DNA of 64,000 nt from Hymenobacter lucidus (lineage in GTDB: Bacteria; Bacteroidota; Bacteroidia; Cytophagales; Hymenobacteraceae): assembly GCF_020447265.1 (NCBI RefSeq), contig NZ_JAJADR010000001.1:496001-560000 (forward strand). The letters are read 5' to 3'. The translations under genes were made by a program, and so were the position numbers. The notes under the pieces are model-generated. The model made no database searches and was not told the DNA's origin. It was given only the letters and a program-made list of their open reading frames with translations. Shown here piece after piece: positions 1 through 64,000 of this stretch (position 1 is the first letter of the stretch; each line of letters opens with the position of its first letter).

Positions 1-444
1 GGTGGCAAAGCTTGGGCGGCGGGGCGCATTGAAAGCCCCCGTGCACACGATAACGCAACGCGTCTGGTAGCGCCGCCCCGTTGCCGTGCTCACCTGGTAG
101 CCAGGCTGGCCGGCGGCCGGCGCTACTCGCGTTACGCGCTGCCCCAACTGCACCGGAAATCCGAAGTGGGCCACGTACTGGCGCAAGTAGTCAGCGGCTT
201 CGTCTTTGGTAGGGTAGCGCCTCTTGCTGCCGGGCCACGGAAAGCCGGGCAGGCTGCTGGCCCAGGCCGGCGAAAAAAGCCGCAGACTGTCGTAGCGCGT
301 GGCCCACACGTCTCCCACGGCGGTACGCTCATCCAGCACGACGAATTGCTGGTGGTGGCGCTGCAAATAATAGGCGGCCGCCAATCCGGCTTGTCCGGCC
401 CCAATTACCACGGCGTCGAGAGTAGGAACGGGAGAATCGGGCAT
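1..444 (-). CDS. Flavin-dependent monooxygenase (CzcO/FMO-like), partial
   Basis: The gene runs off the left edge; 148 N-terminal codons are visible. It starts MPDSPVPTLDAVVIGAGQAG, with a dinucleotide-binding fold (GAGQAGLAAA) at about residues 14-23, followed by a YDSLRLFSPAW stretch typical of the CzcO/FMO-like flavoprotein family. That family uses FAD and NAD(P)H to oxygenate organic substrates. A strand such as VIVCTGAFNAPRRP near the edge fits the end of the first FAD domain. The NADPH site and substrate region lie outside the window, so the substrate is unknown. It lies 49 nt downstream of the hybrid kinase on the same strand and may be the last gene of that operon. Confidence 0.75.
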   Translation of the reverse strand, partial: MPDSPVPTLDAVVIGAGQAGLAAAYYLQRHHQQFVVLDERTAVGDVWATRYDSLRLFSPAWASSLPGFPWPGSKRRYPTKDEAADYLRQYVAHFGFPVQLGQRVTRVAPAAGQPGYQVSTATGRRYQTRCVIVCTGAFNAPRRPSFAT

Positions 445-493
445 AATAAGGAGGAATTTTCGGAGGGCGAGGGCCGGCAAAGATACAGTGGGC

Positions 494-3400
494 TTAGCCG
501 GGAAACTCCTGCCGCAGCCGGGCAATAACCTGCTCCGTAACGGTGCGCACCTGCTCCACCAGCGCCCTTATTTCCGGCAATTCGGGGCCGGGGTGCTGGG
601 TCACGGTTTCGAGGCGGCGCACGGCCTGGGTTAGCTGCTCAATCCGGAGGCCGCCGAAAGAGCTTTTCAGGTGGTGGGCTGTGGCACTCAGGGCCGGCCA
701 GTTCTGCTGCTCCAGCGCCTGCTCCAGCTCGTCGATAATGGGCGGCGTGGTCTGGATGAATACCTGCACCAGCCGGCCCACAAATTCCTCATTGCCATGG
801 GTCAGGCCCCGGATTCCGCTCAGACTATATAAAGCAGCTTCCTCGGCGACTACGGGCGCGGCCGGCAGGGGGCGGGCGGGTGGAGTTGGCGGCAGTACAC
901 GGGCTAGCATTCGAAACAAATCTTCCTCCCGAAACGGCTTCGAAACGTATCCATCGAGGCCCGCTGCCCGGTACCGCTCAGCCTCGCCGCGCAGGGCGTG
1001 GGCCGTGAGGGCAATAATGGGCGTAGCAGCGCGCTGGGGGTCGGGGTGCTCCCGTAGCAGGCGGGTAGTGGCAATTCCATCGAGGCCGGGCATCTGAATA
1101 TCCATCAGTACGGCGTCGTAGGTTTGCTTTTGAAACAGCAGCAGCGCTTCCCGGCCGTTGCCGGCAATATCGACCTGGCAGCCCCAGCCGCGCAACTGCG
1201 CTTCCACTAGAAACTGGTTTACGGCGTTGTCTTCGGCCAGCAAAATCCGGCGCGGGCCCAGGCTGCGGTAGTCGGGCTGAGCGGCCGGTGGCGCTGGCGC
1301 CGACAGGGTGAGGGCCTCGGCCCGCTCGAAGGGCAGCGTGCAGCGAAACGTGCTGCCCTCGTGCAGCCGGCTTTCGACCGTGATGCTGCCACCAAGCAGC
1401 TCAACCAAGCCACGCGAAATGCTCAGTCCCAGCCCCGAGCCACCGTATTCGCGGGCCGTGCTGGCCGTAGCCTGGGTAAACGACTCAAAGACCTGCTCCA
1501 GCTGGTGGGCCGGAATGCCGATGCCGGTATCGAGTACGGCAAACTGAAATACGGGTGGCTCTTCGGGCTGACTAAGGCGCCGGCAGGTGAGCAGCACATG
1601 GCCCTGGTCGGTGAACTTTACTGCGTTGCTGAGCAGATTCAGCAGGATTTGCCGCAGCCGGTACGGGTCGCCGATAACTAGGGTGGAAACGTCGGCGGGC
1701 GGCAGCTCCAGTTCCAAGGCAATGTGTTTTTCGGCTGCCTTGGGCAGCAGCAGCTGGCGGCAGGCCACCAGCACTTCGCGCAGGTCGAAGGCTGTGGTTT
1801 CGAGCCGGATTTTACCCGCGCCCAACTGAGCCATGGCCAGAATGTCGTTGATAATAACCAGCAGTTGCTCGGCCGAATGACGAATATGGTCCAGGTACTG
1901 GCTTTGCCGGTCGTTGAGGGGAGTTTTGTGCAGCAGTTCGGCCAAGCCCAGAATCCCGTTCATGGGCGTGCGGATTTCGTGGCTCATGTTGGCCAGAAAT
2001 TCCTGCTTGACCTGGGCATTTTCCTCGGCGGCTTCCTTGGCTAGGCGCAGCGCGTGCTGGGTTTCCTTCAGGGCCGTAATATTGCTGTCGACGCCCAGCA
2101 CCCGGATGGTGCCATCGGCCAGCAGGAAAGGCCGCTTGATGCTGTAAAACCACACTACTTCCCCATTGGGCCGGGTGAAGGTTTCTTCCAGCACCCGTTC
2201 CTGCCGGGCCGCAATTACCTGCCGGTCGGCACGCAGGTAACGAGCCGCATCGGCCGGGGAAATGGGCAGGCGGGCCATGTTGGTCAGCATTATTTCCTCC
2301 ACGGTGCGCCCATACAGGTCGGCCGTAGCCTGGTTGGCCAGCAAATAGTTGCCGTCCCCGTCTTTGAGGTAAACTAGGTGTGGGGTGGTGTCGATAACCT
2401 GGCGAAACAGGTGGTTTTGCTCCACCAGACTGCGGTTGGCCGCCCGCCTCTGCTCTTCCGCTGCTTTCCAGTGGGTGAGGTCCTCGGCCGCGCCCACCAC
2501 CTGGCGCACGGCGCCGTTGGCATCCCGCTCGAAGGGCGTATTGTTTAGGCGCAGCCACCGCGTGCTGCCGTCCCGATGCTGCATGTACAGCTCTACGGAG
2601 CGGATTTCGCCGTCGGCACACCGTTCCAGCTGGTCGATATGGTCTTGCAGTACCATTTGCTGATCGGGGGCCGCCAGTTGTAGCAGTAGGCTGTGCCCCA
2701 TCGACTGCAGCTCGGCCTCGGTGTAGCCCAGCACCGTTTCGCTGTATTGGTTGCAGTACACGTTGTGGCCCTGCTGAATGTCGAAAATGTAAATCATGTT
2801 CGGCACTGTGCTGGCCACTCGCTCAATAAATAGCTGACTATGAAGGAGCTTGGCCTCGGTGCAGCGGCGGGCCGTGATGTCTTCGGCGCTGGACACCATT
2901 TGCCGCACGCGGCCGTCGGGGTAGCGTAAAAAGGGCGTGCTGTTGATTTTCATCCAGCGCCAGCTGCCGTCCCGGTGCCGCACTTGGTACTCCGACTCGC
3001 GCGTCTGCCCGTCGGCCGTCTGGGCCAGCTCGGGGGCGTGCTGCTGCAAAAGGCGCAGGTCGGTGGGCTGCAGCAAGGTGGGTAGCAGCCTCGGGCCCAA
3101 AGCCACCATTTCCACGTCGGTGTAGCCCAGCAGCGGCAGGCTCTGCGAATTGCAGTACAGCAGCCGGTTTTCTTCCAGGTCCATTACAAACACCAGATTG
3201 GGAATCGTGTCGGTAATGCGGCGGGCCAGCAGCTGGCTGTGCTGCAGCTGCTGCTCGGCCTGGTGGCGGGCCGTAATATCGGTCAGATACACATTCACGG
3301 CTTCTTCCTGGGGCAGGGGCGCAATGGTCCACAGGTAGCGGGTGTTGGCTAGGCTGTGCTCGTATACGCGGGGTTGGCGGGCGGCTAGGGCGGCCCGTAT

Positions 3401-4054
3401 TTCCTGGCGCAAAAATCCGCAGCAGCCGGCCTCCAGCGGACTTTCCAGAGCCGCCAGCACCGACTGGGCAGCCGAGTTGGCATACCGCGCCTGGCCCTCA
3501 TGAGTGAAGCAGATGATGGGATTCGGACACTCCTCCGCCAGCCTCGAAAGCTCCTGAATATGCTGTTGGGCGCGTTGCTGGTAGGTTACATCCTCGTAGC
3601 TCCACAGGTGCAGCACCGTTTCGCCCTGCTGCTGTACCGGCAGATAATCGACCTGCAGAATAATTCCGTTGGCCAGTTCCTGCAGCATTCCTTTCACCTG
3701 CGTTTTGCCCTCCACGGCCGCCGTCATCTGGGCGTTGGTCCAGGCCAGGTTCACGAACTGGTGCCGGGCCTGAGCCAGTACCTGCTGCCCCGGCTGCCCG
3801 AGGTAGGTCTGGGGCGCGTCGGGCAGGTCCAGCATCTGGCACAGGCGATGGTTGAGAGTCACCACTCCGTGCTGATTTTCGATCAGCAGCCCCGTACTAA
3901 TAGTTTGCAGCAGGGCGGCGGTTTGCTTGGCCGTGGCGGCTTTCTGTTGTTCTACCAGGGTGCGTAGCGCCTGCAGCTCCACGTGGGCCGCCGCGTGCTG
4001 ACGCTGCGCCTGCTGCAGTCGTCGTCGTAGCTGCCGGTAAGCCAATGAAGTCAT
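494..4054 (-). CDS. Hybrid sensor histidine kinase, five PAS domains, REC and Hpt
   Basis: This is a 1186-residue cytoplasmic hybrid kinase with no obvious membrane segment. An N-terminal coiled coil (about 1-50) is followed by about five PAS modules (about 50-665), several ending in typical PAC sequence such as EDITARR. HisKA has NMSHEIRTP with His692. The HATPase has the N box (LLNLLSNAVKF) and G boxes (DTGIGIP, GSGLGLSI). A receiver has Asp985 in LMDIQMPG, and a C-terminal Hpt has His1127 in AHHLKSS. All residues for a complete His-Asp-His relay are present. The gene starts 23 nt after the sigma-54 regulator gene, so the Hpt domain probably phosphorylates that regulator. The signal is unknown; many PAS domains suggest small-molecule or redox sensing. 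Confidence 0.93.
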   Translation of the reverse strand: MTSLAYRQLRRRLQQAQRQHAAAHVELQALRTLVEQQKAATAKQTAALLQTISTGLLIENQHGVVTLNHRLCQMLDLPDAPQTYLGQPGQQVLAQARHQFVNLAWTNAQMTAAVEGKTQVKGMLQELANGIILQVDYLPVQQQGETVLHLWSYEDVTYQQRAQQHIQELSRLAEECPNPIICFTHEGQARYANSAAQSVLAALESPLEAGCCGFLRQEIRAALAARQPRVYEHSLANTRYLWTIAPLPQEEAVNVYLTDITARHQAEQQLQHSQLLARRITDTIPNLVFVMDLEENRLLYCNSQSLPLLGYTDVEMVALGPRLLPTLLQPTDLRLLQQHAPELAQTADGQTRESEYQVRHRDGSWRWMKINSTPFLRYPDGRVRQMVSSAEDITARRCTEAKLLHSQLFIERVASTVPNMIYIFDIQQGHNVYCNQYSETVLGYTEAELQSMGHSLLLQLAAPDQQMVLQDHIDQLERCADGEIRSVELYMQHRDGSTRWLRLNNTPFERDANGAVRQVVGAAEDLTHWKAAEEQRRAANRSLVEQNHLFRQVIDTTPHLVYLKDGDGNYLLANQATADLYGRTVEEIMLTNMARLPISPADAARYLRADRQVIAARQERVLEETFTRPNGEVVWFYSIKRPFLLADGTIRVLGVDSNITALKETQHALRLAKEAAEENAQVKQEFLANMSHEIRTPMNGILGLAELLHKTPLNDRQSQYLDHIRHSAEQLLVIINDILAMAQLGAGKIRLETTAFDLREVLVACRQLLLPKAAEKHIALELELPPADVSTLVIGDPYRLRQILLNLLSNAVKFTDQGHVLLTCRRLSQPEEPPVFQFAVLDTGIGIPAHQLEQVFESFTQATASTAREYGGSGLGLSISRGLVELLGGSITVESRLHEGSTFRCTLPFERAEALTLSAPAPPAAQPDYRSLGPRRILLAEDNAVNQFLVEAQLRGWGCQVDIAGNGREALLLFQKQTYDAVLMDIQMPGLDGIATTRLLREHPDPQRAATPIIALTAHALRGEAERYRAAGLDGYVSKPFREEDLFRMLARVLPPTPPARPLPAAPVVAEEAALYSLSGIRGLTHGNEEFVGRLVQVFIQTTPPIIDELEQALEQQNWPALSATAHHLKSSFGGLRIEQLTQAVRRLETVTQHPGPELPEIRALVEQVRTVTEQVIARLRQEFPG

Positions 4055-4077
4055 AGCGCGTCGTCCTACGGTTCAGA

Positions 4078-5448
4078 TTAAGGAAGCAGAATCTGCTTGT
4101 TCTGAAGCATACGATAAATAGTAGACTTCCCGATTTGCAGCTTTGCTGCGACTTCCACAATATTTCCGTTGTAGGTGTTTAAGTAGCGCTGCACGATGGC
4201 CGCCGTTTGGCCCCGCAGCGACTCATCGTCACCGGGGACTATCAGCGGCGCGGTGCCGGGCCGCTCGCCCCGCAGCGAAAGGTCCTGGGGTTGGATAATG
4301 TCGCTTTCGGCCAGCACGGCGGCCAGCTCCACCACAGCTTTCAACTCCCGCACGTTGCCGGGAAAATGGTACTGCAACAGCAAATTCTGGGCGGCGTGTG
4401 AGAGAGTGCACGCCGCCATACTGTTCTGCCGGCAGAAATCCTCCAGAAAGGAATTGGCCAGCAGCAGAATGTCGTGGCCCCGGTCGCGCAGGGGCGGCAG
4501 CACGATGGGCAGCCCCAGCAGCCGGTAGTAGAGGTCTTCGCGAAACCGCCCTTCCTTCACTTCCTGGTTCAGGTCGCGGTGGGTGGCTACCATTAGGCGG
4601 GCGTCGAAGGCAATAGGGGCATTGCTGCCCACGCGCACCACTTCCCGCTCCTGTAGCACGCGCAGCAGCTTAGCTTGCAGGCTCAAGTCGAGCTCCGAAA
4701 TCTCATCCAGAAACAGTGTGCCTTTATTAGCTTCCTCAAACCGGCCAACGCGGCGGCTGATGGCCCCGGTGAAGGCCCCTTTTTCGTGACCAAACAACTC
4801 ACTTTCCAGCAGTTCACTCGGAATAGCAGCCACGTTGACGGCCACAAAAGGCCCGCTGCTGCGGTCTGAGCGAAAGTGAATAGCTTTGGCTACCAACTCC
4901 TTGCCCGTGCCGGTTTCGCCGCTTATCGACACCGATATGTTGGCGCGGCCGGCTTTGTCGATGAGGGCGAACAGCTGCTTGATCTGCTGACTTTCGCCCA
5001 GAATGGCGCGCTGCGGGTCATATTTTTTGCCGATTTGCTCACGCAGCCGCTCGTTTTCACGGCGCAGCAGCAGTTGCTTGCGCAGGTTGCCCACCGAGTT
5101 CCAAAGGCGGTCCAGGGTTTCCTCGTCTTTCACCAGGTAGTCGTAGGCGCCCTGGTGGAGCAGCCCGATGGCCGTGCGCACATCTTCCTGGCCCGAAATA
5201 ACAATAACGGCCACTTCCGGCAGCCGCTCCTTGATGAGCTTCAACGCTTGGTCGCCCTGCCCATCGGGCAGCGAGTAGTCGAGAGTAATCAGGTCGGGCT
5301 TGTCGCCCAGGTTGTCAAGGCAGGCCTGCACGGTGGTGAAGCGCCTGATATGGTGGTCAGGATTTTGGGCCAGGCGATATTCCAAAAGCTCGCCGTACCA
5401 GGCGTTGTCCTCAACGATAAAAATATGGACTAAAGTAGAAGCGGGCAT
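4078..5448 (-). CDS. NtrC-family sigma-54 response regulator
   Basis: 456 residues in the usual three-part order. The receiver has Asp57 (ITLDYSLPDGQG). The AAA+ domain has Walker A GETGTGKE at 177-184, the sigma-54-contacting loop GAFTGA at 224-229 and Walker B GTLFLDE at 243-249. A short Fis-type helix-turn-helix closes the protein (VAAKLQIGKSTIYRML), which stops soon after. It is the first gene of a leftward operon with the hybrid kinase. Two good -24/-12 promoters lie in front of the rightward T9SS genes just across the intergenic region, so these are the best candidate targets (inference). Confidence 0.94.
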   Translation of the reverse strand: MPASTLVHIFIVEDNAWYGELLEYRLAQNPDHHIRRFTTVQACLDNLGDKPDLITLDYSLPDGQGDQALKLIKERLPEVAVIVISGQEDVRTAIGLLHQGAYDYLVKDEETLDRLWNSVGNLRKQLLLRRENERLREQIGKKYDPQRAILGESQQIKQLFALIDKAGRANISVSISGETGTGKELVAKAIHFRSDRSSGPFVAVNVAAIPSELLESELFGHEKGAFTGAISRRVGRFEEANKGTLFLDEISELDLSLQAKLLRVLQEREVVRVGSNAPIAFDARLMVATHRDLNQEVKEGRFREDLYYRLLGLPIVLPPLRDRGHDILLLANSFLEDFCRQNSMAACTLSHAAQNLLLQYHFPGNVRELKAVVELAAVLAESDIIQPQDLSLRGERPGTAPLIVPGDDESLRGQTAAIVQRYLNTYNGNIVEVAAKLQIGKSTIYRMLQNKQILLP

Positions 5449-5786
5449 AGGCAGATTATACTAAGTAGAAAGGAGTTGAGTAAGCGCAACTGTACCATAA
5501 TGAGAAAAGGCAGCTAGCGCGGAAATATTCAATTCTTTTCGAACGGGCTGGGCAAGTGACGTACAAAAAAAGGCTCTAAAACGCGAGTATAGGCCTAAAA
5601 ACGGGCTTTCCCAAAAATTCTCAAAATGGGAAGTACAATCTATTAATGGGAAGATATTATTCGGTGTTAATATTGGTAATTATTTGACTTCTAATGAATT
5701 GTGCAATTGGTCATTGGTTGGCAAAAGCCTTGCAAAAAGACTGGTATCGGGCCTGTTGGTAAGGCCCCTTTACTTTTCTCTTTTTC
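5449..5786. other. Divergent intergenic region with a sigma-54 promoter
   Basis: This AT-rich region separates the regulator gene (leftward) from the first T9SS repeat protein (rightward). It holds the -24/-12 promoter at 5718-5735. About 125 nt upstream of the predicted start is an interrupted inverted repeat TTCCCA-N13-TGGGAA at 5608-5632. Its right half (TCAAAATGGGAA, 5621-5632) recurs at 7857-7868 upstream of the second paralog, and a further AATGGGAAG lies at 5645-5653. These are candidate enhancer sites for the neighbouring regulator. No obvious promoter for the leftward operon was recognised. Confidence 0.5.
5718..5735 (+). promoter_or_regulatory. Sigma-54 (-24/-12) promoter of the T9SS repeat protein
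   Basis: The sequence is TTGGCAAAAGCCTTGCAA. GG (5720-5721) and GC (5732-5733) are separated by exactly 10 nt, matching the sigma-54 consensus TGGCA-N6-TTGCA. Transcription should start near 5745, about 42 nt before the ATG at 5787. A gene for a GAFTGA-containing activator lies divergently next door. Confidence 0.75.
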
Positions 5787-7733
5787 ATGGTACACTCTTT
5801 ACGCTTCCCATTTCGTACTCTTGGTGCCTGCCTGGGGCTGCTGCTGGCTGGTCAGGCAGCGTCGGCTCAGAACGGTCCTTCCTATTACTCTGCTTTCGAT
5901 GAGCCGGTTGTGTCGCGCGACTACCAGGTGGGTGCTACCGATACCGGTTTGTGCCTGGGCTGCGTGGTAGCCAACCCCGACCGTGCCGCCGATGCTAACC
6001 TGAACAACTACGCCATCCTGCAAAACACGCTAGGCGTGGCCGGTGGCGGCGTCTCACTCACCCTGCGCCTCAATGGGGCCGGGCTCAACAACTACCGCGC
6101 GGGCGTAGTAGTCAGCACGGGCAGCTTGCTGAATGCCACCGTGCTATCCACCATTACGCTACGCACCTCGCTGAATGGAATTCCGCAGCAGGAAGTACAG
6201 GGCACCGATGCGCTGGTCAGCACCCGCCTGCTGTCGGATAGCCGCTACGGCATCGAGTTCGTGGCTACCAAAGCTTTTGATAAGGTGGAAATAGTAGTGG
6301 GCGGCGTCCTCAACGCAATTAATACTGTGCGGGTGCTGTACGCCTACGGCGTGCCCGCTGCAGCCCAGCTCGACCGGGCCGTGGGGTACTTGTCGCGCAG
6401 CGCGCAGCCAGCTAGCGGCGACTACGTGGTAACGTCCGGCAGCAATGGGCCCATTGCCTTGTGCCTGGGCAGCGGGGTGCAGAACCCGGAAAATACGGTG
6501 GATACCGACTTGGAGAATTACGCCACGCTGAATACGGTGGCCGGCGTAAACGGCTGCTCGACGGCCCTGAAGGTGAAGCTCGACGGCACGGCCCTGGCCG
6601 GGTATCAGGCGGGCTTTGTGGTGGGCAACGGCAGCCTGCTTGACCTGAACGTGCTGGATGGTATTCAGCTGACTACCTACCTCAATGGCGCGGTGCAGGA
6701 AAGCCGGCAGGGTGCCGATTTGCTACAACTCACGCTGCTGGCCGACAACCGCTACTACGTAAGTTTCCGCTCGACCCAGTCGTTTAACCAGGTGGAGCTC
6801 AAGCTCGGGGCTTTGGCCAGTGTGCTGAATACGGTGCGCGCCTACTATGGCTTCGGGATTGAGGCGGCGGCTTTCCGCGACGTGACGCCGGTTTTGTCCA
6901 ACTTCGCCGCGCCTCAGCGGGGCACCGAATACCAGGAATCAGCCAGCGGCCTGCTGTGCCTGGGCTGCGGCTCAAGTAACACCGCCAAAGCCGCCGACAA
7001 CGTGTTTGCGCCCGGCAACTATGCGTCCGTGCGGTTTCCGGTGTTGGCCCTAGGCTCCTATAAGCTCAAGCTGCGCCTGAACGGCGCGGGCAAAGCCGGC
7101 AACCGCGCCGGGGTAGTACTGCGTACCAGCACGGACTTGCTCAGAACGACCCTGCTTCAGAACATTCGCCTTACTACCTACGCCGGCAGCACAGGCAGCC
7201 AGCTGGTGGAAACGGCCTCGGGCAGCAGCCTGCTGGATCTGGGCCTCATCAGTGACAACCGCCGGGAAATAGCCTTTCTCACCAAGCAGGACTTCGACTG
7301 GGTGGAAGTAGAAATAACGGGCGGCGTTGGCTTATTCTCCGATGCTCGCATCTACTACGCGTTTGCCGAAGACCCCAATCCTTCGTTCCCGGCAGTTGTA
7401 GGCCCGCCCATCACTGATGGCGGCGGCGAGTCGGAAGCCCGTACTTCCCGCACTGGCAGCAATGGGTTGAGTGCCTCGGGCGTAGGTCTGGAAGTATATC
7501 CAAACCCAGCGGGCGGCAACCAAAAGGTAGAAGTCAATCTGCCTGTATTGCCTGCGGCTGGCTCGGCCATCAAGATTTACAGCATCCTGGGGCAGCAGCT
7601 ACAGAGCGTAGCACTCACAGGTCGCACGGCTATTCTGCCCCTCACCGGTCTGGGCGCTGGCCTCTACAGCATTGTGTTGGTAGATGCCAAAGGCAGCCGG
7701 GTTGCCAGTCAGCGTCTCGTTGTAACCCAATAG
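5787..7733 (+). CDS. T9SS-sorted secreted protein with three internal repeats
   Basis: 648 residues. A signal peptide (about 1-28, ending ASAQN) is followed by three repeats of about 165 residues (roughly 35-195, 200-365 and 370-540). Each begins with a Cys-containing GLCLG motif followed by an N-P/AAD and NYA stretch, for example Cys56 and Cys59 in repeat one. Each contains a YRAGVVV/YQAGFVV strand and ends in a WVEVEITGGV/FDKVEIVVGG-type strand. The C-terminus (about 569-648) is a type A T9SS sorting domain: VYPNPA, then YSILGQQ, then GLYSIVLVDAKGSRVASQRLVV. The repeat family is not one I can name; all-beta composition suggests a binding or structural role outside the cell. A paralog follows at 8143. 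Expression probably depends on sigma-54. Confidence 0.85.
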   Translation: MVHSLRFPFRTLGACLGLLLAGQAASAQNGPSYYSAFDEPVVSRDYQVGATDTGLCLGCVVANPDRAADANLNNYAILQNTLGVAGGGVSLTLRLNGAGLNNYRAGVVVSTGSLLNATVLSTITLRTSLNGIPQQEVQGTDALVSTRLLSDSRYGIEFVATKAFDKVEIVVGGVLNAINTVRVLYAYGVPAAAQLDRAVGYLSRSAQPASGDYVVTSGSNGPIALCLGSGVQNPENTVDTDLENYATLNTVAGVNGCSTALKVKLDGTALAGYQAGFVVGNGSLLDLNVLDGIQLTTYLNGAVQESRQGADLLQLTLLADNRYYVSFRSTQSFNQVELKLGALASVLNTVRAYYGFGIEAAAFRDVTPVLSNFAAPQRGTEYQESASGLLCLGCGSSNTAKAADNVFAPGNYASVRFPVLALGSYKLKLRLNGAGKAGNRAGVVLRTSTDLLRTTLLQNIRLTTYAGSTGSQLVETASGSSLLDLGLISDNRREIAFLTKQDFDWVEVEITGGVGLFSDARIYYAFAEDPNPSFPAVVGPPITDGGGESEARTSRTGSNGLSASGVGLEVYPNPAGGNQKVEVNLPVLPAAGSAIKIYSILGQQLQSVALTGRTAILPLTGLGAGLYSIVLVDAKGSRVASQRLVVTQ

Positions 7734-7750
7734 AGGAGTATGAACCCCAG

Positions 7751-7790
7751 AAAAGGCCGCGTCACAATCAGTGGCGCGGCCTTTTCTTTT
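7751..7790 (+). terminator. Intrinsic terminator after the T9SS protein
   Basis: AAGGCCGCG and CGCGGCCTT arms around a short loop are followed by TTTTCTTTT, 18 nt after the stop codon. Confidence 0.85.
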
Positions 7791-8142
7791 ACAGCCATAT
7801 AGTCATCATTTTTTAGCAAGTGTGCTTGGCGCAGCTGAGTTAAAGCTTTCTGTGTTTCAAAATGGGAAATGCTGGCTGTAGACTCGTCATGCCATACTGA
7901 AAGAGGCAGCGAGAATGAATTGCAAGGGTGGTGGCCATAAAAACCAGCTACGGAACTGAGAACCAGAAGGCTTGGCTTTCTTTAAATAGGAAGACCATTC
8001 TAAGAATGAGAGAATATTAATTTGGCTTAATTAAATCAAGTAATTGATAATCAAGATCATGACGGTACAAGCCGAGCTTGGCCATAAGCTTGCCAGTGCG
8101 TGAGGTATCAGCCCATCTGTGCGGCTGCTTACTACGCACCTA
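7791..8142. other. Intergenic region upstream of the second paralog
   Basis: About 350 nt of mostly AT-rich DNA with no gene. It contains TCAAAATGGGAA at 7857-7868, shared with the upstream region of the first paralog, and the -24/-12 promoter at 8078-8095. Confidence 0.5.
8078..8095 (+). promoter_or_regulatory. Sigma-54 (-24/-12) promoter of the second repeat protein
   Basis: The sequence is CTTGGCCATAAGCTTGCC. GG (8080-8081) and GC (8092-8093) are spaced by exactly 10 nt, as in the promoter at 5718. The predicted start near 8105 leaves a 38-nt leader to the ATG at 8143, close to the 42 nt of the first paralog. It is slightly weaker than the first because A after TGGC is replaced by C. Confidence 0.65.
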
Positions 8143-10332
8143 ATGAACAGGCTATTACACTTCCGACTACTAAGCCTTTGCCTGGCAGGAATGCTGCAAG
8201 GGCCCGTAGCGCTGGCTCAAACCGAGTCGGCCTACTATTCCTCGTTTGCAGAGCCCGCCACGCCGGCCGACTACCGCACTAGTTCCACCGGCTCGAGTAT
8301 CTGCGTGGGCTGTGGGGTGGTGAACCCCGAGCGGGCCGCCGACGCCGACCTGGACAACTACGCTACCATTCAGAACACGCTGGGCGTGCTGGGCGGCGGG
8401 GTGAATTTGGCGCTGCGCCTTTCCGGCACCGCCCCGGCCACCTACCGCGCTGGGGTGGTGCTCAGCAGCGGCAATGCCCTCAACGCCGGCACGCTGGCCA
8501 CCCTCACGCTGCGTACCTACCTAAACGGAAGCCAGCAGCAGGAAGTGCGGGCCAATGATGCCCTGGTAAGCAGTACATTGCTCTCAGATAGCCGCACCCG
8601 CCTCGAATTTGTGAGTGCCAAGCCTTTCGACCGGGTTGAAATAGCCGTGGGCGGTTTGCTCAATGCCGTCAATACCGTGCGGGTGCTGTATGCCTACGGC
8701 GTGGCCACCAACACTCAGTTTACCACGGCGCTGGGCTACCTCTCGCGCGGGGCCGAGCCCAGCAGCAACGACTATAAGGTAACGACTGGCAGCGGGCCGG
8801 TAGCAGTTTGCGTTGGTACCGGCGTGGCCAACCCCACCAACGCTGTGGATGGCGGCCTGAACAACTACGCCACCCTAACCACGGTGGCGGGCGTGGGCTG
8901 CTCAGCCGCGTTGCAGGTAAAGCTCGAAGGGCAGGCCCCGGCTGGCTATCAGGCAGGATTCGTGGTGGGCAATGGCGGGGTGCTGGATCTGAATGCCCTG
9001 AATTCGCTCCAGGTAACGACCTACCTGAATGGCGTGGCGCAGGAAACGCGCATCGGTGCCGAGCTGCTGGAGCTGACGCTGCTGCCCGATAACCGCTACC
9101 AGGTCAGCTTCAAGTCGGGGCTGCCCTTCGACCGGGTCGAAATCAAGCAAAGCGCCCTGGTTAGTGCCCTCAATACGCTGCAGGTATATTACGGCTTCGG
9201 CATCGAGCCCCGCGCTTTCGAAGATGATACCCCGGTTTTGTCGGACTTCACTACGCCCCAGCGCGGTACCGAGTACCAGGAAGCCGCCAATGGGCTGGCC
9301 TGCGTGGGCTGCAGCGCCACCAACCAGGCCAAGGCCGCCGATAACGTCTTTGCCGAGTCAGATTACGCCGAGGTGCGCTTTCCAGCCTTGGCCGTGGGTA
9401 CTTATAAGCTCAAGCTGCGGCTGAACGGTACCGGCCAAGCCGGCAACCGGGCCGGCATTGTGCTGCGCACCAACAACACCCTGCTCAGCACTACGCTGCT
9501 GCAGAATATCCGCATCAATACCTACGGTGGTACCAACGGCAGCCGCTTGCTCGAAAGCTCCAGTGCCGCCAGTCTGCTCGACCTGGGCCTGGTGGGCGAC
9601 AACCGCCACGAGGTTGGCTTCCTGACCACCCAGGATTTTGAGTGGGTGGAAGTGGAAATAACCGGCGGGGTGGGCCTGTTCTCCGCTGCCCAGATCTACT
9701 ACGCCTTTGCCGACGACCCCAACCCCGATTTCCCGGCCGAAGTAGCGCCGCCAGCCAACCCGTTGCCCGTGGAGCTGCGCGCTTTCCAGGGCCGCATGGC
9801 CGATAATGGTGTGGAGCTAACCTGGCAAACAGCCTCGGAACGGCAAAACAAGCAGTTCATAATCGAGCGGTCGGCAGGAGCCGATGCGGCTTTCCTGGCC
9901 ATCGGGCAGGTAGCTGGAGCTGGCAACAGCAGCACCGGCGCGGCCTACCGTTTCCGCGACGAAGCCGCTGGCCGCCAGGGCAAGGCCGTGCTTTACTACC
10001 GCCTGCGTCAGGTAGATATAGATGGTAAAGAGCAACTCTCGCCGGTAGTGGTCATTACCTGGAAAAACCAGGCGGCTACGATTATGCAGCTTTATCCAAA
10101 CCCGGCCGCTGAAACGCAGACGGTGCGGGTGCAGTTGGAAGCGGTGCCCACGCAAGGCTCGGTAGTAGAAGTGTATGGCAACCTGGGCAACAAGCTCTGG
10201 AGCGCCCCAGCTACCGACCAATCCTTGACGCTTTCGACGGCGGGCCTGAGCAAGGGACTCTACCACGTGGTGCTGCTGGATGCCGCTGGCCGGCGTGTTG
10301 CCAGCCAACGGTTGCTCGTGCTGGGCCGGTAA
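8143..10332 (+). CDS. T9SS-sorted secreted repeat protein, paralog with extra domain
   Basis: 729 residues from the ATG at 8143; a GTG at 8119 is in frame but would add eight residues before the hydrophobic signal peptide and shorten the sigma-54 leader to 14 nt. The signal peptide ends near VALAQTE. Three repeats like those of the neighbour follow (SICVGCGVVNPERAAD, VCVGTGVANPTNAVD, ACVGCSATNQAKAAD). The paralog has an additional domain of about 100 residues (LPVELRAFQGRMADNGVELT onward) that usually precedes sorting domains in this phylum. It ends in a type A T9SS domain (LYPNPAAETQTVRV to GRRVASQRLLVL). The tandem arrangement suggests duplication with one copy gaining or losing the extra domain. 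Confidence 0.85.
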   Translation: MNRLLHFRLLSLCLAGMLQGPVALAQTESAYYSSFAEPATPADYRTSSTGSSICVGCGVVNPERAADADLDNYATIQNTLGVLGGGVNLALRLSGTAPATYRAGVVLSSGNALNAGTLATLTLRTYLNGSQQQEVRANDALVSSTLLSDSRTRLEFVSAKPFDRVEIAVGGLLNAVNTVRVLYAYGVATNTQFTTALGYLSRGAEPSSNDYKVTTGSGPVAVCVGTGVANPTNAVDGGLNNYATLTTVAGVGCSAALQVKLEGQAPAGYQAGFVVGNGGVLDLNALNSLQVTTYLNGVAQETRIGAELLELTLLPDNRYQVSFKSGLPFDRVEIKQSALVSALNTLQVYYGFGIEPRAFEDDTPVLSDFTTPQRGTEYQEAANGLACVGCSATNQAKAADNVFAESDYAEVRFPALAVGTYKLKLRLNGTGQAGNRAGIVLRTNNTLLSTTLLQNIRINTYGGTNGSRLLESSSAASLLDLGLVGDNRHEVGFLTTQDFEWVEVEITGGVGLFSAAQIYYAFADDPNPDFPAEVAPPANPLPVELRAFQGRMADNGVELTWQTASERQNKQFIIERSAGADAAFLAIGQVAGAGNSSTGAAYRFRDEAAGRQGKAVLYYRLRQVDIDGKEQLSPVVVITWKNQAATIMQLYPNPAAETQTVRVQLEAVPTQGSVVEVYGNLGNKLWSAPATDQSLTLSTAGLSKGLYHVVLLDAAGRRVASQRLLVLGR

Positions 10333-10388
10333 GGAGCCATTGAGTGGTGAGATGTCCGATGTGCAGAATCGGTAGAATATACTATTGT

Positions 10389-10424
10389 AAAAAGCCCCGC
10401 TACCAATAGTAGCGGGGCTTTTTT
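10389..10424 (+). terminator. Intrinsic terminator
   Basis: AAAGCCCCGCTA and TAGCGGGGCTTTTTT arms form a stem of about 12 bp with a T run, about 60 nt after the T9SS gene. Confidence 0.9.
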
Positions 10425-10813
10425 CGTTCGACGGTTCTGGAAAAAGTATAGTTCTGTCTTTGTAACGGCATTGGCCGCTAAAGTCGGCTGACAGCCTGAA
10501 GTAGTTCGATGCAGCTGTTTGTAAACAGGATATATTCAGGATAGAGTATGTGCAAAATTATGGTATTGGTCAATAAAGAGTGTGAGCGTATATCCTGCAT
10601 TAAGATGCTTGTTGGGGCTTTATGTTGAAATTTATGCAATAAAAAGGTTGGTAAGGTAACAGACTCTCAGAACTGGACTTGTCGCAGAGAATATAAATGG
10701 TAATATTTCGGTAACATATTTACCTTTTAGTCCCGGCATCTTTGCGCCCGGATTCCGCTCCCGCTGCTCTCTTGTTTTCCTCTCTTTTTTCACCAAACCA
10801 AAACCTCTTTCGA
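10425..10813. other. Gene-free AT-rich region before the nuclease gene
   Basis: No gene is supported. A 9-nt perfect inverted repeat CAGGATATA (10526-10534) / TATATCCTG (10589-10597) is separated by 54 nt. GGTAA-N5-TTACC lies at 10710-10724. CATCTTTG at 10737-10744 resembles the Bacteroidota -7 box TAnnTTTG and may be the core promoter of the nuclease gene. Confidence 0.4.
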
Positions 10814-11698
10814 ATGAAGCGTACCCTCTACCGCTTACTCAGCTTTGGCCTGCTCGGCACCTTGGCTGTTTCGTGTTCCAAAGACGAAACCGTAAAGCCC
10901 AGTGACCCCACGGCTGTTTCACAGAGTTTTGATGCCACCCGGGACAGTCATCTGACAATGGGCAACCCCAGCGGCGCCGTGACGGATGCCACCAACTACC
11001 CCAACAATTACCTGATGAGCAAGTCGCAGTACGTGCTTTCCTACAGCCGCGACAAAGGCAAGCCCAACTGGGTGAGCTGGCACCTGAGCAGCGCCTGGGT
11101 AGGCAGCACGCCGCGCCAGGATAATTTTGCCGCCGATGCCACCTTGCCCTCCGGCTGGTTCCGGGCTACCAATACCAGCTACACCGGCTCGGGCTTCGAC
11201 CGGGGCCACAACTGCCCTTCGGCCGACCGCACGGGCTCGGTAGCCGACAACTCGGCCACATTCCTGATGACCAATATGATGCCCCAGGCCGCCAATAACA
11301 ACCAGAAGGCCTGGGCCAACCTCGAAAACTACTGCCGCACGCTCATCAACGCCGGCAACGAACTCTACATCATCTGCGGCTCCTACGGCACCGGTGGCAC
11401 CGGCGTAAACGGCTACGCTACCACCATTGCCAGTGGCAAAATTACGGTGCCAGCCCGCTGCTGGAAGGTTATCGTAGTGCTGCCCGAAGGCTCGTCCGAC
11501 GCCAGCCGCGTAACCACCAGCACCCGCGTTATTGCCATCAACACCCCCAACGACCAGAGCGTAGGCACCACTTGGGGCACCTACCGCACCACGGTTGATG
11601 CCATTGAGTCGGCTACGGGCTACAACATTCTGTCGGCCGTTTCCTCAACGGTGCAGGCTACCATCGAGTCGCGCGTAGACACCGGCCCGACGAGCTGA
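10814..11698 (+). CDS. DNA/RNA non-specific endonuclease, lipoprotein
   Basis: 294 residues from the ATG at 10814; an upstream TTG extension is rejected because it would bury the signal peptide. The lipoprotein signal peptide has a lipobox ending at Cys21 (LAVSCSKDE), so the enzyme is probably anchored in an outer membrane facing the periplasm or surface. The Endonuclease_NS/NucA family active site DRGH is present with catalytic His132 (GFDRGHNCPSADR). The metal-binding Asn region follows (TNMMPQAANNNQKAWANLE). The family cleaves single- and double-stranded DNA and RNA with Mg2+. Likely roles are nutrient scavenging or degradation of extracellular DNA. It is monocistronic, between terminators. 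Confidence 0.92.
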   Translation: MKRTLYRLLSFGLLGTLAVSCSKDETVKPSDPTAVSQSFDATRDSHLTMGNPSGAVTDATNYPNNYLMSKSQYVLSYSRDKGKPNWVSWHLSSAWVGSTPRQDNFAADATLPSGWFRATNTSYTGSGFDRGHNCPSADRTGSVADNSATFLMTNMMPQAANNNQKAWANLENYCRTLINAGNELYIICGSYGTGGTGVNGYATTIASGKITVPARCWKVIVVLPEGSSDASRVTTSTRVIAINTPNDQSVGTTWGTYRTTVDAIESATGYNILSAVSSTVQATIESRVDTGPTS

Positions 11699-12033
11699 TA
11701 TTACCTGAATAATTAACTCCCAAAAGGCTCTGATTACCGCTTGGTAGTCAGGGCCTTTTCGTTATATTGGAGCAGTGATATGCTCATCTAATAATATTTT
11801 GTCATGCCGCTTTCCTTACCAACCTATCCGTTACCCGGCCGTAACCTTCGACTAAGGTGAAATAAGTGAAAGGTGATGAATACCGGAAAGCCGCGCTGCA
11901 ACGCGGCTTTCCGCATTTTAGTCGGTAATAGGTTTGCTCTTAACGCATTGATAACGCGCCGGTAATACTCAATCAATACGGTAGAGAGAGATTTGTAGAG
12001 CCCCGCTGCCCGGCCGTTCCGGGAATTTGGGTC
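11699..12033. other. Intergenic region with two hairpins
   Basis: 335 nt without a gene. It holds the terminator of the nuclease gene (11722-11760) and a second perfect 11-bp hairpin, GGAAAGCCGCG / CGCGGCTTTCC, at 11885-11912. The second hairpin lacks a long T run (GCATTTTA follows), so it is either a weak terminator or a repeat. No clear promoter motif was recognised for the acyltransferase gene. Confidence 0.5.
11722..11760 (+). terminator. Intrinsic terminator of the nuclease gene
   Basis: AAAAGGC-TCTGA-TTACC pairs imperfectly with GGTAG-TCAG-GGCCTTTT, 23 nt after the stop. Confidence 0.75.
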
Positions 12034-13761
12034 TTGCTGCCGATGGATTCTCTGCTAAATGCCAGCTTTTCGTTTCCGGCCTTCGTGGGCCGCCGCTCCC
12101 AGGAGCTGCTGCGCCCGGTGCTGCACCAGCTGGCCCACGGCCGGGAGCTGCAGCGGCTCTATGAGCAAAGCGCGCATCTGCGGGGGCGGGAGTTTATCGG
12201 CAGCCTGCTGCGTAGTCTCAATATTACCATCGACTACGATGCCCGGGAGTTGCAGCAGCTAGCCCAGGCGGGTAGCTTCCTGGCCGTCGGCAACCACCCT
12301 TGCGGCCTGCTCGACGGGCTGGTGCTGCTCTACGTAATGACAGCCGTGCGGCCCGACTTTCAGTTGGTGGCCAACGAAGCCCTGGCGCCGCTGCTGCCCC
12401 AGCTGGGCAACCACCTAATTCTGGTGAGCCCTGAGCGCGCCCAGGCCGGCCACAACGTGCCGGGCGTGCGGCGCCTGCTAACGTATCTGCACAACGAGGT
12501 GTCCATTGGTTTGTTTCCGGCCGGCGAAGTAGCCAGCCGGCCCCGGCCCTTCCAGCCCACCACCGAAGCCGACTGGCACCCCACGGCGGGCCGGCTGCTG
12601 AGCGTAGCCCGGGTGCCGGTAGTGCCCTTCTGGCTGAGCGGCCACAACAGCCAATCGTTCAGCCTGCTGGGGTTGCTGCACCCCAAGCTGCGCACGTTCC
12701 GGTTGCCGGCCGAGCTGCTTAACAAGCGGAACCACACCATTCGGGTGCGCATCGGGCGGCCCATTGCACCGCCCGAGCTGGCTTCGTTGGCGCCGACCGA
12801 GCGACTGGCCTACGTGCGGGCCCGGGTTTTTGCGCTGGGCACCAGTCCGGCGGCTACGGCTATAGCCCCCGCCCCACCGGTAGTGGCCGAAACCGATGCT
12901 GCGCTGATTGAAGCCGATATTGCGGCCCTGCGCCCAGCGCGGTGTCTGGTGCGGGCTGGTAGCTGGGAGGTGTACATGGCCAGCAAGGCCGAGCTGCCGC
13001 ACGTGCTGCGCGAACTAGGCCGTCTGCGGGAACTGACGTTCCGGGCGGAAGGAGAGGGTACCCAACAGCCGCTCGACCTGGATAAATACGACGAGTATTA
13101 CCGCCACCTGTTTCTCTACGACCGTGCGGCCCGCCGGCTGGTGGGCGCCTACCGCATCGGGCGGGGGCGGGCCATTCTGCGGCAGCACGGCCGGCGGGGC
13201 TTTTACCTGCACTCCCTGTTCCGGATGAAAAAGACGTTGGAGCCGTTCCTGGCCGAGTCGCTGGAACTGGGGCGCTCCTTTGTGCGGGCTGAGTACCAGA
13301 AGCAGCCCCGGCCGCTGGCGCTGCTCTGGAAAGGTATTGCCGAGTACCTGAGCCGCCACCCCGAATACCGCTACCTCATCGGGCCCGTGAGTATCAGTAA
13401 TCGGTTTTCGAGCGTGTCGCGGGCCGTAATGGTCGATTTTCTGACGGCCCATTATTTCCACCCCGAGCTGGCGGCACTGGTGCAGCCGCGCAAACAGTTT
13501 CGCTACCGCCCGCTCGATGTTCGGGAGTTACCCGCCACGCTGCAAACCGGCCTGAACACCGTGCCCGATCTGCACCGGCTTATTGCCACGTTCGAGCCGG
13601 GCGGGGCGGGCATTCCGGTGCTGTTGCGGCAGTATTTAAAGCAAAATGCCCGGCTGCTCGGTTTCAACCTCGACCCCAGCTTTTCGAATACTCTGGACGG
13701 CTTCATCGTGCTTGATGCGCGGGAACTGCCCGAGCGCACACTGCACTTGCTGGAGCGTTAA
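12034..13761 (+). CDS. PlsC-type acyltransferase fused to GNAT N-acyltransferase (OlsF-like)
   Basis: 575 residues with two domains. The N-terminal half (about 60-290) is a glycerolipid/lyso-lipid O-acyltransferase domain with NHPCGLLDG (an H-x5-D version of the catalytic motif) near residue 88 and a later FPAGEVAS block. The C-terminal half (about 300-500) resembles OlsB/hemolysin-type GNAT N-acyltransferases (LRELTFRAEGEG, YDRAARRLVGAYRIG, SFVRAEYQ, YLIGPVSISNRFSS). This order matches bifunctional OlsF proteins, which make ornithine lipids by N- then O-acylation. In Bacteroidota related pairs also make glycine lipids, so the amino-acid substrate is not settled. The start follows a T-poor leader with no Shine-Dalgarno sequence. 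Confidence 0.8.
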   Translation: MLPMDSLLNASFSFPAFVGRRSQELLRPVLHQLAHGRELQRLYEQSAHLRGREFIGSLLRSLNITIDYDARELQQLAQAGSFLAVGNHPCGLLDGLVLLYVMTAVRPDFQLVANEALAPLLPQLGNHLILVSPERAQAGHNVPGVRRLLTYLHNEVSIGLFPAGEVASRPRPFQPTTEADWHPTAGRLLSVARVPVVPFWLSGHNSQSFSLLGLLHPKLRTFRLPAELLNKRNHTIRVRIGRPIAPPELASLAPTERLAYVRARVFALGTSPAATAIAPAPPVVAETDAALIEADIAALRPARCLVRAGSWEVYMASKAELPHVLRELGRLRELTFRAEGEGTQQPLDLDKYDEYYRHLFLYDRAARRLVGAYRIGRGRAILRQHGRRGFYLHSLFRMKKTLEPFLAESLELGRSFVRAEYQKQPRPLALLWKGIAEYLSRHPEYRYLIGPVSISNRFSSVSRAVMVDFLTAHYFHPELAALVQPRKQFRYRPLDVRELPATLQTGLNTVPDLHRLIATFEPGGAGIPVLLRQYLKQNARLLGFNLDPSFSNTLDGFIVLDARELPERTLHLLER

Positions 13762-13781
13762 AGCTACTGAGCGTATGGGCT

Positions 13782-13832
13782 CAGGCATTAAAAAAGGCTT
13801 CCACGGGGAGTGAAAGCCTTTTTTAATGCCTG
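13782..13832. terminator. Bidirectional intrinsic terminator
   Basis: Perfect 19-nt arms (13782-13800 and 13814-13832) around a 13-nt loop carry A6 and T6 tracts on each side. They lie between the convergent acyltransferase and DUF4468 genes and can end transcription from both directions. Confidence 0.93.
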
Positions 13833-13846
13833 TAGCAGATCTATTC

Positions 13847-14419
13847 CTAATTATTGGCCGGCAGGCCCACGATGCTTTCCTCAGCGGCGGGCATCGTATT
13901 CATGTAAGAGCGGAAATTCATAGCGGCTTCGCTGGCCAAGGCGTTGGCTTGGGCCGTTACGCGCCGGTCGTTGAAGGTCTTGCCGTTGCCTTTCTCAGCG
14001 GCGAGCTGCGCGATATAGTCGCTGAGCATCACTGTTTCCTCTGGTTTCTTGGGGTCCGGAGTGAGGCGGAAAGAGCCGATGCTGTACTCATAGCCCTTAT
14101 CGGTAGCTCGGAACACAAAGTCGAAGCGGATGACCAGCTCCAGTTCCTTGCCTGCCGTTGTCACGGGCTTCACCTTGCCGGTACCCGTTGCCCGTACCAA
14201 GCCCGCCGCCGCATCCGACTTGGCGCCGGTTTTGGGGCCGTAGGGGAAATGGTTTTCCATCCAGTCGAGGGCGCGCTTGTAGAGTACTTCTTTACCGGCG
14301 TCTTCAGCCAATACACTCTCAGTGTAGCTCACGGAAGCTGTGGAACCATCTTGGGCATGGGCCTGCGGAGCCAGAGCTACCAGGCAGGACAACAACAAGC
14401 CAAACAGTACTTTTTTCAT
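13847..14419 (-). CDS. DUF4468 domain-containing secreted protein
   Basis: 190 residues from the ATG at 14419. Alternative ATG at 14425 adds two residues, and a longer form from 14464 would precede the signal peptide. The N-terminus MKKVLFGLLLSCLVALAPQA is a signal peptide ending at AHAQ. The body (VLYKRALDWMENHFPYG, GKELELVIRFDFVFRATDKG, YEYSIGSFRLTP) matches DUF4468, a Bacteroidota family with a TBP-like fold and unknown function. Probably periplasmic. Confidence 0.75.
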   Translation of the reverse strand: MKKVLFGLLLSCLVALAPQAHAQDGSTASVSYTESVLAEDAGKEVLYKRALDWMENHFPYGPKTGAKSDAAAGLVRATGTGKVKPVTTAGKELELVIRFDFVFRATDKGYEYSIGSFRLTPDPKKPEETVMLSDYIAQLAAEKGNGKTFNDRRVTAQANALASEAAMNFRSYMNTMPAAEESIVGLPANN

Positions 14420-14446
14420 GATCATGGCGAAGACAACGGGTTGGTA

Positions 14447-14454
14447 CAAATATA
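14447..14454 (-). promoter_or_regulatory. Bacteroidota -7 box for the DUF4468 gene
   Basis: TATATTTG on the minus strand matches TAnnTTTG and lies 28 nt upstream of the chosen start. No good -33 box was identified at the expected distance. Confidence 0.4.
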
Positions 14455-14852
14455 ACGGAAGCAAAAGGGTTAGGTGGGAGTGGGTTGGATTATTCAGGGC
14501 TTAGTAGTAGTATGTTAAGATAAGTCAAAGTGAGTTAAGATGTTTGCCTCCGACGAAAGTTTTCGTTAGAAAATCTAGGAGTCCTTTTAAGCCAGTTGTA
14601 ATACCTGTTGTTCCGGTAAAATGACAGACTAGTACTCATGTGAGGTAAATTGTATTATATCGACTAAAGATGTTGATATGTTTAAAGCTGGTATTTGAAT
14701 TTTGTTAAGACATTGCAAAGATACATAACCAATGTAAAAACAGCATTTGATTTTTTTGTTACGCGTTAAAAAATTGAAGGACAAAGATTTATGTAGCCTA
14801 TATAAATAAGTGTAGCCACTAGTATTCAGCAGTGGTAAACGGGATGCGTAAC

Positions 14853-14883
14853 ATTTTGGTAACATAAACTTAATGTTACCAAA
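14853..14883. promoter_or_regulatory. Palindromic operator candidate upstream of the small RNA
   Basis: Perfect 12-nt arms TTTTGGTAACAT and ATGTTACCAAAA with a 7-nt spacer, ending about 24 nt before the TACTTTTG box. The size and position fit a dimeric transcription-factor site. Confidence 0.5.
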
Positions 14884-14906
14884 AGTCGCAGGTTGATAAC
14901 AATTAG

Positions 14907-14914
14907 TACTTTTG
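14907..14914 (+). promoter_or_regulatory. Bacteroidota -7 box (TACTTTTG)
   Basis: An exact match to TAnnTTTG, followed by GCGACG. Transcription would start near 14919. A clear -33 TTTG is missing; GGTTG at 14891-14895 is the nearest candidate and is too close. Confidence 0.5.
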
Positions 14915-14918
14915 CGAC

Positions 14919-15070
14919 GTGCTTCACCCCAATCAACAGCATTTGATGGAGCGCGGGACTTTCCACGAGAACGTTCTGCGAGATGACCATAAGGTCGTTT
15001 CCCCGTTGGTTTTTTCTGTTTTTCTGGCATTTACCCCGTTCACCGCTCCGGTTTCCGAAGCGGTTTTTTT
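14919..15070 (+). ncRNA. Candidate small RNA of about 150 nt
   Basis: Bounded by the TACTTTTG box and a strong intrinsic terminator (15043-15070). It contains internal pairing such as GACC-ATAA-GGTC and the palindrome AGAACGTTCT. A 69-codon reading frame crosses it but runs through the terminator hairpin and past it, which argues against translation. I cannot match it to 6S, SRP RNA, tmRNA or a riboswitch by eye, so the class is unknown. Confidence 0.4.
15043..15070 (+). terminator. Strong intrinsic terminator of the small RNA
   Basis: CCGCT-C-CGG / CCG-A-AGCGG stem with a TTT loop, followed directly by TTTTTTT. Confidence 0.88.
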
Positions 15071-15181
15071 ATGTCCTGGCGGCTCGGCCGCTAGGGTAGT
15101 GGCTGCCTCGTCCGCGTGCATTTTCTAATTCTTCTCAACCCATTTCGTGGTGACGTGAGCGGCCCACTGTAAAATATAACC

Positions 15182-15289
15182 TGCCGTCCTGAGCTGGCGG
15201 AGGAAGTTCTGAGAAGGGCGCGGTAGGTTTTTGGTGAAAAAAGAGGCTGCCGTCCCTCGCTCAGACTCCTTCGTCAGTTCTGGATGGCA
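15182..15289. repeat. Degenerate dispersed palindromic repeat
   Basis: Outer arms 15182-15204 and 15267-15289 pair at 18 of 23 positions. The wording (GTCCTGAGC, GGAGGA, TCCTTCGTCAG) resembles the other dispersed repeats in this window, so this is probably an old, decayed copy. It ends 22 nt before the pyrD-like start codon. Confidence 0.5.
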
Positions 15290-15311
15290 TCCGTGTTTAA
15301 ATGAGCGAATC

Positions 15312-16157
15312 ATGCAACTAGGGACTCTCACTCTGCAAAACCCAATCTGTCTGGCTGCCGCCCCCTGGCAGCTGGAGGGAACCGGCTACGAGCGGCTCGG
15401 CGCCATCTTCACCCGTACCGTAACCATGGAGCCCCGGCCCGGGCTGTATGAGGAAGGCATCTGGCAGGTGAACGAGCAAACGTTGCTCAACGCCACCAAC
15501 ATGCGTACCGAAAGCGCCGAAATTCTGGTGCAGGAGCATTTGCCCCACCTGCTTAGCCACGGCGTGCCAGTGTTTGTGAGCATCACGGCGCCCGGCATTC
15601 CGGGCTTCCGCAAAATTGCCCGCTTTCTGGCCCGCGAATTCGGGAGCCAGATTGCCGGCGTCGAAGTCTACATTGCCCAGCCCGACACCGAAAAAGGCGC
15701 CGAGCTAAATGCCAAGTTTGTGCGCGACGCCACCCAGGCCGTGCGCAATGAGCTGGGGTCCGAGGCGGCTATTATCGTGAAGCTGCCACCGTGGCCCGAG
15801 CACATCCGCGGTTTGGCCCTGGGCGCCCAGGAAGGTGGCGCTACGGCCTTGGCGGCTACCAACCTGCTCAAGGCCCTGCACCTGCCCGACGATGCCACGG
15901 CTGCCCCCGTAGCCGGTGGTATTTCGGGCGAGGCGCTGCGGCCCGTGGCGCTGCGCTGCGTGTGGGAGCTGTCCCACGACTCCCGTATTACACTGCCGAT
16001 TTTTGGCACCGGCGGCGTATTTACCCAGGCCCACGTCACCGATTTCCTGCGCTGCGGAGCCAGCGCCGTGCAGGTAGCCAGCGGCGAATGGCTGGAGCCG
16101 GGTCTTTCGGCCCGGCTGGCAGCCGAGTGCGGACATTTGGTGCCGGCTAATATGTAA
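15312..16157 (+). CDS. Dihydroorotate dehydrogenase-like protein (class 1 fold)
   Basis: 281 residues from the ATG at 15312 (MQLGTLTLQNPICLAAAPWQ); a GTG 81 nt upstream lies in the repeat and is rejected. It is an FMN-binding TIM barrel of the PyrD family: substrate-binding N-terminal strand NPICLAAAPW, NATNMRT, a lysine strand IIVKLPPW, AATNLL, and the FMN-phosphate region VAGGISGE and IFGTGGVF. The expected reaction is oxidation of dihydroorotate to orotate. It lacks the N-terminal extension of membrane-bound class 2 enzymes and no pyrK is adjacent. The sequence is divergent, so a related FMN oxidoreductase is possible. pyrF and pyrE follow on the same strand, supporting a pyrimidine role. 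Confidence 0.78.
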   Translation: MQLGTLTLQNPICLAAAPWQLEGTGYERLGAIFTRTVTMEPRPGLYEEGIWQVNEQTLLNATNMRTESAEILVQEHLPHLLSHGVPVFVSITAPGIPGFRKIARFLAREFGSQIAGVEVYIAQPDTEKGAELNAKFVRDATQAVRNELGSEAAIIVKLPPWPEHIRGLALGAQEGGATALAATNLLKALHLPDDATAAPVAGGISGEALRPVALRCVWELSHDSRITLPIFGTGGVFTQAHVTDFLRCGASAVQVASGEWLEPGLSARLAAECGHLVPANM

Positions 16158-16228
16158 TCTATTGGTCTATCCGTTCGGTTTTCCGTCTACCCAACTTTAG
16201 TTTTCCGCTTTTTACTACCCACCCAACC

Positions 16229-16990
16229 ATGGAAAAGCTGATTCAACGCACCCAAGCCGCGCATTCCTTGCTCTGCGTGGGCCTCGACCCCACCGGTGAC
16301 GACCAACAGGTAGCGCGCCGCCTGGCCGAAGTCATCGACCAGACCAGCCCGTATGCGGCGGCCTTCAAGCCCAATCTGGCTTTTTTCCTGAGTCGGGAAG
16401 ATGGGGTGAAGTTGCTGCGCGAAACCGTGCAGCGTATTCCGGAAAGCATTCCGGTGATTCTGGACGGCAAGTTTGGCGACATTGCCAACACTGCTGACCA
16501 CTACGCCCGCTTTGCCTACGACGTAATCGGGGCCGACGCCGTGACAGTGAACCCCTACATGGGCGACGACGCCATTGTGCCCTTTGCCCGGCCCGGCAAG
16601 ATGGTGTTTGTGCTGGCCAAAACCTCGAACAAGCCTGCCCACTCTCTGCAGGACGTGGCCCTCACCCGCGGCGGCTACCTCAGTGACTGCGCCGCCCAGG
16701 TAGCCCGCAAGCTCGACGAGCAGCACGGCGGCATCGGGCTGGTAGTAGGTGCTACCAATGCCGAAGCCGTGGCCCGGATGCGCAGCTTGAGCCCCGAGCA
16801 GTGGTTCCTGGTGCCCGGCGTGGGTGCCCAGGGTGGTGATTTGGAAGCCACATTGCGGGCCGGTCTACGGCCAGATAGCGCCGGACTCCTTATCAATACG
16901 TCGCGCGCCTTGTGGCAGGCGGCTGATGCCGGCGCGGCGGCGCGGGAGCTGGTGGAGCAGATCAACCAGTTTCGGCCAGTGCTGGCCTGA
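16229..16990 (+). CDS. pyrF: Orotidine 5'-phosphate decarboxylase, type 2
   Basis: 253 residues, matching the longer type 2 family. It converts OMP to UMP. The active-site block LDGKFGDIANTA contains the catalytic Lys81 and the Asp pair. CVGLDPT at the N-terminus and VPGVGAQGGD near the C-terminus (phosphate binding) are family signatures. The ATG at 16229 follows an AT-rich leader 71 nt after the pyrD-like gene. Confidence 0.95.
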   Translation: MEKLIQRTQAAHSLLCVGLDPTGDDQQVARRLAEVIDQTSPYAAAFKPNLAFFLSREDGVKLLRETVQRIPESIPVILDGKFGDIANTADHYARFAYDVIGADAVTVNPYMGDDAIVPFARPGKMVFVLAKTSNKPAHSLQDVALTRGGYLSDCAAQVARKLDEQHGGIGLVVGATNAEAVARMRSLSPEQWFLVPGVGAQGGDLEATLRAGLRPDSAGLLINTSRALWQAADAGAAARELVEQINQFRPVLA

Positions 16991-16997
16991 TAAAATT

Positions 16998-17099
16998 GAA
17001 CGTCATTCCGAGCCTGTGAGGAATCTGGGGTGCTGACGTTGCAATGCCATTTGAGTATCACTGCACGCGAGATGTCTCGCTCTGCTCGACATGACGTTC
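16998..17099. repeat. Dispersed palindromic repeat between pyrF and pyrE
   Basis: A 102-bp element with perfect 9-nt terminal inverted repeats GAACGTCAT / ATGACGTTC and imperfect pairing further in (CGAGC and GAG blocks). It begins 8 nt after the pyrF stop. This could be a MITE-like or REP-like insertion. Confidence 0.6.
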
Positions 17100-17209
17100 T
17101 GCTTTTCAACCACGGCTGCGGTAGAGATGCTTCGGCAAGTGGACAACAGATCAAGCAGGACGTTCCTATAAGTCAAAACCTTCCTTTCGACCTCACCCCT
17201 TTATACACA

Positions 17210-17830
17210 GTGTCACTTCCGACCTCCACCCAAACCACTACTTCCCAAACCCTGGAGCAGCAGCTCATGCAGGAAGATGCGCTGCTGCGCGGGCACTTCC
17301 GCCTGTCCTCGGGTCTGCATTCCGATACGTACGTGCAGTGCGCCCGGTTTCTGCGCCGCCCCGATCTGGCCGCCCCGGCGGCTGCCACGCTGGCCGAACA
17401 GATTCGGGAAGCTGGCTTGCAGCCCGATGTGGTAGTGGGGCCGGCTATGGGCGGCGTAGTTATCGGCTACGAGCTGGCGCGGCAGCTGGGCGTGCCTGGC
17501 ATCTTCACCGAGCGCGACGATACCGGGCAGATGACGCTGCGGCGGGGCTTTACCATTGAGCCGGGGCAGAAAATTATCATTGCCGAAGATGTGGTGACTA
17601 CCGGCAAGAGCACCAACGAGGTAGCCCGGCTGCTGACGGGGTTGGGAGCAAAAGTTTTGGGCGTGGCGAGTTTAATTGACCGCACGGGTGGGGAAGCCTC
17701 ACTTTCTTTTCCGAACTTTGCCCTGCTGCCGGTCACGGCGGCTACCTACGCACCCGATGAGTGCCCGCTGTGTCGGGCAGGTATTCCGGTGGTAAAACCG
17801 GGCAGTCGGCCCGATAAAGCGTTTTCTTAA
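17210..17830 (+). CDS. pyrE: Orotate phosphoribosyltransferase
   Basis: 206 residues from the GTG at 17210; the frame is open further upstream into the repeat, and no ATG lies between, so the start is uncertain (an ATG at 17267 would give a short form). It makes OMP from orotate and PRPP. The PRPP loop IIAEDVVTTGKS lies at about 123-134, the substrate region SSGLHSDTYVQ at about 36-46, and the C-terminus has CPLCRAG and KPGSR, typical of the Cys-pair-containing PyrE subgroup. It completes orotate to UMP together with pyrF. Confidence 0.93.
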   Translation: MSLPTSTQTTTSQTLEQQLMQEDALLRGHFRLSSGLHSDTYVQCARFLRRPDLAAPAAATLAEQIREAGLQPDVVVGPAMGGVVIGYELARQLGVPGIFTERDDTGQMTLRRGFTIEPGQKIIIAEDVVTTGKSTNEVARLLTGLGAKVLGVASLIDRTGGEASLSFPNFALLPVTAATYAPDECPLCRAGIPVVKPGSRPDKAFS

Positions 17831-17954
17831 ACCTACTGCGGCGCAAACGGCGCTCCGGCAAGGCATTTTCGGCGTACCCTGCGCGGGTATGCTTCCTCAC
17901 GGCGGTGATTTTACTGCGCGTGGGAAACCCGAAAAATAGACAAACCTCCCTCTT

Positions 17955-20900
17955 TTGGACTCTACCCAAAGAACCATTCAGCTTCTGCTCAAGCCCGGCC
18001 AACACGACGGCGAGGGCCAACGCGTAGCCGAAGCTGCCTCCCGCCACCTGGGCCTCACTACCGGCCGGGTGCAAAGCACCGCCCTCTACACGGTGCGCTA
18101 CCCGGTGACGGACACGCAATTGCGCGACTTCGCCACCCACTGCCTCCAGGACCCGGTGCTGCACGATGTGGCCCTCGACGAGTTCCGCCACGACTCCCTC
18201 TATAAAAGCTACATTCTGGTGGCTAAGCTGCCCGGCGTGACGGACGACGAAGGCATATCGGCCCAGAACGCCCTCGGCGACTTTCTCAACGAGCCGCTCG
18301 ACACCCACACCCAGCATATCTTCTCGAAACGGCTCTACTTCCTGGAGCACGAATTGCCGGAGAGTAGTCTGCGCCAACTGGCTCAGGACCTGCTCGGCAA
18401 CAAGATGATTAACCGCTTCGAAACCGGCCCCATAGCCCAGATTCGCGACTACACGCCGCGGCCGGGTGGTGGGGCCGAATCCATTACGGACCTTGTGCCG
18501 CTGGTGAGCCTCTCGGATGAGGAGCTGGTGAAGCTCTCCAAAGACAACCTCTACGCCCTGAACCTGGAGGAAATGCGCGCCGTGCGCGACCATTACACCA
18601 GCATCCGGGCCGAGCGGGAGGCTGATGGGCTGCCCCTGGACCCGACCGACTGCGAGCTGGAAATCATTGCCCAGACGTGGTCGGAGCACTGCAAGCACAA
18701 GGAGTTTTCGGCTCTTATTAAGTACAAGGATGCCGACACGGGCGAGGAATTTGAAGTGGATTCCCTGTTCAAAACCTACATCAAAGATGCCACCTCGGAA
18801 GTAGACCGGCAGCTGCGCGCCAATGGCAACGACTGGCTCATCAAGGTGTTCAGCGACAATGCCGGGGCCGTGCGCATCAACCCCGAGTCGCTGTTTGTGT
18901 GGAAGGTCGAAACCCACAACTCGCCCTCGGCCATTGACCCCTACGGCGGGGCCATTACCGGTATTCTGGGCAACAACCGCGACCCGCTGGCTACTGGCAT
19001 CGGCGGTGCGCGGCTCTTGTTTAATACCAACGTGCTCTGCTTCGGCAACCCCGAGTTCAACGGCACATTGCTGAGCAACCAACTGCACCCGCGCCGCATT
19101 TTCGAAGGTGTGCGCAAGGGCATCGAGGATGGCGGCAACAAGTCGGGCGTGCCGACGGTGAACGGGGCCATTGTATTCGATGACCGGTACGCCGGCAAGC
19201 CGCTGGTGTACTGCGGCACCGGCGCCGTGATGCCCATGCAGCTGGCCGGCCTCGATTCCTGGGAAAAGAAAATCGACGCCCAGGACCGCATCATCATGGC
19301 TGGCGGCCGGGTGGGCAAAGACGGTATCCACGGCGCGACGTTCAGCAGCATCGAGCTGGATGAAACCTCGCCCGCCACGGCCGTGCAGATTGGCTCGCCC
19401 ATCACCCAGAAGCTGGCCATGGATTTCCTGATCCTGGCCACCCGTCGCGGCCTCATCAAGTGCAGCACCGACAACGGCGCGGGCGGTTTGTCGTCCAGCA
19501 TTGGTGAGTTGGCCACGATTAGCGGTGGTGCGGTGGTAGAGCTGGAGAAAGTGCCACTGAAATACCCTGGCCTTCGCCCCTGGGAAATCTTTGTTTCGGA
19601 GTCGCAGGAGCGGTTTTCGTTGGCTGTAGAGCCTGCCAAGCTTGATGAGCTGCTGGCGCTGGGCCGGGAAATGGAAGTGGAGCTGACCGACATCGGCTAC
19701 TTCACCGCCGACGGCACCCTCGACGTGCGCTTCGATGGTGCACCGGTAGCCCGGCTCAACATGGAATTCCTGCACAACGGCGTGCCGCGCAAAGTGCTGG
19801 AGGCCGAGTGGCAGAAGCCCCCGGCACAAGAGCCTACGTTATCCGCCGACCTCGACTACACCGACGTGCTGAGCCGTTTGCTAGGCTCCCTCAATATCTG
19901 CTCCCGCGAGTCAGTCATCCGGCAGTACGACCACGAGGTGAAGGGCCGCACGATTATCAAGCCGTTGATGGGCGCTACCGGACAGGCCCCGCAGGATGCG
20001 GCCGTGGTGCGCTTCAACTTTGAATCGTGGGAAGGCGTGGCCGTGAGCAATGGCATTCTGCCCCGCTTCGGGGATTTGGACGCCTACCACATGTCGGCCG
20101 GGGCCTTTGACGAGGCCGTGCGCCAGATTGTGGCGGTGGGAGGGAAGCTGCCCAACCTGAGCTACGGCGACGGTAATTTCTGGTCGGTAAACGACAACTT
20201 CTGCGTGCCCGACTCGGTGTACGATGCCGTGAGTAACCCCGACGGCAAGCTGAAGCTGGCCAAACTGGTGCGCATGTGCCAAGCCCTGCGCGACGCCACG
20301 GCGGCCTACTGCATCCCGCTCACGAGCGGCAAGGACTCGATGAAGAACGACTTCAAGGCCGATGGCGTGAAGATTTCGGTACCGCCGACGGTGCTGTATT
20401 CGATGACGGCCAAAATCGAGGACGTGCGCCGCACTATTACCTCCGACTTCAAGCAAGAAGGCGACCTGATTTACCTGCTCGGCGAAACCTACGACGAGCT
20501 GGGCGGCTCGGAGTTCTACCAGCTCTTCGGTGAGCTGGGGGCCAACGTGCCCAAAGTGCGTTTTGCAGAAGCTAAGGCCCTGTACACGCTCATGGGTGAG
20601 GCCAATGACCAGGGCCTGATTCAATCCTGCCACGACTTGTCGGATGGCGGGCTGGCCGTAGCCCTGGCCGAAGCTACGTTCGGCTACGGCTTCGGGGCCG
20701 ATGTTGACCTCGACGCCGGCGCCAACCCAACGGGTGCTTTGTCGACGCCGGCGTTGTTGTTCAGCGAGTCGCACTCCCGCTTTGTGGTAACGGTGGCGCC
20801 CGAAGATGAGGATGCCTTTGAGCAGCATTTTGGCGGCCGGGCGTACTACCTCGGCGTGGTTACCAACGACGGGCAGCTACGGGTACAGCAGCAGGAGCAA

Positions 20901-20996
20901 GTGCTGATTTCGGCCAGCACCGCTGCTCTGCGCCACGCGTGGACCAACGGCCCCGTGAACAGAATTATCGGCTTCGGCCAGCACGCAGAAGCCTAA
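17955..20996 (+). CDS. purL: FGAM synthase, large PurL without glutaminase domain
   Basis: 1013 residues. It catalyses ATP-dependent conversion of FGAR to FGAM in purine synthesis. The order is a PurS-like N-terminal domain (about 1-160), a linker (LSDEELVKLSKDNLYAL), and two AIR-synthase-type halves with WSEHCKHKEF, KVETHNSPSA, GTDNGAGG-like CSTDNGAGGLSS, and SLGDGN-like LSYGDGNFWS. The usual C-terminal glutaminase of large PurL is absent and is encoded by the next gene. The start is TTG at 17955: a stop codon lies in frame at 17937 and the first in-frame ATG is far inside the conserved region, so a non-ATG start is almost forced. Confidence 0.94.
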   Translation: MDSTQRTIQLLLKPGQHDGEGQRVAEAASRHLGLTTGRVQSTALYTVRYPVTDTQLRDFATHCLQDPVLHDVALDEFRHDSLYKSYILVAKLPGVTDDEGISAQNALGDFLNEPLDTHTQHIFSKRLYFLEHELPESSLRQLAQDLLGNKMINRFETGPIAQIRDYTPRPGGGAESITDLVPLVSLSDEELVKLSKDNLYALNLEEMRAVRDHYTSIRAEREADGLPLDPTDCELEIIAQTWSEHCKHKEFSALIKYKDADTGEEFEVDSLFKTYIKDATSEVDRQLRANGNDWLIKVFSDNAGAVRINPESLFVWKVETHNSPSAIDPYGGAITGILGNNRDPLATGIGGARLLFNTNVLCFGNPEFNGTLLSNQLHPRRIFEGVRKGIEDGGNKSGVPTVNGAIVFDDRYAGKPLVYCGTGAVMPMQLAGLDSWEKKIDAQDRIIMAGGRVGKDGIHGATFSSIELDETSPATAVQIGSPITQKLAMDFLILATRRGLIKCSTDNGAGGLSSSIGELATISGGAVVELEKVPLKYPGLRPWEIFVSESQERFSLAVEPAKLDELLALGREMEVELTDIGYFTADGTLDVRFDGAPVARLNMEFLHNGVPRKVLEAEWQKPPAQEPTLSADLDYTDVLSRLLGSLNICSRESVIRQYDHEVKGRTIIKPLMGATGQAPQDAAVVRFNFESWEGVAVSNGILPRFGDLDAYHMSAGAFDEAVRQIVAVGGKLPNLSYGDGNFWSVNDNFCVPDSVYDAVSNPDGKLKLAKLVRMCQALRDATAAYCIPLTSGKDSMKNDFKADGVKISVPPTVLYSMTAKIEDVRRTITSDFKQEGDLIYLLGETYDELGGSEFYQLFGELGANVPKVRFAEAKALYTLMGEANDQGLIQSCHDLSDGGLAVALAEATFGYGFGADVDLDAGANPTGALSTPALLFSESHSRFVVTVAPEDEDAFEQHFGGRAYYLGVVTNDGQLRVQQQEQVLISASTAALRHAWTNGPVNRIIGFGQHAEA

Positions 20997-21003
20997 CAGT
21001 CAG

Positions 21004-22041
21004 ATGGAAGAGAAACCAAATCTGCCGGATTTGAACACGCCGCCCCGGCCCCAGCACGAAGACCCTGGCTACGAAGTTGTGGACCGGGAAGGCAACATCA
21101 AGCTGCCCGGCTACAAGAGCGTAGACGGGGGCCACGAAAGCACCGAGCCGCTGCAAAGCAGTGCAAGTGAGCAGACGAAACCAGTCCAGGCCCTGATTCT
21201 GACCGGCTTCGGTATCAACTGCGAGGAGGAATTTGCCGCGGCCTACCGCCTGGCCGGGGCCGAAGCCACCATCGTGCACCTCAACCAGGTGCTGCACGGC
21301 CACGTCAGCATCCACGACTTCGACATCCTGAACTTTCCCGGCGGCTTTAGCTTCGGCGACGATTTGGGCTCGGGCGTGGTGCTGGCCAACAAGCTGCGCT
21401 ACCGCAAAAATGCCGCGGGCCGCACCTTGCTTGATGATATCAAGGAGTTCGTGGCTCACGGCAAGTTCGTGATGGGCATCTGCAACGGCTTCCAGGTGCT
21501 GGTGAAGCTGGGCCTGCTGCCCGACCTGAGCGGCACCGTGACGCCGGAAGTGACGCTGACGCACAACGCCTCGGGCCGCTACGAAGACCGGTGGGTGCGC
21601 CTGAAGGTCAACCCCGAATCCAATTCGCCTTTCCTCAAGGGCATCGACACGCTGGAAGTGCCCGTGCGCCACGGCGAAGGCCGCCTGATCATTAAAGGCG
21701 AAGAAATTCTGGCCGAAATCGAAAACCGTGGCCTGAACTGCCTGGCCTACACCGACTTCGACGGCTCGCCCACCGACGTGTACCCGCACAACCCCAACGG
21801 GGCCGACCTGAACTGCGCCGGCCTGACCGACACGACCGGGCAGGTATTCGGCCTGATGCCCCACCCCGAGGCGTTTCTCTCGCTCTACAACCACCCCGAC
21901 TGGGCCCGGCGCAAGCGCCAAAACCCGAATCTGAGTGAGGAAGGCGACGGGCTTAAACTGTTCCGCAATATCGTGGAACACGTGCAGAGTCAGCGCCCAG
22001 CCGCCGTAGCCCAACCCGCAACCAGCCAGTTTTCATCCTAA
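21004..22041 (+). CDS. purQ: FGAM synthase glutaminase subunit
   Basis: 345 residues. It releases ammonia from glutamine for PurL. Class I glutamine amidotransferase residues are Cys160 (MGICNGFQ) and His287 with Glu289 (LMPHPEAF); GFGINCEEE and FPGGFSFGDD are also family marks. It begins 7 nt after the purL stop. The first 60 residues are a Pro/Glu/Asp-rich extension not needed for the fold. It may be a remnant of the linker of a fused enzyme. At 345 residues it is longer than the usual PurQ of about 230-270. Confidence 0.94.
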   Translation: MEEKPNLPDLNTPPRPQHEDPGYEVVDREGNIKLPGYKSVDGGHESTEPLQSSASEQTKPVQALILTGFGINCEEEFAAAYRLAGAEATIVHLNQVLHGHVSIHDFDILNFPGGFSFGDDLGSGVVLANKLRYRKNAAGRTLLDDIKEFVAHGKFVMGICNGFQVLVKLGLLPDLSGTVTPEVTLTHNASGRYEDRWVRLKVNPESNSPFLKGIDTLEVPVRHGEGRLIIKGEEILAEIENRGLNCLAYTDFDGSPTDVYPHNPNGADLNCAGLTDTTGQVFGLMPHPEAFLSLYNHPDWARRKRQNPNLSEEGDGLKLFRNIVEHVQSQRPAAVAQPATSQFSS

Positions 22042-22086
22042 GATACCACCGCAATCCGCCGGCCCGGCCGGTGACTACTCCATTCT

Positions 22087-23487
22087 ATGAACACGCTCAA
22101 CCACTTCGCTACTCCCCAGCTCGAACTCCTGCACCGCGGCAAAGTCCGCGACTCGTACCGCGCCCCTTCCGGCGAGCGGCTCATCGTTGTTACCGACCGT
22201 CTGTCGGCCTTCGACTCGGTGCTGGAAACGCCCGTGGCCCACAAAGGCGCGGTGCTCAACGGGCTGGCAGCTTTCTGGTTCGATAAAACCCAGCACATCA
22301 TTCCCAACCACGTTATCAGCCTGCTCGACCCCAACGTGACGCTGGCCAAAGAAGCTGAGCCGATTCGGGTGGAAATGATTGTGCGCAACTACATTACCGG
22401 CTCGATGCTGCGCGGCTACCAGAAAGGCCAGCGCACCTTCTCGGGCGTAACCGTGACGGATGGCCTGGTGAAGCACCAGCAGTTTCCCGAGCCCATCGTG
22501 ACGCCGACCACCAAAGAGGAGTCGGACCGCGAAATCACACCGGAAAACCTGGTGTCGGAAGGCTGGGTAGCCGCTGACCTGTACGAGAAGATGCGGGTGA
22601 AGTCGCTGGAGCTGTTCAACTTCGCCTCGGCGTGGATGGCTGAGCGTGGCATTATCCTGGTTGATACCAAGTACGAGTTTGGCCTGCTGGATGGGGAGCT
22701 GATTCTGATTGACGAAATCCACACACCCGACTCGTCGCGGTTCTGGAGCGCCGAGGATTACGCCAAGAACCCCGAGGCCGTGGAGCAGATGGACAAGGAG
22801 TACGTGCGCCAGTGGCTGATTGCCAACAAGCAGGATGGCCAGTACCCCCGCGCCCTCACGCCCGAAGTTTCCCAGGAAGCCAGCCGCCGCTACCTCGACA
22901 TCTACGAGCGTATCACCGGCGCCCCGCTGCCCACCGGCAACGAAACCACCACCGGCGGCGACGTGCGGACCCGCCTCGTGGGTAACCTCGTGCGGGCTGG
23001 CATCATGAAGGACGCCTGGGTAAACATCGTGATGGGCTCACCCGCCGATAAGGAGCACTGCCAGAAAATCCGCTCGTTCTTCGAGGGCTACAATATCTTC
23101 ACCCAGTTGCGCGTGACTTCGGCCCACAAGAACGGCGAGGAAATTACGGGTATGGCCGAGGTGTGGAACAACTCGGTAGAGCCCGGCGTCATCATTGCCG
23201 TGGCTGGCCTCTCCAACGGCCTCGGTGGAGCCCTGGCCGCCAACGTGAACGTGCCCGTGATTAGCTGCCCACCGTGGAAGGATTTCGCCGAGCTGGCCGT
23301 AAACCTGAACTCGTCGGTGATTATGCCCTCGGCCACACCCAACCTCACGGTAGTACGCCCCGACAACGCCGCCCAGGCGGCAGTGCGGGCCCTGAACCTG
23401 CCCCGCCTGCGCGAGCAGCTGAGCCGCGAAATCAAGCAAACCAAAGCCAAGCTACGCGCCGCCGACGCCGAGCTGCGGGTACTGTAA
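22087..23487 (+). CDS. purC: Bifunctional SAICAR synthetase - AIR carboxylase (PAICS-like)
   Basis: 466 residues. Residues about 1-305 are SAICAR synthetase (GKVRDSYRA, VTDRLSAFDSVL, VRNYITGSM, ELILIDEIHTPDSSRFW). Residues about 312-440 are a PurE-type AIR carboxylase domain (NIVMGSPADKEHC starting at Met316, LRVTSAHKNGEE, VAGLSNGLGGALAANVNVPV, ISCPPW). The SAHK and AGLSNGLGG wording resembles class II (animal PAICS) rather than the AGxAAHLPG of ordinary bacterial PurE. The fused enzyme would take AIR to SAICAR. Same domain order as vertebrate PAICS. It lies between purQ and purD in the cluster. Confidence 0.9.
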   Translation: MNTLNHFATPQLELLHRGKVRDSYRAPSGERLIVVTDRLSAFDSVLETPVAHKGAVLNGLAAFWFDKTQHIIPNHVISLLDPNVTLAKEAEPIRVEMIVRNYITGSMLRGYQKGQRTFSGVTVTDGLVKHQQFPEPIVTPTTKEESDREITPENLVSEGWVAADLYEKMRVKSLELFNFASAWMAERGIILVDTKYEFGLLDGELILIDEIHTPDSSRFWSAEDYAKNPEAVEQMDKEYVRQWLIANKQDGQYPRALTPEVSQEASRRYLDIYERITGAPLPTGNETTTGGDVRTRLVGNLVRAGIMKDAWVNIVMGSPADKEHCQKIRSFFEGYNIFTQLRVTSAHKNGEEITGMAEVWNNSVEPGVIIAVAGLSNGLGGALAANVNVPVISCPPWKDFAELAVNLNSSVIMPSATPNLTVVRPDNAAQAAVRALNLPRLREQLSREIKQTKAKLRAADAELRVL

Positions 23488-23499
23488 CCAACCAAATCA

Positions 23500-23883
23500 A
23501 TGGACGCTGCTCAGCAAAAGCAACTCGTGGAAAGCTACATCGAAGCCTACAACGGCTTCGATGTAGCCGGCATGCTCCGGCAGTTGCACGAGCAGGTTGT
23601 ATTCTGCAACATTACCAACGGCGAAGTCGACCTGACCCTGACGGGCAAGGACAGCTTCCGCCAGCAGGCCGAGCAGGCGCTGCAGTACTTCTCGCAACGG
23701 GAGCAGCGCGTCACGGATTGGCAAATAGCCGACAACCGCGTGGAAGTGCTGCTCGACTACTCGGCCGTGGCCGCTATGGACTTTCCCAATGGCCTGAAAG
23801 CCGGTGACCCGCTGCACTTGCAGGGCAAGTCGGTTTTCGAGTTTGCCAACGGGCTAATAGCTTCCATCACCGATATTAGCTAA
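23500..23883 (+). CDS. SnoaL-like / NTF2-fold protein
   Basis: 127 residues starting 12 nt after purC (MDAAQQKQLVESYIEAYNGF). The helix VESYIEAYNGFDVAGMLRQL, then VVFCNITNG and FEFANGLIASITDI, fit the SnoaL/nuclear-transport-factor-2 superfamily of small alpha+beta barrel proteins. Neither substrate nor role can be read from the sequence. It is an unusual passenger in a purine cluster but spacing shows it is co-transcribed. Confidence 0.75.
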   Translation: MDAAQQKQLVESYIEAYNGFDVAGMLRQLHEQVVFCNITNGEVDLTLTGKDSFRQQAEQALQYFSQREQRVTDWQIADNRVEVLLDYSAVAAMDFPNGLKAGDPLHLQGKSVFEFANGLIASITDIS

Positions 23884-23901
23884 GCTGCATTCTTCTGCCT
23901 A

Positions 23902-24402
23902 ATGCTAACTGCCGCCACCTTACAGCTCGAAGTTTCCTCGCCCCAGGCGGCGGGAGCACAGCCTTTGCTCGACGCCTTGTCGGAGCAGCTGGGCACGCGC
24001 TTCGGCAGCGACGGGCGGGCTTCGTTTACGGAGTGGCTGGACGACGACCCGCGCTACGTTTTCGTGCTGGCCCGGCAGGGCGACGGCGAGGCGGTGGGCT
24101 GCGGCGCGGTGCGGCCGTTGAGCGGTGGAGTAGGGGAGGTGAAGCGCATGTTTGCTAAGTATTCCCGCCAGGGCATCGGTGAAGCGGTTTTGCAGCAGCT
24201 TGAGGCCGAAGCTGCCAAAGCCGGCTACACTGAGCTGTGGCTCGAAACCCGGGTGGCCAATACCGAAGCCTGCCGCTTTTACCTAAAAAACGGCTACCAA
24301 CTCCGCGCCAACTATGGCCAGTACATTGGCCGCGAAAATTCCGCCTGCTTCGGCAAGCATTTAATCCTTACTGACGCAGCCGAATTACCATTTCATGACT
24401 AG
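23902..24402 (+). CDS. GNAT family N-acetyltransferase
   Basis: 166 residues. The acetyl-CoA site VKRMFAKYSRQGIGEAVLQQ and the following ELWLETRVANTEACRFYLKNG give a typical GNAT core. Its last 8 nt overlap the start of purD, so translation is probably coupled. The substrate is unknown. Confidence 0.85.
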   Translation: MLTAATLQLEVSSPQAAGAQPLLDALSEQLGTRFGSDGRASFTEWLDDDPRYVFVLARQGDGEAVGCGAVRPLSGGVGEVKRMFAKYSRQGIGEAVLQQLEAEAAKAGYTELWLETRVANTEACRFYLKNGYQLRANYGQYIGRENSACFGKHLILTDAAELPFHD

Positions 24403-25681
24403 TTCTTCCCACAAAACCATAGTACTCCTCGGCGGCGGGGCCCGTGAACATGCCATGGCCTGGAAGCTGACCCGCGACGGGGCCACCGTGCACGTACTGC
24501 CTGGCAACGCCGGCATCCCCAACAGCCACCCCGACATCAGCGCCACCGACTTCCCCGCCATTCAAAGCTTCTGCCAGACGCACGGCGTAAAGCTGATTGT
24601 GGTAGGTCCCGAGGCGCCGCTGGCCGCCGGCGTAGTCGATTACTTTGCCGGCTCCGATATCCGGGTGTTTGGTCCTTCGCGGGCCGGGGCGGTGCTGGAA
24701 AGCTCGAAAGTGTGGAGCAAGGACTTCATGCGGCGGCACGGCGTGGCTACAGCTATGTCGTGGCAATACCGCAGTGACAAGCTCGACCAGGCCCGCGCCA
24801 AAGCCACCGAGCTGGACGGGCAGGTGGTGGTGAAATACGACGGGCTGGCCGCCGGCAAGGGCGTGTACGTGTGCTCGTCGGTAGCCGAAGCCCAGGCCGC
24901 GCTAGATGATTTGCAGCAGCAGCACAGCGGCTGGTTTAGCTTCCTGCTCGAAGAAAAACTGACCGGCCCGGAAATCAGCATCATCGGCATTACCGATGGC
25001 AACCGGGTGCGGCTGCTGGCTTCGTCGCAGGACCACAAGCAGCTGCTGGCCGGCGACCAGGGGCCCAATACCGGCGGCATGGGTGCCTACACGCCCGTCA
25101 CCTTCGCCGAAGACAACGTTATGGCCGCCATCCGCACCAGCATCGTGGACCCCACGCTGCGCGGCCTGCAGGGGGAGCAGTTCGACTTCCGGGGCTTCCT
25201 TTACTTCGGCATTATGCTCACGTCCCAGGGCCCCAAGCTGCTCGAATACAACGTGCGCCTCGGCGACCCGGAAGCTGAGGTGCTGCTGCCCGCCATGGAA
25301 AGCAGCCTGCTCGAACTTATCGAGGCGGCCTTGGACGGTAAGCTGCAACAAACCGTGGTGCGCCACCGGCCCGGCTTCTACGTGGGCGTGGTGCTGGCCT
25401 CGGGCGGCTACCCCGCCGCCGACTTTCCCACCGGCTTTCCCATCACCGGCCTCGACGAGCTGCACCCCAGCATTCTGGCTTTCCACGGAGCTACCAGGCA
25501 GCAGGATGGGCAGCTGGTAACCAGCGGTGGTCGGGTGCTGGTGCTGGTAGGCCACGCCCTGGAACTGGAAGACGCCGTGGCCCACGTGTACCGCGAAGCC
25601 GCGCGGGTGAAGTTTCAGGATGTGTATCTGCGTACCGATATCGGCCAGCGGCCGGCCCCCGTTCTTGAAGGCACCTGGTAA
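24395..25681 (+). CDS. purD: Phosphoribosylamine-glycine ligase
   Basis: 428 residues, standard length. It ligates glycine to phosphoribosylamine with ATP. Signatures are VLLGGGAREHAMAWKL, the VGPEAPLAAG block, VVKYDGLAAGKGV (ATP-grasp), and the metal/ATP region GDQGPNTGGMGAYTPV and EYNVRLGDPEAEV. It overlaps the GNAT gene by 8 nt and purN by a few nt. Confidence 0.96.
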   Translation: MTSSSHKTIVLLGGGAREHAMAWKLTRDGATVHVLPGNAGIPNSHPDISATDFPAIQSFCQTHGVKLIVVGPEAPLAAGVVDYFAGSDIRVFGPSRAGAVLESSKVWSKDFMRRHGVATAMSWQYRSDKLDQARAKATELDGQVVVKYDGLAAGKGVYVCSSVAEAQAALDDLQQQHSGWFSFLLEEKLTGPEISIIGITDGNRVRLLASSQDHKQLLAGDQGPNTGGMGAYTPVTFAEDNVMAAIRTSIVDPTLRGLQGEQFDFRGFLYFGIMLTSQGPKLLEYNVRLGDPEAEVLLPAMESSLLELIEAALDGKLQQTVVRHRPGFYVGVVLASGGYPAADFPTGFPITGLDELHPSILAFHGATRQQDGQLVTSGGRVLVLVGHALELEDAVAHVYREAARVKFQDVYLRTDIGQRPAPVLEGTW

Positions 25682-26342
25682 CCAACATTTTTCCAAAGCG
25701 CGCCTGGCCATTCTGCTGTCGGGCCGAGGCTCCAACATGGTAGCCCTGGTGCAGGCCGTACAAGGCGGGGTACTGCAGGAACTGGCCGAGGTGGCCGTGG
25801 TGTTCAGCAACAAGCCCGATGCGCCCGGTCTGGAAACGGCCGCCGCTCTGGGCTGCGCCACGGCCAGCCTTGGCAGCCAGGGCCGCAAGCGCCAGGAGTT
25901 TGACGCCGACGTGGTGGAAGTTCTGAACCGCTACCGGCCCGACTATATCGTGTTGGCCGGCTACATGCGCATTCTGTCGCCCACGTTTATTCGCGCCTTT
26001 GCCGGGCGCATCCTCAACATTCACCCCGCCGACACCCACCAGCACCAGGGCCTGCACGCCTACGAATGGGCCTTCGACAACCAGCTGCCGGAAACCAAAA
26101 TTACCGTGCACTTGGTGGATGAGGGCCTCGATACCGGCCCCGTGCTGGCCCAGCAGCCCGTGGATTTGCGTGGCGCCGCTACCCTGCAGGAAGTAGAGCG
26201 TCGCGGCCTGGCCGTGGAGCACCAGCTGTACGCAGCCACATTGGCCGGCCTGATTCAGGGCAAGCTAACTGTACCCGACGCTGCTTTGGCAGCACCCGAT
26301 TCACCCACCACCCCGGAAGCTGGCCTAGCGGCTGGCAACTGA
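25665..26342 (+). CDS. purN: Phosphoribosylglycinamide formyltransferase
   Basis: 225 residues if translation starts at TTG 25665, giving a 17-nt overlap with purD; the only in-frame ATG, at 25620, would overlap purD by 62 nt and add 15 residues. It transfers formyl from 10-formyl-THF to GAR. LLSGRGSNM (phosphate loop), catalytic Asn-His in RILNIHPAD and Asp in EGLDTGPV are present. The segment after the active-site His reads HPADTHQHQG instead of the common HPSLLPxFxG, a variant that keeps the catalytic residues. A Pro/Ala tail closes the protein. Confidence 0.9.
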   Translation: MKAPGNQHFSKARLAILLSGRGSNMVALVQAVQGGVLQELAEVAVVFSNKPDAPGLETAAALGCATASLGSQGRKRQEFDADVVEVLNRYRPDYIVLAGYMRILSPTFIRAFAGRILNIHPADTHQHQGLHAYEWAFDNQLPETKITVHLVDEGLDTGPVLAQQPVDLRGAATLQEVERRGLAVEHQLYAATLAGLIQGKLTVPDAALAAPDSPTTPEAGLAAGN

Positions 26343-26357
26343 CTTTTTGAAACTGCC

Positions 26358-27869
26358 ATGTGCGGAATAGTAGGTTTTTACGGTCCTGATGATGTTGCCC
26401 ACGACATCGTGTTTGGCCTTACCGCGTTGCAGCACCGCGGGCAGGACGCGGCCGGTATTGCCACCTTCGACGACAACTTTCACCTCTGCAAGGGCAACGG
26501 CCTGATTTCCGACGTCTTCAAGCCCAAGCAACTTAAGAAGCTCAAGGGCAACATCGGCATCGGCCACGCCCGCTACACCACCCAGGGCTCCGGCGACTCC
26601 GAGCTGGCCCAGCCCTTCACCACGAGCTACCCTTTCGGCCTCTCGATGGTGCACAACGGCAACGTTATCAACTTCCGCCAGGTGGCCAAGCGCCTGCACG
26701 AGAAGTACCACGTGCTGCCCAAAACCAGCAACGACCTGGAGCTGATTATGTACACCTTCGCCTCGGAGCTGCGCCTCAAAGACCTCGACCGGATTTCGGT
26801 GGTCGACATCTTCGACGCCGTGGAAACCACCCAGGAGCTGGTGAAGGGCGCGTATGCCACCATCACCATCATTGCCGGCTACGGCCTGCTGGCCTTCAAC
26901 GACCCGCTGGGCATCCGGCCGCTGGTGCTGGGCCGCCGCGACACCGAGCGGGGTCCCATCTACGCCTTTGCCTCCGAAAGCACCTGCTTCGATTACCTGG
27001 GCTTTGAGTTTATCGAGAACGTAGGGCCGGGGCAAGCCGTGTTTATCGACAAGGATTTCAAGGTGCACTACAAGAACCAGCAGCAGCTGCCCAAGGCGTT
27101 CTGCGTGTTCGAGCATATCTACTTCGCCCGCGAAGACTCCAACATCCACGGGCGGCTGGTGGCCCGGGAGCGGGTGCGGCTGGGCAAAATGCTGGCCCGC
27201 CGGGTTATCGAGTCGGGTATTCAGCCCGATATGGTGATTGACGTGCCTTCGTCGGGCTACTTTTCGGCTTCCGGGCTGGCCGAGGCCATTGGCGTGCCCT
27301 ACCGCCGGGCGCTGGTCAAAAACAACCACATGGGCCGCTCCTTCATTGTGAGCAGCCAAGCTGGCCGCGAGGACATCGTCAAGAAAAAGCTCAACCCGAT
27401 CCGCGAGTTTGTGGAAGGCAAGAAGGTGGCCGTCGTCGACGACAGTATCGTGCGCGGCACCACTTCCCGGCGCATCGTGCAGATTCTGCGGGAGGCCGGC
27501 GCGGCCGAGGTCTACTTCATTTCCAGCGCCCCGCCCATCGTGAGTCCCTGCATCTACGGCATCGATATGGCCATGAGCACCGACCTGATTGCGGCCAACC
27601 ACACCGAGGAGGAAATCTGCCGGTTTATCGGGGCCGACCGGGTTATCTACCAGTCCATCGAAGATCTGGAGGAGCTCTTTGCCGAGGAGCGCGGCCACGG
27701 CGGCAGCTGCTTCGCCTGCTTCACGGGCAAGTACCCCACCGGCGACGTAACCAAATACCTGGGCCACATCCAGGAGGAGCGCGCCAGCCACCGCGACAAA
27801 GCCAAGAAAAACCGCGGCGAAGTCATTCCCTCCGTCAGCGCCAAAGCCCCCGAGCCGACCGAGCACTAA
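26358..27869 (+). CDS. purF: Amidophosphoribosyltransferase
   Basis: 503 residues. First committed step of purine synthesis: PRPP plus glutamine to phosphoribosylamine. The nucleophile Cys2 follows Met directly (MCGIVGFYGP), so no long propeptide is present. The PRPP loop is VVDDSIVRGTTS. Cysteines in AFCVFEHIYF, VSPCIYGID and SCFACFTGKYPTGD match the four-Cys iron-sulfur cluster of the Bacillus-type enzyme. A charged C-terminal tail of about 40 residues is not conserved. It starts 15 nt after purN. Confidence 0.96.
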   Translation: MCGIVGFYGPDDVAHDIVFGLTALQHRGQDAAGIATFDDNFHLCKGNGLISDVFKPKQLKKLKGNIGIGHARYTTQGSGDSELAQPFTTSYPFGLSMVHNGNVINFRQVAKRLHEKYHVLPKTSNDLELIMYTFASELRLKDLDRISVVDIFDAVETTQELVKGAYATITIIAGYGLLAFNDPLGIRPLVLGRRDTERGPIYAFASESTCFDYLGFEFIENVGPGQAVFIDKDFKVHYKNQQQLPKAFCVFEHIYFAREDSNIHGRLVARERVRLGKMLARRVIESGIQPDMVIDVPSSGYFSASGLAEAIGVPYRRALVKNNHMGRSFIVSSQAGREDIVKKKLNPIREFVEGKKVAVVDDSIVRGTTSRRIVQILREAGAAEVYFISSAPPIVSPCIYGIDMAMSTDLIAANHTEEEICRFIGADRVIYQSIEDLEELFAEERGHGGSCFACFTGKYPTGDVTKYLGHIQEERASHRDKAKKNRGEVIPSVSAKAPEPTEH

Positions 27870-27880
27870 CCCCAATTGCT

Positions 27881-27909
27881 TGTTATCCAGAGTCGAGTTC
27901 CGGATAACA
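27881..27909. promoter_or_regulatory. Inverted repeat in the purF-purM gap
   Basis: TGTTATCC and GGATAACA form a perfect 8-nt inverted repeat with a 13-nt spacer, 28 nt before the purM start. It could be an operator or an mRNA hairpin that tunes purM. No T run follows, so it is not a terminator. Confidence 0.4.
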
Positions 27910-27936
27910 GACGCTTACTACAACTTGCCCTCTGCC

Positions 27937-29052
27937 ATGAGCCAGACTTCAGCCGAAACCAACCTCAAACAAACCGCCGGCTACTCCATCGAAGAAGGCA
28001 ATGCCGCCTCCAAAAATGCGTACCACTGGGCGCAGAAAACCTTCTCGACCCGGGCCGGCAAGCCCGGCGAGCCGGCGCAGGACCTGGCCGGGGGCTTCTC
28101 CAACGAAATCCGCTTCGGGGCCGAGCGGCTGGGCATCGGCTCCGATGGTATCGGCACCAAGATTGAAGTGGCCGAGCGTACCGACCGCTACGACACGCTG
28201 GGCTACGACCTGATTGCTATGGTGGCCGACGACCTGATAGTGGCCGGCTTCATCCCGACCAACCTGTCGAACATCATTGATGTGAATACGCTCAACTACG
28301 AGGTGGTGGACGAGCTGATGCGCGGCCTGCACGACGCGGCGCAGTTCAGCCAGATTGCCGTGACGGGCGGCGAAATTGCTGAGCTCGGCAACCGCATCGG
28401 CGGCTACCCCGGGGCCCGCATGAACTTCAACTGGTGCTCGACGGCCGTGGGCGTGCTGCACCCCAGTCTGGAGCGGCCTTTGAGTGGGGCCAACGTGCGG
28501 GCCGGGCAGGCGGTAGTGGCGCTTCGCTCACCTTCGTTCCGCTCTAATGGCTACTCCCTGGCCCGCCGTGCCCTCACCAAGGCCTTCGGCGAAGCCTGGC
28601 ACACGGCGCCCTACACCGGCCCCGATGCCGCCGAGATGGGCAATACCTGGGGCGACGTAATGCTGGCGCCTTCGCTGATCTTCGCGCCCGGCGTGGGCGC
28701 GGTGCTCGATGCGGGCCTGCCGCTGCACGCGGCCGCCCACATCACCGGCGGCGGCATTGCCGACAACTTCAAGCGCGTGCTCAAAACCGGCGTGGGGGCC
28801 AAGCTGACCAACCTGTTTGAGCCTCTGCCCGCCATGCAGCAGCTGGCCGAGCTGGCCGGCATTACGCCCACGGAAGCCTACCTCTACTGGAATATGGGCA
28901 ACGGCATGCTGCTCGTAACCGACGAAGCCCAGGCCGAAGCCGTAGCCGAAAATCTGCGCGGCAACGGCTACCAGGCACAGGTAGCGGGCCGCATCACCAC
29001 CGAGCCGGGCGTGCGGCTGACGGTGGCTGCGGGTGAGCTGAGCTACGAGTAG
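27937..29052 (+). CDS. purM: AIR synthase (PurM family)
   Basis: 371 residues from the ATG at 27937 (MSQTSAETN); an in-frame TTG at 27880 would add 19 residues that cross the inverted repeat and is not preferred. It converts FGAM to AIR with ATP. The AIR synthase fold is shown by GIGSDGIGTKIEVAE, YDLIAMVADDLIVAG, VTGGEIAELG, SFRSNGYSLAR, HITGGGIADNFKRVL and YWNMGNGMLLV. It is the last gene of the cluster and completes the set purD, N, L/Q, M, C/E. purH, purB and purA are not in the window. Confidence 0.93.
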   Translation: MSQTSAETNLKQTAGYSIEEGNAASKNAYHWAQKTFSTRAGKPGEPAQDLAGGFSNEIRFGAERLGIGSDGIGTKIEVAERTDRYDTLGYDLIAMVADDLIVAGFIPTNLSNIIDVNTLNYEVVDELMRGLHDAAQFSQIAVTGGEIAELGNRIGGYPGARMNFNWCSTAVGVLHPSLERPLSGANVRAGQAVVALRSPSFRSNGYSLARRALTKAFGEAWHTAPYTGPDAAEMGNTWGDVMLAPSLIFAPGVGAVLDAGLPLHAAAHITGGGIADNFKRVLKTGVGAKLTNLFEPLPAMQQLAELAGITPTEAYLYWNMGNGMLLVTDEAQAEAVAENLRGNGYQAQVAGRITTEPGVRLTVAAGELSYE

Positions 29053-29084
29053 AAGCTGCTGTGGCGAGGCGGCTCGAATAAACG

Positions 29085-29261
29085 TGTCCTTGCGAGGAGG
29101 CACGACATTCCGCGCATCAAGCGGCGTCAATCCGTCCTCTGCTAGTGACAAACGCCCTTCTACCAGAAAGCCCTTTATTCCCGGCGGAGTAAAGGGCTTT
29201 TCACTTTAGGAAGCGCGGCACATTTCAGAGGACGGATTGCTTCGCGTACCTCGCAATGACA
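29085..29261. repeat. Dispersed palindromic repeat holding a bidirectional terminator
   Basis: Outer arms TGTCCTTGCGAGG / CCTCGCAATGACA pair at 12 of 13 positions. Inner arms CAATCCGTCCTCTG (29128-29141) and CAGAGGACGGATTG (29226-29239) are perfect. At the centre is a terminator hairpin AAAGCCCTTTA / TAAAGGGCTTTT (about 29167-29201). It sits between the convergent purM and HMA genes. The element at 39293-39447 shares its arm sequences. Confidence 0.8.
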
Positions 29262-29270
29262 CAAAGCTGC

Positions 29271-29486
29271 TTAGGCGGCCAGGGGCTCAATATCGAACCC
29301 GGCCTGGGCTACCGACTTCATGATCAGCTCGGGGATGGGGTTAGCGCCTTCCACGGTGAGGATTTTGTCGGGGTTGCTGGTATCTACGCTCCACTTTTCG
29401 ACGCTGGCTTCGGCGTCGAGGAAGGGCGTGACGGCGCGCAGGCAGTTGGCGCAGTTGATGCTGGTTTTGAATTTCAGGATTGACAT
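29271..29486 (-). CDS. Heavy-metal-associated (HMA) domain protein
   Basis: 71 residues from the ATG at 29486; a longer frame upstream adds unlike sequence and is rejected. A single ferredoxin-like HMA domain with Cys12 and Cys15 in INCANC binds a soft metal, probably Cu(I) as in CopZ-type chaperones. The usual preceding Met-x-Cys is replaced by Ile-Asn-Cys. No transporter is adjacent. Confidence 0.82.
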   Translation of the reverse strand: MSILKFKTSINCANCLRAVTPFLDAEASVEKWSVDTSNPDKILTVEGANPIPELIMKSVAQAGFDIEPLAA

Positions 29487-29669
29487 GGCAAGTAGTTGGT
29501 TAGGCCGCCGCTGACGTAGCGGCGGGATAGGGTGCTGGTATAACAACGAATGCTGCGCAAAAGTAGCGGTGGGAGCAGAGCCGGATGGTACAGGCTTTGG
29601 CCGGCGGTGTGCAGAGTTTTGCCGTATTTCGCCGCTCCAAACCACTTACGTCGCGTACGACTTCCCGCA

Positions 29670-30200
29670 ATGGATACGAAGGAATTTTGGCAGCTCATAG
29701 AGGCCACCAAGCAAGCCGCCGCTGGCAACCAGGCGCGGCAGGAGCAGCTACTTATTGCCCGGCTGGCCGAGCAGGAGCCCGATTCCATTATCGACTTCGA
29801 GTGTCTGATGCGGCAGTACGTCATCGAGGCGGATGATTTCCGGATCATGGCCGCCCAGAAAATCATCGACGGCTACGTGTCCGACGACCCTTACCTGTAC
29901 TTCCGCTGCTGGCTGGTGGCGCAGGGCGAGGCTGTGTTTCGCGCCGCTCTGCAGCAGGCCGACAGCCTGGCCCAGGTAGTGGAGGAGCCCTACCAGGACT
30001 TTGAGCAGCTGCTCTACGTGGCTACCATTGCCTTCTCGGAGCGCACCGGCAAGACGGCAGAGGATGACACCTTCCCCCGGGCCCTGGCCGCCGCCCGCGG
30101 CCTCGACTACGGCTCGGGCTCCGTCACGAAGGGCGAAGACTGGACCGATAATCAGTTGCCCAAGCTGCTGCCGCGGCTCTGGAAGAAGTTCGGCGGGTGA
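29670..30200 (+). CDS. DUF4240 domain-containing protein
   Basis: 176 residues from the ATG at 29670. MDTKEFWQLIEATKQAA, FECLMRQYVIEADDF, YLYFRCWLVAQGEAVF and the C-terminal KLLPRLWKKF match DUF4240, a family of unknown function often found with WGR domains. The next gene carries both domains; the two are probably co-transcribed. Confidence 0.8.
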   Translation: MDTKEFWQLIEATKQAAAGNQARQEQLLIARLAEQEPDSIIDFECLMRQYVIEADDFRIMAAQKIIDGYVSDDPYLYFRCWLVAQGEAVFRAALQQADSLAQVVEEPYQDFEQLLYVATIAFSERTGKTAEDDTFPRALAAARGLDYGSGSVTKGEDWTDNQLPKLLPRLWKKFGG

Positions 30201-30225
30201 GAAATATTCTTATAAAAATGCATTT

Positions 30226-30927
30226 GTGAAACAGTATTTCATCAATCAGGAAGGTGAGTCCAACAAGTTTTGGACTATCGAAATTGACAATACAGCCTAC
30301 ACTACAACCTTTGGCAAGATTGGAACTCAAGGTAGAGAAGCCCACAAAGAATTTGCTACTGCGGTAGCATGCGCTGCGGAGGCTGCCAAGCTGATCCGGG
30401 AAAAGCAGCGCAAAGGTTATCGGGCAGTACAGGCAAATGAATCGATTCCAGAGAAAATGCCAGTTCCGTATCGGCCCATGAGTGAGGGTTTGTTTTGGGA
30501 GATACTAGACTTGTTTAACTGGAAGAAAACCGGTGATGATGACGCAGTAATGCTGCCGGCCGAGAAACGGTTGGCGACTTTACCAGTAGAAGACATCTTT
30601 GCATTTGAGGATATACTGACCGAGAAGCTTTACCAACTGGATGGCGAACAGTACGCTGCGGCCTGCTATCCGGGCGAGGATACCAACCATATATCAGGCG
30701 ACGCTTTTCTATACGACAGATGCAGCGTACTGGTCAATGGGCCAGTGTTTTATGAATCTGTAGTAAATGACCCCTCCAAATGGCCGGTAGGAATGGAGTT
30801 CGAAAGCTTACTAAACTTAGCAGCCCAAGCCTACACGCGTAAAACCAAAGAAGAAGACTTCCCGCACCTAACAGCGCTTTCCTACGAAACCAGAAGCAAT
30901 ATGGCCGGTTGGCCCAGCTTGATGTAA
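30226..30927 (+). CDS. WGR and DUF4240 domain protein
   Basis: 233 residues from GTG 30226, the only suitable start before the first domain. Residues about 1-70 are a WGR domain (FWTIEIDNTAYTTTFGKIGT, KLIREKQRKGYR), a module found with PARPs and MolR-type proteins that can bind nucleic acid. Residues about 85-160 resemble DUF4240 (FWEILDLFNWKK, EDIFAFEDILTEKLYQLDGE). Coding DNA is clearly richer in A+T than the flanking genes, which suggests recent acquisition. It is convergent with pncB with only 7 nt between stops. Confidence 0.72.
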   Translation: MKQYFINQEGESNKFWTIEIDNTAYTTTFGKIGTQGREAHKEFATAVACAAEAAKLIREKQRKGYRAVQANESIPEKMPVPYRPMSEGLFWEILDLFNWKKTGDDDAVMLPAEKRLATLPVEDIFAFEDILTEKLYQLDGEQYAAACYPGEDTNHISGDAFLYDRCSVLVNGPVFYESVVNDPSKWPVGMEFESLLNLAAQAYTRKTKEEDFPHLTALSYETRSNMAGWPSLM

Positions 30928-30934
30928 GCTACCC

Positions 30935-32431
30935 CTACGCCGGCCGCTGGGGCCGTTTCTCCAGAATCAGGTTGGTGCGGAAGGTGTTCAGGCTTTCCTC
31001 CAGGCCCACGGGGTACACGTGCGGGTTGAGGAAGCGCCGGATGCTGGGGTCGAGGCTGGCTACTTCGCGCTGGGCGTGGGCGCGGCTCTGCTGCAGCGTG
31101 GGCAGCGCGGCCACCAGCTCGCCGGTCCGGAACACGGGCTCCAGCAATTCCCGGAACTGGGTGCTGCGGATGGGCCGGCGGCGCGTAGGATCCACGGGGT
31201 CCACGATGGTCAGGTCCTGGGGCAGGGGCTCGGCCGAGTTGTAGAGCATATCGGCGCGGGGCTGGCCCTTCTCGGTTTCGTAGCGCCGCACCTGCAGGAT
31301 ACCCGGAATGCTGGTTTTGGCCAGTTGCTCCGATATTTTCACCGTGTATTCCCAGCCCGAGTCGTCGGCTTTGCGCAGGGCAGCCAGCTTATACACGCCG
31401 CCCAGGGCCGGCTGGTCGTAGGCCGTGACGAGCTTGGTGCCAATGCCCCAGGTGTCGATGCGGGCCCCTTGCTGCTTGAGGCTGGTAATGAGGTTTTCGT
31501 CGAGGTCATTGCTGGCCACGATGCGCGTATTGGGGAAGCCGGCCTCGTTGAGCAAGGCCCGGGCCTCGCGGCTGAGGTAGGCTAAGTCGCCTGAGTCGAG
31601 GCGGATGCCGCCCAGCTCGTGGCCCTTTTCGCGCATGCGCCGCGCCACGCTGATGGCTCGCCGCACGCCTTCCAGCGTGTCGTAGGTATCGACGAGAAAC
31701 ACCGAGTCGTCGGGAAAGGCGGCGGCATAGGCTTCAAAAGCTTCTTCTTCGTTGCCGAACGACATCACCCAGCTGTGGGCGTGGGTGCCGCGCACCGGAA
31801 TGCCAAACTGTTGCCCGGCCAGCACGTTGGACGTACCATCGACGCCGCCCAGATAGGCAGCGCGGCTGGCGCCCAGGCCGCCGTCGAAGCCCTGGGCCCG
31901 GCGTAGACCGAACTCAAACACCTGGTCGTCGCCGGCTACTTCCCGGATGCGGGCCGCCTTAGTGGCAATCAGCGTCTGGAAGTTGACGAGCGTGAGCAGG
32001 GCCGTTTCCAGCAGCTGGGCCTGCAGCAGCGGCCCTTTGATGCGCATAAGCGGCTCGTTGGCAAACACCACGGTGCCCTCGGCAATGGCATCTACGTCGC
32101 AGGTAAACTTAAGCTCTCCGAGATAGGTCAGGAACTCCGCCGGAAACAGCGGTCCGCCCTTAGCCCCGCGCAGGCTGGCGAGGTAGGTCAGGTCTTCGGG
32201 CGAAAAGCGCAGGTTGTTTAGCCAGTCGGCGGCATAGGCCAGGCCGGCGCACACGGCATAGCCGCCGCCGAAAGGTGGCTTGCGGAAATACAGGTGAAAA
32301 ACGGCTTCCCGATCCTGCATGCCCTGTTTCCAGTAGCCGTAGCTCATCGTGAGCTGATAGAGGTCGGTGACAAGGCTGAGCGTAGACGAATAAAGGCTGG
32401 AGAGGGGGGCGTTTTCCGGGGCGCTGGGCAT
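30935..32431 (-). CDS. pncB: Nicotinate phosphoribosyltransferase
   Basis: 498 residues from the ATG at 32431; an upstream extension to 32536 lacks family similarity. It makes nicotinate mononucleotide from nicotinate and PRPP for NAD salvage. Signatures are LVTDLYQLTMSYGYW, VFANEPLMRIKGP, the active-site histidine region RGTHAHSWVMSFG, LVDTYDT and GGIRLDSGDL. Monocistronic by spacing. Confidence 0.95.
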   Translation of the reverse strand: MPSAPENAPLSSLYSSTLSLVTDLYQLTMSYGYWKQGMQDREAVFHLYFRKPPFGGGYAVCAGLAYAADWLNNLRFSPEDLTYLASLRGAKGGPLFPAEFLTYLGELKFTCDVDAIAEGTVVFANEPLMRIKGPLLQAQLLETALLTLVNFQTLIATKAARIREVAGDDQVFEFGLRRAQGFDGGLGASRAAYLGGVDGTSNVLAGQQFGIPVRGTHAHSWVMSFGNEEEAFEAYAAAFPDDSVFLVDTYDTLEGVRRAISVARRMREKGHELGGIRLDSGDLAYLSREARALLNEAGFPNTRIVASNDLDENLITSLKQQGARIDTWGIGTKLVTAYDQPALGGVYKLAALRKADDSGWEYTVKISEQLAKTSIPGILQVRRYETEKGQPRADMLYNSAEPLPQDLTIVDPVDPTRRRPIRSTQFRELLEPVFRTGELVAALPTLQQSRAHAQREVASLDPSIRRFLNPHVYPVGLEESLNTFRTNLILEKRPQRPA

Positions 32432-32945
32432 AGCAGAAGGTAAAAGTTGGGCAAGAGGGCAGAAACTCACCGCTATAGTACGGCTCCGGCGCCACAGTAG
32501 CCGCCGGGCCGCGGGCAACAGCCGGGAGCCGGGCACAAAGGTTGAAGAAAATGAGCAAAGTGAGCCGCCGCACCTGTCGCCGCCGCCTCAAAGCAGCAGC
32601 CGGAAGTTAGCATGAGCTATCAACTGACTGGAAAACAGATTATTGCTGCTGAAAAATATTGCTTTTTTTGCCTTGCCAGGGTTACCACTGTCGACTACCT
32701 TTCTGACCAGTTGCAAGAGTCCATCCAGCCTGGATTAAAGTGATATTTGCCTAAAAATTTACCGCGCAAACAAGCTTAATTGCCCCAAGCGCATAAGTCT
32801 TAAATATTTCTATACTATTGGGTGATTGACTTTCAGTAATAACCTAATATTATTGTATTAAGGTTTGAAAAATTCAATTTCGAGATATTCGAACTGCACT
32901 GCCTTTATAGTCTTTTACCTATTAGTTTTCCCCACACCCTAGCAC
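32432..32945. other. Divergent intergenic region pncB / Kelch protein
   Basis: 514 nt: a GC-rich part next to pncB and an AT-rich part next to the Kelch gene. Imperfect dyad AACCTAATA / TATTAAGGTT lies near 32842-32867. No -24/-12 promoter and no clear TAnnTTTG box were found, and no small gene is supported. Confidence 0.4.
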
Positions 32946-35900
32946 ATGAGAAACTTTCTACCAGCTCTAACACTGGCTTTGCTGGTCGTGCCGGCTACAG
33001 AGTCCGTGTTTGCGCAGCAAGCCCCTGTTCGCCAACGTATTCCCGGGCAGTACTACCCTGATATGGGTCCTCGCTCACAAGGCCGGCCCAGTGCCGCCTC
33101 TACCTCCGGCGGGCAGCTGGACCAGGCCCGCATTACGGCTCCCTGGACGACGATGGCCAGCATGAGTCTGGCGCGGGGCCAGCACGCAGCAGCTACTGTG
33201 GGCGGCAAAATATACGTGTGGGCCGGCTACCTCGGTCCACAGGGTGGTAACATCACCTCTCTCTACAATACCCTCGAAATCTATAATCCGGCTACCAACA
33301 GCTGGAGCGCGGGCGCCGCTTACCCACAGGAAGCGCGGGGAATGTGCGCCACGGTGGGCACCGACGGCCTTATCTACAGCTTCAGCGGCGTGAATATCGG
33401 TGGCCACACCAGCGGCAGCTACCGCTACAATCCCAACACCAACGTGTGGGCTCCTATTGCCTCCATTCCTGCGGCGCAATGGCTGGCCGCTGCCGCAACG
33501 GGTGCCGATGGCAGAATCTACGTATTCGGCGGCTTCAACGCATCGTCGGTGCTGGATGATTCGCAAACCCAGATTTATACCCCCGCTACCAATACCTGGA
33601 CCACCGGTGCCAGTATGCCGGTGGGGCGGCACGGCCACGCTGCGGTGAAAGATGCCAATGGCATTATGCACATCATTGGTGGCAATGGTTCTAGCACGTC
33701 CGGTGCATCGGCCATTACTTCGCACGTAGCCTACAACCCGACTACTAATACCTGGACAACGCTGGCGCCGCTGCCGGTGGGCGTAAACCAGGCCGGTGCT
33801 GCGCTCGGAGCCGATGGCAACATTTACGTTGTTGGGGGCAAAGACAACTACATCAACAACAACCCCAACTACTTCAGCACGGTGTATGTGTACAATCCCG
33901 GTACCAACACCTGGAGCACGGGCACCAGCCTGCCAATTCAGTTAAGCGAAACCAAGTCCCTGACGCTGGGTACCGACATTTACACCGTAGGTGGGGCCAA
34001 TGGCAGCATGCAGGCCGTAACCTACCGCACCTCGGTAGCCAACACCTACACCTGGACGGGCGCTACTTCCACTGCCTGGAACGTGGGCTCCAACTGGTCG
34101 GGAGGCGTGGTGCCCACGGCCGCCGACAATGCCACTATTCCCGCTGGCCTGTCGCGCTATCCGGTGGTGAGCACTACAACCGCCACGGCTGGCCTAGTAA
34201 CGGTAAACGGCGGTGCCACGCTCAGCATTGCCGACGGCGGCACGCTGACGGTAACGGGTAATTTGGTCAACAACGGCACGTTCAACGCGGCCGGTAATGC
34301 TACTGTGGCCCTGTCGGGTGCCGTGGCTCAAACGGTAGGCGGGAGCAGCACCACGCAGTTCCGCAACCTGACGGTGGGCACTTCGGGCGCCTCGCTAGGT
34401 GGCCGCGTGGAAATTCAGCGCCTGCTGACGCTCAACGGCAACCTAACCACTACCGGCCAGCAGTTCCTGATTCTGTCGAACAACGTGGGCACCGGCATGG
34501 TAGTCAACAACGGCGGCGTGGTTAGTGGCTCGGCCATTGTGCAGCGCTACATCGATGTGGCCAGCAACACGGGTTTCGGCTACCGGCACTTTGCGCCGGC
34601 CGTCAGCGGAGGCACGCTCAACACGTTGAACGTCTTCCCAATTCTGCCCGGAGCCCAGAACCCCGGGCCAATCCAGACCAACACGAACTATAACTCTGCT
34701 GCCGAGCCGAGTTTGGTTACGCCTTTCCCCACTGTTTTCTCTTACGAGCAGAACCGCGTGGGCAACGTGGCTGGTCCTATCGGCTTCAACCAAGGTTGGA
34801 GCTCGCCGAGCGCAAACGCAACCCTGAACCCTGCCTTCGGCCTGACTATCAACGAGCCGGCCGGTAACTTCTTTGAGCTGACGGGCACAAACCTTACTAC
34901 GGGTAATGTCACCAGAACTGGTCTGACCTACCGTATAGCTGGCGAATCGGGCTGGCAGCTGATTGGCAACCCCTATCCGTCGCCCATCGACTGGAACCGC
35001 GTAGGCCTCAACAATGTGGACGCCGCTGCTTACGTATACCGCTCCACGGGCCAGTATGATGGTGGCTACACGGCTTATGTCAATGGCGTGGGTACCAACA
35101 TTATACCAATGGGTCAGGCATTTTTTGTGCGTGTAAGCGCGGTTGGCGCCTCGGGTACTGTCGCCTTCACCAATGCCTCGCGCGAAACCACCTTTACTGA
35201 TCCTACCTACGCCCGGCCCGCCAAAACCGAGACGCGCCCCCTGCTCCAGCTCACGCTGCAGCGCCAGGGCACTACCGACGCAGCCGGTCAGGATGACTTT
35301 TACGTGTATGAGGAAGCCGGGGCCAGCTTGGGCTTCGACAAGGACTTTGACGCCCTGAAAGTGCAGTTCAACGGTGGCGACCAGCCCACCATCTACCAGC
35401 AGGCAGGCTCCGACTATCTGGCTATTCAGGGCTTGCCCGCCGGCAATAGCCCGCGTAGCGTAACCTTGAGCGTGAATGCTGCCGTGGCTGGTACGTACAC
35501 GTTTGCTCCCACGCAGCTGCTGAACTTTGCCGCTACCGAGCCCGTGTGGCTGGAAGACAAGCTGACCGGCACCTGGCACAACCTACAGCAGGGTGCTTAC
35601 AGCGTGCAGCTTGGCCAGGGCCTGAGCACCTCACGCTTTGTGCTGCACCTGCACGAAGCCCGGCCTTTGTCGAGCGGTAAAAACAACACCTGGGCTGGCG
35701 AGCTGCAACTCTACCCCAACCCTGCCTCGAAGGCTCCGGTAACGGTAGCGGCCAGCGGCGTAGCCGGCACCACCGCCGAACTGACGCTGGTAAACAGTGT
35801 AGGCCAGCGCGTATGGCAGCACACGGCGGCAGTAGCCGGCCGGGAGCTGCGTACTACGGTGCCGGTAGCCGGCTTGGCGGCGGGCGTCTACACGCTGCAG

Positions 35901-35948
35901 GTGCGCAGCGCTGCGGGTATCCTGACCCGCAAGCTGGTGCTGCAATAA
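32946..35948 (+). CDS. Kelch-repeat T9SS-sorted secreted protein
   Basis: 1000 residues with a signal peptide ending near VFAQQ. Kelch-type beta-propeller repeats span about 65-365 (IYVFGG, IYVVGG and TNTWTTGASMPVGR patterns repeat about every 50 residues). WTGATSTAWNVGSNWSGGVV and VVPTAADNATIPAG (about 378-405) open a beta-helical stretch common in Bacteroidota surface proteins. The C-terminus has a type A T9SS domain (LQLYPNPASKAPVTV to GVYTLQVRSAAGILTRKLVL). Probably a cell-surface or released binding protein. The 65-residue PID-CTERM gene follows 36 nt downstream. Confidence 0.88.
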   Translation: MRNFLPALTLALLVVPATESVFAQQAPVRQRIPGQYYPDMGPRSQGRPSAASTSGGQLDQARITAPWTTMASMSLARGQHAAATVGGKIYVWAGYLGPQGGNITSLYNTLEIYNPATNSWSAGAAYPQEARGMCATVGTDGLIYSFSGVNIGGHTSGSYRYNPNTNVWAPIASIPAAQWLAAAATGADGRIYVFGGFNASSVLDDSQTQIYTPATNTWTTGASMPVGRHGHAAVKDANGIMHIIGGNGSSTSGASAITSHVAYNPTTNTWTTLAPLPVGVNQAGAALGADGNIYVVGGKDNYINNNPNYFSTVYVYNPGTNTWSTGTSLPIQLSETKSLTLGTDIYTVGGANGSMQAVTYRTSVANTYTWTGATSTAWNVGSNWSGGVVPTAADNATIPAGLSRYPVVSTTTATAGLVTVNGGATLSIADGGTLTVTGNLVNNGTFNAAGNATVALSGAVAQTVGGSSTTQFRNLTVGTSGASLGGRVEIQRLLTLNGNLTTTGQQFLILSNNVGTGMVVNNGGVVSGSAIVQRYIDVASNTGFGYRHFAPAVSGGTLNTLNVFPILPGAQNPGPIQTNTNYNSAAEPSLVTPFPTVFSYEQNRVGNVAGPIGFNQGWSSPSANATLNPAFGLTINEPAGNFFELTGTNLTTGNVTRTGLTYRIAGESGWQLIGNPYPSPIDWNRVGLNNVDAAAYVYRSTGQYDGGYTAYVNGVGTNIIPMGQAFFVRVSAVGASGTVAFTNASRETTFTDPTYARPAKTETRPLLQLTLQRQGTTDAAGQDDFYVYEEAGASLGFDKDFDALKVQFNGGDQPTIYQQAGSDYLAIQGLPAGNSPRSVTLSVNAAVAGTYTFAPTQLLNFAATEPVWLEDKLTGTWHNLQQGAYSVQLGQGLSTSRFVLHLHEARPLSSGKNNTWAGELQLYPNPASKAPVTVAASGVAGTTAELTLVNSVGQRVWQHTAAVAGRELRTTVPVAGLAAGVYTLQVRSAAGILTRKLVLQ

Positions 35949-35984
35949 AATAACTCATCAGAGAAAAGACTAGAACTCAATAGT

Positions 35985-36182
35985 ATGATCAAGCTGCTAA
36001 TTCGCTCCGCTACTTTCTGCGCACTGTTTGTGGGTATGAGCCACTTACCCACACTGGCGCAGGGCCCCGGCAATGGCGGACCTAAGCCTGGGGCTACGGC
36101 CGTCCCGATTGATGGGGGCGCCAGCCTGCTGCTGGCCGGTGGTGTGGCCCTGGGCCTGCGCCGGTTGCGCCGCAAAGGCTAA
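35985..36182 (+). CDS. PID-CTERM small secreted protein
   Basis: 65 residues. A signal peptide (MIKLLIRSATFCALF..., cleavage near LAQG) is followed by a short Gly/Pro linker (GPGNGGPKPGA) and then VPIDGGASLLLAGGVALGLR with the basic tail RLRRKG. P-I-D plus a hydrophobic helix plus an Arg-rich end is the PID-CTERM sorting signal, which is thought to be processed by an exosortase-like enzyme. Almost nothing lies between the two signals, so the mature product would be a peptide of roughly 20 residues. It is likely in one operon with the Kelch gene. Confidence 0.82.
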   Translation: MIKLLIRSATFCALFVGMSHLPTLAQGPGNGGPKPGATAVPIDGGASLLLAGGVALGLRRLRRKG

Positions 36183-36259
36183 CTGACCCTGTAAGGCGCA
36201 CGGTTGGCCGACGGCTCGTAACGCCCGCCTCCTTGCTGCACTTACCTGTTTACCGGCCC

Positions 36260-36298
36260 GCCGCCCGCTGTGCTCTGCACGGCGGGCGGCGTTTTTTT
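36260..36298 (+). terminator. Intrinsic terminator after the PID-CTERM gene
   Basis: GCCGCCCGC (36260-36268) and GCGGGCGGC (36282-36290) arms with TTTTTTT directly after. Confidence 0.92.
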
Positions 36299-36411
36299 AT
36301 GCCATTATCGGCGTGGCATCTCACTGCTGGCGGTGGTGCCTGAACCAGTGGTTTGAATCAATAGAGCCGTGAACCAGTATCGAACATTGGGCTTTCCGGT
36401 TCCGAACAGCC

Positions 36412-36427
36412 TGTCCATTTTCGGACA
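36412..36427. promoter_or_regulatory. Enhancer palindrome TGTCC-N6-GGACA
   Basis: Centre at about -100 from the predicted start at 36520. An identical pair of half-sites at the same distance lies upstream of the ABC operon (41465-41480). Best read as the binding site of the NtrC-type regulator encoded at 45722. Confidence 0.7.
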
Positions 36428-36491
36428 TAGTTCCCGATGAGTAATTGCTGTATTTTATACTGCAAAAAACTATATATCAATAACTTATGCG

Positions 36492-36512
36492 AATGGCATA
36501 GCTCTTGGCTAC
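36492..36512 (+). promoter_or_regulatory. Sigma-54-like promoter of the HlyD-TolC operon
   Basis: AATGGCATAGCTCTTGGCTAC: -24 TGGCA at 36494-36498 and -12 TTGG at 36505-36508 with correct 12-nt phasing. The -12 element has GG in place of the usual GC. Predicted start near 36520, 26 nt before the ATG. Very similar to the promoter at 41545. Confidence 0.65.
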
Positions 36513-36545
36513 TAGTACAGGAAACCACCACCTTCCTGCACGAAA

Positions 36546-37793
36546 ATGGACAGAGCCATTTCTTCCGCCACCCATACTCGCCGCCAGCGCCGCCGCTGGT
36601 TTACTGCTGCCGCCGTGCTCGGGCTGGTCGTAGCCGGCTTGCTTGCCTTTCGCTCGGTGCTGCAGCCCAGCATCAGCCGCGACCAGATCCTGACGGCCAC
36701 CGTTGAAACCGGGGATGTGGAAGCTTCCCTCACCGCTTCGGGCCTGATTATTCCCGGGCACGAGGCCGTTATTACCAGCCCTATCCAGAGCACCATTCGG
36801 CGGGTTGCCTTGCAGGTAGGAGAGAAGGTGCAACCCGGCCAGACCATCGTGGAGCTGGACCGGGAGCTGACCAGCACGGCCCTGGCCAAGCTGCAGGACG
36901 AGCAGCAGCAGAACCGCAACAAGAACGGCCAGCTCCAGCTCACCCTCGAAAAGGCCCTCAACGATCTGGAGTCGCAGGAAAAGGTGCAGCAGGTGAAAGT
37001 CCGCAGCCTGCAGTCGACCTTACGCGACGAGCAGTACTTGCTCAAGATTGGCGGCGGCACGGCCGAGAGCGTACGGCAGGCCGAGCTGAACCTGAAAGTG
37101 GCCCAGCTGGAATTGCAGCGCCTCAACGAGCAAATCCGGAACCAGCGCGCCGCCAACGCCGCCGACGTGCGCGAGCTGGGCTTCACGATGCAGATTCAGG
37201 ACCGCAGCATTACGGAGCTGGCCGGAAAGCTGGCCCAGGCCAATATCAGCAGCCAGCAGCCCGGCGTGCTTACCTGGGTGAATGAGGACATCGGCAGCAC
37301 CGTAAACCAGGGCGACGCGCTGGCCCGTGTGGCCGACCTGAGCAGCTTCCGGGTGCGGGCCACCATTTCCGACGCCTACGCCGATGCCTTGCACCTGGGC
37401 GACGCGGTAGTGGTGCGCGTGAACAATACCGACCTGCGCGGCACCATCACAACGGTAAGCCCGGCCGTGGACAAAGGCGTGGTGACTTTTTACGCCAAAC
37501 TGGCCGAAGACCACCACCCAGTGCTACGCTCCAACCTGCGCGCTGACCTGTTTGTCGTCACCAAAGCCCACCACGGGGTAGTGCGGGTCAAAAACGGGCC
37601 CTTTTACCAAGGGGGTAAGGAGCAGGCTGTGTTCGTGGTGAAAGATGGTAAGGCCGAGCAGCGCACCGTGCGCTTCGGCGACAGCAACTTCGACTACGTG
37701 CAGGTGCTCAGCGGCCTGCAGCCCGGCGACGAAATAGTGCTCAGCGAGCTAAAACAGTACGCCGATACCCCTTCCCTCGTCATCAAGAAGTAA
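36546..37793 (+). CDS. HlyD/MFP-type efflux periplasmic adaptor
   Basis: 415 residues. A short cytoplasmic N-terminus and one membrane helix (about 19-38) are followed by a biotinyl-lipoyl-like half (SLTASGLIIPGHEAVITS), a long coiled-coil hairpin (about 105-225, Gln/Lys/Leu-rich) and the beta-barrel and C-terminal parts (LTWVNEDIGSTVNQGDALAR; LQPGDEIVLSELKQY). It bridges an inner-membrane transporter to the outer-membrane channel encoded 11 nt downstream. The ABC half of the pump lies in a second operon with the matching promoter. Confidence 0.9.
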   Translation: MDRAISSATHTRRQRRRWFTAAAVLGLVVAGLLAFRSVLQPSISRDQILTATVETGDVEASLTASGLIIPGHEAVITSPIQSTIRRVALQVGEKVQPGQTIVELDRELTSTALAKLQDEQQQNRNKNGQLQLTLEKALNDLESQEKVQQVKVRSLQSTLRDEQYLLKIGGGTAESVRQAELNLKVAQLELQRLNEQIRNQRAANAADVRELGFTMQIQDRSITELAGKLAQANISSQQPGVLTWVNEDIGSTVNQGDALARVADLSSFRVRATISDAYADALHLGDAVVVRVNNTDLRGTITTVSPAVDKGVVTFYAKLAEDHHPVLRSNLRADLFVVTKAHHGVVRVKNGPFYQGGKEQAVFVVKDGKAEQRTVRFGDSNFDYVQVLSGLQPGDEIVLSELKQYADTPSLVIKK

Positions 37794-37804
37794 GAAACCG
37801 CGCT

Positions 37805-39271
37805 ATGAAAACGACTGTTTCTCTCCGCAAATTTCTGCTGGGTGGTCTGCTAGGGCTGAGTTTGCCTGCTCTTGCCCAAAACAAAACGACCCTAAGCCTG
37901 CCGCAGGTAATTGAGCTGGCGCTGGCCCAGTCGGCCATTGCCCGACAGGCCGTGACTACCCGCGAAACCAGCTATTGGCAATACCGCACCTATCAGTCGA
38001 ACTACCGGCCGCAGCTGGCCGTGCAGGGTATGGTGCCTAACTACACTCAGGAAATCAGACTGGTGGAGCAGCCCGATGGCACCCGCAGCTTCCGGCCCGT
38101 GCGCAACAACAATGCTAATGTGGGCCTGACACTGTCGCAGAACCTGGGCGCCACCGGTGGGCAAGTATATGTCAGCTCCACGCTGCAGCGCGTGGACAAC
38201 TACAACAGCAAGGAGCGCACCTACAGCAGCCAGCCCTTCGGCATCGGCATCACCCAGCCCATCGGGCGCTACAACAGCCTGCGTTGGGCCCGCAAAATAG
38301 AGCCGCTGCGCTACGAGGAATCGGGACGGCAGTACGTGGAAGAGCGCGAAACCATTGCCCAGCGCATCACGGAGCTGTATTTCGACGTGCTGCTGCAGCA
38401 GGTGAATGCCGACGTGGCCCGCCAGAACGTGACGGCCAACGAGGAACTGCTACGCTTGGGCAAGGAGCGGTTTCAGCTGGGCCGCCTTTCTCAAAGCGAC
38501 CTGCTGCTGCTGGAGCTGAACCTACTCAACTCGCGCAAAGCCCTCGGCCAGGCTCGCCTCGATGCCCAGAATGCCGCCGTGAGCCTGCAGAGCTACACCG
38601 GTCAGCCCACGGAGGCCCTACTGCTGACCATTCCCGAAGCTACGGCCCGCCTCACCGTGGATACCAACCAGGCCCTAACCCAGGCGCGCCAGAACCGCCG
38701 CGAAACCGTGGCTTTTCGCCGCCGTCTGCTCGAAGCCGAAAGCGCCGTGGCCCAGGCCAAAGGCACCACCGGCCTGCAGGCCACGCTGCTGGGCAGTCTG
38801 GGTTACGTGAACAGCGCCCCCGATTTCTGGGTGGCCTACAACGGCCTGCAAAACCAGCAGCAGCTAAGCCTAGCCTTTTCGATGCCGATAGTGGACTGGG
38901 GCCGGCAGAAATCCATTATCAAAACCGCCGAGCTGAACCGCCAGCAGGTGCAGCAGAACGTGGCCCAGGAGCAGAACACCTTCGAGCAAAGCGTCATCAC
39001 GCAGGCCGCCCAGCTCAGCAGCCTGCGCGAGCAGCTGGAGCTGTCGGCCCAGGCCGATTCGTTGGCCCAGCGCCGCTACGACATTGCCCGCGCCACTTAC
39101 CAAGTGGGCCGCATCAGCCTGACGGATCTGAACATTGCGCTGGCCGAGAAAGACCAGTCGCGGCGGGCCTACATTGCCGCGCTACGTGCCTGCTGGGTGG
39201 CCCACTACCGCCTGCGCGCCCTCACTCTCTACGATTTTGAGCGGCAGGAATCGTTGCTGGCGGTGAAGTAG
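37805..39271 (+). CDS. TolC-family outer membrane efflux protein
   Basis: 488 residues with a signal peptide (MKTTVSLRKFLLGGLLGLSL, cleavage near ALAQN). It has the two-fold outer-membrane-factor pattern: helix-rich segments with Ala/Gln/Leu heptads (about 30-230 and 280-480) and signatures such as LGKERFQLGRLSQSDLLLLE and YDIARATYQVGRISLTDLNI. It forms the trimeric exit duct for the MFP/ABC pump. Confidence 0.92.
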   Translation: MKTTVSLRKFLLGGLLGLSLPALAQNKTTLSLPQVIELALAQSAIARQAVTTRETSYWQYRTYQSNYRPQLAVQGMVPNYTQEIRLVEQPDGTRSFRPVRNNNANVGLTLSQNLGATGGQVYVSSTLQRVDNYNSKERTYSSQPFGIGITQPIGRYNSLRWARKIEPLRYEESGRQYVEERETIAQRITELYFDVLLQQVNADVARQNVTANEELLRLGKERFQLGRLSQSDLLLLELNLLNSRKALGQARLDAQNAAVSLQSYTGQPTEALLLTIPEATARLTVDTNQALTQARQNRRETVAFRRRLLEAESAVAQAKGTTGLQATLLGSLGYVNSAPDFWVAYNGLQNQQQLSLAFSMPIVDWGRQKSIIKTAELNRQQVQQNVAQEQNTFEQSVITQAAQLSSLREQLELSAQADSLAQRRYDIARATYQVGRISLTDLNIALAEKDQSRRAYIAALRACWVAHYRLRALTLYDFERQESLLAVK

Positions 39272-39292
39272 GAGGGGGTGAGTTTTCGTCCT

Positions 39293-39447
39293 GTCCTTGC
39301 GAGCAGCGCGAAGCAATCCGTCCTCTGAAGTGTGCTGAGCAGCCTTTAATGAAAAGCCCTTTCCTGCTGATGTAGGAAAGGGCTTTCTGGTAAAAGGTCA
39401 TTACGTACTGCGCAGAGGACGGATTGCTTCGCGCTGCTCGCAAGGAC
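39293..39447. repeat. Dispersed palindromic repeat with perfect 35-nt arms
   Basis: Left arm 39293-39327 and right arm 39413-39447 are perfectly complementary. Between them is a terminator hairpin AAAGCCCTTTCCT / AGGAAAGGGCTTT (about 39353-39386). It lies between the convergent TolC and DUF4440 genes. The arms share GAAGCAATCCGTCCTCTG-like wording with the element at 29085-29261. It is probably a REP/MITE-like family. Confidence 0.9.
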
Positions 39448-39461
39448 GGGCCGCTCAACGC

Positions 39462-39863
39462 TTACGCCGCGTTTTGGGCGGGCAGGTTGGTGTTCCAGAT
39501 ATCCTGGTGCAGCTTCCAGTGGCCCTGCTGCTCTTTCCACACTACCAGGTATTTGCCCTGGTCTATCTGCTGATGATTGCCATCAAAAAGGGTGTAGGTG
39601 CCCAGCTCAATGGCTGTGTCTTCCAGCTCCTCGATGTCGCGGGTTTTGAGCGCTACCTGTTTCACGCCCATTTGCATGGCGCCCTGCCAGAAGGCCTCAA
39701 TGCCGGCCGCACCTTCGATGGGCTCCATGCCGGTGGGCAGTAGCACGCCGGCATTGGTGTAGAGGCTGGCAATGGCGGCGGCATCACCCCGCTCGAAGCT
39801 AGCTTCAAATGAGTCGTTGGCCCGCCGGATTTCGTCGCGGACGCTGGTAGCAGTAGTGGGCAT
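39462..39863 (-). CDS. DUF4440 / SnoaL-like protein
   Basis: 133 residues. VRDEIRRANDSFEASFERGD, IASLYTNAGVLLPTGMEPIEG, IEAFWQGAM, GKYLVVWKEQQGHWKLHQDIWN fit the DUF4440/SgcJ-EcaC group of NTF2-fold proteins. No signal peptide. The role is unknown. It interrupts the efflux region and is unrelated by strand. Confidence 0.85.
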   Translation of the reverse strand: MPTTATSVRDEIRRANDSFEASFERGDAAAIASLYTNAGVLLPTGMEPIEGAAGIEAFWQGAMQMGVKQVALKTRDIEELEDTAIELGTYTLFDGNHQQIDQGKYLVVWKEQQGHWKLHQDIWNTNLPAQNAA

Positions 39864-40154
39864 AGTGGTGGGGTTTGGTTGGGAAGTGCTTGGTACTTAT
39901 AAGGTAAGGATAATTGGGAGGAATAAAAACCACCGCTTCGGCCCCAACAGCCGCTCTATACCGGTAGGTGCATGGCTGTTTTGGTGCCTTTCATCAGGGA
40001 TAGCACGTTGGATAATTGTTTTTAGGTATAATTCTAATTTATATTTATAATTTATTTATATTCAATAAGCACTTCCGCCGCTTACACATCTTGTTGCTGG
40101 CAAGCTCAACCACTCCTAGGGCCTGCGTTTTTCCACCCTCATAATCCACACCTT

Positions 40155-41303
40155 ATGAAACACAATGTATTAGGCGCACTGGCTATTGCCTCATTGCTGG
40201 TGGCAAGCTGCCAGAAAACGGACCTCGCACCCGCCAGCAAGCCAAGTGGGACAAATCTAGCGGTGAGTAGCCCGGTGGTAGCCCCCGGCTGCGACGTCAT
40301 CGACTTCGAGCAGTACGGCGGCTTCACCGGCTTCGGCGGGCTGCTGACCACGGTGAACAGCCACAACAACGTGGGCCCGATTGCCATGACGAGCTACAAC
40401 GCCAACTACCCCAGCCAGCCGGTAGCGGCCATTGTGTTCGAGTCGTCGAGCACCACGCCTCCCGGCCCCGGCAGCTCGTCGTATGGCGGTTTCGACCCAT
40501 TCCTGGGCACGGCCGAAGACCTTGACCTGGGCACACCAAATGCTGCCTACGGTGGCTACGGGCAGGGCGCTGGCGGGGTACTGACCAATAAAGTAGCCCT
40601 GGGCAACATCCTCGTTATTCAGGATTTTATCTGGGGGCAGCCCAACGACGATGACGGCCGCGGCTACGTTACTTTCGACTTCAGCGCCGTGGGTCCTGTC
40701 ACGGCTACCAGTCTGACTATCATTGACGCCGAAACGCTGGCGCCGCCCGCTGGAGAGTCGGAGGGGGGCAGCGTGGAGCTGTGGACGGCCGCGCCTTCGT
40801 CGGGCGGCACCCTGCTTTCGACCGTGCCATTTGTGAATACCGGCTCCAATGGTGTGGCTACCCTGAACCTGGGCAGTACCCCGGGCGTGGGCTTCATCAA
40901 GGTAAATATCAACGGCTCTATTGGCATCGACAACCTGGCCTTTTGCCGCAGCCAGTGCACCTACACCCAGGGCTACTGGAAAAACCACCCGGAAAGTTGG
41001 CCGGTGAACAGCCTGCAAATTGGTACAACCACCTACGATAAAGCCCAGCTGCTCACCATTCTGGGTACGCCCGTGAAAGGCAACGGCCTGATTTCGCTGG
41101 CGCACCAGCTTATTGCTGCCAAGCTGAACGTGGCCAACGGCAGCAGCCCCACCGCCCTCGGCACCGCCATTGCGCAGGCCGACGCCAAGATTGGCGGGCT
41201 CAACTTGTTCACCGGCTCTCTGAAGCCCGCCGATACCAGCGCCCTGACCACGACCCTCGACAACTATAACAACGGCATAACCGGGCCGGGCCACTGCAAC
41301 TAG
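40155..41303 (+). CDS. Secreted lipoprotein with a TQGYWKNH motif
   Basis: 382 residues. Lipoprotein signal peptide with Cys19 (LLVASCQKTD). The middle (about 45-270) is a jelly-roll-like beta region (DVIDFEQYGGFTGFGG, GYVTFDFSAVGPVTATSLTI, GSIGIDNLAFC). The C-terminal part opens with CTYTQGYWKNHPESWP, a short motif seen in several secreted bacterial proteins, followed by an alpha-helical segment (LLTILGTPVKGNGLISLAHQ, LIAAKLNVANGSSPTALGTA). Function unknown. The 291-nt upstream gap is AT-rich without a clear promoter box. Confidence 0.75.
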   Translation: MKHNVLGALAIASLLVASCQKTDLAPASKPSGTNLAVSSPVVAPGCDVIDFEQYGGFTGFGGLLTTVNSHNNVGPIAMTSYNANYPSQPVAAIVFESSSTTPPGPGSSSYGGFDPFLGTAEDLDLGTPNAAYGGYGQGAGGVLTNKVALGNILVIQDFIWGQPNDDDGRGYVTFDFSAVGPVTATSLTIIDAETLAPPAGESEGGSVELWTAAPSSGGTLLSTVPFVNTGSNGVATLNLGSTPGVGFIKVNINGSIGIDNLAFCRSQCTYTQGYWKNHPESWPVNSLQIGTTTYDKAQLLTILGTPVKGNGLISLAHQLIAAKLNVANGSSPTALGTAIAQADAKIGGLNLFTGSLKPADTSALTTTLDNYNNGITGPGHCN

Positions 41304-41358
41304 CTCTCTGCCTCTGTAGGCGGCACCCACAACGGTTTCGCCAGTTCTCCTCCACTGC

Positions 41359-41385
41359 AAAGCCGGGCCCATGGTCCGGCTTTTT
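41359..41385 (+). terminator. Intrinsic terminator of the lipoprotein gene
   Basis: AAAGCCGG and CCGGCTTT arms around GCCCATGGT, then TTT. Confidence 0.85.
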
Positions 41386-41464
41386 GCTTGTGTGGCGGGC
41401 CATGGGCCGGATTGGGCAGGTGTCGTTCAAAACCGCACAGCCCGACTTCCGGAACCGAACACCG

Positions 41465-41480
41465 TGTCCGTTTTTGGACA
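41465..41480. promoter_or_regulatory. Enhancer palindrome TGTCC-N6-GGACA
   Basis: Centre at about -100 from the predicted start at 41572. Half-sites are identical to those at 36412-36427; the 6-nt spacer is GTTTTT instead of ATTTTC. Confidence 0.7.
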
Positions 41481-41544
41481 ATATTTCCAAGGCTCTATTT
41501 TCGGAAATATAATGTAAATAATTGATAATAAGAACTTTAAAAAG

Positions 41545-41565
41545 TTGGCACAGCGCTTGGCTACC
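41545..41565 (+). promoter_or_regulatory. Sigma-54-like promoter of the ABC operon
   Basis: TTGGCACAGCGCTTGGCTACC: TGGCAC at -24 and TTGG at -12 with 12-nt phasing. It shares TGGCAYAGCKCTTGGCTAC with the hlyD promoter. The predicted start is near 41572; the leader to the ATG is about 89 nt. Confidence 0.65.
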
Positions 41566-41660
41566 TATAACAGAACCTGCTGACTTCCGGCGCAAAAACG
41601 GACACGGACAGCGGGCCTTATCTGCCAGGAAGTTCCTTCGACCCTCTAACTGCTCTACCC

Positions 41661-42404
41661 ATGACCTCCACTACCGCGCAAAGCTCATCAGTTGCCTCGG
41701 CCGAAATCGGGGTGGCTACGGCCCCCGCCACGGCCATGATTCGCCTGGCCGACATCGAGAAGGTGTACCAAACCAAAACCATCGAAACCGTAGCGCTGAA
41801 CCGCGTGAACCTGACCATCAACAAGGGCGAGTTCGTGTCCATCATGGGGCCTTCGGGCTGCGGCAAATCCACGCTGCTCAGCATTATGGGTTTGCTCGAT
41901 GAGCCGTCGTCGGGATTGGTCGAAATTGCGGGCCGCCCCGTCACATCCTACTCCGACAAGGAGCTGGCCGGCCTGCGCAACCAGAAAATCGGGTTCGTGT
42001 TCCAGAGCTACCACCTGATAAATGACCTCTCGGTGCTCGACAACGTGGAGCTGCCGCTGCTCTACCGCAGCAGCGTAAGCGGCAAGGAGCGGCGGCAGCG
42101 CGCCCACGCCGCCCTCGACAAAGTAGGCCTGAGTGCCCGCACCAACCACTTCCCCAGCCAGCTTTCGGGCGGGCAGCGCCAGCGCGTGGCCATTGCCCGG
42201 GCCCTGGCCGGCAACCCCGAGCTGATTCTGGCCGATGAGCCCACCGGCAACCTCGACTCGGTGATGGGCGAGGAAATTATGGACCTGCTGCTGGGCCTCA
42301 ACCGCAACGACGGCGTGACCATCGTGATGGTAACCCACGACGAGCAGCAGGCCCAGAAAACGGAGCGCGTCATCCGCTTCTTCGACGGCAGCCAGGTTAG
42401 CTGA
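41661..42404 (+). CDS. ABC transporter ATP-binding protein (LolD/MacB type)
   Basis: 247 residues. Walker A GPSGCGKST, Q-loop FVFQSYHL, signature LSGGQRQRVAIARAL, Walker B LILADEPTGNLDS and H-loop VTHDE are intact. An N-terminal Ser/Thr/Ala extension of about 25 residues precedes the domain; an internal ATG at about 41736 (MIRLADIEKVYQ) is an alternative start. It powers the two MacB-like permeases downstream. Confidence 0.93.
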   Translation: MTSTTAQSSSVASAEIGVATAPATAMIRLADIEKVYQTKTIETVALNRVNLTINKGEFVSIMGPSGCGKSTLLSIMGLLDEPSSGLVEIAGRPVTSYSDKELAGLRNQKIGFVFQSYHLINDLSVLDNVELPLLYRSSVSGKERRQRAHAALDKVGLSARTNHFPSQLSGGQRQRVAIARALAGNPELILADEPTGNLDSVMGEEIMDLLLGLNRNDGVTIVMVTHDEQQAQKTERVIRFFDGSQVS

Positions 42405-42453
42405 TTCATCCGGCGCAACTCAGAATTTTTCCCGCATTCTTTTCCTCCGCATC

Positions 42454-43041
42454 ATGGCTACTCTGCTTTCTCCCTTGTCTCAGCTTTCGGAAACCGACCT
42501 TGTGGCCGAGTGCCGCCGGGGCAACCCCCGGGCCCAGAAAGTGCTGTATGAGCGCCTGGCCCCGGCTATGCTGGCCGTGTGCCTGCGCTACCTGCGTCAG
42601 ACCGAAGACGCCGAAGAAGCCCTGGTGCTGGGGTTCGTGAAGGTGTTTCGGGCCCTGGAACAGTACCGCAGTGAGGGCAGCTTTCGGGGCTGGGTGCGCC
42701 GCATCATGATCAACGAGGCGCTGGGCCAGCTGCGCCGCAAGCAGCCGATGCACGTCGACATCGACGAGTGCCACGATGGGGTAGCCTTTATGGCCGCCAC
42801 CGCCGAAAGCAACCTGGATACGGCCGATTTGCTGCGCCTGATTCAGGAGCTGCCCGCCGGCTACCGCACCGTGTTCAATCTCTACGCCGTGGAAGGCTAC
42901 AACCACCCCGAAATAGCCGCCCTGCTCGGTATTTCGGAAGGCACGTCCAAGTCGCAGCTCAGCAAGGCCCGGGCCGCGCTGCAGCGCCAGCTGGCCGTGC
43001 TCCACCATTCCTCTTTTCAAGCCCAGTCTTATGCTGCTTAG
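42454..43041 (+). CDS. ECF-type RNA polymerase sigma factor
   Basis: 195 residues. Region 2 (about 15-85: VAECRRGNPRAQKVLYERL, YLRQTEDAEEALVLGFVKVF, GWVRRIMINEALGQLR) and region 4 (about 125-180: LIQELPAGYRTVFNLYAVEG, HPEIAALLGISEGTSKSQLS) are both complete. It recruits RNA polymerase to its own promoter class. Its 3' end overlaps the first permease by 11 nt, so it is firmly inside the transporter operon. No anti-sigma factor is encoded nearby, which is unusual for ECF factors. Confidence 0.92.
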   Translation: MATLLSPLSQLSETDLVAECRRGNPRAQKVLYERLAPAMLAVCLRYLRQTEDAEEALVLGFVKVFRALEQYRSEGSFRGWVRRIMINEALGQLRRKQPMHVDIDECHDGVAFMAATAESNLDTADLLRLIQELPAGYRTVFNLYAVEGYNHPEIAALLGISEGTSKSQLSKARAALQRQLAVLHHSSFQAQSYAA

Positions 43042-44284
43042 CTACCTCAAAATCGCCTGGAAGGTGCTCCTGCGCCGCAAGTTCTTCACCTTCATCAGCC
43101 TCTTCGGCATCAGCTTTACGCTCATGGTGCTGCTGGTAGTGGTGGCTATGTTCGACCACACCGTGGGTGCCCACGCGCCTGAAACGCGCCTGAACCGGAT
43201 GCTGTTTTCCAACTTTCTGCACATCAAGTACAAGGATGGCGGCAACCAGAACACGCCCCCCAGCTACTATCTGCTCGATAAGTACGTGCGCACCCTGCGC
43301 ACTCCGGAGAAAGTGGCCATCTATTCCAACTTCCACGCTACGCCCAGCTACGTGGGCAACAGCCGCCTCGACCTCGACGTGAAATACACCGACGAGGCCT
43401 TTTGGCAGGTGCTCGACTTCACGTTTCAGGATGGCAAACCCTTCGGCGAGGCCGATGTGAAGGCCGCTGCCCGGGTGGCCATCATCAACCGCACCACGGC
43501 CCGCAAATATTTCGGCACCGAAAAGGGCGTAGTGGGCCAGATGATTGAAATCAACCAGACGAAGTTTCGGGTAATGGGCGTGGTCAACGACGTGCCGGTA
43601 ATGCGCGTTAGTTCCTACGCCGACGTGTGGCTGCCCATTACAACGAGCCCCGACGACCTGCGCCGGGTGAAGCTCGATGGCGACTACTCAGCCATCATTC
43701 TGGCCAAAACCCCGGGCGACATACCCGCCGTGCAGGCCGAATTCGACCAGGTGATAAAGCGCGTGCCCATGCCCGACCCCAAAGCCATGGACCACATCGA
43801 CCTGCACGCCGACCAGCTGCTGGCTTCCTACTCGCGCCAGATCATGAGTCCGCTCACCGATTACGGCTCCGATGGCACGGCTATCCTCTTCGCTATTCTG
43901 TCGGGCATTGCGCTGCTCTTTATGCTGCTGCCGGCCCTGAATCTGGTCAACATTAACGTGAGCCGCATCATGGAGCGCTCCTCCGAAATCGGGGTGCGCA
44001 AGGCCTTTGGGGCCACCGGCGGCACGCTCATCGGGCAGTTTCTGGTCGAGAATATCTTCCTGACCACCATCGGCGGCCTGCTGGGTCTGCTCATGGCCTA
44101 CGTGGCCCTGCAGCTCATCGGCGGGGCCCAGATTCTGGCCTACGCCCACTTCGAGCTGAACTGGCGCATCTTCCTCTGGGCCCTGCTCGTGACGCTGTTT
44201 TTCGGCGTGCTATCGGGCGTGTATCCCGCCTTCAAAATGTCGCGCCTGCAGCCGGTGCAGGCTCTGAAAGGCGGCAGCAAGTAA
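43031..44284 (+). CDS. MacB/FtsX-type ABC permease
   Basis: 417 residues. One N-terminal membrane helix (about 16-38), a large extracytoplasmic MacB-like domain (about 45-285), then three helices (about 288-312, 338-365, 377-400). LVNINVSRIMERSSEIGVRKAFGAT and GVYPAFKMSRLQPVQALKGG are FtsX-domain signatures. It works with the ATPase and the second permease, probably as a heterodimer. Confidence 0.92.
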   Translation: MLLSYLKIAWKVLLRRKFFTFISLFGISFTLMVLLVVVAMFDHTVGAHAPETRLNRMLFSNFLHIKYKDGGNQNTPPSYYLLDKYVRTLRTPEKVAIYSNFHATPSYVGNSRLDLDVKYTDEAFWQVLDFTFQDGKPFGEADVKAAARVAIINRTTARKYFGTEKGVVGQMIEINQTKFRVMGVVNDVPVMRVSSYADVWLPITTSPDDLRRVKLDGDYSAIILAKTPGDIPAVQAEFDQVIKRVPMPDPKAMDHIDLHADQLLASYSRQIMSPLTDYGSDGTAILFAILSGIALLFMLLPALNLVNINVSRIMERSSEIGVRKAFGATGGTLIGQFLVENIFLTTIGGLLGLLMAYVALQLIGGAQILAYAHFELNWRIFLWALLVTLFFGVLSGVYPAFKMSRLQPVQALKGGSK

Positions 44285-44331
44285 GCAGTAAGGCGGAGCT
44301 CAGATCTGACATAATACATAAGCCAACACCC

Positions 44332-45522
44332 ATGATACGCCACATATTCACCCTAATCTGGAACCGGAAACGGTCCAACTTTTTGCTCATCGCCGAAATT
44401 CTGCTCTCGTTTTTCGTGCTCTTTGTGGTGAGCGTGCTGCTGGTGAGCAACTACTACAACTACCGCCAGCCCATGGGCTTTGAGTCGGCCAACGTGTGGG
44501 AGTTCGATGTGACGCCCAACCAGGACACCACCGACCGCAAAGGCACCCTGCGTCTGCTGATACAGGAGCTACAGGCCACGCCCGGCGTGGTGGCCGTGAC
44601 GCACACTAGCCACAACACGCCCTTTTCGTTCAGCAACATGAACACCGACCAGTACCACTACAAAGACAAGCAGGCCCCGCTCACCGAGCGCTACGACGCC
44701 GATGACGATATGATGCGGGTGCTCAAGTTCAATCTGGTAGCCGGCCGCTGGTTCGACCGCCGCGACGACGGCGTGGCCCACCAGCCGGTGGTCGTCAACC
44801 AGAAGTTTGCCGAGGCAATGTTCGGCGAGGAGTCGCCGGTGGGCAAAATCCTGACTGATCCGAAGCAGCCCGACACCTGGCAGGTGGTGGGCGTGATAGA
44901 TGCCTACCGCTCCGGCAGCGACTTTGCCGCCAACGAGCCGGCCATCTTTCACCGGCGCGTGCTGCAGTCGACCAAAATTGACTCGCGCGAATACCCCATG
45001 CTGCTGGTGCGCGTGGCCGAGGGCAGTGGCGCGGTGCTGGAGCAGCAGCTGGTCAAGAAAATCAACCGCGTAACCAAGGGCTGGAACGCCAACGTGAATA
45101 CGCTGGAAGAAAACCGCCACGACAAGATGAAGTTCATGCTCACCCCGCTGGTGGCCTTGGGTTTGGTGGCGCTGTTCCTCATTATCAACGTGGCTCTGGG
45201 CCTGTTTGGGGTGCTGTGGTTCAACATCAACCAGCGCAAATCCGAAATTGGGCTGCGCCGGGCGCTGGGTGCCACCGGCAACGGCATCAGCGGGCAGTTT
45301 CTGGGCGAAATGCTGGTTGTGACGACGCTAGGCGTTATTGGCGGGCTCGCCCTAGCGGTGCAGTTCCCGCTGCTGGGCGTGTTTGGGCTGGCTCCGCAGG
45401 TATATGGCGCGGCCATGGTGCTGGCTACGGTGCTCATCTTCGTGCTCACAGCCATTTGTGCCCTGCAGCCCAGCCGCATTGCTGCCGCCATTCAGCCGGC
45501 CGTGTCGCTGCGGGAAGAGTAG
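44332..45522 (+). CDS. MacB/FtsX-type ABC permease, second subunit
   Basis: 396 residues with the same layout: N-terminal helix about 17-40, periplasmic domain about 45-270, three C-terminal helices, and the signatures WFNINQRKSEIGLRRALGAT and ALQPSRIAAAIQPAVSLREE. It starts 47 nt after the first permease. Its divergence from the first permease supports a heterodimeric transporter. Confidence 0.92.
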   Translation: MIRHIFTLIWNRKRSNFLLIAEILLSFFVLFVVSVLLVSNYYNYRQPMGFESANVWEFDVTPNQDTTDRKGTLRLLIQELQATPGVVAVTHTSHNTPFSFSNMNTDQYHYKDKQAPLTERYDADDDMMRVLKFNLVAGRWFDRRDDGVAHQPVVVNQKFAEAMFGEESPVGKILTDPKQPDTWQVVGVIDAYRSGSDFAANEPAIFHRRVLQSTKIDSREYPMLLVRVAEGSGAVLEQQLVKKINRVTKGWNANVNTLEENRHDKMKFMLTPLVALGLVALFLIINVALGLFGVLWFNINQRKSEIGLRRALGATGNGISGQFLGEMLVVTTLGVIGGLALAVQFPLLGVFGLAPQVYGAAMVLATVLIFVLTAICALQPSRIAAAIQPAVSLREE

Positions 45523-45533
45523 GGCCATGCTCC

Positions 45534-45624
45534 GGGTGTAAAAGAATTTTTTTTTGATTTTTAACACCCAGGGCGCCCCCGCGGGTATGGGTGTAAAGAA
45601 AATATTTTTTCATTTTTTACACCC
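45534..45624. repeat. Two tandem AT-rich hairpins after the permease gene
   Basis: Hairpin 1 (45534-45569) and hairpin 2 (45589-45624) both read GGGTGTAAA...T-rich...ACACCC, 55 nt apart. The arms of hairpin 2 are perfect over 9 nt. T runs lie inside the loops instead of after the stem, so they are not standard terminators. They lie between the permease and regulator genes. Confidence 0.7.
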
Positions 45625-45721
45625 AGCTTCCTGCCCCGGCCGCTGCCTGGTTAGCCCTGGTTTATTTTATCCGCTGCCACCGCTCTTTTCTCTCTAGCTT
45701 TTCCGTCCTTCGCAGCCACCT

Positions 45722-47104
45722 ATGATTCTGATAATTGACGATGATCTGGCCGTCCGGGCTTCCCTGGGGCTGCTGCTGAAGCAGGCGGGCTACCCCACCA
45801 AGGGCGTGGCTACCCCGGAAGATGCTCTGCAGGTGGTGCGTGCCACGCCGCCGGCCCTCATTCTCATGGACATGAACTACTCGCTGGATACCTCCGGCAA
45901 TGATGGTTTGCAGCTGCTGGGCCAGGTAAAAGCAGTAGCGCCCCAGGTTCCCGTCATCCTGATAACCGGTTGGGGCTCTATCACGCTGGCCGTGGAAGGT
46001 ATCAAGGCCGGGGCCGCCGAGTTCGTGACCAAGCCCTGGAACAACGACTCCCTGCTCCAGACTATCCGCACCATTTTGAGCCTGCAGGAGCGCCCTGCTG
46101 CGGCCGGCGCAGTGCTGAGTCGCCGCGACCTGGACCGGCAGTTCAATTTTCGCAACATCATCGGGGCCGACGCCCAGCTGTTGCACGTATTGCGCAACGT
46201 AGGGCAGGTGGCCGCCACCGATGCCTCCGTACTAATAGAAGGGGAGAGCGGTACGGGCAAGGAACTCATTGCCGAGGCCATTCACCACAACAGTCACCGC
46301 CGCGACAAGCCCTTCGTGAAGGTAAATCTGGGCGGTATTTCGGCCTCCTTGTTCGAAAGTGAGATGTTTGGGCACCGCCGCGGGGCCTTTACCGACGCCA
46401 AGACCGACCGGGTGGGCCGCTTTGAGTTGGCCAATAAGGGCACCATCTTTCTCGACGAAATCGGGGAGCTGGATATGGGCAGCCAAGTGAAGCTGCTGCG
46501 CGTACTGCAGGACCGCACCTACGAAGTACTCGGCGACAGCCGGGCCCGCAGCCTCGATATCCGGGTAATTTGTGCCACCAACCGCAACCTGGCCGAGATG
46601 GTGCGCGAGGGACGCTTCCGGGAAGACCTTTACTACCGCATCAACCTGATAACCGTGCGCCTGCCCGCTCTGCGCGAGCGGCCCGACGACATTCCGCTGC
46701 TGGTAAACCACTTCGTGAACAACCTGCGTACCACCTACAACCGCCCTTCCCTGAAAGTAGGTACCAAGGCTCTACACTGGCTCCACGAGCTGCCGCTGGC
46801 GGGCAACATCCGGGAGCTAAAAAACCTGGTGGAGCGCGCCGTGCTCGTCTCGGGCAAGGATGAACTGGGCCCCGAGGATTTTCAGGCCCAGTTTACTAAG
46901 GCCCCTGTAAAAGCTGCCGCCCCCGGCGAGCTGCCGCCCGTGGGCTCGATGACGCTGGAAGAAGTAGAGGTGCAGATGATCCGCAAGTCGATGGAGTTTT
47001 ATGCCGGTAACGTAAGCCGCGTGGCCAAAGCCCTGGGCCTGAGCCGCGGTGCACTCTACCGCCGCCTGGAGAAGTACGACATTCCCTTCGACGCGGAGAA
47101 GTAG
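45722..47104 (+). CDS. NtrC-family response regulator with GAFTDA loop
   Basis: 460 residues. The receiver has Asp50 (LILMDMNYSLDTSGNDG, with a 4-residue insertion after the Asp). The AAA+ domain has Walker A GESGTGKE (174-181), GAFTDA (221-226) in place of GAFTGA, and Walker B TIFLDE (241-246). A Fis-type HTH closes the protein (RVAKALGLSRGALYRRLEK). It is the likely activator of the two -24/-12-like efflux promoters. The kinase that should phosphorylate it lies 560 nt downstream, beyond the DUF559 element. Confidence 0.93.
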   Translation: MILIIDDDLAVRASLGLLLKQAGYPTKGVATPEDALQVVRATPPALILMDMNYSLDTSGNDGLQLLGQVKAVAPQVPVILITGWGSITLAVEGIKAGAAEFVTKPWNNDSLLQTIRTILSLQERPAAAGAVLSRRDLDRQFNFRNIIGADAQLLHVLRNVGQVAATDASVLIEGESGTGKELIAEAIHHNSHRRDKPFVKVNLGGISASLFESEMFGHRRGAFTDAKTDRVGRFELANKGTIFLDEIGELDMGSQVKLLRVLQDRTYEVLGDSRARSLDIRVICATNRNLAEMVREGRFREDLYYRINLITVRLPALRERPDDIPLLVNHFVNNLRTTYNRPSLKVGTKALHWLHELPLAGNIRELKNLVERAVLVSGKDELGPEDFQAQFTKAPVKAAAPGELPPVGSMTLEEVEVQMIRKSMEFYAGNVSRVAKALGLSRGALYRRLEKYDIPFDAEK

Positions 47105-47121
47105 GATTAGTGCTAAGAAGC

Positions 47122-47169
47122 TACAAAGCTAGTTCCCCTCCTTTTTTCAAGGAGGGGCTAGGGGTGGTT
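47122..47169. repeat. Left inverted repeat of the DUF559 element
   Basis: Contains the hairpin CCCCTCC...GGAGGGG followed by CTAGGGGTGGTT. Begins 18 nt after the regulator stop codon. Confidence 0.9.
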
Positions 47170-47212
47170 CAATCGTTGAACGACTATCTTGAACCGAATA
47201 CACCTATCCGCT

Positions 47213-47608
47213 ATGTCCGACTCCATCTACAACCACCCGCACCAGAAAGCCAGTCGCCAGGAACTCCGCAACCACCTTACCGAAGCGGAAGCAACCCTCT
47301 GGCGGGCCTTGCAGCGCAGTCAATTGGCCGGGCGCAAGTTCCGCCGCCAGCACGGCATTGGGGCGTACATCGTTGACTTCTACTGCCCGGCCGAGAAGCT
47401 GGTGGTAGAGCTGGATGGCGCGGGACATTTCACGGTGAGCGGCGAGGCCAACGATGTGGAGCGCACGGCTTACCTGAATGGGGTAGGGTTGCGGGTGTTG
47501 CGGTTCGAGAATAAGCTGGTGTTGGAACAGTTGGATGGGGTTGTGGCCGGTATTGAAGCGGCATTTAAATCGAGGTCGGATGCTGTAGCTCTAGCCAACC
47601 ACCCCTAG
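47213..47608 (+). CDS. DUF559 (Vsr-like) endonuclease-domain protein
   Basis: 131 residues from the ATG at 47213; a TTG at 47189 would add eight residues. TEAEATLWRALQRSQLAGRK, FRRQHGIGAYIVDFYCPAEK, LVVELDGAGH and LRVLRFENKLVLEQL match DUF559, a compact PD-(D/E)xK-like nuclease domain related to Vsr. The Asp of VDFYCP and Glu of VELDG are the expected metal ligands. Its last 12 nt lie inside the right inverted repeat, so the repeat encodes the C-terminus. It may act as a selfish homing-type nuclease or be merely carried. Confidence 0.88.
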   Translation: MSDSIYNHPHQKASRQELRNHLTEAEATLWRALQRSQLAGRKFRRQHGIGAYIVDFYCPAEKLVVELDGAGHFTVSGEANDVERTAYLNGVGLRVLRFENKLVLEQLDGVVAGIEAAFKSRSDAVALANHP

Positions 47609-47644
47609 CCCCTCCTTGAAAAAAGGAGGGGAACTAGTTTTGTA
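47597..47644. repeat. Right inverted repeat of the DUF559 element
   Basis: Mirror image of the left arm with one mismatch. It ends 20 nt before the kinase start codon. Confidence 0.9.
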
Positions 47645-47664
47645 TCTCTCGTTTCTTCCCATCC

Positions 47665-48984
47665 ATGACCTTACGCGTCAAGTTTCTGCTCTTCGTTGTC
47701 ATCATTCACGGCGTGCTCATTGCCCTGGCCGCGCAGGTCATGCGCTCCAACGCCGTGCTGTTCGTGGCTACGGAAGTGGTGCTGGTCATTTCCATTGTGC
47801 TCACCGTGCAGCTCTACCGGGGCTTCGTGCGGCCGTTTCAACTGATTGCGGCGGGCACGGAGGCCATTCGGGCCAAGGATTTCTCCATGAAGTTTGTGCC
47901 CGTGGGCCAGCGCGAAATGGACCAGCTCATCGACGTCTACAACCACATGATTGACGAGCTGCGGCAGGAACGTGTGACCCAGCACGAGAAAAGCTACCTG
48001 CTGGAGCGCCTCATTCAGGCCTCGCCGGCCGGTATCCTGCTCCTCGATTTCGACGGCCGCATCGAGGCCGCCAACCCCGCCGCCGAGCGGTGCCTGCACC
48101 TGCCCCAGGCCCAGCTGCTGCGGCAACTGCCCGCCGAACTGCCCGGCGAGTGGGGCCTGACCCTGAGCAGCCTGCAGGCCGGCCAGCCCCAGGTGGTACA
48201 GCTCTCGGGCATTCAGACGTACCGGGCCCATTGCTCCCACTTCCTCGACCGGGGCTTCACCCGCAACTTCATCATGCTCGAAGAGCTGACCCAGGACCTG
48301 ATCCGGCAGGAAAAGCAGGCCTACGAGAAGTTGATCCGGATGATGTCGCACGAAATCAACAACTCCATCGGAGCCATCAACTCCATCCTGCAGAGCTTCA
48401 GCTACTACACCGAGCAGCTGCGCCCCGACGACCGGACCGACTTCTCGGAGGCGCTAGAGGTGTCTATCAACCGCAATACGCACCTGGCCAACTTCATTGC
48501 CAACTTCGCCAACCTAGTGCGGCTGCCGGCCCCCACGCGCCGCCCCTGCGACGTGCACGATTTGGTGCGCTCCATTCACCGCCTCATGCTGGTGCAGAGC
48601 GAAAAGCGCCGCATTGCCTGGCATTGGCACTTAGCCCCCGAGCCGCTGTGGGTGGAGCTGGATTGCCAGCAGATCGAGCAAGCCGTACTCAACATCGTGA
48701 AAAACGCCCTGGAATCCATCGGCGAAGATGGCAACCTGACCATCAGCACCAGCCTTGATCCGCCCATGCTGCGCATCGAAGACGACGGGGTGGGCATCGC
48801 GCCCGAGGTGCAGCGCCGGCTGTTTACACCCTTCTTTAGCACCAAGCGCGACGGGCAGGGCATCGGCCTCACCATGATTCGCGACATCCTGCTCCAGCAC
48901 GATTTCACCTTCAGCCTCGAAACCACGCCGGCTAGCACCACGGCCTTCACCATCTGGCTGGGGAGGAATGCAGTAAAAGTGTGA
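47665..48984 (+). CDS. NtrY-like sensor histidine kinase
   Basis: 439 residues. Two membrane helices (about 6-24 and 31-52) with only a few residues between leave no periplasmic sensor; HAMP (about 53-105) and one PAS domain (about 108-200) follow. The H box has His229 (MMSHEINNSIGAI). Then come the N region (AVLNIVKNALES), DDGVGIAPE, FFSTKRDGQGIGLT. The SHEINN and FxTKxxGxGIGL wording is typical of kinases paired with NtrC-type regulators. Partner: the regulator at 45722. It probably senses a membrane or cytoplasmic cue. Confidence 0.92.
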   Translation: MTLRVKFLLFVVIIHGVLIALAAQVMRSNAVLFVATEVVLVISIVLTVQLYRGFVRPFQLIAAGTEAIRAKDFSMKFVPVGQREMDQLIDVYNHMIDELRQERVTQHEKSYLLERLIQASPAGILLLDFDGRIEAANPAAERCLHLPQAQLLRQLPAELPGEWGLTLSSLQAGQPQVVQLSGIQTYRAHCSHFLDRGFTRNFIMLEELTQDLIRQEKQAYEKLIRMMSHEINNSIGAINSILQSFSYYTEQLRPDDRTDFSEALEVSINRNTHLANFIANFANLVRLPAPTRRPCDVHDLVRSIHRLMLVQSEKRRIAWHWHLAPEPLWVELDCQQIEQAVLNIVKNALESIGEDGNLTISTSLDPPMLRIEDDGVGIAPEVQRRLFTPFFSTKRDGQGIGLTMIRDILLQHDFTFSLETTPASTTAFTIWLGRNAVKV

Positions 48985-49001
48985 AATTGTCGTTCTGCCA
49001 C

Positions 49002-49032
49002 AAAAAAAGCCGCCCCACCCGGAGCGGCTTTT
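49002..49032 (+). terminator. Intrinsic terminator of the kinase gene
   Basis: AAAGCCGC-C-CC and GG-A-GCGGCTTT arms with flanking A and T runs. Confidence 0.85.
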
Positions 49033-49126
49033 AGTGAACTCAGGACCGGCTGAATTCTTAGTGGCTGCGGCGGGCTAGCGGTGAAACCCCAGCTTTATTG
49101 CGCACTTTTGATGACTGCTCAGCTCT

Positions 49127-49801
49127 ATGCCGTCATCCATTTTTCGTCTTGTTCACCGTATCGGCCGGCTTGGGGCCGGACCGCGTCTGCTCATTGCGCT
49201 GGGGCTGGGTGGGGCGGTGTGGGTTATGCCGGGTTTCGACGACCCGGCCGCGGCCCGCGTAGTAGCCGCCTGGGATGCTTTCGGGCTTTCGTCGCTGCTG
49301 CTGATCTGGGCCGCCATTACGACGGCCGATGTGGACCATATTCGCCAGACGGCGCGGCAGGAAGATGCCAGTCGCACACTTTCCTTCGTCTTTCTGGTAG
49401 TGGCGGCGCTGGGAAGCCTGCTGGCCGTGCTGCTGCTGCTAAGCTCGGTACATGACGGCAGCCGCTCCGCAATGCATCTGCACGTGGGACTGGCCATAGC
49501 AGCGGTGGTAGTGGCGTGGCTGTTGGTACACACCGTTTTTACGCTCCGCTACGCCCACATCTACTACGATGCCACAACCGACGGCGGCAGCGGCGGCCTG
49601 GAGTTTCCCGGTGCCGGCCAGCCCGACTACCTCGACTTTGCCTACTTTTCCTTCGTGGTGGGCATGACGGCCCAAACGGCCGACGTGAGCATCAGCGGCC
49701 GGCTGCTGCGACGTCTGGCATTGCTCCACGGTATTCTGTCGTTTGGCTTCAATACGGCGGTAGTGGCGCTCAGCATCAGCGGCCTAGCGGGTGTGTTGTA
49801 A
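49127..49801 (+). CDS. DUF1345 membrane protein
   Basis: 224 residues with about five membrane helices. ITTADVDHIRQTARQEDASR, VHTVFTLRYAHIYYD and PDYLDFAYFSFVVGMTAQTADVSI are hallmarks of DUF1345, an inner-membrane family of unknown function. Monocistronic. Confidence 0.9.
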   Translation: MPSSIFRLVHRIGRLGAGPRLLIALGLGGAVWVMPGFDDPAAARVVAAWDAFGLSSLLLIWAAITTADVDHIRQTARQEDASRTLSFVFLVVAALGSLLAVLLLLSSVHDGSRSAMHLHVGLAIAAVVVAWLLVHTVFTLRYAHIYYDATTDGGSGGLEFPGAGQPDYLDFAYFSFVVGMTAQTADVSISGRLLRRLALLHGILSFGFNTAVVALSISGLAGVL

Positions 49802-49834
49802 GCAGAAGCTACGCCTATGAGGTCAGGGCGCCAC

Positions 49835-50191
49835 TCAGCGCAGAATAGGCTGGGGGCCGTTATAGGCCTCAGCAGGCTGCAGGGATATGAGCGTTGCCAG
49901 CCCCGTAGACTCCAACTGCTGTCGTAGCTGGGGCTGCAGGCCACAGAGCGTGAGCTTAACCCCAGCTTGCTGCAGAAACGGGAGGTAGCGTAGCAAGGTC
50001 TGCTGGGCCCGAAAGTCGAGCTGCGTCAGCTCCTGGCAGAGAATCCAAAGCTGGGTCACACGTTTTTGCAGAGCTTCCCGCAGCAGGTTAATGAGTTGCT
50101 GAGCGCCTTGCTCCCCTTCACAGTTGCCCCGCAGACTGACGACGAACACAGTGGGCTGCGACAGTTTGAAAATATCCAGGCCCATTACCAT
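49835..50191 (-). CDS. STAS-domain protein (anti-sigma antagonist type)
   Basis: 118 residues; a second ATG six nt downstream is an alternative start. The alternating strands and helices (TVFVVSLRGNCEG, LWILCQELTQLDFRAQQTLL, RYLPFLQQAGVKLTLCGLQP) fit a STAS domain. The usual phosphorylatable Ser before the helix is replaced: the loop reads LTQLDFRAQQ, so it is probably not regulated by a Ser kinase. Confidence 0.7.
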   Translation of the reverse strand: MVMGLDIFKLSQPTVFVVSLRGNCEGEQGAQQLINLLREALQKRVTQLWILCQELTQLDFRAQQTLLRYLPFLQQAGVKLTLCGLQPQLRQQLESTGLATLISLQPAEAYNGPQPILR

Positions 50192-50250
50192 GGTAGTTTG
50201 ACATCCGGCGTTGGCTCAGCCTTTTTCACTGGGCGAGCCGACGAACAAGA

Positions 50251-50258
50251 CAAAGATA
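50251..50258 (-). promoter_or_regulatory. Bacteroidota -7 box for the STAS gene
   Basis: TATCTTTG on the minus strand is an exact TAnnTTTG match, about 60 nt before the start codon. No clear -33 box was seen. Confidence 0.5.
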
Positions 50259-50350
50259 CCAGGGCTTAATAGGCCAGAATAGGCGGTAAATACCGTTTTG
50301 CAGGACCGGGTTTATACGGAAATACTGCCGCGCCGCCCGGGCCCACGGGC

Positions 50351-51913
50351 TTAGCCCGCTGGTTCCTGCATGGGGGCCAGGTCGGTGTTGGCCGGGCCGA
50401 TGAGCAGCTTGCCCAGCGCGTCGAAGCGGGAGCCGTGGCAGGGACAGTCCCAGCTGTTTTCCAGTCCGTTCCAATGCACCACGCAGCCCAGGTGGGGGCA
50501 AATGGCCGAGCATTTATGCGTCTGGCCCTGTTCGTCGCGGTACACGGCCACCTTCGTGATTCCGTCGCGCAGCACGGCCCCGCTACCGGGCTTGATGTCG
50601 GCTTCCGTCGATACGTCGCCGCCGGTCAGCAGCTCGGTGTACTCCAGGGCCACGTTTACGTTTTCGCGCACAAACTCGTAGGCCGCGGCCGGTTTCAGCG
50701 TCACGCGGCCGGGGTCGTAGAGCTCGGCCCAGGGGTTGGGCCGGCCCTTGATGAGGTCGGTAATAAGCATGGCCCCGAGCGTGGCGTGCGTCATGCCGTG
50801 GCCCGAGTCGCCGGTGATGATGTACACGTTTCCTTTATCCAGTGGGTTCACCCCGGCATAGCCCAGGCTGTCGGCAGGCTCCTGCACCTGCCCCGACCAG
50901 CGGTAGTCCACGCTCTGAATCATGGGGAAATGTTCCCGCGTCCATTCTTCCAGGCAGCGGAGGCTTTCCTCGGGGCTGCCCTGGCCTACCTTATGATCTT
51001 CGCCGCCTACTATCAGCAAGTCGTAGGTGGGCGTGCCACCGCGCGGACCTTCCTTTACCTCCTGCAGCCGGATATAGTGGTAGGGGTCGGGCGTATCCCA
51101 GTACAGGGCCAGCGTCACGGAGCCTTTCGGCACTCGCGCCCCGATGACGTAGGTGCGGTAAGAGGCCTGCTTGGTGTGCATCACCACCCGGTCGTTCACG
51201 GGCGTGTTGGTGGCCATTACTACGGCTTTAGCCGATACGACAGCGCCGGTAGCGGCCGTTACGGCGGCTTCGGCCCCACCTTTCACCTCGGTTACGTGCG
51301 TGCGGGTGAAAATCTGGCCTTTTCGCCGCACAATGGCTTCGGTCAGGCCGTGCAGGTATTTGAGAATGTGAAACTGGCCCTGATTGGGAAATACCAGGCA
51401 TTCGCCGGTCTGGAAGCCCTTGGTGGGCGAGTTGGGCAGGCGCTGTACCCCAGTAAGGCCAGCGCGGTGGGCGGCAGCCAGCTCGTCGTCCAGCTCTTTG
51501 GGCTTACCATCTTTGGGCAGAAACAGGTAGCCGTCGAGGCGGGTGAAGTCGCAGTCGATTTTCTCCTCCAGCACTATTTTCTCAATCTGGTCGATGGCGC
51601 TGCCGTGACTCTCGGCGGCCAGCTGGGACCCTTTTTCGCCAAATAAATGCTCCAGGCGCGTGTAGCGGTCATCGAGGGCGTTGGAGAGGTGGGCCGTGGT
51701 GCGGCCGGTTTCACCGCTGCCCAGCTCACCACTTTCCAGCACTATTACTTTTTTGCCTTCACGCAGCAGCAAGTAGGCCGTGGTGAGGCCAGCAATACCG
51801 CCGCCCACGACGACCACATCGGTTTGGGTGTTTTTGGTGAGAGGGCCAAACGTGGGCAGCGCCGGACCTGTGCCCAGCCAGGAAGATTGCGTAGAAGCGG
51901 AAGAGCGTTGCAT
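50351..51913 (-). CDS. FAD-dependent oxidoreductase with C-terminal Rieske domain
   Basis: 520 residues. A DAO/GlpD-like FAD domain has GGGIAGLTTAYLLL at about 37-50 and the later ITGDSGHGMTHATLGAML. A Rieske [2Fe-2S] domain (about 425-515) has ligands in ICPHLGCVVHWN and CPCHGSRFD (Cys-His and Cys-His). The family is thought to couple oxidation of an amino or hydroxy substrate to the Fe-S centre; the substrate is unknown. No twin-arginine signal, so cytoplasmic. It follows the cyanophycinase gene by 44 nt. Confidence 0.92.
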   Translation of the reverse strand: MQRSSASTQSSWLGTGPALPTFGPLTKNTQTDVVVVGGGIAGLTTAYLLLREGKKVIVLESGELGSGETGRTTAHLSNALDDRYTRLEHLFGEKGSQLAAESHGSAIDQIEKIVLEEKIDCDFTRLDGYLFLPKDGKPKELDDELAAAHRAGLTGVQRLPNSPTKGFQTGECLVFPNQGQFHILKYLHGLTEAIVRRKGQIFTRTHVTEVKGGAEAAVTAATGAVVSAKAVVMATNTPVNDRVVMHTKQASYRTYVIGARVPKGSVTLALYWDTPDPYHYIRLQEVKEGPRGGTPTYDLLIVGGEDHKVGQGSPEESLRCLEEWTREHFPMIQSVDYRWSGQVQEPADSLGYAGVNPLDKGNVYIITGDSGHGMTHATLGAMLITDLIKGRPNPWAELYDPGRVTLKPAAAYEFVRENVNVALEYTELLTGGDVSTEADIKPGSGAVLRDGITKVAVYRDEQGQTHKCSAICPHLGCVVHWNGLENSWDCPCHGSRFDALGKLLIGPANTDLAPMQEPAG

Positions 51914-51957
51914 AAAAACCGGTTTTTAGGGGGGAGGTAAACAGCAGTCGGGCTGGG

Positions 51958-52860
51958 CTACAAGTGCAATTCGGGTGGGTTGGGCAACTCGTATTGTTCA
52001 CCAGCGCCTAGCAGATGCAGGCGCAGGTCGCGAATGGAGAAGGGAGTTTCCGGAGGAATGTCGTAGATGTTGGTAGAGGTGCCGCTGTTGCTTTCGAGCA
52101 CGGTAACCAGCCCGCTGCCAATAACCTCGATACGAAAACCTTCCCGCACAACGACGGCGGTATCTTCCTCAATGCCGAGGCCCAGGCAGGTAGGATTGGT
52201 AGCAATAATCTGGGCCATGCGGGCAATGCGGCCCCGGGCAATGAAGTGCGTATCGATGGCCACGTCGTGCATAAACTGCAGGCCGGTGGTAATGGCAATT
52301 TCGCCCTTGCGCATGCCCGCGTCGTTGCGACCCTCATAGATCATGGGCGTGGAAAGGGCGGTGGCCCCGGCGCTGGTGCCGCCAATGACAATTGGCTCGT
52401 AGGTGTAGCGCTCCTTGAGCAGTTGTAGCAGCTCGGTGCCACCCAGAATGGCCGTCAGGCGCAGCTGGTCGCCGCCCGTAAACCAGAAGCCAGCCGCTTC
52501 ACCCGCCAGTTTCAGGGTTTCTTCATGGTTAGCATCAGCTCTTTCCTGGATGTTGAGCGTACGCACATTGTTCAGGCCCAGCCGGTGAAATACCTCGTGG
52601 TAGTCGCGGGCGGCCTCATCGGGCTCGGAGGAAGCCGTGGGAACGACCAGCACTAATGGGTCGTTGCCGTTCAACTCATCCGCGAAGCGTTTGAGGATTC
52701 CTTCGGTAACGAAATTCAGGTTTTTATCCTGGTTAGAGCCTTTTTCGGGCGCTTCTCCCTTGTTTTCATGGCCCCCCACTATAATCAGAGTGCCCTGTGG
52801 GGGTGGGCAGGTCGGACGGTTGCTGGAGGAGGGTGAGGCTTTTTTCTTGCGGGTGGGCAT
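51958..52860 (-). CDS. cphB: Cyanophycinase
   Basis: 300 residues, peptidase family S51. Nucleophile Ser163 in GGTSAGA and the conserved FTGGDQ at 128-132 are present, as are IDTHFIARGRIARM and LGIEEDTAVVV. It hydrolyses the Asp backbone-Arg polymer cyanophycin to beta-Asp-Arg dipeptides. No cyanophycin synthetase gene lies in the window. It has a basic N-terminal tail of about 20 residues and no signal peptide. Confidence 0.9.
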   Translation of the reverse strand: MPTRKKKASPSSSNRPTCPPPQGTLIIVGGHENKGEAPEKGSNQDKNLNFVTEGILKRFADELNGNDPLVLVVPTASSEPDEAARDYHEVFHRLGLNNVRTLNIQERADANHEETLKLAGEAAGFWFTGGDQLRLTAILGGTELLQLLKERYTYEPIVIGGTSAGATALSTPMIYEGRNDAGMRKGEIAITTGLQFMHDVAIDTHFIARGRIARMAQIIATNPTCLGLGIEEDTAVVVREGFRIEVIGSGLVTVLESNSGTSTNIYDIPPETPFSIRDLRLHLLGAGEQYELPNPPELHL

Positions 52861-53126
52861 ACACAGTTGTTAAAAACACACTGTGTTATCATCCGAGAAA
52901 AACTGCTGCCAGGTTGCACTCCATAGTCGGCCCAACTGCTGTAGCTATGCCGTCGCCCCGAGTAGTTAGTGCAGTGGCATTCGCGTTACTGCTTACAGAT
53001 TAGCTGGTTACCTCGGTTAGCATAAACTTGTCTGGTGCCTGCCAAAACTGGCGGGATTAGTACGGGTTAAAGAATAAGTAGTAATGCTTTAAAATTAAGT
53101 ATTGACCCGGGCCATAACGCGGCCCC

Positions 53127-53777
53127 TTACTTTACCAACCCCTGATTTACGGCAAACTTGATGAGGGCGGCGGTATTTTTGGCCTGGGTTTTCTCGATGA
53201 TATTTTGGCGGTGGGTTTCGATGGTACGCTTGCTAGTGAAGAGCTTGTCGGCAATTTCGGCATTGGTGAGCCCCTCGGCAATAAGCTGCAACACTTCCAG
53301 CTCCCGCCCCGACAGCTCGGAATGCCGCTCACTGGTTTCTTCCCATTGTTTCTCGGTACCTATTGTGAGCTTGCGCAGCAGCTCCAAGCCAATTTCGGTG
53401 CACAGAAATGGGTGCCCCACGGCCACCGTCCGGATGGCATGAATGATTTCGCTGATGGCTGCATTCTTTAACACATAGCCTGCCGCGCCAGCATCGAGGG
53501 CCTGGGCCACGTACCGCTCGTGCTCCAGCATCGACAGCACGAGCAGCCGCACCAGCGGGTATTGGGTGCGCACCAAGGGCAGCGTGGCAAAGCCATCCAG
53601 GTCGGGCATGGTGAGGTCGAGCACCACTACGTCGGCCGGCGTATCGGCCAGCAGCTCCAGCAACTGGTGGCCATTGGCCGCTTCGCCTACTACTTCGAAG
53701 TCGGCCTCGGCCGCCAATAAGGCCCGGATACCTTCCCGTAGAATGGTATGGTCGTCGGCTAGAATAATGCGCATCAT
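53127..53777 (-). CDS. NarL/LuxR-type response regulator
   Basis: 216 residues. Receiver (about 1-120) has the acidic pair DDH, Asp55 in VVLDLTMPDLDG and the SMLEHERYVAQALDAGAAGYV region. The LuxR HTH (about 153-212) reads LSGRELEVLQLIAEGLTNAE then IADKLFTSKRTIETHRQNII. A diverged receiver but nearly the same HTH is encoded divergently at 54239. No kinase is adjacent. Confidence 0.93.
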   Translation of the reverse strand: MMRIILADDHTILREGIRALLAAEADFEVVGEAANGHQLLELLADTPADVVVLDLTMPDLDGFATLPLVRTQYPLVRLLVLSMLEHERYVAQALDAGAAGYVLKNAAISEIIHAIRTVAVGHPFLCTEIGLELLRKLTIGTEKQWEETSERHSELSGRELEVLQLIAEGLTNAEIADKLFTSKRTIETHRQNIIEKTQAKNTAALIKFAVNQGLVK

Positions 53778-54238
53778 ACGGGTGGGTAACTAGTGGAAAA
53801 AGCAGATAGGACCTGATCTAGAAGAAACAGCCAGGGCGTTAAAACGCTTTTTGCCAGGGTGTTTCTAAGTAGTAAGTAATCAAAACCGTGCCGGGTTAAA
53901 GCCAGGAAACCGTTCTGGAATAATGCCCTCAGTCTATGCAGAAGGCAACTCTTATCCGTATTAATACGCAAGATGAGATGCAAACAGATAGGAAGCCAGA
54001 GCGGCTTTTGAATAAATACTGCTTTTGCCAGACTGCTGCCCAACCGCCGCCCCTAAAGCGTAATATTGTCGTACACTCTATTGGGGTACACGGAAGGCTG
54101 CACGAGGTGAGGATGGGAGCAGGTAAGGTGCCGGTTTCCTGCGCCGCTGCTGGCAGTCTGAAAACGAACGGTGGCGGAAAGCTCCTTTTATTAGTGCTTT
54201 TACGCAAAGGCTGAAGTATAGCTAACGACAAGCTTGTT
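53778..54238. other. Divergent intergenic region between LuxR regulators
   Basis: 461 nt without a gene. It contains a perfect 12-nt palindrome CGTATTAATACG at 53957-53968, near the middle, and several short T-rich stretches. No -24/-12 motif. The palindrome could be a shared operator for the two regulators. Confidence 0.5.
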
Positions 54239-54889
54239 ATGATCCGGATCATTCTAACCGACGACCATGCCATCATCCGTGACGGTATTCGCTCCCTGTT
54301 GCGCGACGAGCCAGGCCTGCAAGTAGTGGGAGAAGCCGGCAATGGGGAAGAGCTGCTGGCCCTGCTGCCGACCATGCCGGCCGATGTGGTTCTGTTGGAT
54401 CTGAACATGCCCGGCATGGATGGCTTTGCCACACTGGCTGCCCTGCGCGAACAGCATCCACAAGTACGGGTGCTCGTGCTTTCCATGCTGGAGCACGAGC
54501 GGTACGTGGCCCAGGCCCTCGATGCCGGTGCCCTCGGCTATGCCTTAAAGAATACGGGCCGCAGCGAGTTGGTGTACGCCTTGCACACGGTGGCCGCCGA
54601 CCAGCCTTTTCTGTGCACGGCCATTGGGCTGAGTTTACTGCGCAAGGTTCAGATTCCGGACCAGGTAACTCCCGATGGGGTCAAAGTCAGCGGGGGGCTG
54701 TCGAAGCGGGAGCTGGAAGTGCTGCAGCTTATTGCCGAGGGGCTCACCAATGCCGAAATTGCCGACAAGCTCTTCACCAGCAAGCGTACCATCGAAACTC
54801 ACCGCCAAAATATCATCGAGAAAACCCAGGCCAAAAATACCGCCGCCCTCATTAAGTTTGCCGTCAGTAGCGGCCTGCTGCCGGAGTAA
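54239..54889 (+). CDS. NarL/LuxR-type response regulator, divergent paralog
   Basis: 216 residues. Receiver with Asp54 in VLLDLNMPGMDG and the shared SMLEHERYVAQALDAGALGY block. The C-terminal HTH (LSKRELEVLQLIAEGLTNAE, SKRTIETHRQNIIEKTQ, AKNTAALIKFAV) is identical to that of the neighbour for over 50 residues, while the receivers differ at many positions. Confidence 0.93.
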   Translation: MIRIILTDDHAIIRDGIRSLLRDEPGLQVVGEAGNGEELLALLPTMPADVVLLDLNMPGMDGFATLAALREQHPQVRVLVLSMLEHERYVAQALDAGALGYALKNTGRSELVYALHTVAADQPFLCTAIGLSLLRKVQIPDQVTPDGVKVSGGLSKRELEVLQLIAEGLTNAEIADKLFTSKRTIETHRQNIIEKTQAKNTAALIKFAVSSGLLPE

Positions 54890-54914
54890 AGCTGGTTGTG
54901 TTCCGCAAAAGACA

Positions 54915-54949
54915 TAAAAAAAGCCCCCTGAAACTCAGGGGGCTTTTTT
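54915..54949. terminator. Bidirectional intrinsic terminator
   Basis: AAAAAAGCCCCCTGA and TCAGGGGGCTTTTTT arms between the convergent LuxR regulator and the giant T9SS protein gene. Confidence 0.95.
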
Positions 54950-54981
54950 CGTGGAATATGAAGGGGTGCGTTTGCCAACGG

Positions 54982-57900
54982 CTATTCGCGCACCAGCTTC
55001 CGGATGACTTGGTGCTTGCCCTGTTGGAGCTTCAGCAGGTACACCCCGGTGGGCAGCTCGGTAGCCGATACCGGCAGCGTGCTAACCCCGGCGGGCAGCT
55101 CCACGTTGGTTGCCTGGCTCACCACGCGGCCCAGCATATCGGTGAGCTGCCAGCTGGCTGGGCCAGCGGCACCCGTACGTACCTGTAGCGTGAGGGCCTC
55201 AGCAGGGTGCGAGGGGTTAGGGTAAAGCTGAGCCTGGAGGCCTTCTGCCATGATTACCTGCACCTTGCGAACGGGAGAGAAAGTGCTGCTGCCATCAGTA
55301 TCTACCTGGCGTAGGCGGTAATAAACCTGCCCGGCCGCGTAGCGGCCCACGTTCAGGTCAGTGGTCTGGTAGCTGGTGGCATTGGCAGTAGTGCCACGGC
55401 CGGCCACACGGCCAATCTGTTTGAACACGCGGCCGTCGATGCTGCTTTCCACCTCAAACCGGTCGTTGTTGGTTTCCGAAGCCGTAGCCCAGCGCAGCAG
55501 CACATCGTCGCCCTGGCGCTCAGCCGTAAACTCCGTCAGCTCCACGGGCAGCGGCGAGGTGCCGAAGGTGCCGATAACGGTCTGGCTAAACGAGGTAACC
55601 GGGAAAGTCACCGTACCGGCCGCCGCATTGGCCGCCGTAGCCGAAATCGGTGCTTCGAAGGCTCCATCGGCGTTGCTGTCACGCTTGAACAGCTTCAGGT
55701 TCGACGGCGTGGCCGCGTCAGCCGCACTGATGTCGGTAGGACTGAGCGTGTACGTCACATTAGCCGAGGTAAAGGCGCCGCCCAGGTACTTATCCACAAT
55801 CCAGTAGGCTGGCGTGTAGGTCGTGTTCAGACCAGTAGCCGCGGGCTGGCTGCCCAGTGGCTTACCATCGAGGCGGAACACGACCGTTTCCGAACTACCC
55901 GTCACGCCCGTAAAGGCCATGCTCACGTTGGTGCCCGAGAAAGTGTAGGTCGTGTTGGCTGATACCACCTGCAGGTTGAACGTGCCGGAACTCACCGGAG
56001 CGGTGCTAGTCACGCGCGTGGCGCCCGTCAGCGTGCCCACCGCATTGGCAATGACGTCGAGAGTCGTGGTGCCCGCGTCGTTGAACTGCATATACGATAC
56101 CAGGCTCAATTCCGTGCCGATGAGAGTGAGGTGGCGCATACGGCGCAACTCAATCTGGCCCAGGGCCCGGTTCCACTGGCTAACCTCGTCGATGTCGCCG
56201 GGGAAGTTGCCCGTAGCTGAGGCGGCGATGTTGCCGATGAAGTTGACGCGGGTGGCGGCCGGAGTGCCACTGGCACTGACGCTGCCTACATTCTCCCCGT
56301 CGAGGTAAATCGTCAGCGTGGCGCCGGTGTAGGTCACGGCCACGTAGTGCCACTCATCGGCCGAAACGGTATTGGGGCTGGTTTGCACGCTGAAGGCGGC
56401 CGTGCTGTTGCCGAAGCCCGCCCCCAGGCGGCCGTTACCGGTCACGTAGATATAGGGAGCGGCGGAGTTGCCGGTGCCGTTGCCCAGCACGTAGTACGTC
56501 AGGCTGGTGGTGCCAATGGCGGGCTTAATCCAGGCCACCTGCGAGTAGGCGCCGTTCGTGCCGGTGTTCAGCAGCGGCGCTGGGTTGGTGCTGGTGCTGA
56601 AATCGACGTAGCCCGGGGTGGCATCGCCGGTAAAGCGCAGCGCGGTGCCCGCCACGCGGGTGCTCCGCACGATCTGGCGGTTGCCGGCTGGGGCCGGGTT
56701 GCTGGGGTTGCGCGTGCTCGGGAACGAGCCGTCGAACAGGGTGAAGCTCGGGGCCGTGGCGTCCAGCACGTTGCCGTTCGTCGCGCCAGTCGCTACATCG
56801 TACACCAGCCAGAAGTAGTTCGTGCCGTTGACCAGCTGCCGGGTGCCCCCAATGGTGAAGGTGCCGTTGGGGTTGGCCGTGGCGCTGCCAAACTGGTTGG
56901 TAGCAGCGAAGGTGGAACTGGTGCCGGTGTAGTACACACGGGCCGCCGAAATGTCGGCCGGGGTGGTGCTGCCGGTGGTGGTGAACGTAAACGAGGTGGC
57001 GCTAATCGGCGCATCCGGCCCGCCGCCAATGACGATGGCGACCTGCAGAATGGCCTGGTTGGTGCTGCCTGCCACCACGCGCGCCGTGCTGGCCTGCGCG
57101 GCCGAGCTGCTGCTATAGGTAGCGGGTACCTGCACCGTGAACGTGTTGGTGGGGCTAGGGGCACTCACCAGCTGGCCGGGGAGCTGGGCTGTGGCGTACA
57201 CCGTGTGGATGCCGCTGGTCAGGGCCGGCAGGCCGGAGAAGGTCCGGATCCAGGTGCCGCTCGAGTTGGGGGTGACGGCCGTGCCCACCTGGACCCCGTC
57301 GATGTATACCCGTACCGTACTGCCGACCACGGCCGAGCCGAGGGAAGTGGGGGTGCTGTTGGTCGTGACGCCGTTGGAGGGGATGGTCACCACCGGGGTT
57401 GGCGTAGTGGGCTGGATGTAGGTGACGCTATACGAGTTGCTGGCCGCGTTCAGGGTATTGTTGGCGTCCTGGGCTACGCCGGCGGCCAGGCTCACCGTGG
57501 TGGCCGTGCCGAACGTGGTGGGCGTCACCGTGAAGGAGTACGAGCTGAAGCTGCCGCTGAAGCTGCCGCTGGTAATCGTGCCGTTGGTCACCGTCACGTC
57601 TGTGTCCACGAAGCTGGTGCCCACGCTTTGCGAGAAATCCACCGCGAAGGGAATCGGGGTGGTGTTGGTCGTGCCACCCGTGGCAGCGGCCGGGCTGCTC
57701 ACGGTAGCCGTCAGGGCCGGAGCCGTCACGCTGAACGCGGCCGAGGTGAAGGAGTCGTAGGAGTTGGCGGAGCCCGGCTGAATGGCACCGATAAATACGT
57801 CGTTGATTCCGTCGTTGAGGAACACGTTCAGGAGCTGGTCGCTCGGGCCGTTGTTGCCGCGCTGCCGGGCCTGGAAGTTCACTTGGTAGCTGCCCGTGGG

Positions 57901-60900
57901 TACGGCCAGGTTTTGCGTAAGGCTGCTGTTGGCGCCCCCGTTTTGCAGGAAGGCCACCGCCGTGCCATCTGCCGCCGTCGAGCTGAAGTTGGTAGTGCCG
58001 TTGCGCGAAACGCCGGTCTGGCTGCCAAGCGTCCAGGGACTAGCCCCGGCGGGAGAGCCGTACAGGAAGCTGCCGGCCGCGGCCGACACGTTGTTGCCTT
58101 CGAAGCTGCCGTTCTGCACGCCGCCCGCCACGGCTGTGGTCGTGCCGTTCTGTACTACTTGCACTTGGTCCACGAAGGCCGTCACGTCACCGAAGCTGCC
58201 GCTGACCGAGCCGGTTCCCCGCAGGGTGAGTAGCGGTGCCGCCCCAAAATTCTTGACAATGGTGTACTGCTCGCCGCTGGTGTAGGGTACGTTGGTCACC
58301 GTGGGCGTGATGCCGGTACCGTTGACCACGTTCAAGGTCAGCGTGCCGTTGCCAGTGCCCGTATTCACCGTCACCGTATACGTCGTGCCCGAGCCCGAGG
58401 CACTGGACAAGCTGGCACCGGTGGTGCTCGTCACCGAGAAGTTGTTGAGGGTCAAGCCCGTCACGCTATTCGCGAAAACTACCTGGTAGCGTACCTGGGC
58501 TGTAGCCGTGGGCGAAGGCATCAGGCGCGTCACCGAGGCTACCGTGGTGTTGGGCTGGTTGTAGGTAATGCTGTACGAGGCAGGGGCGGCAGTATTGAAG
58601 TTGCTGGCCGCGTCCTGGGCCACGTTGGCGGGAACGGTTACCGTGGTAGCCGTGCCGGCCGTGGTCGGCGTCACGGTGAAGGTGTAAATCGTGCCGGGGC
58701 TGGTGCCGTTGACGACGCCACCCGTAATCGAGCCGTTGGTCACCGTCACGTCGCCGGCCACGAAGCCCGTCACGTTTTCGGAGAAGGTCACCGTAAACGG
58801 AATGGGCGAGGTCGTGGTGGTGCTGCCGGAGACGCCCACCGAGCTGCTGATGGCCACCGAGGGGCGCGTCTTGTCGATGTCGTACGTCTCACCGCCGTTG
58901 AAGGGCAAACCGCTTACTCCGGGCGAAATGCCGGTAGCGTTGAGCATACTCAGCTTAATGGTGCCGTCTCCGGCGCCGGTATTCACCGTAACCGTGTAGG
59001 TGGTGCCCGAGCCCGATACACTCGACACGCTGCCGAAGGTGGTGAAGCTGCCGGTAAACGTTAAGCCGAAGTTGTTGACGGAAACGCCCGTTACGGGGGT
59101 GGCAAACGTTACTGTGAACCGCACGCTGGCGCTATTATTCGGGTTAGCGTCAGTCCGCACGATGGATACCACTGTGGTTGGGGTTGTAAACGTCTGCACG
59201 TTGCCGTAGCCGGTGCCGGCCGAGTTGGTGGCGTAGGCCCGCACGTAATAGGTAGTGCCGGCCGTCAGGCCCGCAACGGTTTCCGAGAAGCTACTTGTGG
59301 TGGCGGGGTTGATATCCTGCGTAACGCCCGTACCGCCGATGGTCGGTGTCGTGTTGGAGGTGCTGTACACCACGCCCCGCTCTGTCAGCGCCGCGCCGCC
59401 GTCTGCCGTTATGTCGCCACCGAGTACGGCGCTGCTGCCCGTCACGGAGGTCGGCGTTTTGGTCGTTAGCGTCGGGGCTTGCACACCCGTCACCCGGATA
59501 TTGTCGAAGGCCAGTTCCTCGTCGGCGTCGGAGCGCAGCTCCAGTCGGAAGTCCAGGCTGGCCGCGGCGGCCGCCGCGGGGAGGTTGAATACTACATCTT
59601 GTAGCGTGGTGCTGAGCGATACGCCGGCTCCGTTGGTGAGAGCCCCGCCGGTACCGCCGCCCACGAAGGAACCGAACTCCACCCAGCTTCCGCCGTCGGC
59701 ACGGTAATACAGCTTGAAATAGTCAGTGGCCTCCCAGGCTGAAGCTTTGCCCAGCGCAATGGTGAAGCGCAGGTTGCTGTAGCCGGCGGCATTTACCGGA
59801 GCCAGCTGCAAGGTGCTGGTGGGCGTTGTTGGGTTGGGCGTGGTGTTGGTGCCCTCACCGTACCAGAAGCCGCCGCTTACGCCGGTAAAGGTGGTTACAC
59901 TGCCGGCGGCCGGGTTGGTCGTCGCGCGGAAAAAGCCTGTTGTAGTGCTGGCGCTCTGGAAGCCGTTGCCGAAATACCGGGTGCCCTCCCCGTCAGCGTC
60001 GAAGTTCTCGGTGTAGTTCAGCGCCGCTGGGGCATTGAGCGTGAGCGTGATGGCAACGTTGCGCGAGGGGTTATTGCTGAGCGCGGTGCCGTTGTAGGCC
60101 TGAAACTCCACCTGCCGCGTAACCCCATTGAGGGTAGTCGTGTTGGTGCTGGAGTACGTTATCGAGCGCAGAGCCGCCTGGTATGTGGCCTGGGTGGCTG
60201 TGCCCGACATCGTCAAAATGCCGTTGCCGGTGTTATACGAGCCGGAAATGCCGTTCTGATTGATAAAGTTTAGGAAGTCCTGGGCCTGGAAATTGACGAT
60301 TTTGACCGTCGCGCCCGTAAGCGTGGTAGCGGAGTTGTCGGAGTAGGTAACCAGCAGGGAATTGGTAAGCTGCACGGGGGTGCCGGGGCGCTCAATGTAG
60401 CTCACAGCAGTACTGCCCAGGTTGCTCAGCACCGGCTTGGCCGCCACTTCCAGGGTGCCCGTCACCCGGATGTTGTCGAAGGCCAGCTCCGGCTGCCGGC
60501 TATCCACCACCACGCGCACGCGCAGGGTGGTGCCGGTAGCGGGAATGTTGACGGTGACATCCTGAAACTGGTCACTCAGCTGAACGCCCGTAGCATCCGG
60601 AATGCTGTCCAGCGGCGAGCTGATATCCTGCTGAAATACGCCGCCGCCACTGTTGTTGTTGCCCAGCAGCAAACCTGCCGTAACAAACGCGCCACCGTCG
60701 AAAGAATACTGAATTCTGATCTTATCAGTGTTTCTCACGGCATTGGAAGCGGCACCGGTGAAACCCGCGCCGCGCGGGGCCGCGAAGGCTACCTTGACAA
60801 CGATGTCCTTATAGTTCTGAGCATTGATTTCTCTGAGCAACACGTACCGGGAGGAGCGGCCGTAGGCAAACCCTGCCTGGCCCCGCGTATTTTCTGTCAC

Positions 60901-61146
60901 CCAGAAACCAGTTCCCTGCTGGTTGCCCAGCGCCACTGCCCGAAATGAGGGGTAGCTGCTACCCTGGGCGACGGTTGCCCGTAGGAAATACTCGGGAAGG
61001 CCGTTGACAGTAGTAGAAAATGAGTTGGAAGTGTAGCTAATGTTCTCACCATCTGTTTCGAAAGTCTCCGCAACGGGCATTTGCTGCTGGGCCCGGGCTC
61101 CGAAGGTGGCAAGAATCAGTAAAAACGAAAGTATTTTTTGTTTCAT
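54982..61146 (-). CDS. Giant multidomain T9SS-sorted surface protein
   Basis: 2054 residues. A signal peptide (cleavage near FGARAQQ) is followed by beta-rich modules: YAFDNIRVTG-type jelly rolls (about 20-220 and 380-560), a fibronectin-like stretch ending in VRAYATNSAGTGYGNVQTF, and bacterial Ig-like repeats (PIPFTVTFSENVTGFVAGDV, TVTPTTAGTATTVTVPANVA). Next come a module like the N-terminal domain of BNR sialidases (about 1350-1480), a LamG/concanavalin-like domain (about 1500-1680: ADEWHYVAVTYTGATLTIYL, DGENVGSV) and a type A T9SS domain (LYPNPSHPAEALTLQV to LLKLQQGKHQVIRKLV). Probably an adhesin or matrix protein. It is the last gene of a leftward operon. Confidence 0.88.
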   Translation of the reverse strand: MKQKILSFLLILATFGARAQQQMPVAETFETDGENISYTSNSFSTTVNGLPEYFLRATVAQGSSYPSFRAVALGNQQGTGFWVTENTRGQAGFAYGRSSRYVLLREINAQNYKDIVVKVAFAAPRGAGFTGAASNAVRNTDKIRIQYSFDGGAFVTAGLLLGNNNSGGGVFQQDISSPLDSIPDATGVQLSDQFQDVTVNIPATGTTLRVRVVVDSRQPELAFDNIRVTGTLEVAAKPVLSNLGSTAVSYIERPGTPVQLTNSLLVTYSDNSATTLTGATVKIVNFQAQDFLNFINQNGISGSYNTGNGILTMSGTATQATYQAALRSITYSSTNTTTLNGVTRQVEFQAYNGTALSNNPSRNVAITLTLNAPAALNYTENFDADGEGTRYFGNGFQSASTTTGFFRATTNPAAGSVTTFTGVSGGFWYGEGTNTTPNPTTPTSTLQLAPVNAAGYSNLRFTIALGKASAWEATDYFKLYYRADGGSWVEFGSFVGGGTGGALTNGAGVSLSTTLQDVVFNLPAAAAAASLDFRLELRSDADEELAFDNIRVTGVQAPTLTTKTPTSVTGSSAVLGGDITADGGAALTERGVVYSTSNTTPTIGGTGVTQDINPATTSSFSETVAGLTAGTTYYVRAYATNSAGTGYGNVQTFTTPTTVVSIVRTDANPNNSASVRFTVTFATPVTGVSVNNFGLTFTGSFTTFGSVSSVSGSGTTYTVTVNTGAGDGTIKLSMLNATGISPGVSGLPFNGGETYDIDKTRPSVAISSSVGVSGSTTTTSPIPFTVTFSENVTGFVAGDVTVTNGSITGGVVNGTSPGTIYTFTVTPTTAGTATTVTVPANVAQDAASNFNTAAPASYSITYNQPNTTVASVTRLMPSPTATAQVRYQVVFANSVTGLTLNNFSVTSTTGASLSSASGSGTTYTVTVNTGTGNGTLTLNVVNGTGITPTVTNVPYTSGEQYTIVKNFGAAPLLTLRGTGSVSGSFGDVTAFVDQVQVVQNGTTTAVAGGVQNGSFEGNNVSAAAGSFLYGSPAGASPWTLGSQTGVSRNGTTNFSSTAADGTAVAFLQNGGANSSLTQNLAVPTGSYQVNFQARQRGNNGPSDQLLNVFLNDGINDVFIGAIQPGSANSYDSFTSAAFSVTAPALTATVSSPAAATGGTTNTTPIPFAVDFSQSVGTSFVDTDVTVTNGTITSGSFSGSFSSYSFTVTPTTFGTATTVSLAAGVAQDANNTLNAASNSYSVTYIQPTTPTPVVTIPSNGVTTNSTPTSLGSAVVGSTVRVYIDGVQVGTAVTPNSSGTWIRTFSGLPALTSGIHTVYATAQLPGQLVSAPSPTNTFTVQVPATYSSSSAAQASTARVVAGSTNQAILQVAIVIGGGPDAPISATSFTFTTTGSTTPADISAARVYYTGTSSTFAATNQFGSATANPNGTFTIGGTRQLVNGTNYFWLVYDVATGATNGNVLDATAPSFTLFDGSFPSTRNPSNPAPAGNRQIVRSTRVAGTALRFTGDATPGYVDFSTSTNPAPLLNTGTNGAYSQVAWIKPAIGTTSLTYYVLGNGTGNSAAPYIYVTGNGRLGAGFGNSTAAFSVQTSPNTVSADEWHYVAVTYTGATLTIYLDGENVGSVSASGTPAATRVNFIGNIAASATGNFPGDIDEVSQWNRALGQIELRRMRHLTLIGTELSLVSYMQFNDAGTTTLDVIANAVGTLTGATRVTSTAPVSSGTFNLQVVSANTTYTFSGTNVSMAFTGVTGSSETVVFRLDGKPLGSQPAATGLNTTYTPAYWIVDKYLGGAFTSANVTYTLSPTDISAADAATPSNLKLFKRDSNADGAFEAPISATAANAAAGTVTFPVTSFSQTVIGTFGTSPLPVELTEFTAERQGDDVLLRWATASETNNDRFEVESSIDGRVFKQIGRVAGRGTTANATSYQTTDLNVGRYAAGQVYYRLRQVDTDGSSTFSPVRKVQVIMAEGLQAQLYPNPSHPAEALTLQVRTGAAGPASWQLTDMLGRVVSQATNVELPAGVSTLPVSATELPTGVYLLKLQQGKHQVIRKLVRE

Positions 61147-61176
61147 ATAACCTAGAAGAACTAGTGAAAATCAAAG

Positions 61177-62157
61177 TTACTGACTTATTGTCGGTAGTAA
61201 TGCCTGTGTCTGAATCATTTCGGAAAAATCTCCCAGCACCTCGCCAGGTTGAATGCCCAGACCTATCAACTGCATGCCACTGAAATAGCCCTCGTCGAGG
61301 GCCACCATGTCGAGGCGCAGAGCTTCGCCCATTCCGCAGGCCACCCACAGGCCGGCGGTAGCATCGGCGTGAAGTACGGTGCCGGGCGGCACCGGGCCGG
61401 TGGCGGCTGCCGGGTGGGGCGTCACGCCCAGTAGTCGGAGCGGCTGCCCGCGCAACGTGGTCAGGGCGCCGCGGTTCCAGGGGTTGGCCGCCCGCACCAG
61501 CCGGTCGATGGCCGGTGAGGAGTCGGTCCAGCGCACGCACACGTCGGCCAGGGTGGCGCGGGGCCAGTAGTGCGCCTTGGCATCCTCCTGGGGCTGGGGC
61601 ACCAGCGCGGGGGCTTCGCCACGTAGGCTGGCCAGCAGCCGCAGAGCCACCGGAGCGGCCTGGGCGGCTAGCCGGGCGCGGTGCAGGCCGTGCGTGTCGG
61701 CCGGCCCAATGGGCACCGGCTCGGCCAGCAGCACCGGCCCAGTATCAAAATCGGCGCTCATGCGGTGTACCGTCACGGCACCGGCTGCTTCACCGTTGCG
61801 GATTTGCCAGAACAGCGGCTCGGGGCCGCGGTAGCCGGGCAGGGCGGCGAAGTGAAAATTGAGAAAACCGTGCGCGGGCAGCTCCAGCACGGCCGCCGGA
61901 ATGCGCCAGGGGAAGGTAAACACCAGCACGGCCGCGGGAGCCAGCGGCGTTAGCCACTCCGTGAGGGCGGCGGCCATGCCGGAGCGCTGCAGGCGCACTA
62001 CGGGCAGGCCCAGAGCGGTGGCCGTCTGCACTAGCTGCTCGGCTTCGTCGGTTTGGGGTAGCAGCGGCACTGCTACGCTCGCCACGGCGCCCTGGGCGGC
62101 CAGGGCTTGCAGGGCAGGCAGGCCCAGCACACTACTGATAATGATGGCTAGTTGCAT
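61177..62157 (-). CDS. Formyltransferase family protein (Fmt-like fold)
   Basis: 326 residues. The N-terminal Rossmann-type formyltransferase domain has the catalytic Asn-x-His in FLNFHFAALPGYRG and Asp in SADFDTGPVLL. The C-terminal part (about 205-300) resembles the Fmt oligonucleotide-binding-like domain (LVRAANPWNRGALTTLRGQP). Genuine methionyl-tRNA formyltransferase is unlikely because the context is an operon of surface proteins. A formyl donor and an amino sugar or peptide acceptor are possible but unproven. Confidence 0.82.
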   Translation of the reverse strand: MQLAIIISSVLGLPALQALAAQGAVASVAVPLLPQTDEAEQLVQTATALGLPVVRLQRSGMAAALTEWLTPLAPAAVLVFTFPWRIPAAVLELPAHGFLNFHFAALPGYRGPEPLFWQIRNGEAAGAVTVHRMSADFDTGPVLLAEPVPIGPADTHGLHRARLAAQAAPVALRLLASLRGEAPALVPQPQEDAKAHYWPRATLADVCVRWTDSSPAIDRLVRAANPWNRGALTTLRGQPLRLLGVTPHPAAATGPVPPGTVLHADATAGLWVACGMGEALRLDMVALDEGYFSGMQLIGLGIQPGEVLGDFSEMIQTQALLPTISQ

Positions 62158-62250
62158 AAGGTAGGGTCCGTAAGCAACTCGCGCTGATAACCAGGTAAAT
62201 AAACTTGGTTACCAGCGCGGTTGCATTCGGGTTCAGATAGGTCAGATCAA

Positions 62251-62784
62251 TTAGCCGCGCGAAGGATAATAGCCCTGGGTGGCAATGGCGTAGTTCATCA
62301 CCGCCATCGGCTGGCGGTTCTCGTGCGGCTGGCTGCCGCCCACAGACGACAGCGTGCTTGGCAGGCTGCTGGTAGCCAGAGTAATATTGGGCTTGCCCGC
62401 AGCAAACTGGGTGACGGTGCCGGGCGCTGGGTACGACTGGCTTACTTGGGGGTATTCAGCGGCGGCAGCAGTTTTGATGGTACCCGTAAACGTGTGGTCA
62501 TGCTTCGGCATCTCACCCATAGCAAGCGTTACGGTTTCCGTACCGCCTCTCTGGCCCGTAGCATAGGCAGACTGCCCCGGTACCTGACCCGAGCCCAGCG
62601 CCACGCGGCCGCGCAGATCAGGCAGGGCAAAGGTGGTCTGACCATCGCCGCCGTAGGTGGTGCCCAGCACGGAGAACAGGGCCTGGTTGGCCGAAATAGA
62701 AAGCAACTGGCCCTGGCAGAACAGCCAGCCCTTGGGGGCGAAAAGGAAACCCATCATGCGGATTTCACCGATAAATGCGTCCAT
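62251..62784 (-). CDS. Phage tail collar domain protein (MdpB-like), third copy
   Basis: 177 residues. FIGEIRMMGFLFAPKGWLFC, GQLLSISANQALFSVLGTTY, GGDGQTTFALPDLRGRVALG and the C-terminal GGSQPHENRQPMAVMNYAIA give the collar-fold signature shared with the microcystin-dependent protein MdpB. No signal peptide. These proteins trimerise in phage fibres, but no other phage gene is near. Confidence 0.88.
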   Translation of the reverse strand: MDAFIGEIRMMGFLFAPKGWLFCQGQLLSISANQALFSVLGTTYGGDGQTTFALPDLRGRVALGSGQVPGQSAYATGQRGGTETVTLAMGEMPKHDHTFTGTIKTAAAAEYPQVSQSYPAPGTVTQFAAGKPNITLATSSLPSTLSSVGGSQPHENRQPMAVMNYAIATQGYYPSRG

Positions 62785-62832
62785 ATAGAGAGGTATTGAA
62801 GAAAATGAAAAAGAGAAGACTGCTACCGGGGG

Positions 62833-63381
62833 CTAAGGCTGCGATGGCCAGATGCCAGCGGTGGCAATGATGTAGTTGATGGCCGTTACTGGCTGGATGT
62901 TCGTGTGCGGCTTAGAGCCGCCGGCCGGCGTTACCTGCCCCGTGAGGGCGCCCGCGCCGAGCTCGACGGGCGTGTCGCCCAGCGCGGTGTTATAAGCAGA
63001 CTCGCCCCGGTCGCTGAAGTAGGCACCGTTGGGGTTGGTCTGGCCGGTAGCGGTGTCGCCCGCAATGGCGTTGAAGGTGCCATTGAATGGGTGGGCGTGC
63101 ACCGGGATCTGCGCTAAGGTCAGCGTTACGTTTTCCGTACCCATTACCTGCCCGATGGTGTAGCCAGACAGCCCGGGACCCTGGCCCTGACCAACCGCCA
63201 CACGGCTAGCCATATTGGGCAGGGCAAAGGTGGTCTGACCATCACCGCCGTAGGTGGTGCCCAGCAGCGTGAATAGGGCTTCGTTATCTGAAATTTGGAG
63301 TAGCTGGCCCTGGCAGAACAGCCAATTGACTGGGGCGAAGTTGCCGCCGAAAATGCGAATTTCTCCGAGGTATTGTTCCAT
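62833..63381 (-). CDS. Phage tail collar domain protein (MdpB-like), second copy
   Basis: 182 residues: YLGEIRIFGGNFAPVNWLFC, GQLLQISDNEALFTLLGTTY, GGDGQTTFALPNMASRVAVG and a C-terminal GGSKPHTNIQPVTAINYIIA. It has the same architecture as its neighbours but a different middle section, the likely variable face. 48 nt from the third copy. Confidence 0.88.
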   Translation of the reverse strand: MEQYLGEIRIFGGNFAPVNWLFCQGQLLQISDNEALFTLLGTTYGGDGQTTFALPNMASRVAVGQGQGPGLSGYTIGQVMGTENVTLTLAQIPVHAHPFNGTFNAIAGDTATGQTNPNGAYFSDRGESAYNTALGDTPVELGAGALTGQVTPAGGSKPHTNIQPVTAINYIIATAGIWPSQP

Positions 63382-63411
63382 GAGTAGAATGCGAAGAAGG
63401 AAGAGAAAGGA

Positions 63412-63948
63412 CTAAGGACGCTGCGGGAAAATGCCCTGCGTGGCGATGATATAGTTAATGGTCAGGTAAGGCTGCATGTTGTTGTGGGGCTGTGAGCCGC
63501 CCAGCGTGGCACCCGAGCCCTGTACCGAGCCCGCCGCCATAGCCGTATCGGCACCCGCCGTTTCCCCGTACTGGGCCTTGCTGGCGTCGCTGAGGAAAGC
63601 CTGACTAGGCGAGCTGACATTCGGATCGGTAGGATTCACCTTCACGTTGCCCAGCATGTGCGTGTGCAGCGGCATCTGGGCAATATCCAGCGCCACGGTG
63701 GTCTGCCCGACCTTGGTGCCCACGGGGTAAGAACTCAGGCCCGCGCCGGTGCCGGCATTTACTATGGCGCGGCCACGCAGATCCGGCAGGGCAAAGGTGT
63801 TCTGACCATCGCCGCCGAACTGCGTGCCAAGCACGGAGAAAAGGGCGGTGTTCGTGCGGATTTGCAGCAGCGAGCCGTCGCAGATTGCCCAGTTCCTCGG
63901 AGCGAAGTTGAATCCGACAGCGCGGATTTCTCCCAGAATAGGTTCCAT
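63412..63948 (-). CDS. Phage tail collar domain protein (MdpB-like), first copy
   Basis: 178 residues: ILGEIRAVGFNFAPRNWAIC, GSLLQIRTNTALFSVLGTQF, GGDGQNTFALPDLRGRAIVN and a C-terminal GGSQPHNNMQPYLTINYIIA. It is the first complete gene of the leftward operon; only 52 nt upstream are visible, so the promoter and possible earlier genes lie outside the window. Confidence 0.88.
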   Translation of the reverse strand: MEPILGEIRAVGFNFAPRNWAICDGSLLQIRTNTALFSVLGTQFGGDGQNTFALPDLRGRAIVNAGTGAGLSSYPVGTKVGQTTVALDIAQMPLHTHMLGNVKVNPTDPNVSSPSQAFLSDASKAQYGETAGADTAMAAGSVQGSGATLGGSQPHNNMQPYLTINYIIATQGIFPQRP

Positions 63949-64000
63949 AATTGAGGTTGTTGAAAAAGAGGGAAGTGGATAGAAAAAGCCTTACAGGCAG

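Follow-up and report, generated by a model that had tools for sequence, protein, structure and literature searches.

Our analysis of a 64,000-nt stretch of the Hymenobacter lucidus genome (the window) and of related genomes reveals a DUF559 nuclease gene that is enclosed by its own inverted hairpin repeats, that co-segregates with its repeat type and matches the subtype of repeats genome-wide, and whose sites turn over by gain, loss, shrinkage and, in one case, a flip. The element probably belongs to a REP-like selfish-repeat system in which a dedicated DUF559 nuclease (PD-(D/E)XK, Vsr-like) stands in place of the RAYT.

The window element comprises a left arm (47119..47169, forward strand), a nuclease gene of 131 aa with an ATG start (47213..47608, forward strand), and a right arm (47597..47647, reverse strand) that is an inverted copy of the left arm. 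The arms are 51 nt each, are 96% complementary, and have 427 nt between them; there is a single difference across their inner 48 nt, in agreement with the sequence-only reading, which had reported 48-nt inverted repeats with one mismatch. An equally high inverted-repeat score is reached in only ~0.1% of control segments, and the repeats are therefore far above chance. Each arm is a type A REP-like repeat, consisting of AGCTAGTT, a hairpin, and a tail, CTAGGGGTGGTT, directed towards the gene. Specifically, the left-arm hairpin (47135..47157, forward strand; CCCCTCCTT-TTTTC-AAGGAGGGG) and the right-arm hairpin (47609..47631, reverse strand) each have a 9-bp stem, and both are stable as single-stranded DNA (fold of -11.8 kcal/mol and z -3.3 for the left; z -3.5 for the right). 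The arms gave no match in Rfam. The stop codon (47606-47608) and last residues of the nuclease fall within the right arm, no transposase gene is present between the arms, and profile matches identify the flanking genes as a sigma-54-dependent response regulator (45722..47104, forward strand) and a sensor histidine kinase (47665..48984, forward strand). The sequence-only reading had described a self-contained element with a hairpin in each repeat, a right repeat that codes for the protein end, a split regulator-kinase pair, and no transposase, and as to anatomy, a gene plus its own inverted arms, this description is correct.

The window protein matches PF04480 (DUF559) over the curated Pfam cut-off, with an E-value of 2.5e-33, and gave no Y1 match. 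Among solved structures, 3hrl is closest in sequence (E 6e-21). The predicted structure (pLDDT 76.5) also matches that entry, together with the catalytic domain of homing endonuclease I-Bth0305I and, weakly, Vsr, as the earlier suggestion of a Vsr-like fold would have it; I-Bth0305I is the closest non-DUF559 structure (Foldseek E 2.3e-4, TM 0.78 by target length). At the sequence level, residues E26, D55, E66, and H72 are invariant across 10 diverse rows. A reading as a PADLOC defence system was rejected, the only match being a weak one to DpdF. Two loci in other Bacteroidota (L246 and L265) encode DUF559 fusions, in which the partner is a CcrM-like or HsdM-like DNA methylase.

DUF559 is present in 103 of 120 genomes of the genus. 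A search for ungapped inverted repeats in the surroundings of the domain, with controls taken elsewhere in the same loci, finds flanking inverted repeats with a score of at least 16 at 92%, and at least 20 at 85%, of 113 Hymenobacter DUF559 loci, versus a score of at least 16 in 0.1% of 913 control segments, a contrast that is somewhat generous because the controls are random segments rather than size-matched genes, yet arm pairs are genomically rare. Once the 11 top Hymenobacter-type records are set aside, a score of at least 16 is reached at 20 of 69 loci versus 3 of 271 controls; the loci that do so include Pontibacter, Raineya, and two Acidobacteriota, and Longimonas reaches 15. A phylum sample yields repeats at 9 of 29 loci versus 2 of 160 controls (one listed place lies within the genus). 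DUF559 loci of Flavobacteria mostly have no flanking repeats, indicating that the association is wide but not universal. The tie between DUF559 and the repeat that had been proposed from the window thus extends beyond it: the repeat is found genus-wide, and DUF559 genes elsewhere are linked to such repeats.

Two main repeat types, A and B, flank DUF559 genes in Hymenobacter. Type A has the hairpin CCCCTCC..GGAGGGG, and its tail, CTAGGGGTGGTT, points inwards; type B has the hairpin CCCCCTCTCC..GGAGAGGGGG, and its tail (GCCTCACCCCCCGG) points mostly outwards. A search of the window genome with the window arm gave 39 matches with an E-value of 10 or less, of which ~20 are strong (2.5e-4 or less), and these are mostly gene-free close inverted pairs of ~145-220 bp. 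Gene-free pairs outnumber gene-bearing pairs and are sited at unrelated places, so that a count of non-autonomous arm copies, as the sequence-only reading had called for, shows most repeats to be short pairs without the gene. Among the listed matches of the A pattern in the genus genomes, eight inverted A pairs spaced ~400-560 nt apart each enclose a DUF559 gene. One solo hairpin of the window genome (L025:1470-1540 on G000:C16, near 220887) consists of two outer A-arm halves with nothing in between. Further paired repeat families (GTCATTCCGAGC.., GTCATCCTGAGC.., and GTAGAGACGC..) are present at L181, L208, L228, L231, L236, L238, and other loci, and take the same intergenic sites in sister species.

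With the flanking histidine kinase gene as the anchor for locating orthologous sites, the window's site was read in 30 genomes, and the comparison of filled and empty alleles reveals full, inverted, gene-deleted, short-pair, and empty states between the regulator and kinase genes. In particular, the nuclease is present in the forward orientation in three genomes (the window genome, G046, and G023, with the match in G046 and G023 reading through an in-frame stop), is reversed between the same genes in G005 and G016 (both flanks 88-89% identical), and is deleted in G015, where both ends are retained; a short pair is present in G112 and, in altered form, in G049, and several other genomes are empty or have a local hairpin only. 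A flip is the expected product of recombination between inverted arms; the reversed gene may alternatively reflect an independent insertion in the opposite orientation. Comparison of 14 other pair sites of the window genome with six sister genomes yielded usable matches for most, and the orthologous sites variously contain a pair, a solo hairpin, or a different repeat family, or are empty. Orthologous pairs with different arm subtypes suggest arm conversion between repeat copies, and a solo hairpin is expected from deletion between palindromes, since the palindromes are also mutual direct repeats. Alignment of three sites with their empty alleles revealed no target-site duplication, and the junctions are not clean.

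The 111 nuclease copies occupy only 27 sites, indicating that most copies are inherited in place. Shared sites include purQ, with 22 copies, and a flotillin-like gene (identity read from the ORF), with 23 copies beside it; at the latter site, some genomes have an A nuclease and others a B nuclease. Horizontal transfer was considered for near-identical nucleases in distant species and rejected, since their shared flanks are explained by inheritance in place. Likewise, we do not claim repeated independent insertion at purQ, for which the tree needs four changes and the starred branches force only one. At L086, an A element with its own arms lies between two B arms, indicating a nested insertion.

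Several DUF559 elements are in frame with neighbouring genes. At up to 22 loci of the genus (L034, L037, L038, L041, L053, L135, and others), B-type DUF559 is in frame with the 3′ end of purQ, and the repeat arm of these purQ-fused elements is translated as PHPPAPSPxERG. A DUF559 element is in frame in or beside a RecB/AddA-like helicase gene at L123, L124, L125, L127, L133, and L080, and at the start of recQ at L128-L132, adding a nuclease domain to the RecB-like helicase and RecQ; L126 has a weak match to a DNA-repair protein. Across the purQ, RecB/AddA-like, and recQ sites, the arms of these B elements are translated as HPPAPSPxERG.

Nuclease clade and repeat type co-segregate. A tree built from 111 nucleases groups all 26 A-flanked rows in a single clade with support of 100/100, as calculated from 105 columns only, and the A-flank label requires 1-2 changes versus ~24 when shuffled. 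Such agreement is expected from linkage alone, and we therefore examined unlinked repeat copies. The A clade divides into two sister subclades, A1 and A2. The A1 subclade comprises nucleases with ~60% or more identity to the window protein; the border between A1 and A2 was set by identity and, at 60-64%, where the two overlap, also by the tree and the repeats. By this assignment, 29 genomes have an A1 nuclease and 24 an A2 nuclease. The A1 repeat pattern is found in 29 of 29 A1-nuclease genomes and 0 of 24 A2-nuclease genomes, a comparison in which the few genomes at 60-64% identity are not independent, since they were assigned with sight of the tree and the repeats. The A2 repeat pattern is found in 23 of 24 A2 genomes, with a median of 6.5 copies versus 1 in A1 genomes and 0 elsewhere, the low-number matches outside A2 genomes being due to the looser A2 pattern, which was built from A2 loci. 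Counts for both patterns include the nuclease's own arms. The A2 arm has a second hairpin between stem and tail, which forms 6.85 of 7 pairs across 46 distinct inserts versus 4.1 with shuffled partners; the sequence varies between copies yet pairing is kept, indicating that the arms are maintained as hairpins.

These results bear on a reading that we consider unlikely, in which DUF559 is a Vsr-like protein that serves the host in repair or restriction, each arm is an ordinary terminator or mRNA-stabilising hairpin that became linked to the gene, and the co-segregation is linkage at the locus. The Caulobacter DUF559 protein VsrA (CCNA_02930), for which a Vsr-like action has been proposed, is required for the SOS response in a methylase mutant (PMC12907096), a requirement that fits DNA cutting by a DUF559 protein in vivo; a host role would also suit the methylase fusions of other Bacteroidota and the inheritance of most nuclease copies in place. 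However, locus linkage does not account for unlinked repeats that match the nuclease subtype throughout the genome, and the gene-free pairs, the gene-deleted remnant, and the nested insertion require a mobile or convertible unit.

Of the 67 genomes that lack an A-clade nuclease, 25 keep A1 repeats, in up to 35 copies. Mapped onto a tree built from the kinase genes of 70 genomes, the distribution of the A1 nuclease requires a minimum of 11 gains or losses, and many nuclease-less genomes with A1 repeats are sisters of A1-nuclease genomes; it is therefore likely that the gene was lost from these genomes and the repeats lingered. A comparison of 15 phylogenetically independent pairs drawn from the kinase-gene tree, which discounted the arms of the nuclease itself, found a higher copy number in the carrier in 9 pairs, a lower one in 3, and 3 ties (sign p 0.15, Wilcoxon 0.05). 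The closest pair is the clearest: G075, with the nuclease, has 36 other arms, versus 7 in G076, without it. The presence/absence version of the test is not significant, having too few informative pairs. The paired counts are suggestive, but not proof, that the nuclease raises repeat copy number.

The nuclease-less genomes could also be accommodated if another enzyme, whether a RAYT, a different HUH transposase, or an unknown one, spread the repeats and the DUF559 gene were a passenger. A Y1 transposase of some kind is indeed present in 83 of 120 genomes. The window genome has one Y1 match, a RAYT-like gene (L354:525-1291 on G000:C16), but this gene is flanked by its own, different, GTAG-type repeats, TAGTAGCGCGAACTTTGTAGTTCGCG, and we rejected it as the mover of the A and B repeats. 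Further, no A or B arms lie within ~1 kb on either side of the Y1 genes at 19 loci, and A1 repeats are present in 22 of 37 genomes without any Y1 match, in up to 51 copies, A repeats being as numerous or more numerous in such genomes. The enclosure of a DUF559 gene by each of the eight listed A pairs of the longer spacing likewise argues against a passenger, and we regard this reading as rather improbable.

A free-standing homing endonuclease that cuts a target in the empty site and is then inserted by copying during repair, with the arms as by-products of a hairpin-rich target, would be consistent with I-Bth0305I as the closest non-DUF559 structure and with the use of the same sites, purQ and the flotillin-like gene, in many species. 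We judge it very unlikely, because inheritance largely accounts for the shared sites, gene-free pairs at unrelated sites outnumber gene-bearing ones, and arm type tracks nuclease type, not target. Chance or an assembly artefact, for which we found nothing in favour, is refuted to the point of being negligible by the reversed-pattern controls, in which patterns A and B had zero matches and A2 had isolated matches only, and by the many independent assemblies.

The preferred reading, a REP-like system with a dedicated nuclease, could operate as follows. The nuclease would recognise the hairpin-plus-tail arm, as an extruded cruciform or as a single strand on the lagging-strand template, and would cut in or beside it. 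Repair that uses a second copy of the arm as template would then move or convert repeat pairs and keep the arms alike, and recombination between arms could give an inversion (between inverted arms) or a solo hairpin (between palindromes acting as direct repeats). The nuclease gene itself would mostly be inherited in place, like single-copy RAYTs, and would act in trans on the scattered pairs. The sequence-only reading had proposed that the nuclease may promote spread of the repeat; the link between DUF559 and the repeat stood, and we infer a role in dispersal, against which must be set the copies inherited in place, the 25 nuclease-less genomes with repeats, and a paired test that is only suggestive.

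We lean towards the view that this is a second, independently evolved REP-type class that is spread or kept by a PD-(D/E)XK nuclease (Vsr-like) able to recognise its own hairpins, and that is present in Bacteroidota and at a few loci of Acidobacteriota and Rhodothermota. Our search, which covered only a minority of subscription-journal papers, found no literature tying DUF559 to REP or inverted repeats, so the novelty is provisional. Many genomes have palindromic repeats that no RAYT accounts for, and a DUF559 nuclease would supply an enzyme. If this view is correct, a family annotated as of "unknown function" or as Vsr-like gains a testable function, that of a hairpin-specific nuclease, and the REP life-style arose more than once, from unrelated enzymes. 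The split between A1 and A2 offers paired specificities for direct swap tests.

Among known systems, MITEs with their autonomous elements share with the DUF559 system gene-free derivatives that have the ends of a gene-bearing element, as in the G015 remnant; unlike MITEs and insertion sequences, the system here has no DDE or other transposase between the arms and shows no target duplication at the three sites aligned, and each arm is a hairpin. The repair endonucleases Vsr and VsrA share the family or the fold, but the literature searched contains no tie of Vsr genes to dispersed palindromic repeats. The Vsr-like homing endonuclease I-Bth0305I shares the catalytic fold and a small nuclease domain, and filled and empty sites are both observed here, but with junctions that are not clean; in contrast to I-Bth0305I, the DUF559 gene lies outside any intron or intein, is bounded by terminal inverted repeats of its own, and has gene-free relatives. 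With REP/RAYT systems and REPINs (the "REPtron"; features from PMC8266576), the DUF559 system shares a single enzyme gene between inverted palindromic repeats and scattered non-autonomous repeats that are often in inverted pairs, the two features on which the sequence-only analogy to REP/RAYT had been drawn and which bear it out. The two also share the co-inheritance of enzyme and repeat types, with a mostly vertical enzyme, and no target duplication is seen here. The differences are that the enzyme here is a PD-(D/E)XK DUF559 protein, not an HUH Y1 transposase (PF01797), that the arms (AGCTAGTT-hairpin-CTAGGGGTGGTT) are without the GTAG (or CGTC) stem-loop tag, and that the window genome also has a RAYT-like gene with repeats of the GTAG type. 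The DUF559 system works like REP/RAYT, but without its defining enzyme family and tag.
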